Assembly: GCA_024639325.1 (NCBI GenBank)
Contig: JAHEIO010000034.1
Coordinates: 1 to 37,450 of the forward strand
From: Gammaproteobacteria bacterium
GTDB lineage: Bacteria; Pseudomonadota; Gammaproteobacteria; Arenicellales; JAANXG01
DNA length: 37,450 bases
Direction of reading: 5' to 3'
A program made the translations under genes and the position numbers. The notes under the pieces were generated by a model. The model was given only the letters and a program-made list of their open reading frames with translations. It ran no database searches and was not told where the DNA came from. Shown here piece by piece: positions 1-37,450 of the stretch. Positions within the stretch are counted from its first letter, which is position 1, and each line of letters begins with the position of its first letter.

Positions 1-540
1 AATCCCCGGTAGCCGTTCGTTCATAACATCAATTCTTTGCGCCTTGGGACTTTGAGCGACGGATCGGACTGCATAGGGGATGACTTCACGCGCAATGCCC
101 TTGAATTTTGCAGGCTCGAGTCGCGCCGCAAGATTCGCTTCCGCACCGATGATGGTGTAGTCCTTCCGCTCCTCGCTGCCGAAGTTCCCGACATTGCAAT
201 AACCCGTGTTGATGCCTATACGTGCCCTGAAGCTGATCAAATCGCCTAGTTCAATCGACAAGGTCGTCGGGATGGGGTTTGCGCCCGGTATTTCCTGGTA
301 ATTGTGCAGAACTTGGTTGCGCCCCGAATTTTGTTGAATACGCCCGAACACGTTGCGGGAGTAGTAGCCCCTGATCTCACTTATAATGGAGTCGAAGCTG
401 GTGGCTTGTACCTGAAGGTTTTGATCTGAAAGATGACGCAGGCCCAACTAGATGGCTATAGGTACGGCCACGAGCCCAAGAATGATAATCGCTACCACCC
501 AAAGAGAATGGTTCAACATCAACTTGCCAAATGAGTCCAT
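1..540 (-). pseudogene. Degenerate adenylate/guanylate cyclase (DUF3365-type sensor joined to the cyclase C-terminal part), runs off the window
   Basis: Reading leftwards from an ATG at 540 with a good GGAGG site just upstream, the frame begins with a membrane segment (LWVVAIIILGLVAVPIAI) and then meets an in-frame TAG at 450-448 (codon 31). The same frame is open to the window edge. After the stop it shows a DUF3365-like stretch (ISEIRGYYSRNVF, then NYQEIPGANPIPTT) and passes directly into the late part of a class III cyclase domain (RIGINTGYCNVGNFGSEERK, DYTIIGAEANLAARLEP). The rest of the sensor and the first half of the cyclase domain, which should carry both metal-binding aspartates, are absent, as if deleted in frame at about 275-285. 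Even with stop readthrough it could not be catalytic. It reads away from the TIR gene. The family assignment rests on motif recognition. Confidence 0.75.
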
Positions 541-979
541 TTCGCCTCCGGCGGTATTGGAATCGGTAATTTAGCCTGAAAGATTCGGCGTCCATGGCGG
601 CCCAACTACTGCACCAGGAGCACCAAAATATAGGTGGCCACCAACAACGTTTCCTTTCCGTTCAGGTCACTTCGTATTCGGTGGCGTCCTCCGACTGAAA
701 CTGTGTTATCCGCCGACCACCGTACTTACGGTGTTGATTGCGACACGCCAATGCAGAAGTTCTTGCATGACAACATTTCTGGACTGCTTCACTTCGTTCG
801 CAATGACCAAATACTGAATTAATCTGAGTTTCCCTGGAAATGTGATAACGTTGTTTGTTGCCGTGGATGAAGTGAGCTCCTATACACCGCTTGTCTCTAA
901 AGCTGGAATCCTGAGACAATGTTGATCGAGTTTATCGCTTTATTCTAACTTTCAGCCAATCGTGCTTCAGAGTTGATGA
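541..979. other. Intergenic region between the cyclase remnant and the TIR-STAND gene
   Basis: This 439-base stretch holds no convincing gene. It contains the ribosome-binding site of the cyclase remnant (about 543-549), one half-copy of a dispersed repeat at 781-808, and AT-richer sequence from about 905 to 975 that presumably contains the promoter of the TIR gene. I could not place clear -35 and -10 hexamers there. Short frames on either strand have no family features, and one carries the CERSEA residue string typical of a translated repeat. Confidence 0.5.
781..808 (-). repeat. Half-copy of a dispersed intergenic repeat (CATTGCGAACGAAGTGAAGC family)
   Basis: Read on the minus strand this matches the left end of the fuller element at 14509-14606 over about 26 bases, with one difference (GCAGTCC versus GCAATCC). 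Translated, it gives the CERSEA residue string often seen in spurious proteins from this kind of repeat. Only one arm is present here. Confidence 0.65.
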
Positions 980-3900
980 GTGACTCGCACTCGACGGATT
1001 CGGGAATTGGGAAAGAACTCCAACCACGGAATACCGGAAAGTAGCAACAAGCGGAATGAGTCCGTAGGAGGTCGGCTGTTCCTCAGCCACGCAAGCGAAG
1101 ATGCCGAGACGATCAAGGAGCTTGCGAATCAGCTGCGCACTGCGGGTGTCGACGTCTGGCTTGACCTCGACGAGATCAAGCCCGGTGACAATTGGATGGA
1201 GTGCCTGGAGGCGGGTCTCAGGGAATGCGACTCATTCGCGGTTTACGTGGGCCGTCTGGGTATCGCACGCTGGATTAATCGCGAGGTAAGGGTCGCGCTG
1301 GATCGCAACACCAAAGACCCAGAATTCCGGGTGATTCCCATCCTGGGTCCGGGCGCGGATCCCGAAGCCCTGCCAACCTTCCTAATACAGCACCAGTGGC
1401 TGGATCTGCGAGACGGAAAAACCGAGGCGTCGGATATAAAGAAACTGGTCGGCGCCATTCTCAGCCGGCCCGCTGAAGCGGTTTCACTGCTCGCTCCCGG
1501 CGAAGCGCCGTTCATTGGACTGGCCGCCTTTGACGTCGACCAAGCGCATTTGTTCTTTGGCCGTGATCGGGAAACGGAGGAACTCCTCGAACGCCTTCGC
1601 GTCGGGCCGTTTCTCGCCGTAGTCGGGGACTCCGGCAGCGGCAAATCCTCCCTGATCCGAGCGGGGCTCATTCCGGCGCTGCACAGCGGTGGATATATCG
1701 ACGGCAATTCCATGGCGTATACCTGGCAAGTCGCCACCCTGCGGCCGGGCGGTGATCCCTTCCGCGAGCTGGCCAACGCCCTTATGGAACTTCAGCCGGA
1801 AATGGAGGCAGCTGAAAAGCTAAACACTCGCGAGGCTTGTGCCCAACGATTGGCTGAAGGAACGGATGGACTTGGCCGGTGTATCGGTACGCTTGTGGAG
1901 AGCGGGCAACGCACCCTCCTGGTCGTAGACCAGTTTGAGGAAATCTTCACCCATGTAGCCGATGTGAAGGTTCGTGAACGCTTTATCGAAACCTTGCTCG
2001 AGGTGGCAGATGTCAGCGGCGACCGGCCAGTCCACGTCGTCATCACGCTGCGCGCCGACTTCTACTCCGAGTGTTTCGACCATCCAAACCTGCCGCGCGC
2101 CATAGCGGCCAACCAGTACGCAGTGCGAGCGATCGAGCACGAACAATTGGTTGAAGTGATTGAAAAACCTGCGGCGATGGCGGGAGTAGAACTCGAACCA
2201 GGCCTGGTCGCGGCGATTCTTTCCGACTTGGGTCAAGGCGCCGGAAACCTGCCGCTGCTCGAGCACACCCTGCTCCAACTCTGGAACCTGCGGGTTAGCG
2301 AGATCCTGACACATAAGTCTTACGAATCCATTGGACGCGTCCAAGGCGCGCTCGAACATCACGCGGAAGAGGTGTTCAGCAGATTTTCCGGGGAAGAACA
2401 GAAACAGGCACGAAAATTACTGCTCGGCCTGGTCCAGCCCGGAAGGGAAACAGGAGCGACACGTCGGCGCGAACGAATCGAGCGGATACTGCCATCGGGA
2501 GCCAACGGTGAGAGCACCGCTATGGTCCTGCGGACACTTGTCGCACAGCGACTACTTACCGTAAGTACGTTCGAAGGGGAGGAAGAGGTCCAAATCGCCC
2601 ACGAGGCGCTGTTGCGCGGTTGGCATCGCCTCAACGGCTGGTTGGAAGAAGATCGGGAGTTCTTATTTTGGCGGCAGAGAGCGAGTGCTGCCTTAGGAGC
2701 CTGGGAAGAATCCGGACGGGATCCTGGCGCACTCCTGCGGGGAGGCCCGCTGGTGGAGGCGCAACGTTGGTTCGCGGCGCGCGCCGACGATTTGACAGAA
2801 ACGGGTAGAAAGTTCATCGAGGAGTCCGTAGCCAAAGCTGCGCGCGTATGGTGGTTGAAACGCACAGCGGTAGCCGCGATAAGCGTTTTGGCCATCGTGG
2901 CAATTGGCACCGCGATTATGGCGACCCTTTCTCAACGCCGGGCGGAACACAGCCTGCAGCTCGCCACCACCGCAGTAGACGAGATGCTGACCAAAGTGGG
3001 CAGCGAGACGCTACGTAACGTTCCGCAGATTGAAGATGTACGGGTTGAACTCCTCGTCAAAGCCCGCGCGCTGTACGAGCAGCTCACCGAGCAAAATCCC
3101 AACAATCCAAATTTGCGGCTGCAAGCGGCGCTTGCTCCCGCTCGCGTGGCCGACATCGATCGCCAGCTGGGGAAGCATGAGGCGGCGGTCCAGGGACTCC
3201 AAAATGCAATAGCGGGCCTGGAAAATCTGGCGGGAGAAGACCCCGGTAATCTTAAGTATCGGTACGAGTTGGCTAAGATCTACGACGAGATGGGTACGCT
3301 GACGGCAAGGTTTGCGACGATAATAGACGGCTCCAAACAAGCTGAGAGTTATTACGGGCGCGCCATCGATATGCATCAACGCCTTAACGAAGAGGATCCG
3401 AAAAATATTGAATTTCGACTGGCGTTCGCGGTTGCGCATCTCAACCGGGGAATTCTGCGCATGGAGAAACTGGCAGATCCGGAACGGGCCAAACAAGATT
3501 TGATCCAGGCGATCGATCTGGTTGAACCGTATTCGGAAAGTCCCGGGGAATGGCGCGAAGACATCCTGCAGCACCTTGCCCGCACCAACAACACCTTGGC
3601 GAACCTTTTGGCCGAGCTTAAAGACGAGTCCGAGGCAAAGACAAGATACGAACTGGCAGCAAAATCCTTTGCCGTCTTGTACAATACCCACCCCGAAAGC
3701 CGTGAGTATCGGGAGGAGCTGGCCAAGACCTATAACAACCTTGCAAGCCACCTCCTGTCGAGTGACAACGCGTCGAACGCTGTCCTGTTGCAGGACGCCG
3801 TGGCTTTCAATCGCAAAGCGCTGGACTTGTTCGAGGGCCTTGCCGAACCGCTACCCGGGCTGCGCGTGGAGCTGGCAAATGCCTACCACACCGAGGCGCT

Positions 3901-4186
3901 GGCCTTGCTGAGATCGGATAAAACAGCGGAAGCTATCGAACGTTTTCAAACCTCCGCGAGTACCCTGCAAGCCGTGCTCCGTCAATATCCGGATAACAGC
4001 GACTACCTTTTTCGCTACGCCGCGGCGCTTACCTATCTGGGTTACTACTACGCTACCGCGGAGCAACCAATCGAGACCGCAAAGATCCGTGAACTCATAG
4101 CGGATATTCTGCCACGGCTGCGTGCTGACCACCGGCGCATCATTGAAATCAACGGCCGCTACAAAGTGATACAGGGAACGCACTGA
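980..4186 (+). CDS. TIR domain - STAND NTPase - transmembrane - TPR protein
   Basis: A 1068-residue multidomain protein. Residues about 31-165 form a TIR domain (RLFLSHASEDAE, GVDVWLDLDEIKPGD, WINREV); E102 in WINREV is the likely NAD-hydrolysing glutamate by analogy with other TIR enzymes. Residues about 190-600 form an nSTAND1-type ATPase: FFGRDRETEEL, Walker A GDSGSGKSS at 216-224, Walker B LLVVDQFEEIF with D317, the arginine motif ITLRADFYSE, NLPLLEHTLLQLW and IAHEALLRGW. A single hydrophobic helix at 629-650 has more positive charge on its N-terminal side, so TIR and ATPase should be cytoplasmic and the C-terminal TPR array (about 690-1050) periplasmic. The start is uncertain: GTG at 980 is the only early start codon keeping the whole TIR fold, and its ribosome-binding site is poor. 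The beta-barrel gene begins 48 bases downstream. By family logic this is a signal-transducing or defence-type protein; its trigger is unknown. Confidence 0.9.
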   Translation: MTRTRRIRELGKNSNHGIPESSNKRNESVGGRLFLSHASEDAETIKELANQLRTAGVDVWLDLDEIKPGDNWMECLEAGLRECDSFAVYVGRLGIARWINREVRVALDRNTKDPEFRVIPILGPGADPEALPTFLIQHQWLDLRDGKTEASDIKKLVGAILSRPAEAVSLLAPGEAPFIGLAAFDVDQAHLFFGRDRETEELLERLRVGPFLAVVGDSGSGKSSLIRAGLIPALHSGGYIDGNSMAYTWQVATLRPGGDPFRELANALMELQPEMEAAEKLNTREACAQRLAEGTDGLGRCIGTLVESGQRTLLVVDQFEEIFTHVADVKVRERFIETLLEVADVSGDRPVHVVITLRADFYSECFDHPNLPRAIAANQYAVRAIEHEQLVEVIEKPAAMAGVELEPGLVAAILSDLGQGAGNLPLLEHTLLQLWNLRVSEILTHKSYESIGRVQGALEHHAEEVFSRFSGEEQKQARKLLLGLVQPGRETGATRRRERIERILPSGANGESTAMVLRTLVAQRLLTVSTFEGEEEVQIAHEALLRGWHRLNGWLEEDREFLFWRQRASAALGAWEESGRDPGALLRGGPLVEAQRWFAARADDLTETGRKFIEESVAKAARVWWLKRTAVAAISVLAIVAIGTAIMATLSQRRAEHSLQLATTAVDEMLTKVGSETLRNVPQIEDVRVELLVKARALYEQLTEQNPNNPNLRLQAALAPARVADIDRQLGKHEAAVQGLQNAIAGLENLAGEDPGNLKYRYELAKIYDEMGTLTARFATIIDGSKQAESYYGRAIDMHQRLNEEDPKNIEFRLAFAVAHLNRGILRMEKLADPERAKQDLIQAIDLVEPYSESPGEWREDILQHLARTNNTLANLLAELKDESEAKTRYELAAKSFAVLYNTHPESREYREELAKTYNNLASHLLSSDNASNAVLLQDAVAFNRKALDLFEGLAEPLPGLRVELANAYHTEALALLRSDKTAEAIERFQTSASTLQAVLRQYPDNSDYLFRYAAALTYLGYYYATAEQPIETAKIRELIADILPRLRADHRRIIEINGRYKVIQGTH

Positions 4187-4234
4187 TGCTGCGCAACCTC
4201 AACAGACCAAACCTAGTTTTGGAAGGAGATCGAC

Positions 4235-5242
4235 ATGCGTAAACCCCATGCACTTTCACTCTGGAGCTTGATTTACATTCTGATCGTGTGGTTTTCATCC
4301 TATGCAACCCCGCTCCTTGCCCATACGGAGGAAGAGTGTCTAACGGCGGAGTCCGCTCCTAGGGAAGAATGCCCGCCCGTAGAAACTGACATATTGGAGG
4401 CTCCGGGAATTGATATCGTTTTCAAGAGCAATACCGGATATATCGACAGCGCGTTCGTGCTCAACCAGTTGCGCGTCCGTTACGATTGGAATTTCGATGC
4501 CGACCGGCCCGACCGCGCGGAATTCATCTATGCCAAATGCACACCCTGTAATCCCGGTGGCATAAGCCCCGGTCCGGCGGACGATCTCGATTATCAGGAG
4601 TTCGAATTGACATTTGAACACGCCTTCAGCAATCGATTCTCTTTGTTTACCGAAATCCCGGTTCGCTCCATCGATCTCACACCACCCCCGGGGTCGCCTA
4701 TTGGTAACTTCAGCAGCAGTGGCATCGGCGATGTCCGGGTGGGCTTCAAGTACGCCACGCTGGTGCGTCCGGATCGCTACCTGACACTCCAGGTGAGGGG
4801 CTATTTCCCTTCCGGGGACGCAGAACAAGCCCTGGGCACCGATCATTATTCGATCGAACCGGCGTTGTTGTACTACAAAAAGCTCAAAGGTCGCTGGTCA
4901 ATGGAGTCTGAACTGCGCTGGTGGCACCCGATCGGGGGCACCGACTTCGCCGGCGACGTCCTGCGATTCGGAATCGGTGCGAGTCACGAAGGACGCGGTT
5001 CCGACGTGAGCTTTTCACCCGTCGCGGAGCTCGTGGGGTGGTACGTGCTGGATGGTTTCAAGACCGCACCACCGAGGCAGGATGCCTCCGGCGACACCAT
5101 TGTCAATCTCAAGCTGGGCGCACGAATTCGGGCCTCCGGTCTTCCCGGCTCGCTGTATCTCGGCTACGGCGTAGCGCTGACCAATGACATCTGGTACGAC
5201 AGTGTTTTTCGGATCGAATACCGGCACGCCTTCGGCAGATGA
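4235..5242 (+). CDS. Secreted outer-membrane beta-barrel protein, MetA-pathway/transporter-like
   Basis: 335 residues with a signal peptide (hydrophobic core about residues 9-28, likely cleavage after LLA near residue 30). The mature part alternates short amphipathic strands rich in aromatic residues (FELTFEHAFSNRFSLFTEIP, DVRVGFKYATL, YLTLQVRGYFPSG, RWSMESELRWWHPIGG) and ends in FRIEYRHAFGR, a pattern typical of outer-membrane barrels such as the Phenol_MetA_deg group. Two cysteines occur in an early loop (CTPC). The ATG has a strong site (GGAAGGAG, 6 bases away). The gene starts 48 bases after the TIR-STAND stop, so co-transcription is likely. Barrel architecture is fairly certain; substrate and role are not known, and the exact family was not verified. 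Confidence 0.75.
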   Translation: MRKPHALSLWSLIYILIVWFSSYATPLLAHTEEECLTAESAPREECPPVETDILEAPGIDIVFKSNTGYIDSAFVLNQLRVRYDWNFDADRPDRAEFIYAKCTPCNPGGISPGPADDLDYQEFELTFEHAFSNRFSLFTEIPVRSIDLTPPPGSPIGNFSSSGIGDVRVGFKYATLVRPDRYLTLQVRGYFPSGDAEQALGTDHYSIEPALLYYKKLKGRWSMESELRWWHPIGGTDFAGDVLRFGIGASHEGRGSDVSFSPVAELVGWYVLDGFKTAPPRQDASGDTIVNLKLGARIRASGLPGSLYLGYGVALTNDIWYDSVFRIEYRHAFGR

Positions 5243-5263
5243 TCGTAGTCAGCTTCTTTACTT

Positions 5264-5337
5264 GAAATGTGGGCTAGGAGCCTGTCCGACTATTCTGCCC
5301 GCTTTCGCAGCAGCTGCATGAATACTCGGACAGACTC
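5264..5337 (+). repeat. Dispersed inverted-repeat element, copy 1 (GAGCCTGTCCGA hairpin)
   Basis: GAGCCTGTCCGA at 5278-5289 pairs with TCGGACAGACTC at 5326-5337 (11 of 12), enclosing TCTGCCC and GCATGAATA, which recur in copy 2 at 32283-32352. The preceding GAAATGTGGGCTAG (5264-5277) is the reverse complement of the CTAGCCCGCATT motif found at three gene ends. The element sits between two converging genes and could act as a bidirectional terminator, or be a small transposon-derived element. Confidence 0.7.
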
Positions 5338-5350
5338 CCAGCCCTGGGCC

Positions 5351-6511
5351 TTATGTATTTTTTCTATTAGGTTTCGCTAGAGCCGCCAGCAGCTTGAAAT
5401 CGGTCAAGGCGGCGTAGAGCGCCCTGAGGAACCCTGTCTCGTCCGATCGGTGGTATTGGAATTTCATCGTTAAAGCACTGCCAAAGATTATGGCCACAAG
5501 GGTGAGCGCCGAACCGATGGACAAAGTCGACATACCGGTGACGCCCTGCCCAATAGTACAGCCAAAACCCACGACACCTCCGATGCCCATGAGCACGCCG
5601 CCAATGATGTGATTGCGCATATCGGCCACCGAGTGAAAACTCTCAAATCGAAAGCGACGGCTGATAAGCGCAAAGAGAAACGCTCCGGTGATGAGACCCA
5701 AGACGGTTGCGATACCAAAGTTGATTGTCGAGCCGGTATAGGTCATGAAATACTGCAGCGTGTTGCCGACGGGTAATACGAAACTCATTGATTCGACCGG
5801 CTGCGGTTCGAAGTCGTCGTTGCCGACGACGCCCGTGACATACCAGCACCCCACAATAATGGAACCGATAACCACTCCGGCGAGAATATTATCGAAACTC
5901 TTTCTGAAGTCACCATCTATGAATGCGTATGAGATAAAACCGATACCCACCGCTGCGGCGATGGCGATACGTAATGTATTGGAATTTTCAATGCCAAACA
6001 CACCAGCAACAACCGCAACCGCACTTTGATCGGCGATGCCGTGTTCCTCGAGATTTAGCGGCACTCCCCATAGATAATCGTACGGGATAGAGTAAAGCAG
6101 GCCCCGAAAAGTCGCGTATGCGGTAAGACCGAGCACCAGCACGACCAGCAGAGATTTCATGTTGCCGCCGCCCAGTCGCACCAGCGAACGCTGCACACAA
6201 CCCGAAGCAAGTGTCATGCCGATGCCAAAAGCGAATCCTCCGACAGCACACGCCAACCAGCTGAAGTTCGGCATCAACGAGGGAGCGCCGCTGAAATCGA
6301 TTTTTCCCTGGAGATGAAGAATCTGAGTACCGACTATGGCCAAACCGATGGCCAGAAACCAGGCGCGCAGACGCCGCTTGTCGCCGAAATTTATCCAGTC
6401 GCTGACCGCGCCCATCGTGCAGAAGCTGGTTTTGTAAGCAATCGCGCCAAACAAGAGGGCAAGTATGAAACCCCACAGGGCAACGATATGAACTACGTTC
6501 ATCTCTTCCAT
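5351..6511 (-). CDS. YeeE/YedE-family membrane transporter (sulfur-compound uptake type)
   Basis: A polytopic inner-membrane protein of 386 residues from the chosen ATG at 6511 (MEEMNVVHIV). It has the paired cysteine-containing repeats of the YeeE/YedE (DUF395) family: SFCTMGAVSDW near the N-terminus, ASGCVQRSLVRLGGGN in the first half and GFGCTIGQGVTGMSTLSIGS in the second. Characterised relatives carry thiosulfate, with the cysteines lining the path. The frame also extends to an ATG at 6571, but the possible FNR-type promoter upstream predicts a transcript start near 6553, which would exclude that start; the extra residues (VGKRTSRFALF) are also not family-like. No partner sulfurtransferase gene is adjacent, so the substrate is inferred only from family. 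Confidence 0.88.
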   Translation of the reverse strand: MEEMNVVHIVALWGFILALLFGAIAYKTSFCTMGAVSDWINFGDKRRLRAWFLAIGLAIVGTQILHLQGKIDFSGAPSLMPNFSWLACAVGGFAFGIGMTLASGCVQRSLVRLGGGNMKSLLVVLVLGLTAYATFRGLLYSIPYDYLWGVPLNLEEHGIADQSAVAVVAGVFGIENSNTLRIAIAAAVGIGFISYAFIDGDFRKSFDNILAGVVIGSIIVGCWYVTGVVGNDDFEPQPVESMSFVLPVGNTLQYFMTYTGSTINFGIATVLGLITGAFLFALISRRFRFESFHSVADMRNHIIGGVLMGIGGVVGFGCTIGQGVTGMSTLSIGSALTLVAIIFGSALTMKFQYHRSDETGFLRALYAALTDFKLLAALAKPNRKNT

Positions 6512-6559
6512 GGCAAATCTCACGAATAATGCAAATCGGGATGTTCTTTTGCCGACCGC

Positions 6560-6601
6560 TTTGTACACCATATTTGTCCATCTACCCTTGATTTAGGGCA
6601 A
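6560..6601 (-). promoter_or_regulatory. Possible FNR/Anr-type site and promoter for the YeeE-family gene
   Basis: TTGATTTAGGGCAA at 6588-6601 matches the FNR/CRP-family pattern TTGAT-N4-ATCAA at eight of ten defined positions. Reading leftwards, a -10-like TACAAA lies at 6565-6560. The start it predicts, about 6553, is 41.5 bases from the centre of the site, the spacing of class II FNR activation. The binding-site identity is inferred. Confidence 0.4.
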
Positions 6602-6944
6602 ACATTGGCAAAATCTCCGCCTAATCGAACAAACCCCGGGCCACCCGCTGCGACGAGTTATCCCACAGGACCGCTTTCGAACGGCGTCATAGTGTGCTGG
6701 TGTGGGGCAAATGGCGCAGTAGGCAGCGTTTATGTTGTTACTGAGAATCCTTCCCGAAATCCGCACCGTATTGACCAATATATGTTGCGCGACACTGGTC
6801 CGCTTCGATGTTGCCAACCTGAGTCTTGAAATCGTTGCGGCGCCTTAGACAGAAACCTGCTGCGAGAAGCGGTTACACTCATGTACGAACAGAAAAGGAC
6901 AGGGTCCTGGTAAGAAATGCTTCCTGGAGTCGATCGGAATGTAA
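6602..6944. other. Intergenic region without a recognisable gene
   Basis: Upstream of the YeeE-family gene and downstream of the small membrane protein that also reads leftwards. Short frames here have no family features or good ribosome-binding sites. A TACACT hexamer at 6874-6879 resembles a -10 element on the plus strand but has no convincing -35 partner, and it would transcribe antisense to the next gene. Confidence 0.4.
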
Positions 6945-7451
6945 TTACTTATTCGATGAAGAGGCCCTGTCGCTGAAAATAAACAATGCCCTGATCTTGT
7001 CCCAGAAATCACCACCCAGCACGAAAAGGCTCACGAGAAAAATGAGGTCACCCCCGACGGCATACGGGAGTGGGTTCTGCCCCAAACCAGGGATGAGGGC
7101 GGTGAAATATGGAGACAGCCAGCCAAACAGAATCGGCACGCAAAACAACACCAAACCGATGTTGTAGCGAGTCCGGCTAACTTCCTTGGGCGGGCCATGC
7201 TTCTTCAAAAAACGTAAAAAACAATTTTTAATGTAAGCATATCCTGGTTTTCCCATGACCGCGATCGCAGCTACCCCGAGCACTTCGGCACCAATCAGTA
7301 TGGCTCCCGATACGGAAGTGGTCATCGTTCCCGACAGGCCGAGGCTCGCCACCAATGGTACCCCGACAATCGGTAGGATAATGCTGAGCGCAAAAAGCAA
7401 TACCCCCGCCTTGAGGCGCCAGCCTGCGACAGGTTGATCCTTAGCGTCCAC
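6945..7451 (-). CDS. Small membrane protein, 'transporter suffix domain' type
   Basis: 168 residues with about four hydrophobic helices: LKAGVLLFALSIILPIVGVP, an AILIGAEVLGVAAIAVM helix, NIGLVLFCVPILFGWLSPYF and GGDLIFLVSLFVLGG. The pattern GWRLKAG, MGKPGYAYIK, the SRTRYNIG segment and GGDFWDKIRALF matches the small conserved proteins annotated as 'transporter suffix domain-containing'. Their biochemical role is unknown. The start is a GTG at 7451 with only a weak ribosome-binding site (GAAGCGG). It reads in the same direction as the neighbouring membrane protein at 7641-8195, 189 bases upstream, and could share its transcript. Confidence 0.72.
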   Translation of the reverse strand: MDAKDQPVAGWRLKAGVLLFALSIILPIVGVPLVASLGLSGTMTTSVSGAILIGAEVLGVAAIAVMGKPGYAYIKNCFLRFLKKHGPPKEVSRTRYNIGLVLFCVPILFGWLSPYFTALIPGLGQNPLPYAVGGDLIFLVSLFVLGGDFWDKIRALFIFSDRASSSNK

Positions 7452-7640
7452 CGCTTCGAAAATTTCAGTTCACCCGGTGGTGCCGAGTGGCAAAACGGTT
7501 AGAGCAATATCCCGACTTGCCGATGACTGGCCAATGACCTGAAAGCCGCCTCCGCTTTCCACGGTATAAGGTCTCTCCTCCCCCTGACTGTCTTCGAATG
7601 GAGCTTGATCCAAGAGGTAATTGTCTCTTCAAAGGAACGA

Positions 7641-8195
7641 TCAGCCGAATCCTCGAGCCAGCACGATTGTCACGACTACCATAAGGGTAAGAAGGGTTGC
7701 GAGTTGATGTAGTCTTAGGTTCTTACACAAAGCAAGCGCCGAGAATATCGCAAACTCGATCACATACTGTGCAGTAGATATTGACGATCCCTGGCCGAGC
7801 GCATAGTCCGCGCCGATGGTCCACAACATCAGCAAAGCCAATAACCCAAAGAAATAGGGAGATACGCTAAAATAGCGTGCGAGGGAGGCCACCGAATCGC
7901 CCTTCGCAGATTCCGCGATGAGCACGGCAGACGCTAAAAACAACAACACCGGCCCGAAAATCATGTACAGAAATCCCGTGAAACGCCAGTCGTCTATGGC
8001 TATGATCAACACCGTGTGCCAGAACAAGTCAAAATGACTAAATAGAACTAGAGCCATCCAGGCGATCGGTAGCCAATGAAAATCCTGGTAGGGTGCCTGG
8101 ACGATAGTGCCAAAGCCTCCCAGTACGCTGGCGATGCCGATACTCAGTATCATCACAAACATCATTGCGACGAGGAACGAATCGGTGAGCTCCAT
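7641..8195 (-). CDS. Hypothetical integral membrane protein
   Basis: 184 residues with about five to six hydrophobic segments separated by short loops: FLVAMMFVMILSIGIASVLG at the N-terminus, LPIAWMALVLFSHF, FLYMIFGPVLLFLASAVLI, FFGLLALLMLWTIGADYAL and a C-terminal LATLLTLMVVVTIVLARGF. I do not recognise a named family. Acidic and histidine residues cluster near the first loops (FSHFDLFWH), without a metal motif I can name. The ATG at 8195 is preceded by a modest site (GAGATAGG). The 7452-7640 gap to the next gene holds no recognisable terminator. Confidence 0.7.
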   Translation of the reverse strand: MELTDSFLVAMMFVMILSIGIASVLGGFGTIVQAPYQDFHWLPIAWMALVLFSHFDLFWHTVLIIAIDDWRFTGFLYMIFGPVLLFLASAVLIAESAKGDSVASLARYFSVSPYFFGLLALLMLWTIGADYALGQGSSISTAQYVIEFAIFSALALCKNLRLHQLATLLTLMVVVTIVLARGFG

Positions 8196-8315
8196 AGTAT
8201 CAACCTATCTCGTTTTCGGCCGGTGCCCGCCACTCAAAAAGCGCCGACAACACCGTGGCGATGGAAAACAGACATCGAGTATTGGAAATGACACATTGCG
8301 GCCGTTTCACTTCGC

Positions 8316-9464
8316 GTGCGATCATTATGCACTGGAGGACAAAAAACTCACTGGATTTTAGTGAAACTGCAACGTGAAAATCAATTATTGAAACGGCGCC
8401 TGGCGGCATTCTCCAAAGAGGCCTCCAAGAACGACGTGCTGTTGAAACGCTCGCTCGAGCGGGAAATGAATCTTCTGGAGGCGGTATCTCTCGACGAACT
8501 GCTGCACTTACTGGTACACGGACTGGCGGATTCGTATGGTCTCGAATCAGTTTCGCTGGCCCTGTGTGATCCGGACCACAATATTCGTCACCTCCTACCC
8601 AGCGAAGACGCTGCGAAGAATACCATGAAAGGTGTGATTTTTATGAACTCATTGGACAACCTGCCGCCTCGGTTAGCTTCATTTACTCAACCCTGGCTGG
8701 GGCCATATAGATGCGAGGATCATCGATCCATCTTTGTAGACGTCAAGAACCTTGGCAGCGTCGCGTTGATTCCGCTCATCCGGCACGACAGGCTGTTCGG
8801 CAGTCTCAATTTCGGCAGCAGCGATCCGGCCCGATTCACTCAACAGCACGCCACTGACTTTCTTCACCGGCTGGGCGCCATCGCATCGTTTTGTCTGGAG
8901 AACGCGATAAACCGTGCGCGGCTGATTCGAACCGGTCTCACAGACGTGTTGACAGGTTGGTACAATCGCCGCTACCTCGAGGATCGCATGCGCGGCGAAC
9001 TCGCCAGAGCCCAGCGCAATCAACAACCCCTGGTATGCCTGCTTTTGGACATCGACCACTTCAAGCGAGTCAACGATTCACATGGCCATCTGGCCGGCGA
9101 TACCGTACTTCGCGAAATCGCGAATCGCGTCGCAAGCAAGCTCAGAACCAGCGACGTGGCGGCCCGCTTTGGCGGTGATGAGCTCGCGATCTTGCTACCC
9201 AATACCAAGACAGATGAAGCGCGGCATCTAGCTGAACGCATCCGTAAAACCGTTTCCGATTCACCAATCGAGGTGCGGGATGGACTCGAGGTTGTTTTTA
9301 CGTTGTGCATAGGTATTGCGGGCCTGATTCCGAAACGCACCATGGCCGATTTCGATCTAATGCGTGAGCGACTGCTCGAACGGGCCGACGTCGCGCTGTA
9401 CCGCGCCAAATCGGCGGGACGTAACCGCGTTGAGCTGTACCCGGGATACGAATGCGGGTCTTAG
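8316..9464 (+). CDS. Diguanylate cyclase with DUF484/GAF-like sensor (GGDEF)
   Basis: A soluble regulator that should make cyclic di-GMP. The N-terminal third has a short coiled coil (QRENQLLKRRL) and a DUF484/GAF-like sensor fold (SLDELLHLLVHGLADSYGLE, then ALIPLIRHDRLFGSLNFGS). The catalytic domain carries TDVLTGWYNRRYL, LLDIDHFKRVNDSHGH and the active-site variant RFGGDEL at about 284-290, where L replaces the usual F of GGDEF, a tolerated change. An RxxD inhibitory site (RTSD, 277-280) sits five residues upstream, so product feedback is likely intact. Numbering is from GTG 8316; GTG 8361 is an equally possible start, since neither has an ideally placed site and the first 15 residues are not family-like. 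It is divergent from the membrane protein at 7641-8195. Confidence 0.9.
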   Translation: MRSLCTGGQKTHWILVKLQRENQLLKRRLAAFSKEASKNDVLLKRSLEREMNLLEAVSLDELLHLLVHGLADSYGLESVSLALCDPDHNIRHLLPSEDAAKNTMKGVIFMNSLDNLPPRLASFTQPWLGPYRCEDHRSIFVDVKNLGSVALIPLIRHDRLFGSLNFGSSDPARFTQQHATDFLHRLGAIASFCLENAINRARLIRTGLTDVLTGWYNRRYLEDRMRGELARAQRNQQPLVCLLLDIDHFKRVNDSHGHLAGDTVLREIANRVASKLRTSDVAARFGGDELAILLPNTKTDEARHLAERIRKTVSDSPIEVRDGLEVVFTLCIGIAGLIPKRTMADFDLMRERLLERADVALYRAKSAGRNRVELYPGYECGS

Positions 9465-9551
9465 TTACAATCCAGTAGGATTGCGTTCAAGCGACCCGAT
9501 GTATCCGTCCACGGTGGCGAGAAACTTAACGGCAGCACCGGCAATTGCAGC

Positions 9552-9557
9552 TATAAT
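9552..9557 (+). promoter_or_regulatory. Possible -10 element of the RRM gene
   Basis: A perfect TATAAT about 115 bases before the RRM start codon, leaving a leader of roughly 105 bases. No good -35 hexamer lies 16-18 bases upstream (TTAACG at 9526-9531 is 20 bases away). The 9465-9671 gap otherwise holds a small CAATCC/GGATTG hairpin at 9468-9483, just after the diguanylate cyclase stop. Confidence 0.3.
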
Positions 9558-9671
9558 CCAACCTCAATCGGTCAAACGGCTCTCCTGGAGCCCCTTACAT
9601 ACCGCTTCGATCGGGTCCGCGGGCATCGTGCTTGTACGCTCTGTAGCGGTTATCGCACCTTAGGAGAAATC

Positions 9672-10025
9672 ATGGGCAGGAAACTTTACGTGGGGAATTT
9701 ACCGTTCTCAGCCGACCAGCAGACTCTACAAGATACGTTTAGCCGGTGCGGCACGGTCGATTCGGTCAACTTGATTACAGATCGCGACACGGGCCGGAGC
9801 AAGGGCTTTGCCTTCGTCGAAATGTCGAGCAACGACGAGGGTCGGAAGGCCATCCAGGAGCTCAATGGTTCCAGCCTCGACGGCCGGGAAATCAAAGTCA
9901 ATGAAGCCAAGCCCAAGGTTCCCCGGCACGACCGCCGTGGTGGCGGTGGTCCCGGCGGCGGCTATGGTGGCGGCGGCCGCGGCGGTCGTGGCTACGGTGG
10001 CGGTGGCGATCGCGGCAATCGCTGA
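9672..10025 (+). CDS. RNA-binding protein, RRM with glycine-rich tail
   Basis: 117 residues. One RNA-recognition motif spans residues about 4-80, with RNP2 LYVGNL (5-10) and RNP1 KGFAFVEM (44-51), the aromatic RNA-contacting positions being intact. The tail from about residue 88 is a Gly/Arg/Tyr low-complexity region (RRGGGGPGGGYGGG, GRGGRGYGGGGDRG), as in cyanobacterial and proteobacterial Rbp proteins. Such proteins bind single-stranded RNA and are often cold- or stress-induced; specificity here is unknown. The start is well supported by AGGAG seven bases before the ATG. A small charged protein follows after 85 bases and may share the transcript. Confidence 0.93.
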   Translation: MGRKLYVGNLPFSADQQTLQDTFSRCGTVDSVNLITDRDTGRSKGFAFVEMSSNDEGRKAIQELNGSSLDGREIKVNEAKPKVPRHDRRGGGGPGGGYGGGGRGGRGYGGGGDRGNR

Positions 10026-10110
10026 GCAAACTTAGCGTTGGTATCGCTTTGGGTGCATTATTATTTGCACGCAGACGACCTAACGGGCGTAATAACGAAG
10101 GAGGATCGAA

Positions 10111-10320
10111 ATGGCAAAGAGTAAACACACTTTCGCGAAACGACAACGCGAGATGGAAAAAAAGCTGAAAGCGGAGGAAAAGCGAGCCCGCCGCCAAAAG
10201 AAAAAAGAAGAATCCGATGCCGCGACGGATACTCCGGATGAGGACGAAAGCACAGCGGAAGCAGGCGAAGTGGCGGATGCCCCAAGTGGTCAAGGAGATC
10301 CGGTATCGAGCCGGGAATAG
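10111..10320 (+). CDS. Small highly charged protein, conserved hypothetical
   Basis: 69 residues. The first half is very basic (MAKSKHTFAKRQREMEKK, EEKRARRQKKKEE) and probably helical; the second half is acidic and disordered (DEDESTAEAGE). A near-perfect AAGGAGGA site lies six bases before the ATG, so translation is probably strong. Small proteins beginning MAKSK-TF-KRQRE are found in other Gammaproteobacteria, often near RNA-related genes. The charge pattern suggests nucleic-acid or ribosome binding, but no function is established. Confidence 0.75.
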   Translation: MAKSKHTFAKRQREMEKKLKAEEKRARRQKKKEESDAATDTPDEDESTAEAGEVADAPSGQGDPVSSRE

Positions 10321-10502
10321 GCCGCGTATACTGGTGACCTTTGTTGCCAATCAACACGTCCATGTTCCCAGATCCCGCGACATATTTTCGGTCCATGTGC
10401 CGGCGGGTTTTGATGTTGCGGACAACCACATAGTACGGCTAGCGGAGGCGGGGTACACTAGCCCGCGAAGGTAATCGCCAAAGGCTGTCCCAGTCCTCAT
10501 CT

Positions 10503-10547
10503 TTGATCTAGGTCAAGGGTGGTCCGGCGCCTTCCTCGTAGTATTAT
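10503..10547 (+). promoter_or_regulatory. Possible FNR/Anr-type site and promoter for the 54-residue membrane protein
   Basis: TTGATCTAGGTCAA at 10503-10516 is a one-mismatch FNR/Anr box (TTGAT-N4-ATCAA). A -10-like TATTAT lies at 10542-10547 (or TAGTAT at 10539-10544), predicting a start near 10551-10554, 41.5 to 44.5 bases from the site centre, close to the class II spacing. TTGATCAA at 10551-10558 is a further palindrome overlapping the predicted start. The first gene downstream begins at 10579. Confidence 0.5.
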
Positions 10548-10578
10548 TTTTTGATCAAGTTCAGAGGGGCCGACGCGT

Positions 10579-10743
10579 ATGCGCCGTAAGCCAAGAAGAA
10601 TACTCGCGGGAAGCCTGATCGCTCTAGGCGGCCTGATGTTATGGCTGGCACCAGAGGCATCAAAGCTTGGATTATTGCTTTTGCTGCTCGCCGCCGCCGT
10701 CGAGATCATCGGAATCTATCTCGAGCACAAAGACGCGCGATAG
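10579..10743 (+). CDS. Small membrane protein, 54 residues
   Basis: Starts at an ATG with GAGGGG about ten bases upstream. After a basic start (MRRKPRRILAG) there are two hydrophobic stretches, SLIALGGLMLWLAP and LGLLLLLLAAAVEIIGIYLE, ending in HKDAR. The positive-inside rule puts both termini in the cytoplasm as a helical hairpin. Short proteins of this form recur in Proteobacteria as uncharacterised membrane proteins. The possible FNR-type promoter just upstream would make it oxygen- or redox-responsive. Confidence 0.7.
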   Translation: MRRKPRRILAGSLIALGGLMLWLAPEASKLGLLLLLLAAAVEIIGIYLEHKDAR

Positions 10744-10938
10744 CACTATTTACGTCTAACAATCAAACAGACTCAGCCCGGGCGGCCGTCGCAATTAACC
10801 GCTCCGTTATTTGACTCGGATCCGGTCCGATAGCCATGGCGGCGTCAAATGTGTCAAGTCGCGCCAAATAGAAAGCTTTCACACAGTCGTGAGTTATGAT
10901 GTCAGAAGGTCTTGAATTCGGTAGAAGAGGATAATTAC

Positions 10939-11394
10939 ATGAAAAACACGCCACTCAAACTGACTCCAAGCAGCTTGGCTTTTGGGATTGCGGTTGCATT
11001 GGCAGTATTTGCAAATGCCGCGTGGGCTGGGAAAGACGGTCGTGAAGCGATTATTCTCGATGATGAGAGCCGTGCTTTTGTTGTACAAGAGATGCAGCAG
11101 TTCGTGAACGGGCTTCGACAGGCGCTCATCGCATTGTCCCAAGACGATATGAAAAGCGTTTCGGCAGCGGTGCGTCCATTGGGAATGCAGGGCATGTCCA
11201 GCGCGCCTCCGAACCTGATGAGCTCTGTTCCAGAGGGATTCAGGCAGATTGGCATGCCAATTCACATGGCTTTTGACAAGATAGCCGATGCTGCGGAAAC
11301 AGGGGCTACAACGAAAGAGATTCTGACCAGTCTTGGCGCGGCAATGGATCGCTGTGTTGCCTGCCACGCTGCTTATCGAATCGTATCCCGCTAA
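10939..11394 (+). CDS. Periplasmic cytochrome c'-like protein
   Basis: 151 residues. A Sec signal peptide (about 1-30, cleavage after AWA) directs it to the periplasm, where one haem c would attach at CVACH (139-143) close to the C-terminus, as in cytochrome c' four-helix bundles. The body is helical: the VVQEMQQFVNGLRQALIALS helix, the methionine-rich GMQGMSSAPPNLMSS segment and the GFRQIGMPIHMAFDKIAD helix. The methionines could supply a distal ligand, but none can be assigned. The ATG at 10939 is chosen over upstream GTG/TTG codons because AGAAGAGG sits eight bases before it and the signal peptide starts there. Members bind NO or act in electron transfer. Convergent with the TRAP operon. 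Confidence 0.85.
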   Translation: MKNTPLKLTPSSLAFGIAVALAVFANAAWAGKDGREAIILDDESRAFVVQEMQQFVNGLRQALIALSQDDMKSVSAAVRPLGMQGMSSAPPNLMSSVPEGFRQIGMPIHMAFDKIADAAETGATTKEILTSLGAAMDRCVACHAAYRIVSR

Positions 11395-11457
11395 CCCGCT
11401 TTTGATGAAACCAGCAAGCCACGGGCATGCTTGGCATGGGCGATACAAACGAGAAAA

Positions 11458-12762
11458 TCATTGGGTCATTTTTGCAGGGAGCCAGGTGGCCAGCTCTGGG
11501 AATGCGGTAAGCAGGACGATTGCGATCATCAGTAGCAAGAAGAAAGGCATCGCATACAGCGAGATGCTCAGTATGTTGATTTTCGTAAGTCCCTGGATTA
11601 CGAATAGATTAAAACCTACGGGTGGCGTAATTTGAGACATCTCCACAACCAGTACGACGTAGATTCCGAACCACAACAAATCGATGTTGCTGCGTTCAAT
11701 CATCGGCAACACGATGGACGTCGTTAATACGACAATTGAGATGCCATCGAGAAAACAACCAAGCACCATGAAGAACAGGGTCAGCGCTATGATCAGCATA
11801 GCGGGTGTAAGACCCAATTCAGAGATTTGTTCAGCCAGCAATCGGGGAATGCCTGTGAAACCCATTGCCAGACTCAGAAACGCGGCGCCCGCGATAATGA
11901 AGGTAATCATGCATGAGGTGCGGGTCGCACCCAGAAGACTGGATTTAAAATTCTCGACGTTCAGATTACCGGTAACCAGCGATAGGAACAGCGCGCCGAA
12001 TACGCCGAGAGCCGCGGCCTCTGTGGCTGTCGCCCAGCCGGCATAAATCGAACCCAATACGAAGAAAACAAGCCCCAAAACCGGAAACAGGCGGCGGGTC
12101 TGATAAAGTTTCTGCAAGAAAGATAAGTCCGGGGTGTCGTCTTTGGGTAGTTTTTCAGCATTGAAGATCGCCCAGATCGCGGTGTAACCCATGAACAGCA
12201 CCACCAGCATCGCGCCCGGAACCACCCCTGCGATAAACAGCCGGGAGATAGAAACCTCCGCGGATACCCCGTATACAATGAGAATGATCGACGGCGGTAT
12301 CAAAAATCCCAATGTTCCCGAGCCAGCCAGTGTGCCTATCATCATCTGGAGCGGATAATGCCGTTTATTCAATTCCGGAAAAGTCATTCGGCCGATGGTG
12401 GCGGCGGTGGCGGCAGAGGAACCCGAAACTGCGGCGAAAACGGAGCAACCCAGGATGTTTACATGGAGTAAACGGCCGGGAATTTTCCGCAGCCACGGCG
12501 CCAAACCGTAAAACAAGTCTTCCGACAGCCTGGTACGAAATAATATCTCACCCATCCATATGAACAACGGCAATGCCGCGAGCGTCCACGTTGCGGATGC
12601 GCCCCAGGTACTCGTTGCAAAAAGCAGGCCGATGTTGCTGTTGCCGTTCAACGTCAGGGCAATGAAGGCGACGAGAAACAAAGTGCCGGCAACCCAGATC
12701 CCGCTCAACAATGCGCCAAATAGCACAGCGCACAAGATTATCACCAGATTTGCAATCTCCAC
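11458..12762 (-). CDS. dctM: TRAP transporter large permease, DctM
   Basis: 434 residues, about twelve membrane helices. Family landmarks include FVAFIALTLNG-like helix packing, LFIWMGEILFRTRLSEDLFYG, SGSSAATAATIGRMTFPELN, GSGTLGFLIPPSIILIVYG and VVEMSQITPPVGFNLFVIQG. It forms the substrate-translocating part of a Na+-driven TRAP system with DctQ. The start is the GTG at 12762, eight bases after the DctQ stop and preceded by GAGGA inside the DctQ end; an upstream extension of the frame only overlaps DctQ out of phase. Last gene of the dctP-dctQ-dctM transcript. TRAP systems import organic acids, sialic acid, ectoine and similar compounds; the substrate here is unknown. Confidence 0.93.
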   Translation of the reverse strand: MEIANLVIILCAVLFGALLSGIWVAGTLFLVAFIALTLNGNSNIGLLFATSTWGASATWTLAALPLFIWMGEILFRTRLSEDLFYGLAPWLRKIPGRLLHVNILGCSVFAAVSGSSAATAATIGRMTFPELNKRHYPLQMMIGTLAGSGTLGFLIPPSIILIVYGVSAEVSISRLFIAGVVPGAMLVVLFMGYTAIWAIFNAEKLPKDDTPDLSFLQKLYQTRRLFPVLGLVFFVLGSIYAGWATATEAAALGVFGALFLSLVTGNLNVENFKSSLLGATRTSCMITFIIAGAAFLSLAMGFTGIPRLLAEQISELGLTPAMLIIALTLFFMVLGCFLDGISIVVLTTSIVLPMIERSNIDLLWFGIYVVLVVEMSQITPPVGFNLFVIQGLTKINILSISLYAMPFFLLLMIAIVLLTAFPELATWLPAKMTQ

Positions 12763-12770
12763 GGGGCGGG

Positions 12771-13268
12771 CTAGTCCTCGAGCTCGACAAAGGAGGGGGT
12801 ATGTCCTTGCAGAGAACTGATGATGTCGTCCATCAGTGCAATGAAAAACAGCACCGCACCAAACGCCATTGGCAGCTGGGGGATCCACAGTGGAATTGCA
12901 ATGTAGCCCTGGGACAACTCAGCAAATTGCCAGGACTCGTAGACGAGGTAGCAAAGATGGTACGCGCCGTATCCCGTAATCAGTGTGAAAACAAACAGCG
13001 CCGCATAGGTCAGCTTTCTCTGAAATGATGAGGACAGCCGGTGAACGAGCAAGGTCACCCGGATGTGACCGCCATGCCGGAAAGTGTAAGCAAGCGCGAG
13101 AAATGACGCCGCAGCCAGCAAATAACCCGAAAAATCTTCCGTGGATGGGATGATGATCCCAATCCACCGACCGGCTATCTGGGCCAGGACCATCAAGGTT
13201 ATGAATACGATACAGGCACCGGCAACGATGCCGGCGCCGTTATAGACCTTATCAAGCTTGGATCGCAC
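12771..13268 (-). CDS. dctQ: TRAP transporter small permease, DctQ
   Basis: 165 residues with four membrane helices: IVAGACIVFITLMVLAQIAG, FSGYLLAAASFLALAYTF, LTYAALFVFTLITGYGAYHL and LPMAFGAVLFFIALMDDIIS. The family landmark FRHGGHIRVTLLVHRLS follows the second helix, and LWIPQLPMAFG lies before the last. It partners DctM in the membrane complex. The start is a GTG at 13268 with a poor ribosome-binding site, 25 bases after the DctP stop, so it may depend on read-through from dctP. Confidence 0.92.
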   Translation of the reverse strand: MRSKLDKVYNGAGIVAGACIVFITLMVLAQIAGRWIGIIIPSTEDFSGYLLAAASFLALAYTFRHGGHIRVTLLVHRLSSSFQRKLTYAALFVFTLITGYGAYHLCYLVYESWQFAELSQGYIAIPLWIPQLPMAFGAVLFFIALMDDIISSLQGHTPSFVELED

Positions 13269-13293
13269 TGATAAAGATCTTGTCTACGATCGT

Positions 13294-14265
13294 CTATCGA
13301 TAAGCGGAGAGAATTTCCTTGCCCGCTTCACCGGCTTCCGCAGCCCATTCCTCACCCATGATCTCACCAATGGCTTTCAAGTCAGCCTTGAGCTGCTCAC
13401 TGGGTTGTGCAACCGCGATACCGTTTTCCGCCAGCGTAGCGGTTTTAGCGGCAGTTTCAGCCCGCGCCATTTCCCATCCCCGGTTTTCTGCTGCGGCTGC
13501 GGCCTCCATCACGGCTTTTTGCTGATCATCATCCAGACGCTTGAACGCGCGTGCGTTGACAATCACCATGTTCTTGGGAATCCAGGCCTGGGTATCCGTG
13601 TAATTCGTAACGTAGTCCCACGACTGGCTGCTTACGCCGGTGCTTGGGGAGGTAACCATCGCATTGATGATGCCGGTCGAGAATGCTTGCGGAATTTCCG
13701 GGGTCTGCACCGTTGTCGGGGTCGCTTTGAGCAGCACTGCCAGCCGGGAGGTCGTTGGACTGTAGGCGCGCATCTTCAGTCCCTCGAGATCCGCGGCTGA
13801 GGATATTGGTTTTTTCGTGTAAAAACCCTGCGGCGGCCAGGGCACGGCATACAAGAGTTTCAGTCCATCTTTTTCCAGCGCTTGATCGACGCTTGGGCGG
13901 GTCGCAGCCCACAGTTTGCCGGCGCTTTCGAAATCAGAGGCGAGAAAAGGAATATTGTCCGCCTTGAAAACCGGGTTGTCGTTACCCAGCAAACCCATGA
14001 ACATCTCACCAATGGGCACCTGCCCGGTTCGTACTGCTCGATGAATCTCGGGGTGCTTGATCAACGAAGCCCCGGAATGAACGACGATATTCAATTCTCC
14101 GTTGGTCGCCTTGCTGACGTCTTCGGCAAACTGCCGAACATTTTTCGTGTGATGGACCCCATCACTGTAGGGCGTTGGCATATCCCATTTGGTTTCGGCA
14201 TGGCTGGCGCCAACCAGCAGTCCGAAACCCGCCAGCACGGCCGTAAAAGACTTGAGTATGAACAT
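13294..14265 (-). CDS. dctP: TRAP transporter periplasmic substrate-binding protein, DctP family
   Basis: 323 residues. The signal peptide is about residues 1-23 (FTAVLAGFGLLVGASHA, then ET). The mature protein has the DctP pattern: VRQFAEDVSKATNGELNIVV, HSGASLIKHPEIHRAVRTGQ, PPQGFYTKKPISSAADLEGLK, MRAYSPTTSRLAVLLKATP and the NMVIVNARAFKRLDDDQQKA segment. The arginine of LKMRAY is the position that normally pairs with a substrate carboxylate, so an organic acid is likely. The ATG at 14265 has GGAGG eight bases upstream; codons further out are not signal-peptide-like. First gene of the operon, with a palindrome 47-60 bases before the start. Confidence 0.94.
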   Translation of the reverse strand: MFILKSFTAVLAGFGLLVGASHAETKWDMPTPYSDGVHHTKNVRQFAEDVSKATNGELNIVVHSGASLIKHPEIHRAVRTGQVPIGEMFMGLLGNDNPVFKADNIPFLASDFESAGKLWAATRPSVDQALEKDGLKLLYAVPWPPQGFYTKKPISSAADLEGLKMRAYSPTTSRLAVLLKATPTTVQTPEIPQAFSTGIINAMVTSPSTGVSSQSWDYVTNYTDTQAWIPKNMVIVNARAFKRLDDDQQKAVMEAAAAAENRGWEMARAETAAKTATLAENGIAVAQPSEQLKADLKAIGEIMGEEWAAEAGEAGKEILSAYR

Positions 14266-14311
14266 TGCGGAACCTCCGGTGAGTTGATCGGTAACGGGGC
14301 ATGCAGGTACG

Positions 14312-14325
14312 TAAAACATGTTTTA
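14312..14325 (-). promoter_or_regulatory. Perfect 14-bp palindrome, possible operator of the TRAP operon
   Basis: TAAAACATGTTTTA is fully self-complementary and lies 47-60 bases upstream of the dctP start codon, overlapping a TATAAA on the minus strand that could serve as a -10 element. Its size and position suit a dimeric repressor, but no regulator gene is adjacent. Confidence 0.4.
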
Positions 14326-14486
14326 TATGCTTCACGAACAATTCGCAACCAAAATCGGGATTTACGTGCCGGGAAAATCTCAGGAACACAATATTTGGGA
14401 GGAAATCCAGGGACGATTCCCGGGACGCAATAGCGAATCAAAAAAGAGTGAAGGAAAGTTCAGAAACCTGATCAATTCTGTACTTC

Positions 14487-14606
14487 GTCATTGCGAATTC
14501 ACTATTTAGTCATTGCGAACGAAGTGAAGCAATCCAGCACGATTGCAATACAAGAACGCCTGGATTGCCGCGTCCTGCCAGGCTTCGGCACGCTCCACGC
14601 GATGAC
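14487..14606 (+). repeat. Dispersed intergenic repeat with inverted ends, plus a partial direct copy
   Basis: The element at 14509-14606 starts GTCATTGCGAACGAAGTGAA, continues GCAATCCAG, and ends with the roughly inverted TGGATTGCC and CGCGATGAC. A truncated extra copy of its left end (GTCATTGCGAAT) lies at 14487-14498. A half-copy occurs at 781-808 in the other orientation. One reading frame gives VIANEVKQSS, a familiar artefact of this repeat family. It is non-coding and most likely a small non-autonomous element. Confidence 0.75.
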
Positions 14607-14648
14607 ACACTCAACCGGAGCTTATTTAAGTATTGTGTCTCCGCAATT

Positions 14649-14672
14649 CAAGGCCGGCCGGGGCCGGCCTTG
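14649..14672 (-). terminator. GC-rich hairpin downstream of the spondin gene
   Basis: CAAGGCCGGC pairs with GCCGGCCTTG around a four-base loop, giving a ten-pair stem 25 bases beyond the spondin stop codon. The T-rich flank (CTTGTTTA) is on the plus-strand side, so on the minus strand it lacks a proper U-tract. It is a probable transcription barrier rather than a textbook terminator. Confidence 0.5.
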
Positions 14673-14696
14673 CTTGTTTATGCTACCTGGGCTGAT

Positions 14697-15419
14697 TCAG
14701 TCAGTCCGGGTTATCACGACTTTAGCGACCGAATCGGTCCAGCCGTGTACCGCCGGAACCAGATCAACACCGCCCAAGATACCCAGGTGACTGTTGATGA
14801 CCCCGCCTTCGGCCAGTGTCGGATCGCTGGTACCGGTTCCGAGATCGTCTGACATCTCCCCGACCAAGGCCTGACAGGGGGGGACGATGTCTGCAAAGTC
14901 TTCGGTGTTCATCTCGGTCCCGGCGTCATAGGCGCCGATGGAAACCGTCACGCTGTCACCGACTTTTTTTGGCAGGCGCTGAGCATCGAGCCCGGTGAAA
15001 CCGTCGTTGGTGCAGATCAACATCGATACGAAGGACAGGTACTTGGCGGGTGGCGAGGCATGAATCTCGAATTCGAGTGTCGCGCCTGACCCGCCGCCGT
15101 GGAAGATCGGTCTCTCGCCAACCATGGATTCGAACACATGCTTGTCGGCGGCCAATGCCTCGGCGAGGGGCGTCACGTTGCCGTTTTCCGCGATCTCTTG
15201 CACTTCGACGCTCGCGGGTTCGCCGACCTCGAAGACGTCCAGCGGCCTTCTGTGCGTTGCCACCACGGGCGGCGTGAAAGGCTGGCCACTTGTCAAATTG
15301 TTTATGGTGACATTGTAAGTCTTGATCGCTGGTGCGGCATGGCTGTTCATAACCCCGAACGAAGACATCAAAGCGACGGCGGCGGTAATCGTGTTCAATT
15401 TGCGTATTTTCCCAATCAT
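14697..15419 (-). CDS. Secreted spondin-domain protein
   Basis: 240 residues with a signal peptide (about 1-28, ITAAVALMSSFGVMNSHA then AP). The mature protein resembles bacterial spondin_N domains: YNVTINNLTSGQPFTPPVVA, HRRPLDVFEVGEPAS, ENGNVTPLAEAL, KYLSFVSMLICTNDGFTGLD, the VGDSVTVSIGAYDAGTEMNT segment and a C-terminal strand VAKVVITRTD. These single-domain proteins are secreted or periplasmic and poorly characterised; in animals the fold occurs in matrix-adhesion proteins. The ATG has AGGAGA upstream. It is transcribed divergently from the response regulator at 15729, with paired regulator-like direct repeats between them, so it is a plausible target of that system. Confidence 0.85.
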   Translation of the reverse strand: MIGKIRKLNTITAAVALMSSFGVMNSHAAPAIKTYNVTINNLTSGQPFTPPVVATHRRPLDVFEVGEPASVEVQEIAENGNVTPLAEALAADKHVFESMVGERPIFHGGGSGATLEFEIHASPPAKYLSFVSMLICTNDGFTGLDAQRLPKKVGDSVTVSIGAYDAGTEMNTEDFADIVPPCQALVGEMSDDLGTGTSDPTLAEGGVINSHLGILGGVDLVPAVHGWTDSVAKVVITRTD

Positions 15420-15536
15420 ATCTATCTGTCTCCTAAACGCAGTGCATTAATTTCAAGTACCGGACACAACAGGACACGGTACCTTCGGAGGACTCGATAC
15501 CAGAGTCCGCGTGCGTGCCACTTTAGGAAAGAGATG

Positions 15537-15553
15537 TCACGAATCGGTCACGA
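15537..15553 (-). promoter_or_regulatory. Direct-repeat operator A (TCACGA-N5-TCACGA)
   Basis: Two exact TCACGA hexamers start at 15537 and 15548, 11 bases apart, with a weaker third (TCAAGT) at 15559 in the same phase. The 11-bp period is typical of OmpR/PhoB-family binding. The site lies 118 bases upstream of the spondin start and is the inverted match of operator B. Confidence 0.55.
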
Positions 15554-15630
15554 AAGTTTCAAGTTTTCGTCTCATGAACACTGGGCCGTATCGCAGCTTG
15601 GTCCGCGGGATTCGGATGGTGTGCGGCGAA

Positions 15631-15647
15631 TCGTGACGCTTTCGTGA
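15631..15647 (+). promoter_or_regulatory. Direct-repeat operator B (TCGTGA-N5-TCGTGA)
   Basis: Two exact TCGTGA hexamers start at 15631 and 15642, again 11 bases apart. TCGTGA is the reverse complement of TCACGA, so operators A and B carry the same motif facing opposite ways. The site ends 82 bases before the response-regulator start codon, suiting autoregulation. Confidence 0.55.
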
Positions 15648-15728
15648 TATCTGGTTGCTACGCTCCCACCATGAAACGATGGGGGTCCATAGCCGCGGCG
15701 TATAGAACGGGGTAAGCTAATCACCGTC

Positions 15729-16451
15729 ATGCCCAAAAGTATCCTTGTTATCGAAGACAACAACGACATCGCGAACCTCGTGATGATCAACCTGCGAGGC
15801 AAGCATATGCGCGTCGACCACGCTGCGAACGGCGAGGCTGGCCTCGAAATGGCGCTGACCGGGAACTACGACCTGGTGATACTCGATCTGATGCTGCCCG
15901 GTGTGGACGGCATGGACATTTGCCGGACGATGCGGCGCAAAGAGCTCTACACGCCGGTATTGATGCTGACGGCGAAGACCTCTGAGCTGGACCGGGTTCT
16001 GGGGCTGGAGGTTGGCGCCGACGATTATTTGACGAAACCGTTTGGGGTACCCGAACTGGTGGCCCGGGTAACCGCGATCCTGCGCAGGGCGTGCGAATAT
16101 CAGTCGCAGCCGGCGGCGGACAACCCTGCTTCGTTGGAGTTCGATGGCCTGTCTGTAGATCCCGGCAAGCGGCAGGTGCTGGTTGGTGACAGCAATACTG
16201 AACTGACCGCCAGGGAGTTCGATCTGTTGTGGCATTTTGCACTCAATCCGGGCCGGGTGTTTACCCGGGCGCAGCTGCTGGACAGCGTTTGGGGTTATGG
16301 CCACGACGGATACGAGCACACCGTGAATTCGCACATCAATCGCCTGCGCGCAAAAATCGAGACCGATCCGGCTAACCCCCGTTACGTTATTACCGTCTGG
16401 GGTGTCGGTTACAAATTCTCCGGCGACGATTCCAGGAGGGAGGTAAAATAA
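15729..16451 (+). CDS. OmpR/PhoB-family response regulator
   Basis: 240 residues. The receiver domain (about 4-118) has the acidic pocket ED (9-10), the phospho-acceptor D53 in VILDLMLPG, the conserved T of MLTAKT and the KPF lysine in DDYLTKPFG. The C-terminal winged helix (about 140-232) has LTAREFDLLWHFALNPGRVF, the recognition-helix region SVWGYGHDGYEHTVNSHI and INRLRAKIE, ending in VWGVGYKF. It should be phosphorylated by the kinase whose ATG overlaps its stop codon by one base (TAATG). The direct repeats at 15537-15553 and 15631-15647 are its likely binding sites. The signal is unknown. Confidence 0.96.
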   Translation: MPKSILVIEDNNDIANLVMINLRGKHMRVDHAANGEAGLEMALTGNYDLVILDLMLPGVDGMDICRTMRRKELYTPVLMLTAKTSELDRVLGLEVGADDYLTKPFGVPELVARVTAILRRACEYQSQPAADNPASLEFDGLSVDPGKRQVLVGDSNTELTAREFDLLWHFALNPGRVFTRAQLLDSVWGYGHDGYEHTVNSHINRLRAKIETDPANPRYVITVWGVGYKFSGDDSRREVK

Positions 16452-17929
16452 TGTTCCGGACACTTTACAGCCGGCTGGCCCTCACCCTGTTCGTCCTGCT
16501 GTGCATTGTCGGGGTGATCCTGATTCAACTGATTGGTCATTCCAGCGCCCTCTATCAGCAGGAAGTCGCGCAAAAGTTGAACCGCGAATTGGCGGAGCAC
16601 ATCGTCGCCGAGCAGCCGCTGATCCAGAACCAGCGGGTCAACGACCAGGCGCTGGATCGCCTGCTGCACCAGCTGATGGTGATCAATCCCAGTATCGAGT
16701 TATACCTTCTCGACCAACAGGGACTGCTGCTCGGTTATTTGGCGCCGGAAGGCAAGGTCAAGAGGGCCCGGGTCGCGCTGGAACCGGTCAGGCAGTATTT
16801 GGATCAAAACGCCCGGTTTCCAATCGAGGGTGACGATCCGCGCAATCCCGATGGCCGCAAGGTGTTTTCAGCAGCTGAGATCGTCAATGAAGACGGCCTG
16901 CAGGGCTACCTGTATATCGTCCTTGGCGGCGAGCAGTACGACAACGTCGTGCAGATGTTGAAAAACAGTTACATTCTGGAGTCCTCACTGGTTGTATTAC
17001 TCGCCGCGTTGGCAGCGGCGCTGATTTGCGGATTGATCGTATTTGCATTGCTGACCCGCAGATTGCGAGTGCTGGGCAGCGTGATGCGCAGTTATGCCCG
17101 ACAAGATCACGATGGAGATGCGGCGATAACTTTCCCGGACACGGAAAAAGTCAACGATGAGATCGACGAGTTGGGCGCACACTTCAAAGTCATGGCGGAG
17201 AAGATCAATGCGCAGATCCGCGAGCTGCAGAAAATGGACAACCTGCGGCGTGAAATGGTCGCCAATGTCTCGCACGATCTACGCACTCCCTTGACCACAA
17301 TGCGCGGCTATCTGGAGACGCTGCTGCTGAAACGTGGAACGTTGACCCAACAGGAACAGGAACAGTACCTTAAAACCGCCTTGCGCCACAGTCAGCGTCT
17401 CGGCCAACTGGTGGAAGAGCTGTTCGAACTGGCCCGGCTGGACTCTTGCCAATCGGTCCTTTACTCGGAACCGTTTTCAATGGGCGAGCTGGTGCAGGAC
17501 GTTAGCCAGGCATTTCGGCTGCGCGCGCAGGAAAAATCGATTGAGCTGGAGGTCAGGCTGAATCCGAGTGTGCCGTTGATTTACGGCGACATCGCGATGA
17601 TGCAGCGCGTGCTGGAGAATCTGCTGGAAAACGGGCTGCGCCATACACCGCCGGGTGGCCGCATCACTATCGGTGTTGACGTCGACTCCACCAACGTCGT
17701 GGTTAGGGTTAGCGATAGCGGCAGCGGCATCCCGGCTGCGGACGTACCGCGGATTTTCGAGCGTTTCTATCAGCAGGACGTCAACCGCTCGGGCAACAAC
17801 GGTGCCGGCCTCGGTCTGGCCATCGCACAACGGATAATCGACCTGCACGGCAGCGCCATCGTGGTTAACAGTGAGCTCAATCGGGGCACTACGTTTTCTT
17901 TTCAACTGCCGGCGACGCCCGCCGGCTAG
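16451..17929 (+). CDS. Sensor histidine kinase (HAMP, HisKA, HATPase)
   Basis: 492 residues. TM1 (about 8-28), a periplasmic sensor of about 145 residues (helical N-terminal part, then LEPVRQYLDQNARFPIEGDD) and TM2 (about 178-200) are followed by a HAMP linker (RRLRVLGSVMRSY, then DELGAHFKVMAEKINAQI). The HisKA motif NVSHDLRTPLTTMRGYLETL contains the phospho-acceptor H275. The ATPase domain has NLLENGLRHTPPGG (N box), VSDSGSGIP (G1), IFERFYQ (F box) and GAGLGLAIAQRII (G2). All catalytic motifs are intact. Translation is probably coupled to the regulator through the one-base overlap. Its TAG stop lies inside the CTAGCCCGCATT repeat motif at 17926. Confidence 0.96.
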   Translation: MFRTLYSRLALTLFVLLCIVGVILIQLIGHSSALYQQEVAQKLNRELAEHIVAEQPLIQNQRVNDQALDRLLHQLMVINPSIELYLLDQQGLLLGYLAPEGKVKRARVALEPVRQYLDQNARFPIEGDDPRNPDGRKVFSAAEIVNEDGLQGYLYIVLGGEQYDNVVQMLKNSYILESSLVVLLAALAAALICGLIVFALLTRRLRVLGSVMRSYARQDHDGDAAITFPDTEKVNDEIDELGAHFKVMAEKINAQIRELQKMDNLRREMVANVSHDLRTPLTTMRGYLETLLLKRGTLTQQEQEQYLKTALRHSQRLGQLVEELFELARLDSCQSVLYSEPFSMGELVQDVSQAFRLRAQEKSIELEVRLNPSVPLIYGDIAMMQRVLENLLENGLRHTPPGGRITIGVDVDSTNVVVRVSDSGSGIPAADVPRIFERFYQQDVNRSGNNGAGLGLAIAQRIIDLHGSAIVVNSELNRGTTFSFQLPATPAG

Positions 17930-17946
17930 CCCGCATTTCTCATCAG
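17926..17946 (+). repeat. CTAGCCCGCATT motif on the kinase stop codon
   Basis: CTAGCCCGCATTTCTCA followed by TCAG; the TAG is the kinase stop. It closely matches 26812-26833 and the reverse complement of 32278-32298. It occupies most of the 25-base gap between two converging genes. Confidence 0.6.
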
Positions 17947-17954
17947 ACCGGCGA

Positions 17955-18995
17955 TCAGACAATTCCGGGGGCGTCGTCTTTGTCAATAGCCTGTTGTTCG
18001 CTGTCTTTGAAGGCGCTGACCTGATCCGCCACTGCCGACACGTCCTCGAACTGGGCTATGTGTACCACGGCATCGCCCTCGTTGACCAGAGGCAAATGAG
18101 TGCGGCCTATGACGACACCGGATGTGGTTGCCTTGATGTCGGTTTGCGTTTGCCCAAACGGATCCGCAACCGCACCAAGAATATCCCCCTTACTGACGTT
18201 GGTGCCGAGTTTCGTATTGTTCAACAACACACCGCTAATGGGTGCCCGCACCCAGGCACTGGACTGGGCCGCGAAAAATTTTTTCGGTGTTTTACGACGC
18301 CGCTTCGTTGTCAGCATGCCGAGTGCATACATAACGTTGTTGATACCGCGAAGCCCTGCCCGGATACAGACTTCATCGAAGCGCAGGGCTTCGCCCGCCT
18401 CGTAGATCATGATCGGAATACCGAGGTCGCAGGCAGCCTGGCGTAACGAACCGTCTCGCAGTTTCGAATTGATGATGATGGGGACGCCAAACGCATGGGC
18501 CAGTTCCCTGGTGTTCTTATCGTCGAGATCCGCACGAATTTGAGGCACATTGTCACGATGCAAGGCGCCGGTGTGCAGGTCGATGGCGTGGGTCGCGTGT
18601 GCGACCACTTCGGTCATCAATAATTTCGCAAGGCGGCTTGCCAGGGATCCTTTTTCGGAGCCTGGGAACGAGCGGTTCAGATCGCGCCGGTCGGGGAGAT
18701 AGCGGGAATGGTGAATCACCCCATAAACATTTACGATTGGGATGGCGATCAGGGTTCCGCGAATACGGCTCAAATTGGGCTGAATCATCAAGCGGCGGAT
18801 GATTTCCACGCCGTTCAACTCGTCACCGTGAATCGCCGCACAGACAAACAGGCAGGGTCCATCGCGCCTGCCGCGCAACACATACACCGGCATTTCCATC
18901 GGCGTATGGGTGTAGAGTTGCGGAATCGGGAGATCGAGCATGACCCGCGTGCCCGGCTCGATTATTTCGCCGGCAATCTCGACTGTTGCGGTCAT
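17955..18995 (-). CDS. AstE/aspartoacylase-family zinc hydrolase
   Basis: 346 residues of the M14-type succinylglutamate desuccinylase/aspartoacylase superfamily. The zinc ligands are visible: H56 and E59 in HGDELNG, and H141 in DLHTG. The substrate-binding DLNRSFPG (105-112) is present, and IMIYEAGEALRF carries the likely catalytic glutamate. The C-terminal part (about 250-325: WVRAPISGVLLNNTKLG, KGDILGAVADPFG, IGRTHLPLVNEGDAVVHI) is a biotinyl-like beta fold found in many members. It should hydrolyse an N-acyl amino acid or amide, perhaps a glutamate conjugate, given that rimK lies only three bases upstream. The true substrate is unknown. Last gene of the seven-gene run. Confidence 0.88.
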   Translation of the reverse strand: MTATVEIAGEIIEPGTRVMLDLPIPQLYTHTPMEMPVYVLRGRRDGPCLFVCAAIHGDELNGVEIIRRLMIQPNLSRIRGTLIAIPIVNVYGVIHHSRYLPDRRDLNRSFPGSEKGSLASRLAKLLMTEVVAHATHAIDLHTGALHRDNVPQIRADLDDKNTRELAHAFGVPIIINSKLRDGSLRQAACDLGIPIMIYEAGEALRFDEVCIRAGLRGINNVMYALGMLTTKRRRKTPKKFFAAQSSAWVRAPISGVLLNNTKLGTNVSKGDILGAVADPFGQTQTDIKATTSGVVIGRTHLPLVNEGDAVVHIAQFEDVSAVADQVSAFKDSEQQAIDKDDAPGIV

Positions 18996-18998
18996 CGG

Positions 18999-19907
18999 TT
19001 AACCTTGGCCACGGGTGCGCGTTCTTTTGGGTTTCGCGTTTGTTTCCAAAAACTGGATGATCATGTCGGCAACGTCCTTTCCCGTGGCCTTTTCGATGCC
19101 TTCCAGACCCGGTGATGAGTTCACCTCCATGACCACCGGTCCGTGGCTGGATCGAAGAATGTCGACTCCGGCGACGTTTAATCCCATTCTCTTGGCGGAA
19201 CGCACGGCGGTGGAGCGCTCTTCGGGCGTCAGTTTTATCAACGACGCGGTGCCGCCACGATGCAGGTTGGATCGAAATTCACCCTCTGCGGCTTTGCGCA
19301 TCATGGCGGCAACAATCTTGCCGCCGATGACGAAGGCTCGAATATCGGCGCCGCCGGCCTCCTTGATGAACTCCTGCACCAGAAAATTCGCTTTGAGCTG
19401 GCGAAAGGCATCGATGATGGTCTCCGCGGCTTTTTGCGTCTCTGCAAGCACGATGCCTTTTCCCTGCGTGCCCTCGAGTACCTTGACCACCAGCGGGGCG
19501 CCATTGACCAGCTGGATCAAATCATTGGTGTTCTTGGTGGAGTGGGCGAAGCCGGTTAACGGCAGACCAACGCCGGCACGCGCCAGGATTTGCAGTGAGC
19601 GCAGCTTGTCCCGAGAACGGGTGATGGCTACCGACTCATTCAACGGATAGCTGCCCATCATTTCGAATTGACGAAGGACGGCACAGCCGTAAAACGTCAC
19701 CGAGGCGCCGATGCGGGGTATGACGGCATCGAAGAATGGCAGCTCCTGCCCGCCGAGATGCACGCTGGGGCTATGAGACGCGATATCCATATAGCAATTC
19801 AGCGTGTGTACGTACTCGATCTCATGGCCCCTTGCCCGGGCCGCCTCGACCAGGCGTCGGTTCGAGTACAGTCGATCTTTGGCTCGTGTAAGTAGCGCAA
19901 TTCGCAT
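18999..19907 (-). CDS. rimK: RimK, ATP-grasp ligase adding glutamate to ribosomal protein S6
   Basis: 302 residues from the ATG at 19907 ([19 protein letters not shown]), which has AGGAGC eight bases upstream; the longer frame would overlap the preceding gene. N-terminal family motifs are [35 protein letters not shown] and [20 protein letters not shown]. The ATP-grasp core has [51 protein letters not shown] and the metal-binding [14 protein letters not shown]. RimK adds glutamates to the C-terminus of S6 and can make poly-glutamate. The retropepsin-like gene ends five bases before its start, and the hydrolase follows after three bases, so the three are surely co-translated. Confidence 0.96.
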
Positions 19908-19911
19908 GATT

Positions 19912-20370
19912 TTAGCTCCTGTCTTTCCTAAGGTTTGATTTGAAACTGCGTTTGCCGACGAGATACGAAGCGCCGGCATTGACAACGAATCGTTTCCGCA
20001 GCGCGGTGCGTCCGAGGAGCATGCGAAATCGCATGGTGTCCCGATCGGTCAGCGTCGCCTCGATGCGCCATTTCGTATCACCGACGACCACCGTTGTTTC
20101 GATCACGTACCGCATCTCACGATGGCCGCCGGAGTCGGTAACGATGCGTTGATCGAGTACCGGGGCGACGCAGACTAGTTCGATGTCGGTTCGTTTCTGC
20201 AATGGGTGAATGCCAAAACGCACCAGGCTTTGATTCTGGTCCGGTTCGATAAAAAACGCGTGGAGGGCCGACGTTCGCGCACCGGTGTCGACTTTGCACT
20301 TGATACGTTTGATGCCGAGGTCGGGCAGCGACACCCACTCACGCCATCCCAGCGCCGGCAGGGATGTCAT
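19912..20370 (-). CDS. rimB: RimB-type retropepsin-like ('ATP-dependent zinc protease') protein
   Basis: 152 residues of the Zn_protease family (PF05618), which has a pepsin/retropepsin-like fold despite its name. The active-site-like motif is [12 protein letters not shown] with D28; the second hallmark, [11 protein letters not shown], follows near residue 119, matching the ILG motif of retropepsins. The start ATG overlaps the stop of the upstream channel gene (ATGA), so translation is coupled. In Pseudomonas the related RimB modulates RimK activity. Whether this protein cleaves anything is not shown by the sequence. Confidence 0.88.
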
Positions 20371-22565
20371 GATTTCGAGACCGCTGCGACATTGGATGTC
20401 GACTGATCCTCCGCGTCCCTGTTTGGTTCTGAAGAATCAGACACCAATTCCCTGAAACCGCTTCGCAAATGCAGGTCGCGCTGCGGAAAGGGAATCTCGA
20501 TACCGTATTTATTGAGCGCCGTTTCTACCGCCCAGGTATAGGCGGCTTGCACGGCGCCGGGACGCTTCACCGCCTCGGGTTTCAGCCAAACGACGAGTTC
20601 GAAGTTGAGGCTGCTGTCACCAAATTCCACCAGCCACACCTGCGGGCTTCGTTCGGCGGGCGAGGTCAATGTATACGGAACCGCGTTGGCTGCCTCGAGT
20701 GCGGCCTTTTTTACGGTGTCTTTATCCGTTCCGTAGGCTACCCCAAAGGGCACGCGCAGGCGGCGAAACGCCTCGCGCAGCGTCCAGTTGATGACGCGAC
20801 CACTGACGAATTCGGAATTTGGCACCAGTATATCGATATTGTCGTTCGTCGTGATCAACGTACTTCGAATATTGATCTCTCGCACCTCGCCGGTCACTCC
20901 CGATTCCAGGTCGACAAAATCACCCACCTTGAGGCTTTTTTCGAACAGTATGATCAGGCCGGCTACGAAATTGCTGAATATCGCCTGCAGGCCGAATCCC
21001 AGGCCCACACCCAGTGCGCTGACGAACAACGCAAGTTTCGTGAAGTCGAGCCCTATGGATGACAAACCGACAAAAATACCGAGCGTCAGAATCGCATAAT
21101 GGAATAGCCGTCCGACCGTATACAGCGAAGCGCGGTTCATCACCTGGCTGCGCTGGGCCACGCGGTCGAGACCGTGACGCACGATCTTGGAGACCCACCA
21201 GGCAATAGCCAGAATCATCAGGATGCGAAACAATCCCAGTAACGTGACCGGCGTTTCGTTGATGGTGAACAAACTGCCGGTGGTAATCTGCGCAACGGCG
21301 GCCCAGAAATGGCCCAGAGTATTTTTGAATTGCGCCAGCCATACAGCGAGCGTACCTTCTTCTTGCGCGACGCGTCCGGCGGCAAGATCGGCCAGCATCT
21401 GACCCGTCGCCAGGTGCTCACGCAGCGTGGCAAGGGCCGCAAGTGTTTCGTCGGCCTGTTCGACGCGTCTGCGGTGATCGTTTGCCAGGATGGGATCCTG
21501 ATCCCGGGCGAGCGACAGTTGCGCCTCGGCGGACTCGCGTTCGTTGTCGGTTCCGCGGCGCCAGGTCAGACGGAGTTTATCCGTTTCTTTGAGCAGCTCT
21601 TTCAGTTCTCTGAGTGAATCAGTCAAACTGATGTTGTCGCCGGCTTCAGCTTCGGGGCTGAACCGGCTGGTAAGCGCGACGGCGACATGCGCCTTCGACC
21701 GCGCCAGTTCGGCGGAGGCGATGCGTACGTCGAAGTCGACCAGCCTTTGCCTGAAACGTCTGGCCTGCGCGTGCTCCTCCGGTGTTTCCGCTATTCCGGC
21801 GCCTCGCAGCCGGTAGAAGGCGGCTTCATCCTGTAGTCGCTCCACCTCGGCTTGTTTGAACTCATACCGTTTTTCATAGGCCTCGACGTCTTTGCTATTG
21901 GCCGTCAGCCGCTTCGTCGCCGTATTGAGCACGTCGCGAAGCGCGGTCAGTTGTTCTTCTTTTCCCTGTAGCTGCGGTTTGAGCAGGCGCACCTCTTCTC
22001 CGGCGAGCGCCAGGCGCAGGCGATCACGAATGATGCTGAGTCCCTTGGCCAGCCGGGACGGTGCCCGGTTGCCCAGTTCAAAATACGCGGCTTTCAGGTC
22101 GTCCAGCTTCTTGCGAGCCCGCTTTATGGCGGTTTCTCGATGCGTGATCTCTTCTCGCTCGATTTCCACTTCCAGCTGCAGGTCCCGAATTTGACTGACG
22201 AGATCGAGCACCGTGGCCACGCTGTAATGTTCCGCCGCTACCGGACTCTCGAAGTTTTGAGCAGGGTTACGGTTTTTCAGCGCGAAATAAATATCGAGGC
22301 TTTGTTTGATCTCGTCCGCGATATTGGTCGTCTCTTCGAAAGTGGATGAGGATTGGGCTTCCAGGCTCGATTGCAGGCGGGTTTTGAATACTTCGATTCT
22401 GTCGGGAAGCGTTTCGCCGGCATTTTCAAAGTACGCCCACCAGTCGTTCGCCAGCGCGTAGGGGTCGGGTGGCGGACTGTCGACGACGGCCGCAGGCTCT
22501 TGCGCCTGTCCGCTGAGAGCCAGCGTCAGCGCGATAACGCCGAGAACTTTTACAAGCCAATCCAT
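20367..22565 (-). CDS. Large MscS-family mechanosensitive channel with periplasmic coiled-coil domain
   Basis: 732 residues from ATG 22565; a GTG at 22592 is possible but would overlap corA and lengthen the signal peptide. Signal peptide about 1-20 ([16 protein letters not shown]). Residues about 40-400 are charged and predicted helical or coiled-coil ([40 protein letters not shown]), probably periplasmic as in KefA/MscK. Several membrane helices follow, with the pore-lining helix [18 protein letters not shown] near 515-530, then the MscS beta domain with [20 protein letters not shown] and [20 protein letters not shown]. It should release solutes on hypo-osmotic shock. It is shorter than KefA (about 1100 residues), fitting an MscM/YnaI-like size class. 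Downstream of corA by 17 bases. Confidence 0.9.
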
Positions 22566-22582
22566 GGAATCCCGGCGGTCGA

Positions 22583-23569
22583 TCACAACCACTTCATTCG
22601 TTTGAACACTACGAGCAAGGAAAAAGCGACGGTTACCATGACCAGCAGCACGACAAAGTAGGAGTATTTATAGTGCAGCTCCGGAATATATTCGAAGTTC
22701 ATGCCGTACAGCCCGGCAAGAAATCCAAGCGGGATGAAAATGACGGTGATAATGGTGAGCACCTTGACGATATTGTTTAATCTGTGCGACGCCAGCGAGA
22801 TGTACCCGTCCTGCAAATCGGAGATCAGCTCGTGGTACAGGCTGGCCAGGCTGGTGGCGCGTTCCAATTGCTCGTAAACATCGATTACTTCGTGCTTGCG
22901 CTCGACACTGACAGCCGGCCACGCGGCGCTTTTCAACTGACTGAATACTTCGGTGTGGTACGCCATGATGCGGCGCATTTTTTTAAGGTTGGTTTTGTGT
23001 TCGATCAGCTCGAACAAGAGCGTATCCTTGGGCTCGGCGATCATTTCCTGTTCGATCTCGTCGAGCCGCTTTTCCAGATCAAGAAGTATAGGGATGTAGC
23101 GATTGACCACAAACCGGGTCAGTCGAACCGCCTGGACGTCAGGTTGATGATCGATGGACGTCTGGTCGTTGTCGCGGTGTGTTTCGATCATTTCGGTCCA
23201 GAGCTTATCGATACTGACCGATGGACCGGTATGCCGGGTGAGCAAAAACCGCTCCCCGATAAAAATGGCGATCTGTATGGTGGCGAATTCCATCGTGGTT
23301 GTATCCGCGCTCAATCCCTTCAATAAGATGAAAGTGTGATCGCCAAAGGCTTCGATCTTTGCCGGATGGCGGTTGCGTTGCGCATCCGTTATGGCCAGAG
23401 GGTGCAGACCAAATACATTGTTCATTGTTTCAGTCTCGGCGACCGGATCCTCCTCGTAGAAATCGACCCAAATATACAAACTTGGATTATTCAGCCAGGC
23501 ATGGATCTGCTCTTCGCCGCCCTCCGTTTGGCTTTTCTGCTCCGCATCGTACAAAAGGGTTCGGATCAT
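22583..23569 (-). CDS. corA: CorA-family Mg2+/divalent cation transporter
   Basis: 328 residues. A large cytoplasmic N-terminal funnel (WVDFYEEDPVAETETMNNVF, HPLAITDAQRNRHPAKIEAF, FIGERFLLTRHTGPSVSIDK) leads to the long stalk helix and two C-terminal membrane helices. The signature GMN is present in AGLYGMNFEYIPELHY, between VLTIITVIFIPLGFLAG and YFVVLLVMVTVAFSLLVVF, and the protein ends in a basic tail (KRMKWL). It should form a pentameric channel. The ATG has GAGGAGA upstream. Between the CNNM-type gene (60-base gap) and the channel gene (17-base gap), suggesting joint control of cation uptake, export and osmotic release. Confidence 0.94.
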   Translation of the reverse strand: MIRTLLYDAEQKSQTEGGEEQIHAWLNNPSLYIWVDFYEEDPVAETETMNNVFGLHPLAITDAQRNRHPAKIEAFGDHTFILLKGLSADTTTMEFATIQIAIFIGERFLLTRHTGPSVSIDKLWTEMIETHRDNDQTSIDHQPDVQAVRLTRFVVNRYIPILLDLEKRLDEIEQEMIAEPKDTLLFELIEHKTNLKKMRRIMAYHTEVFSQLKSAAWPAVSVERKHEVIDVYEQLERATSLASLYHELISDLQDGYISLASHRLNNIVKVLTIITVIFIPLGFLAGLYGMNFEYIPELHYKYSYFVVLLVMVTVAFSLLVVFKRMKWL

Positions 23570-23600
23570 GGGTTCGTCTCCTCTTCTTGTTCCAGTTTCT

Positions 23601-23643
23601 CGATTTTACCCTTATTCGAGGTTCTGGATTTAACCCTTATCGA
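23601..23643. repeat. Imperfect tandem duplication at the 3' end of the CBS protein gene
   Basis: CGATTTTACCCTTATTCGA (23601-23619) is followed by the similar GGATTTAACCCTTATCGA (23626-23643), which contains the stop codon of the gene at 23630-24997. It is a small local duplication that may have set the present end of that gene. Confidence 0.45.
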
Positions 23644-24997
23644 ACGCGGCCGGCCGCTCTGCATCGATATCCTGGTAATTGTCCGGAGGGTGGACAGCAG
23701 CTTTTTGCACCCGGCGCTCCGCCATCTCCGTAACCACCAGCCGATAATCGTTCTCGATGATTTCATCGTTCAATGCGGGGACGCGGCCGAGTCGATACAT
23801 AAACAGCCCAGATAGCGTATTGGCATTGACGTCGCTTGCTCGCTGCAACCCGGTGATACGCGCAAGGTCCGACAATGGCGTCAACCCGTGGGCGATCCAG
23901 CCGTCATCTGATTCCAACACGGGGTATTCGGGGAGTCGCGCATCCAGCTCATCAGATATTTCACCGACAATTTCCTCCAACAGATCTTCCATGGTGACGA
24001 TACCGGTGAACACACCGTATTCGTCGACGACACACGCGATGTGCGTCCGGGCGCTGCGCATCGATTCAAAAACATTTGAAACGGGAGATGTTTCAGGAAT
24101 AACAAGCGGATCACGCAGGTAGCGCTGCAAATTCTGCCAGGGTCGTGTCTCATCATTGAGCACGGCTTGATACAGATCCTTGATCAACAAAACGCCAACC
24201 AGGTTATCCTGATCCCCGTCTACAACCGGAAGCCGCGAGTGCTGAGTCTTGAGCATGATTTCGATATGCTCCTCGGCCGAGTTTCTGAGGTTTAGAACGT
24301 CGACCTCCGGCCGGGAAATCATGATGCGTTCCACTGCACGCTGATCGAACTCGAAAAGATTGTGCAATATTTCGGCCTTCTCTATTTCCAATTCGCCATG
24401 TTTGGAGGAGGTATCTATCAATCCACGCAGCTCGTCGTTGGTGAGCACTTCATCATGGCCGGTCGAGTAGATTCCCAGCCATTTCAAGATGGCACCGGAA
24501 GCCCGGTTGAGGGCCCAATTGAGCGGATAAAACAGCAGGTAGAACCCGCGCAGAAGATACGCGGTTCCCACCGCTACCGGCTCCGCGCGACGGATGGCGA
24601 AAGTTTTGGGAACCTGCTCGCCTATGACGATGTGCAGGGATGAGAAAATAAGAAACCCAAGCAGGAAAGAAACGGTATGCAACAGCCGGTCTCCCAAGCC
24701 CAGTTTATGGAAGAGAGGTTCTAGCAGGGCGGCGACCGCCGGCTCCCCGATCCAACCCAAACCGAGCGAGGCCATGGTAATGCCGAGTTGGCAGGCGGCC
24801 AGATAGGGTTCCAGCTCCTGGTGAATTCTTATCGTTAAACGCGCCGCCCGACTGCCATGATCAGCGCGGCTCTGAATACGAAAACCACGGGATTTGACCA
24901 GCGCGAATTCGGCGGCGACAAAAAAGCCGTTGGCCGCGAGCAGCAATACTATGAGAACGACGGTGATTGTGATGTCTTGCAAGTGAACAATACGCAA
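23630..24997 (-). CDS. CNNM/CorC-type membrane protein with CBS pair ('hemolysin' family)
   Basis: 455 residues. DUF21 membrane domain (about 10-200) with VVLIVLLLAANGFFVAAEFA, LAACQLGITMASLGLGWIGE and FSSLHIVIGEQVPKTFAIRR, then two CBS domains (about 215-340: IMISRPEVDVLNL, RLPVVDGDQDNLVGVLLIKD, then ACVVDEYGVFTGIVTMEDLL) and a CorC_HlyC domain (about 355-435: DDGWIAHGLTPLSDLARITG, DEIIENDYRLVVTEMAERRV). Members are Mg2+/divalent-cation exporters or their regulators, gated by nucleotide binding to the CBS pair; the hemolysin name is historical. The frame starts with TTG at 24997 or 24982, neither with a good site, so the start is uncertain. HdfR-like gene 47 bases upstream, corA downstream. 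Confidence 0.9.
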   Translation of the reverse strand: MRIVHLQDITITVVLIVLLLAANGFFVAAEFALVKSRGFRIQSRADHGSRAARLTIRIHQELEPYLAACQLGITMASLGLGWIGEPAVAALLEPLFHKLGLGDRLLHTVSFLLGFLIFSSLHIVIGEQVPKTFAIRRAEPVAVGTAYLLRGFYLLFYPLNWALNRASGAILKWLGIYSTGHDEVLTNDELRGLIDTSSKHGELEIEKAEILHNLFEFDQRAVERIMISRPEVDVLNLRNSAEEHIEIMLKTQHSRLPVVDGDQDNLVGVLLIKDLYQAVLNDETRPWQNLQRYLRDPLVIPETSPVSNVFESMRSARTHIACVVDEYGVFTGIVTMEDLLEEIVGEISDELDARLPEYPVLESDDGWIAHGLTPLSDLARITGLQRASDVNANTLSGLFMYRLGRVPALNDEIIENDYRLVVTEMAERRVQKAAVHPPDNYQDIDAERPAAFDKG

Positions 24998-25044
24998 CCA
25001 GTAGTGGTGATATTCAAGACTCTTTCCACCGCAGGAAAGTCACT

Positions 25045-25884
25045 TCACTCGGAATCGAAGTAATCGATCACTTGTTTGATCAGATCCAGTCTCGCGCTTC
25101 GTCTGGGATAAACCGCAAACGCGCTTCGTTCGATCACGGGCGCATCTTGCACCCGATAGAGCCGGCCGCTCGCAAGCAGCGGGGCCACGGTCTGCTCGGC
25201 GAGGTAAGCCGCGCCGCCGCAGGCCAGCATGAAGTTGAGCGCGATCGCACCCTGGGAGATCCGTTGCGCCGGTGCCGGTGCGTCCGGGAAATGGCGGGCA
25301 TGTTGCAGCGCGTGAATGTTCCCCCAGTCCACCATGATGTAATCGGTCAATGCGTCTTGGGCCGATTGGTTTGACACGGTCGAGACCATGATCAGGGAGA
25401 TGTTGGCGATCTGATCGATCATGAACTCTTCCAGTTGCGGCGGTTCGTAAACGAATACCACGTCCAACACGCCGTCGATCATGCGTCGCATGAGCCGATC
25501 GTGTCCGTATGCTTCCAGGATAAGGGCGAGTTCCGGATGGGCATTGTGTACGCGGTGCGACCACCCCTGTAAGCGGACATCCCACAGACTGACGACACCG
25601 CCCACGGCCAGCTGCGCTTGCGCCTGTTCGGCCAGGGCAACGTCCTGACGCGCCTTGCGCCACAGCGCCAGCATGTGTTCGGCATGCCGCAGCAGGCGTC
25701 GTCCTTCGGGTGTGGGATGAATATCGCGGCGCTGTCTGTCCAGCAGGGTGACGCCCAGGTTTTCTTCGAGCTTTTTGATACGTGCGCTGACCGCGGATTG
25801 CGTGATGAAGAGCTCTTCCGCGGCCTTGCCGAAATGCCGGGTTCGGTTGACTTCCAGCAGCGTTCTAAAGGTTTCAATGTCCAA
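25045..25884 (-). CDS. hdfR: LysR-family regulator, HdfR-like
   Basis: 279 residues. The N-terminal winged helix (MDIETFRTLLEVNRTRHFGK, AAEELFITQSAVSARIKKLE, ENLGVTLLDRQRRDIHPT) matches HdfR-type regulators closely, including the RTRHFG segment typical of that branch. The effector domain includes LDVVFVYEPPQLEEFMI and an IALNFMLACGGAAYLAEQTV segment. HdfR in E. coli represses the flagellar master operon, but orthologues in other bacteria have other targets, so the role here is open. It is first in the leftward seven-gene run and is divergent from the sigma-factor gene at 26186, which it might control. Confidence 0.9.
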   Translation of the reverse strand: MDIETFRTLLEVNRTRHFGKAAEELFITQSAVSARIKKLEENLGVTLLDRQRRDIHPTPEGRRLLRHAEHMLALWRKARQDVALAEQAQAQLAVGGVVSLWDVRLQGWSHRVHNAHPELALILEAYGHDRLMRRMIDGVLDVVFVYEPPQLEEFMIDQIANISLIMVSTVSNQSAQDALTDYIMVDWGNIHALQHARHFPDAPAPAQRISQGAIALNFMLACGGAAYLAEQTVAPLLASGRLYRVQDAPVIERSAFAVYPRRSARLDLIKQVIDYFDSE

Positions 25885-25954
25885 TGCCCTACTCCGTTTG
25901 GATAATTTTTATGAATTATATCAGGGCTTTTAATCTTATATTTTCATCTCCTCA

Positions 25955-26007
25955 AGCGGTGCAGGCAAGAAGAAGTCACATGAGTTGCCGGCACCGCTGG
26001 GTGACTT
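25955..26007 (+). promoter_or_regulatory. Overlapping complementary arms, possible alternative RNA structures
   Basis: AGCGGTGCAGGCAA (25955-25968) pairs with TTGCCGGCACCGCT (25985-25998) at 13 of 14 positions. AAGTCAC inside that loop (25973-25979) pairs with GTGACTT (26001-26007) just beyond it. The two helices interlock and would be largely mutually exclusive in an RNA. It lies upstream of both flanking genes, so the transcribed strand is unknown. Confidence 0.35.
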
Positions 26008-26151
26008 TTTACGCCTGGCGCTGGTCTGGGCTTGGGGGGTGACCACATTATCTTGCCGCTGTAGAGAGCGCGAGGAAGATCATTCAACAAATTTATTTGA
26101 TCAAACAAAGCAATATTATTTGTTTTATTAATCGAACGGACGGCTATATCG

Positions 26152-26182
26152 TACGCACCCGATTCAATGTTCGAGGTGCGTA
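26152..26182 (+). promoter_or_regulatory. Hairpin covering the ribosome-binding site of the sigma factor
   Basis: TACGCACC (26152-26159) pairs perfectly with GGTGCGTA (26175-26182) around a 15-base loop. The 3' arm contains most of the GAGGTG ribosome-binding site and ends three bases before the ATG at 26186. This arrangement could hold translation off until melted or displaced. Confidence 0.45.
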
Positions 26183-26185
26183 TCG

Positions 26186-26815
26186 ATGTCAATTAGTGGA
26201 TCCGGTGTGGTTATCAGCCATGAGATTTACGCCGGCACGTCCTACTCAGACGAAGATCTGGCGGCCATAGCGCGAGAGCGCGGTCCGTCGTCCGAAGACG
26301 CCGTGGCAGCCCTGTTGCGCCGTTATGAGAGAACGATCTACCGTGCCTGCGCATCTTATTTGCGCAACGCGGATCTGGCTGAGGATGCGAGCCAGGGTGT
26401 ACTGTTACGGATCTACCGGGGAATCAATCGCTTTCAGGGACGGTCGAGTTTTCGCACATGGGTGTATCGCATTGTGCGCAATGAATGCTACAGCGTGGCA
26501 GCGCATCATGCGCGCCACCGCGTCTGCGAAAGTCTGGACGAAACCGTAGTTTTGAACCACACGGTCGATGTGCTCGATTTTACCAAGCAGGTGGAAACCA
26601 GCAATGACGTGCAGATCGCATTGCGACGGCTGACATCAAAAGACCGGGAGATAATCAAGCTGCGTTTCTTTCAGGATCTGTCGATCAAAACAATTGCCGT
26701 CCAGCTGGACACGAGTCTGAGTGGTGCAAAAATGCGCTTGTACCGCGCCATTGCAAGATTCGAGAAAGCTTACATGCTTCTCGAGGCGGACGAACCCCTC
26801 TCGGCCGCAGGCTAG
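26186..26815 (+). CDS. RNA polymerase sigma factor, ECF-like sigma-70 family
   Basis: 209 residues. Region 2 spans about 40-112: ALLRRYERTIYRACASYLRN, ADLAEDASQGVLLRIYRGI and the core promoter-reading FRTWVYRIVRNECYSVAAHH. Region 4 spans about 140-200: ALRRLTSKDREIIKLRFFQD, then LSIKTIAVQLDTSLSGAKMR and LYRAIARFEKAY, a standard helix-turn-helix. There is no region 3, so it is ECF-like. No anti-sigma gene lies nearby on either side, so control may lie in its leader, where a hairpin covers the ribosome-binding site. Its TAG stop lies in a CTAG-type repeat motif. The target regulon is unknown. Confidence 0.92.
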   Translation: MSISGSGVVISHEIYAGTSYSDEDLAAIARERGPSSEDAVAALLRRYERTIYRACASYLRNADLAEDASQGVLLRIYRGINRFQGRSSFRTWVYRIVRNECYSVAAHHARHRVCESLDETVVLNHTVDVLDFTKQVETSNDVQIALRRLTSKDREIIKLRFFQDLSIKTIAVQLDTSLSGAKMRLYRAIARFEKAYMLLEADEPLSAAG

Positions 26816-26833
26816 CCTGCAATTCTCACCAGG
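26812..26833 (+). repeat. CTAGCCYGCAWTTCTCA motif on the sigma-factor stop codon
   Basis: CTAGCCTGCAATTCTCA followed by CCAGG. It matches the motif on the kinase stop codon at 17926 with three differences over the first 18 bases. The TAG at 26813-26815 is the sigma-factor stop. Confidence 0.55.
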
Positions 26834-27145
26834 CGGCCGTGGGTGCTTTTTAAACTGCGCTTTCGGGCGGGCCCGAATCAATGAAATCTTTGATGGGCAC
26901 GTCAGCAACGGGAGAGGTCGGCACCCGTTGCTAACCGTGCGTCCGACAAGCGTATTCAGTTCGGCAAATTCAACAGGATCATAAATAATTTGTTTAACAA
27001 CCACGACCCTAGGGGCGCAATACGCGGGTTAATCGAATAACTATCTGGCGGACGTGACTTTCGGACCGGTGGGGAGGGTCTAATCACCACAGCGAACGAC
27101 GGTTTCGAAGTCGTTGTGCTTTCAGCTCATTGGAGAATCCTAAAA
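26834..27145. other. Intergenic region before the LysR gene
   Basis: No gene recognised. It holds a perfect six-pair hairpin AACGAC/GTCGTT at 27095-27115 with a nine-base loop, and an AT-rich patch near 26980-27000 (AATAATTTGTTTAACAA). Any promoter for the downstream LysR gene presumably lies here, but I could not place hexamers with confidence. Confidence 0.4.
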
Positions 27146-27289
27146 ATGAAGGTTTCAATGACCCATCCGGCATTCACCCTGATCGTACTCCCAAGACGCG
27201 TTGTCGCCGCGCCGGCGGCCCCGGCAGACGACCACACCACCCAGCTTCTTAAGATCCGATGTCAGTCAGGCTGCTGCACGGTCAACTAA
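27146..27289 (+). CDS. Short upstream ORF overlapping the LysR start
   Basis: 47 codons from an ATG with GGAGA nine bases upstream, a better site than that of the LysR gene it overlaps by 31 bases in another frame. The peptide starts MKVSMTHPAFTLIVLPRR and continues VVAAPAAPADDH, somewhat like a secretion signal, then ends with three cysteines (RCQSGCCTVN). It may be a real small protein, a leader that couples translation to the regulator, or the remnant of a longer gene. I recognise no family. Confidence 0.35.
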   Translation: MKVSMTHPAFTLIVLPRRVVAAPAAPADDHTTQLLKIRCQSGCCTVN

Positions 27290-28233
27290 ACGACCTCGAC
27301 ATACGGTTGTTGAGGATTTTTCGCGCGATTGTCGAATGCGGAGGCATGACGGCCGCGGAACTGGAGTTGAACATAAGCCCGTCGGCAATCAGCCGCCATT
27401 TGAAGGATCTGGAGATCCGGCTTGGCGGCCTCAATCTCTGTCGCCGCGGGCGCGCCGGCTTCGCCGTTACCGACGAAGGTCAAAAGATCTACGACGCCAC
27501 ATTGCGGCTGCAAGCCGCCATGGATTCATTTCGGTCCGAGGTGAATGATCTTCACCAGCGGATCACGGGCAACTTGACGATGGCCATGGGGGACAAAACC
27601 ATGACCAACCCCAAGGCCCGTGTTGCCCAAGCGATGCGTTCGTTCGCCAGCCGGGCGCCGGAAGTGACGCTGGAGATGCATGTACACCCGCTGAACCTGA
27701 TTGAGCCTAGGGTGATAGATGGGACTTTTCAAATCGGCATCGTCCCCTCTCACCGAACCTCGAGAAGCCTAGATTATTTTCCTCTGTTCACGGAAAACAT
27801 GAACCTCTACTGCGCGCCGTCGCACCCGCTTCATGATACCGACCACGCAAACCTCGATTGGAATGACATTCGCGAGCACGACTATGCGGGGCTCGGATAT
27901 CATTCACCCAACATGGAGCTATCCCAGAAAGTCAACCTTAAACGCAAGGCGACCGCATACGATCAAGAGGCGATTCTGACGCTGATTTCATCCGGCTGTT
28001 ACATTGGGTTCCTGCCGAGTCACTACGCCGATTCGTTCGTCAAGAGCGGCCGAATACGCAGAATCGACAACGATCTGTTCCGATACGGCGTCCAGTACAG
28101 CGGCATAATGAGGCGGGCACCGGAACCATCGCGCGGCGTGCAGACCATGATGGATTGTCTGGTGAAGGTCCACGGTCTCGAGATTTCGGAACGGCGCCGA
28201 CCGCCGCTGCAATGCGCGGCCGTCGTACGCTGA
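27259..28233 (+). CDS. LysR-family transcriptional regulator
   Basis: 324 residues. The N-terminal winged helix (LDIRLLRIFRAIVECGGMTA, AAELELNISPSAISRHLKDL, EIRLGGLNLCRRGRAG) is standard LysR, although the wing reads LNLCRRGRAGFAVTDEG with one residue inserted before it compared with typical LVRR sequences. The effector domain (about 95-300) includes ITGNLTMAMGDKTMTNPKAR, TFQIGIVPSHRTS, LFTENMNLYCAPSHPL and GCYIGFLPSHYADSFVKSGR. It ends 37 bases before a KefB-type antiporter and may regulate it, since LysR genes often control neighbours. The start ATG has a weak site and probably depends on the overlapping short ORF. Confidence 0.9.
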   Translation: MSVRLLHGQLNDLDIRLLRIFRAIVECGGMTAAELELNISPSAISRHLKDLEIRLGGLNLCRRGRAGFAVTDEGQKIYDATLRLQAAMDSFRSEVNDLHQRITGNLTMAMGDKTMTNPKARVAQAMRSFASRAPEVTLEMHVHPLNLIEPRVIDGTFQIGIVPSHRTSRSLDYFPLFTENMNLYCAPSHPLHDTDHANLDWNDIREHDYAGLGYHSPNMELSQKVNLKRKATAYDQEAILTLISSGCYIGFLPSHYADSFVKSGRIRRIDNDLFRYGVQYSGIMRRAPEPSRGVQTMMDCLVKVHGLEISERRRPPLQCAAVVR

Positions 28234-28270
28234 CCAAACTAATTGGAATCCTGCTTCCGCCGCCGCACCC

Positions 28271-29836
28271 ATGACGGAAGCCGTGTGGATCATATTCGCG
28301 TTTGTCCTCGGACTGACGCTAAGGCACATTGGACTGCCGCCGCTGATCGGCTATCTCGCCGCGGGATTTGCGCTGAACGCTCTGGGTGTGTACACCGGCC
28401 AGCCATTGGACGGCGGTACCGCGCTGGAACATATCGCGCATCTCGGCGTCATGCTGCTGCTTTTCACCGTCGGCCTCAAATTGAGGCTGCGCAGCGTCAT
28501 CCAACCGGAAGTCATGGGCAGCAGTCTGGTGCACGCGGCGTTGACCTGCATGATACTCACACCGGTGTTCATGCTGTTTGGTTTGGATTGGCAGAGCGCA
28601 GCGTTCTTGGCCGTGGCGTTGAGTTTTTCGAGCACCGTGGTCGCGGCGAAAGTGCTGGAGGAAAAACGGGAACTGCGCGCCTTCTACGGCCGGGTGGCCA
28701 TTGGAATACTGATCATACAGGATCTGGTGGCGCTGGCGGTATTGAGCCTGGCTGGCGGTCACACCCCGTCGCTGCTGGCATTTCTGGTGCTGGCGCTGCC
28801 GGTTGCCCGCCCCATCATTCATCGCCTGGTCGACGTCAGCGGCCACGACGAGCTGCTGGTCGTGTTCGGCCTGCTCCTGGCGCTGGTGGTGGGCGGTCTC
28901 GGATTCGAGACGGTCGGCTTGAGCCCCGAGTTGGGGGCGCTTCTGCTCGGCGCCCTGTTGGCCAATCACTCACGCGCACAGGAAGTCGCCAAGGCGCTGT
29001 GGGGCATAAAGGAAGTGTTCCTGATAGGATTTTTCCTCAACATCGGCATGACCGAACTGCCGACGGTCGAGGCCCTCGGGATAGCGCTGCTGCTGGCGCT
29101 GATTCTCCCGCTCAAAGCGCTGATGTTTTTTCTACTGTTGATTCGCTTCAAACTGCGCGCGCGAAGCGCTTTTCTGGCCAGTCTCAGCCTGATGAGCTAC
29201 AGCGAATTCGGGCTGATCGTGGCCAGCTTGGTCATTCCAGACTGGACCGTGGTGCTGGCGTTGGCGGTAGCCATCTCATTCGTCGTCGCCGCGCCGCTCA
29301 ACCGCCTGTCTCAGATGCTGTACGAGCGTTATGAAGCGGCGCTGATGAAGTGGGAATTGGATGAGCGGCACCGTGACGAGCAGCCGGTATCACTGGGTGT
29401 GGCCGAGGTGCTGGTGATCGGCATGGGGCGTTTGGGCGCAGCCGCCTACGATTCCCTCCGTGCCGACAACGAGCGCATCGTCGGTCTGGATACCGACCCT
29501 GGCAAGGTTCAGCAGAATCTGCAGGAAGGACGGCGGGTCCTTTATGCTGATGCGGAGGACCCGTCATTCTGGCAGGGCCTCAACACGGATCACTTGAGGG
29601 CGGTAATACTGAGCATGAACGATAGCGTTTCGAAGGAGAATGTGTCCAGCCAGCTTCGTAAACGAGGCTTCGACGGGGTCATCGTGACGAGTTGTCTGTA
29701 CGACGATGAGGCCGATTCGATAAAACGGGCGGGCGCCGATGCGGTGTTTCTGGTCTATGCCGACGCCGGCATCGGTTTGGCAGAACACGTACGGCAAGCG
29801 CTCTACGATGATGCTCCGCAACACGCTGGGCTCTAG
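28271..29836 (+). CDS. KefB-type monovalent cation:proton antiporter (CPA2) with Rossmann domain
   Basis: 521 residues. The membrane part (about 1-350) begins almost at the start codon (VWIIFAFVLGLTLRHIGLPP, LIGYLAAGFALNALGVY) and carries the CPA2 features HLGVMLLLFTVGLKLRLRSV, ALSFSSTVVAAKVLEEK, the likely ion-site aspartate in GILIIQDLVALAVL, and SPELGALLLGALLANH. A TrkA-N domain follows from about 378, with the nucleotide-binding GMGRLGAAAYDSL and the acidic end of strand 2, LDTDPGK. There is no TrkA-C domain. It resembles KefB/KefC and should exchange K+ or Na+ for protons under nucleotide control. The start has no strong site and lies 37 bases after the LysR stop. Confidence 0.92.
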   Translation: MTEAVWIIFAFVLGLTLRHIGLPPLIGYLAAGFALNALGVYTGQPLDGGTALEHIAHLGVMLLLFTVGLKLRLRSVIQPEVMGSSLVHAALTCMILTPVFMLFGLDWQSAAFLAVALSFSSTVVAAKVLEEKRELRAFYGRVAIGILIIQDLVALAVLSLAGGHTPSLLAFLVLALPVARPIIHRLVDVSGHDELLVVFGLLLALVVGGLGFETVGLSPELGALLLGALLANHSRAQEVAKALWGIKEVFLIGFFLNIGMTELPTVEALGIALLLALILPLKALMFFLLLIRFKLRARSAFLASLSLMSYSEFGLIVASLVIPDWTVVLALAVAISFVVAAPLNRLSQMLYERYEAALMKWELDERHRDEQPVSLGVAEVLVIGMGRLGAAAYDSLRADNERIVGLDTDPGKVQQNLQEGRRVLYADAEDPSFWQGLNTDHLRAVILSMNDSVSKENVSSQLRKRGFDGVIVTSCLYDDEADSIKRAGADAVFLVYADAGIGLAEHVRQALYDDAPQHAGL

Positions 29837-29851
29837 CCCGCATTCATCTAG
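29833..29851 (+). repeat. Partial CTAGCCCGCATT motif on the antiporter stop codon
   Basis: CTAGCCCGCATT matches the kinase copy (17926) exactly for 12 bases, then diverges. The TAG at 29834-29836 is the antiporter stop. A small GGTGT/ACACC hairpin follows. The gap to 30055 holds no recognisable gene. Confidence 0.4.
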
Positions 29852-30055
29852 CTCGAAAGCCGGTGTGTGACTCGAACACCCTGGCGGCAGTCTATACACC
29901 AAGCTCCCGCCATAAATCGCCCGTTCAAGCGTTGAGCATGGCGATAAAAGACGCCGCGTGGGCGCGATTATCGAGGATGAAGCACAACCAACGAGGTTAC
30001 ACCGTGGGTTGCAACGAGGTTTGCATAGAACAACGCCGAGGGGTTACATGAGTCC

Positions 30056-31867
30056 ATGCTGAAAAGAATCCTACTGCCGACGATTATACTGGTGCTTGTC
30101 TACGGTTTCTGGGTGAGCCCGAACTTCAAAACCATTTCCGCGGGGGTGGCCATTTTTCTCTTCGGCATGCTGGCCCTGGAAGAGGGCTTCCGCGCCTTCA
30201 CCGGGGGAACGCTGGAAAAGATGCTGCGGCGCACCACGTCAAGCACCGCAAAGAGCCTGCTGTTCGGCATCGTCAGCACGACGGTGATGCAGTCCAGTTC
30301 GCTGGTCTCCGTGATTGCCATCTCCTTTCTCAGCGCCGGGCTCATCACCCTCGCCGCCGGCATCGGCATCATTTTCGGAGCCAACCTGGGCACCACGACG
30401 GGTGCCTGGCTGATCGCCGGCTTCGGTCTCAAGGTCAACATAGCCGCCTATGCCATGCCGATGCTGGTCGTCGGCGTGATTCTGATTTTCCAATCCTCGA
30501 AAGCGCTGAAGGGGATCGGTTACATACTGGCAGGACTGGGATTTCTGTTTCTCGGCATTCACTACATGAAGGACGGCTTCGAGGCCTTCAAGGATACGAT
30601 CAATCTGGCCGAGTACGCGGTTGGCGGATATCCCGGAGTTCTGCTGTTCACGACCATCGGCATCTTGGCCACCGTCGTAATGCAGTCCAGCCATGCCACT
30701 TTGGTGTTGACCATCACCGCACTCGCGGCCGGCCAGATTACCTATGAGAACGCGCTTGCGCTGGCTATCGGCGCGAACGTAGGCACGACCATCACGGCGA
30801 TTCTGGGGGCAATGAGCGCCAACGAGAACGGTAAACGGCTGGCCGGGGCGCACCTCATATTCAACGGCGTGACCGGCGCAATCGCCATTATTTTCATCTA
30901 TCAACTGGTCGCACTGGTGAATGGCCTCTCGTCGGCGATTGGTATTGCGGACGACGACTACACGCTGAAGCTGGCCGTTTTCCACTCGGTGTTCAATCTG
31001 CTGGGCATCGTGGTGATGTTGCCGCTGCTGAATTTCCTGGTGACCTTTCTGGAGAAATACATCCCAGAGAAAAAACCCGAAGTCGACCAGCCGCTGTACC
31101 TGTCCGGCGCTTCCGCGGAATTTCCAGGCACCGCGGTGGAGGCGGTCCGCATGGAGACCCAGCGGGTGTACGAGGCCGCGCTGCGTATCATCATCGACGC
31201 ACTTGGCATGAAGAAGGCGCAGGTACTCTCCGACGCCGATCTGGACCAGGTGGTCGCGGCACAGGGTCAGATCCACAAATTCGATATCGACGCGATGTAC
31301 GAAAGACACATCAAGGGCATCTACAGCGCGATCGTAGCCTTTATCAGCGAGACCGCGTTTTCTCGCAAGGAAGAGTCGTCCGCCCAACTGCAGTGGCTCA
31401 GGGAGGCCAACACCCACCTGGTGGAGGCGATCAAGGATACCGAACAGCTGCAGGAGAACCTCATTCACTATGTCGGGTCCGAAAACGAGAAAATGCGCGA
31501 GGTCTACAACCGGATCCGCAGTGGCATCGCGTTCATCATACGCGATCTGGAGGAAACACGGGGGTCGGGCGGGGGAATGATGGACGTGCTCAAACTTGAT
31601 TCGCTGAAACTTTGGGTGGAGTCGGAGCAGAACCAGCTCAACCTCGTTATAACCGAGCTGGTCGCCAAAAGCGCCATCACGCCCTCCATGGGATCCTCGC
31701 TGGTCAACGACAGCGTGTTTGCGCGCGACATCGAGATAAACCTGATCCGGGCCGCCCAGGTATTGTTCGCGGCCTCCTATGAGAACGTGGTCCAGCTGGC
31801 CCAGGACGTCATGCTGGACAAAAGCGATGTCAACCGGGTCGAACATCAGGCCGCCGCGAGCAATTAG
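30056..31867 (+). CDS. Na/Pi-cotransporter family protein with PhoU-like C-terminal domain
   Basis: 603 residues. Two repeated Na_Pi_cotrans units: the first has GIVSTTVMQSSSLVSVIAIS and GIIFGANLGTTTGAWLIA, the second ATVVMQSSHATLVLTITALA and LAIGANVGTTITAILGA. The QSS and GANxGTT signatures are the paired substrate-site motifs. From about 350 the protein is cytoplasmic and helical (VRMETQRVYEAALRIIIDAL, ENLIHYVGSENEKMREVYNR), resembling PhoU. Members export or import phosphate with sodium. ATG 30056 is the only good in-frame start; GAGGGG lies about 12 bases upstream, slightly long. A small coiled-coil gene follows after 30 bases and is probably co-transcribed. Confidence 0.92.
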   Translation: MLKRILLPTIILVLVYGFWVSPNFKTISAGVAIFLFGMLALEEGFRAFTGGTLEKMLRRTTSSTAKSLLFGIVSTTVMQSSSLVSVIAISFLSAGLITLAAGIGIIFGANLGTTTGAWLIAGFGLKVNIAAYAMPMLVVGVILIFQSSKALKGIGYILAGLGFLFLGIHYMKDGFEAFKDTINLAEYAVGGYPGVLLFTTIGILATVVMQSSHATLVLTITALAAGQITYENALALAIGANVGTTITAILGAMSANENGKRLAGAHLIFNGVTGAIAIIFIYQLVALVNGLSSAIGIADDDYTLKLAVFHSVFNLLGIVVMLPLLNFLVTFLEKYIPEKKPEVDQPLYLSGASAEFPGTAVEAVRMETQRVYEAALRIIIDALGMKKAQVLSDADLDQVVAAQGQIHKFDIDAMYERHIKGIYSAIVAFISETAFSRKEESSAQLQWLREANTHLVEAIKDTEQLQENLIHYVGSENEKMREVYNRIRSGIAFIIRDLEETRGSGGGMMDVLKLDSLKLWVESEQNQLNLVITELVAKSAITPSMGSSLVNDSVFARDIEINLIRAAQVLFAASYENVVQLAQDVMLDKSDVNRVEHQAAASN

Positions 31868-31897
31868 AATGTGTACACATAAAGTGGAGAACTTTGA

Positions 31898-32143
31898 ATG
31901 AAAAGAAATAAACTGCTGAAGACGCTGGCCGAGTTTTTTGATAAAGAGGAGCAAAAAAAGCAAAAACACCACGACGAACTGGAGAAGCTGCTGCATGAAC
32001 TAAAGGAGAAAGAAGCCAAGCTTGAGGTAAAACTACGGGAGGAGAAAAACGAGCAGAAAAGGAAGCGCCTGGACGAGGAGCTCAAGATCGTCAAGGCTCA
32101 GCACGCAAAGGGGATCAAGACCCTGCAGAGCCTCGAAATATAG
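31898..32143 (+). CDS. Small coiled-coil protein
   Basis: 81 residues, almost entirely charged helix: LLKTLAEFFDKEEQKKQKHH, then DELEKLLHELKEKEAKLEVK, LREEKNEQKRKRLDEELKIV and KAQHAKGIKTLQSLEI. Leucine spacing suits a coiled coil. Predicted cytoplasmic. The ATG has GTGGAGA eight bases upstream. Small proteins of this form often follow Na/Pi-type transporters, and a complex with the PhoU-like domain is conceivable, but that is inference. Confidence 0.75.
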   Translation: MKRNKLLKTLAEFFDKEEQKKQKHHDELEKLLHELKEKEAKLEVKLREEKNEQKRKRLDEELKIVKAQHAKGIKTLQSLEI

Positions 32144-32252
32144 CGACCTCGCCGGTGCTGGGGAAATTGCGACGCAGGTGGATCGATGATTCTTTTACGA
32201 GGCCGCCTCGGTCCCGCCGCCGTGTCATTACCGAACCGACCACGAGTCAAGT

Positions 32253-32280
32253 CAGGCAGGTTGAAGATCCAGCCTGCCTG
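32253..32280 (+). terminator. GC-rich hairpin after the coiled-coil gene
   Basis: CAGGCAGG pairs with CCTGCCTG around a 12-base loop, about 110 bases after the coiled-coil stop. Only TT follows, so it is a weak intrinsic terminator at best. It abuts the dispersed repeat at 32283 and may be part of it. Confidence 0.4.
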
Positions 32281-32282
32281 TT

Positions 32283-32352
32283 GAGAAATGCGGACTAGGA
32301 GCCTGTCCGAGAGCTCTGCCCCCAGTTGGCGCATGAATAATCGCACAGGCTC
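32283..32352 (+). repeat. Dispersed inverted-repeat element, copy 2 (GAGCCTGTCCGA hairpin)
   Basis: GAGCCTGTCCGA at 32299-32310 pairs with TCGCACAGGCTC at 32341-32352 (11 of 12). The interior shares CTCTGCCC and GCATGAATA with copy 1 at 5278-5337. GAGAAATGCGGACTAG (32283-32298) precedes it and is the reverse complement of the CTAG-CCGCATTTCTC motif. The element lies 39 bases before the glutamate dehydrogenase ATG, so it may affect that gene's leader. Confidence 0.7.
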
Positions 32353-32391
32353 ACGGCGTTGAGTTAATTGACCCGCGAATCAGGCATCGAC

Positions 32392-35300
32392 ATGGCGCAG
32401 TCACAAGCGGCGATTTCAGATACCATTATCGAACAGATCATTGCATTGGTGCACGAGCGCCTGCCCGTGCGGGCGTCCACCGTCGATCGTTTCATTAGGC
32501 TTTACTACCTCGGCACACCGGTCAAGGATCTGCAGAGGACGCAGATTCGAGACCTTTACGGCGCGTCGGTCTCCCACTGGAATCTGGCCCGCAAACACAA
32601 GGCCGGCACTGAGGCGAAGGTCCACGTCTACAATCCCCGGCTTGACGAGCACGGGTGGCAGTCAACTCATACCATTGTCGAGGTGGTTGCCGATGACCTT
32701 CCTTTTCTGGTGGACTCGGTCCGTATGGCGATCAATCGCTGTGGACTGACCATTCACATGACGATCCATCCAGTCATATATGTCAGCCGTGACGGCGAGA
32801 GCTACCCGACCGAAGTTCCAGAAGGAAACTCCACCGGTACAGATGCCGATTGGAAATCCTTCATGCATTTCGAAATCGACCGACGAACCGATTGCGCGGT
32901 GCTCGATCTGTTAAGAAGGGATATTGAGGATGCACTGCGAGACGTGCGCACCGTGGTATCGGATTTCGGCGCGATGCGCGAACGTCTGGACACGCTGCTT
33001 GCGGAGCTCGATGCCAGGCCGCCGCCGCTGGATCGTGAGGAAATGGCCGAAGGGCGCGCGTTTCTGCAATGGTTGAGGGATGGGCACTTTATATTTCTGG
33101 GCTACCGCGAACATTCACTTATCGATATTGCCGACGAGGACGTGTTACGGATCCTTCCGGGATCTGCCTTGGGCATCTTGCGAAAAACCGACGGCGAGGA
33201 AGACACCAATCAGACATGCAAGAGCTTTGCCGCTCTGACGCCGGAGGCCCGCAGCTTGGCTCGCAAGCCCGAACTGCTGGTCATTACCCGCTCCGGCTCC
33301 AAGTCCACTGTTCACCGAACCGGATACATGGATTACGTCGGCGTTAAACAAATCGACGACGGCGGCCGGGTTATCGGAGAACGACGTTTTCTCGGTCTTT
33401 ACACCGACAGCGCCTACACCAGCAACACTCGAACCATACCGCTGCTGCGCCGCAAGATTGACAACGTGATCAGGCGCAGCAGTTACCACGAGCACAGTCA
33501 CGCCGCACGCGCGCTGGTCAATATTCTAGAGACATTTCCCCGCAATGAGCTGTTTCAGATCGGCGAAGACGAGCTATTGAACACGGCCCTCGGCATTCTA
33601 CAGCTACAGGAACGGCAAAAGACGACGGTGTTCATTCGACGCGATCCCTACGGTCGTTTTTTCTCCTGCCTCGTCTATCTTCCGCGAGATCACATGAGCA
33701 CCGACGTGAGGCAGCGCATCGGGGAGATCCTGGAGGAGGCTCTCGACGGCGAGTGCGTAAATTTCTCGGTCCAGATCACCGAATCCGTGCTGGCGCGGGT
33801 GCACTTCGTTATCCACATCGACCCGGCTGCGTCAACGGATTACGACCCGGACGAGATTGAGTCACGCATTGCGGCGGCAACCCGGCCCTGGCTCGATCAC
33901 ATGTTTGCGGCCTTGCTGGAACACTACGGTGAGGAAGAGGGGACACGACGGTTTCGTATCTATGGTAAAGGCTTTCGCGCGGACTACCGTGAATTCTATT
34001 CCCCCCAGGTTGCCGTGCATGATACGCAAAATATGGAGCTGCTGAAGGAGACTGGTGACATCGCCATGGCGTTGTATCGACCACTGGAAACAGCGGACAA
34101 CATTTTGCGCTTCAAGTTATTGCATCACGGCCGTCCCGTTCCGCTATCCGAAACATTGCCGATGTTGGAAAACATGGGGCTGAATGTGATAGACGAGCAA
34201 CCGAGCAAAATTGCATTGCCAAACGGAGAACTGATCTGGATTCACGACTTTGGCATGGAGCATTCAGAGCAGGATCTGGATCCGGATCACTTGAAATACA
34301 TTTTTCAGGACGCGTTTGCACGCGTATTCCGGGGTGAGGTATCGAACGATGGATTTAACCGGCTCACGATGCGCGCCCAACTCGACTGGCGAAAGGTGGT
34401 TATTTTACGCGCTTACTGTAAATATCTCCGGCAGGTACGGGGCACCTTCAGCCAGGAATACATGGAACGGGCTTTGGTCTGCAATCCCCACTGCGCGCGG
34501 CTCCTGGTAGAGTTGTTTGAGTCGCGCTTCGATCCTGATCGGGCCGAGCCCCGCGCGGCGGCCATCGAACAGATCGGGTTGCGCCTCGGCGCGGCGCTGG
34601 AGGACGTCGTCAACCTGGACGAGGACCGGATAATTAGAGACTTCAGGGGAGCCATAAGCGCCACGCTGCGGACCAACTACTATCAACCGGAATCAGACGG
34701 GGCTGCCAAGAGTTACGTCTCGTTCAAGCTCCACCCAGCGGACGTTCCCGGAATGCCCGAACCCCGGCCGTTGTATGAAATCTTCGTCTACTCCCCGCGA
34801 GTCGAGGGAGTGCACTTGAGGGGCGGAAGCGTAGCCCGTGGCGGTCTTCGTTGGTCGGATCGCCAGGAAGATTTTCGTACCGAAGTGCGTGGGTTGATCA
34901 AAGCGCAGATGGTCAAGAACGCCGTCATCGTGCCGGTGGGATCCAAGGGCGGATTCGTACCGAAGCGCCTCACCACCGACGGCGGAAGGGAACGGATCCT
35001 CGCCGAGGGCATGGCGTGCTACCGGATTTTCATCAGCGGACTGCTCGATCTCACGGACAACCTGGTTGGCGACGAAGTCGTCCCGCCTCATCATATGGTC
35101 CGCCATGACAGCGACGACCCCTATCTGGTCGTTGCGGCTGACAAGGGCACGGCGACCTTCTCGGACGCCGCCAACGAGCTGGCCGCAACCTATGGATTCT
35201 GGCTGGGCGATGCCTTCGCGTCCGGAGGTTCGGCGGGATACGACCACAAGGCGATGGGCATCACGGCGCGCGGCGCCTGGGAATCCGTCAAACGGCACTT

Positions 35301-37344
35301 TCGGGAACTTGGCCTTGATACCCAGAGCCAAGAATTTTCTATCGTGGCCATCGGTGACATGAGCGGCGACGTGTTTGGTAACGGCATGTTGCTGTCGCGT
35401 CACATCAAGCTTGCGGGGGCGTTCAATCACGAGCATATATTCCTCGACCCCAATCCGGATTGCGCACGATCTATGGCCGAACGCGAACGCCTGTTTCGCC
35501 TGCCCCGTTCGAGTTGGGAGGACTACAACCGCGAGGCCATCTCCCCAGGCGGCGGGATATACCGCCGCAGCGCGAAATCGATCCCGATATCCGACGAGGT
35601 AGGGGCGCTATTGAAAATCGACGCCACGAAGGCGACGCCCAATGAACTCATCCGGGCGCTGCTCATGGCGCCCGTGGACCTGATTTGGAACGGCGGCATC
35701 GGCACCTACGTCAAGGGATGGGCGGAACAAGACGGAGACATCGGTGATCGCTCCAACGACGCGGTGCGGATCAAAGCGGGCGAACTGCGCTGCCGTGTTG
35801 TCGGGGAGGGGGGTAATCTGGGATTCACGCAGTTGGGCCGCATCGAATTCGCGCGCCGTGAAGGGCGAATTTATACCGACGCGATCGACAATTCCGGCGG
35901 GGTTGATTGTTCAGACCATGAGGTCAACATCAAGATACTGCTGAACGCCGTGGTCAATGCCGGCGACATGACCGTTAAACAGCGCAACGACCTGCTTGTG
36001 CGCATGACCGATGAGGTGGCGGAGCTGGTACTGAAGAACAATTACCTGCAGACCCAGGCGCTCAGCCTCGCCAGCTTCCAGGCCAAGCGCATGCTGGAGG
36101 TGCACGGCCGCATGCTGCGCGATCTGGAGCAAATGGGCAAACTCGACAGAACTATTGAATTCCTGCCCACCGACGATATGCTGCTCGAGCGCAAGAACGC
36201 TGGGGAGGGCCTGACTCCGCCCGAGTTGGCCCTGCTACTCGCCTACGTTAAAATAAGCCTCTGCGAACGTCTGCTTGCCTCCGAGCTGCCGGACGAGCCG
36301 TATATGGCGCGGACGTTGGCGAACTATTTTCCTTCACCCATGCGCACCGCCTTTCCGGCCGCCATGGCCAACCATCGTCTCCGCCGCGAAATCGTCACCA
36401 CGGAGTTCGTGAATGGCATGATCAATCGGGCGGGGATCAGCTTTGTCTTTCGCATGCGCCAGGAAACCGGCGCCACGGATGCGGATCTTTCCCGCGCGTA
36501 CGTCATCGCTAGAGAAATTTTCGCGCTGCCAGGGCTGTGGATCCAGATCGAATCGCTGGACAACCGCGTTTCCGCCGACATTCAGTCGGAGATGCTGCTC
36601 GATGGACGTAAACTTGTCGAGCGCGCGGTACGCTGGATTATCCGAAACCGCCCTCGCCCGTTATCCATCGCCGGCGAAATCGACCGATACGGGCCGTCGT
36701 TGGAACGGTTCGGAGCCACTCTAATCGGCCACGTGGGCGAGGAGGAACGAGCGGCGGCGCTAGCCCGATCCGGGCAACTCGTCAAGAACGGTGTGCCAGA
36801 GGACCTGGCCATACGAATTGCCATGCTCACATCTCTTTCTTCCGGTTTGGATCTAGTTGAGGTTGCATTTGCCACCAATATCGATACCGATAAAGTTGCC
36901 GGAACATACTTTGGTGTCGGCGAACACCTCGAACTGCACTGGCTTCGTGACCGCATTGCCGATCTACCGCGGGATACGCACTGGCAAGCCATGGCGCGTG
37001 TCGCTCTGCGGGACGATCTATACGAGGTCCACAGACACATCACGATGGATGTGTTGCGCGGTGCGGCCTCGGATACCGAAGCCGGGTCTTTGGTGGCAAA
37101 CTGGGCGGAGCTAAATCCGGCCCCGATGCAGCTCTGGAGTGCGATCGTCCGTGAGTTGCTGTCAGGTCCGGCTCCGGATTTCATCATATTGTCGGTGGTT
37201 ACGGGTAAACTGAGGGGCCTGGTTCAAACAGCGCACCCGGGCTCGACACGCCAAGCCGTCGAACAACCAGAGTTCACAGCCGCAGCGGCGGGTTTCGTGC
37301 CTGGCGACAGGGCTGTGACCAGTAGTGGCGAACTGCGCGAATGA
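32392..37344 (+). CDS. gdhB: NAD-dependent glutamate dehydrogenase, large (Bac_GDH, ~180 kDa)
   Basis: 1650 residues from ATG 32392; TTG at 32368 would add eight residues, and neither start has a strong site. It converts glutamate to 2-oxoglutarate and ammonia with NAD+. N-terminal ACT-like regulatory regions (about 1-750) include KHKAGTEAKVHVYNPRL, DDLPFLVDSVRMAI and AEGRAFLQWLRDGHFIFLGY. The catalytic region begins near 811 (GGSVARGGLRWSDRQEDFRT, then KAQMVKNAVIVPVGSKGGF with the catalytic lysine). Further on are DKGTATFSDAANELA, the dinucleotide-binding GDMSGDVFGNGMLLS near 985, VDLIWNGGIGTYVKG and NLGFTQLGRIEFARREGRIY. The helical C-terminal domain runs to the end. Length is normal for the family. 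The enzyme is usually catabolic and arginine-responsive in related bacteria. Confidence 0.97.
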   Translation: MAQSQAAISDTIIEQIIALVHERLPVRASTVDRFIRLYYLGTPVKDLQRTQIRDLYGASVSHWNLARKHKAGTEAKVHVYNPRLDEHGWQSTHTIVEVVADDLPFLVDSVRMAINRCGLTIHMTIHPVIYVSRDGESYPTEVPEGNSTGTDADWKSFMHFEIDRRTDCAVLDLLRRDIEDALRDVRTVVSDFGAMRERLDTLLAELDARPPPLDREEMAEGRAFLQWLRDGHFIFLGYREHSLIDIADEDVLRILPGSALGILRKTDGEEDTNQTCKSFAALTPEARSLARKPELLVITRSGSKSTVHRTGYMDYVGVKQIDDGGRVIGERRFLGLYTDSAYTSNTRTIPLLRRKIDNVIRRSSYHEHSHAARALVNILETFPRNELFQIGEDELLNTALGILQLQERQKTTVFIRRDPYGRFFSCLVYLPRDHMSTDVRQRIGEILEEALDGECVNFSVQITESVLARVHFVIHIDPAASTDYDPDEIESRIAAATRPWLDHMFAALLEHYGEEEGTRRFRIYGKGFRADYREFYSPQVAVHDTQNMELLKETGDIAMALYRPLETADNILRFKLLHHGRPVPLSETLPMLENMGLNVIDEQPSKIALPNGELIWIHDFGMEHSEQDLDPDHLKYIFQDAFARVFRGEVSNDGFNRLTMRAQLDWRKVVILRAYCKYLRQVRGTFSQEYMERALVCNPHCARLLVELFESRFDPDRAEPRAAAIEQIGLRLGAALEDVVNLDEDRIIRDFRGAISATLRTNYYQPESDGAAKSYVSFKLHPADVPGMPEPRPLYEIFVYSPRVEGVHLRGGSVARGGLRWSDRQEDFRTEVRGLIKAQMVKNAVIVPVGSKGGFVPKRLTTDGGRERILAEGMACYRIFISGLLDLTDNLVGDEVVPPHHMVRHDSDDPYLVVAADKGTATFSDAANELAATYGFWLGDAFASGGSAGYDHKAMGITARGAWESVKRHFRELGLDTQSQEFSIVAIGDMSGDVFGNGMLLSRHIKLAGAFNHEHIFLDPNPDCARSMAERERLFRLPRSSWEDYNREAISPGGGIYRRSAKSIPISDEVGALLKIDATKATPNELIRALLMAPVDLIWNGGIGTYVKGWAEQDGDIGDRSNDAVRIKAGELRCRVVGEGGNLGFTQLGRIEFARREGRIYTDAIDNSGGVDCSDHEVNIKILLNAVVNAGDMTVKQRNDLLVRMTDEVAELVLKNNYLQTQALSLASFQAKRMLEVHGRMLRDLEQMGKLDRTIEFLPTDDMLLERKNAGEGLTPPELALLLAYVKISLCERLLASELPDEPYMARTLANYFPSPMRTAFPAAMANHRLRREIVTTEFVNGMINRAGISFVFRMRQETGATDADLSRAYVIAREIFALPGLWIQIESLDNRVSADIQSEMLLDGRKLVERAVRWIIRNRPRPLSIAGEIDRYGPSLERFGATLIGHVGEEERAAALARSGQLVKNGVPEDLAIRIAMLTSLSSGLDLVEVAFATNIDTDKVAGTYFGVGEHLELHWLRDRIADLPRDTHWQAMARVALRDDLYEVHRHITMDVLRGAASDTEAGSLVANWAELNPAPMQLWSAIVRELLSGPAPDFIILSVVTGKLRGLVQTAHPGSTRQAVEQPEFTAAAAGFVPGDRAVTSSGELRE

Positions 37345-37379
37345 CACCCGCGGAACGCCGAACATAAAGCGAGGTCGAC

Positions 37380-37450
37380 ATGTCTGAAAGCTCAAAGAAA
37401 CTGAGGAAGTCTCTAGATTTCTACCACAGCGCCACACAGCTCCGATTCGA
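37380..37450 (+). CDS. Start of a further gene, runs off the window
   Basis: An ATG at 37380 preceded by GCGAGG opens a frame with no stop to the window edge. The visible residues are MSESSKKLRKSLDFYHSATQ followed by LRF. It begins 35 bases after the glutamate dehydrogenase stop and may share its transcript. Too little is visible to name a family. Confidence 0.5.
   Translation, partial: MSESSKKLRKSLDFYHSATQLRF

Follow-up and report, generated by a model that had tools for sequence, protein, structure and literature searches.

We propose that two mirror-image DNA boxes between a spondin-domain gene and a two-component system are operators of the adjacent response regulator, which would use them to activate both its own operon and the spondin gene in a response to methionine oxidation at the cell envelope. 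From the comparative evidence below, we consider this reading very probable. By "the window" we mean the whole stretch of DNA that was analysed (37,450 nucleotides).

The locus and its two boxes

The spondin gene (14697-15419, minus strand) encodes an exported protein whose start resembles a signal peptide. Its membership in Spondin_N is seen both with domain models (Pfam Spond_N, E = 1.1e-9; NCBIfam NF038123, 156 bits with a cut-off of 40) and in the predicted fold (mean pLDDT 80), which matches the F-spondin domains of mindin and F-spondin (3d34/3q13) with E about 1e-10. Calcium binding has been reported for F-spondin. Downstream of the spondin gene is a TRAP-type transporter operon (11458-14319, minus strand), in which Pfam identifies the solute-binding protein (DctP) and two membrane subunits were recognized by eye.

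The divergent gene (15729-16451, plus strand) encodes a response regulator of the OmpR/PhoB family, with Pfam Response_reg and Trans_reg_C domains (E about 1e-27 and 1e-28) and with D53 and K103 invariant among 11 orthologs. It scored below the NCBIfam cut-off for every one of the 25 families listed, including PhoB (204.4 bits, cut-off 296.2), CreB, HprR (170.4, cut-off 353), CusR, and BaeR; for the copper/silver regulator model, the score was 152.4 and the cut-off is 420. The end of this gene is overlapped by the gene for the cognate histidine kinase (16451-17929, plus strand; HisKA and HATPase_c), whose structure model includes a periplasmic PAS/Cache-like sensor domain. The first-pass annotation had described the sensor as an orphan, but its kinase gene directly follows the regulator gene, so at the level of genes the sensor has a partner. 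The sensor domain had no sequence match in PDB. Its structure model (mean pLDDT 74) aligns with domains of CitA, DctB, and LuxQ at Z about 9, and as these fold matches are only of middling strength, we do not claim a ligand. Convergent genes after the kinase (17955-20370, minus strand) appear by eye to encode an AstE/aspartoacylase-like protein, a RimK-like ligase, and a small aspartic-protease-like protein. Similar aspartoacylase-like and RimK-like genes adjoin each other on another contig of a related genome, G008 (L267).

The mirror-image hexamer repeats that had been described in the divergent promoter are present at exactly the positions given for them. Box 1 is TCACGA-N5-TCACGA on the plus strand (TCACGAATCGGTCACGA, 15537-15553), or TCGTGA-N5-TCGTGA on the minus strand, toward the spondin gene. 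Box 2 (TCGTGACGCTTTCGTGA, 15631-15647) reads TCGTGA-N5-TCGTGA on the plus strand, toward the regulator gene; on the minus strand it is TCACGAAAGCGTCACGA. Each box thus faces its own gene. The predicted -10 elements begin 11 nt past each box and are TAAAGT for the spondin promoter (15520-15525, minus strand) and TACGCT for the regulator promoter (15659-15664, plus strand). One 11-bp step on from box 1, on the side distal to the spondin gene, there is a degenerate third copy (15559-15564), which is TCAAGT on the plus strand and ACTTGA when read toward the spondin gene.

Searching the 4.69-Mb genome for TCACGA-N5-TCACGA, which had been suggested as a check, gave two exact matches, both in this intergenic region, and the same pattern written backwards had none. 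We also shuffled the 309-bp region and asked how often the same hexamer would appear in tandem twice, a criterion that was chosen post hoc: this occurred in 17 of 20,000 shuffles if all 21 spacings were considered and in 0 of 20,000 at a spacing of 5. If one mismatch was allowed, the box had 49 matches in the host genome (3 of them exact), versus 21 for the backwards control. The full arrangement (TYGTGA-N5-TYGTGA-N11-TAnnnT) was found exactly only at the two promoters in the window, and in the scan with this arrangement, none of the one-mismatch matches had a -10 element at +11. The sole other near match to the box in the host genome, TTGTGACAAAATTGTGACAAAA at L102:1501-1522 (G000:C235:4337-4370), is a partly palindromic repeat before a likely HigBA-type toxin-antitoxin pair. 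It looks unrelated and we set it aside.

Recurrence of the box in other genomes

The first-pass annotation had also named an alignment across relatives with the same gene order as a check, and the boxes came through it. In the closest relative that keeps the divergent order (G004; regulator 86% identical and spondin protein 83% identical), the intergenic region is longer and has drifted, yet both boxes are kept: TCACGAATCGGTCACGA is identical, and the other, TCACAAAAGCGTCACAA, differs by two G-to-A substitutions, which fall on the degenerate position. We then scanned 100 genomes of the order for TCACRA-N5-TCACRA. There were at most a handful of matches per genome, and in genomes that own the regulator-kinase system, the matches fall repeatedly at its genes. 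Matches lie upstream of the spondin gene in G005, G008, and G011, and G009 is one mismatch off. In these four genomes and in G004, box 1 is conserved in the spondin promoter and the third hexamer keeps its 11-bp register. More broadly, six genomes share a conserved island of about 55 bp in the spondin promoter (roughly CCACYTTAGGGAAGAGATGTCACRAATCGRTCACRAAAGTTTCAAGTTTT), although in several of them the spondin gene and the regulator stand in another arrangement. In several relatives whose regulator is about 57% identical, the stretch immediately before the regulator gene has no box.

To test the box on loci that had not been picked for it, we fetched 80 loci with similarity to the kinase sensor domain as the only criterion. 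With regulator loci added, this gave 89 non-duplicate loci; most had been selected through the sensor kinase, and the motif played no part in selecting any of them. The loci are mostly from metagenome-assembled genomes. We scored TYGTGA-N(k)-TYGTGA in two 400-bp stretches per locus, one before the regulator and one after the kinase, and allowed a single mismatch at most. At k=5 there were 38 boxes upstream of the regulator and 46 downstream of the kinase. The sole other peak was at k=16 downstream of the kinase (41 boxes), which corresponds to a third 11-bp copy; all other spacings had 0-9 boxes each. In the opposite orientation at k=5, there were 7 boxes upstream, most of which belong to divergent target genes, and 0 downstream. 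When the loci were collapsed at 80% identity of the regulator, 52 remained, of which 35 had the box. The promoters of 17 paralogous regulators had none. Roughly one locus in three, among them most of those from Nitrospira, had no box within 400 bp.

The layout of box 2 recurs upstream of the regulator in many loci. When these regulator-promoter boxes are aligned, the consensus is TTGTGATnnTTTTGTGATA, and TAnnnT begins exactly 11 nt past the box in 31 of 33 promoters.

The probable binding protein and its likely effect

Of the proteins that might bind the two boxes, we consider the adjacent regulator far more likely than any other, in line with what the first-pass annotation had proposed. This proposal is supported by the box travelling with the regulator-kinase pair in the 89 loci, and it is further backed by the fixed spacing, the nearly fixed polarity, and the fixed distance to the -10 element. 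The pattern was picked after it had been seen, and when two mismatches are allowed, the window has no more matches than shuffled sequences do, which would fit with repeats that arose by chance and have no regulatory role. But the boxes recur independently at orthologous promoters with the same spacing, polarity, and -10 distance, so we give chance almost no credence.

PhoB also deserves consideration. At PhoB promoters, tandem half-sites with an 11-bp period replace the -35 element and lie close to the -10 element. The system in the window is similar in having an OmpR/PhoB-family regulator and tandem half-sites with an 11-bp period at the -35 position. If these were Pho boxes, then PhoB would bind them during phosphate starvation and the adjacent regulator would not. 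The half-sites are alike (TGTGA versus TGTCA), and on the plus strand, site 1 is near to a tandem TGTCAC (TGTCAC-N5-GGTCAC). However, the half-site here is TYGTGA while that of the Pho box is CTGTCA; across loci, the G of TGTGA is fully conserved. The regulator-promoter consensus given above lacks the TGTCA half-site, and its flank on the other strand is TATCAC instead. A Pho regulon should have many sites per genome and we see only two. The gene set differs as well, and the sites follow the regulator-kinase pair across loci. The adjacent regulator is not itself PhoB, as it lies below the cut-off of that model (204 bits versus 296). Overall, we view the Pho box explanation as very improbable.

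If the adjacent regulator binds the boxes, it might still repress both promoters until a signal arrives, as an occupied box at -35 could keep RNA polymerase off the promoter. We think that this is unlikely: the constant distance of 11 nt, the fixed polarity, and a box that replaces any recognisable -35 element are the layout of activator-dependent promoters of the PhoB type. In PhoB-type activated promoters, the box stands in place of the -35 element, and since the boxes here are in that position, activation is the likelier effect.

We therefore favor activation by the adjacent regulator, which would work as follows. The phosphorylated regulator would bind each tandem TYGTGA-N5-TYGTGA as a head-to-tail dimer, and the bound dimer would substitute for the -35 element, 11 nt upstream of the -10 element. 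Through box 2, the regulator would activate its own operon, including the kinase, and through box 1, which points the opposite way, it would activate the exported spondin-domain protein.

Probable target genes and the proposed link to methionine oxidation

Boxes that face a gene other than the regulator were found in 39 loci, and we compiled their targets by hand. These are spondin genes in 15 loci, methionine sulfoxide reductase (Msr) genes in 11 loci (counted if directly next to the box or separated from it by a single gene), and members of a small exported protein family in 8 loci, together 34 of the 39; the other 5 are unexplained. The commonest neighbor families overall are spondin (27 loci) and MsrA/B (19 loci), as tallied with simple ORF calling and BLAST and not from curated annotation. 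All of the boxed spondin genes are in genomes that have the kinase. The spondin genes had no box in 7 genomes that lack the kinase and no detectable box in 4 genomes that have it. Five further boxes that we inspected elsewhere in the relatives are mostly inside genes or point the wrong way; the exception is the hexamer array of G001 described below.

Boxes precede msr genes in G003, G008, L181, L200, L215, L221, L237, and L239. Within the order, the box separates the kinase from an MsrAB fusion in G008, from a DUF1223-MsrAB pair in G009, and from an MsrP operon in G003. (The MsrAB and MsrP identities were confirmed with curated models.) In G019, the box is before a methionine-rich protein of the MXKDX type, and MsrA follows the kinase. 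Short methionine-rich MXKDX-type proteins are also encoded near the regulator in L084, L088, L089, and L217, which are loci with Msr genes; these proteins are reminiscent of oxidant-scavenging methionine-rich peptides.

The small exported proteins are about 118 amino acids long, share the motif GRGTGPVxFVTSQGLYYDSIV, and are encoded downstream of the kinase in L163, L166, L167, L169-L172, L175, L176, and L209; the box precedes the gene in eight of these loci. The one member that we tested had no Pfam or NCBIfam match. In G001, about four hexamers in 11-bp register (L268:196-300, G001:C256) precede the gene for another small exported protein (MKSAMLFAAAL...GELYYEGGVVRTVVPP). This protein, a candidate target, had no relative in the 24 other genomes that we searched.

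Because boxes in the relatives precede periplasmic MsrAB or MsrB, the MsrP operon, and small exported proteins, the system most likely responds to oxidative stress at the cell envelope, of a kind that oxidises methionine, and the spondin proteins likely have a role in defense against oxidants there. The link to methionine sulfoxide repair, which comes from the relatives, would extend the earlier reading, which did not include it. In the window's own genome, the box is found only at the regulator and spondin promoters, and no convincing box was seen at the Msr genes of this genome and its family outside the locus. As the genome has Msr genes without the box, the oxidant link is borrowed from relatives, and the local regulon may consist of only the regulator operon and the spondin gene.

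Two-component systems with related roles are known from E. coli. HprRS (which responds to HOCl) and CusRS (which responds to copper) switch on hiuH-msrPQ for periplasmic methionine sulfoxide repair (PMC9302797). They resemble the system that we propose in this apparent link to periplasmic repair, but their shared box is a palindrome (CATTACAAAATTGTAATG), and the regulator here scores far below the HprR cut-off (170 versus 353). We know of no spondin gene in the HprRS/CusRS regulon. In uropathogenic E. coli, OrhK/OrhR responds to H2O2 by activating a putative methionine sulfoxide reductase operon, which is cotranscribed with hemolysin genes, and the proposed OrhR site is an inverted repeat, TCACA-N15-TGTGA (PMC8550376). 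OrhK/OrhR is also a two-component system with a link to Msr, and TGTGA is part of its proposed site, but the site here is a direct repeat.

L-amino-acid oxidases make H2O2. In Pseudoalteromonas luteoviolacea, an antimicrobial L-amino-acid oxidase is reported to have a putative operon that also contains two Spondin_N genes beside an OmpR-family regulator and a histidine kinase (PMC6316408). The arrangement is described there as gene context. It resembles the window in having spondin beside an OmpR-type regulator and a kinase, and the oxidase context would fit with oxidant defense.

We found no published description of this regulon in the literature on spondin with hypochlorite or two-component systems, and we found no assigned role for bacterial spondin-domain proteins. 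The system occurs in loci labelled Gammaproteobacteria, Desulfobacterota, Nitrospirota, and SAR324 (labels taken from record titles). A broader idea is that this two-component system, widespread and undescribed, detects periplasmic oxidant damage with its PAS/Cache-like sensor and deploys spondin proteins and Msr in response; it seems to us evenly balanced between right and wrong. If it is true, then bacterial spondin proteins would be a new class of envelope oxidant-defense effectors. A DNA box is now defined for an unnamed regulator family that is spread over several phyla. The spondin proteins gain a candidate regulator, a putative binding site for use in searches of any genome, and partner genes of known chemistry, so their function becomes directly testable.
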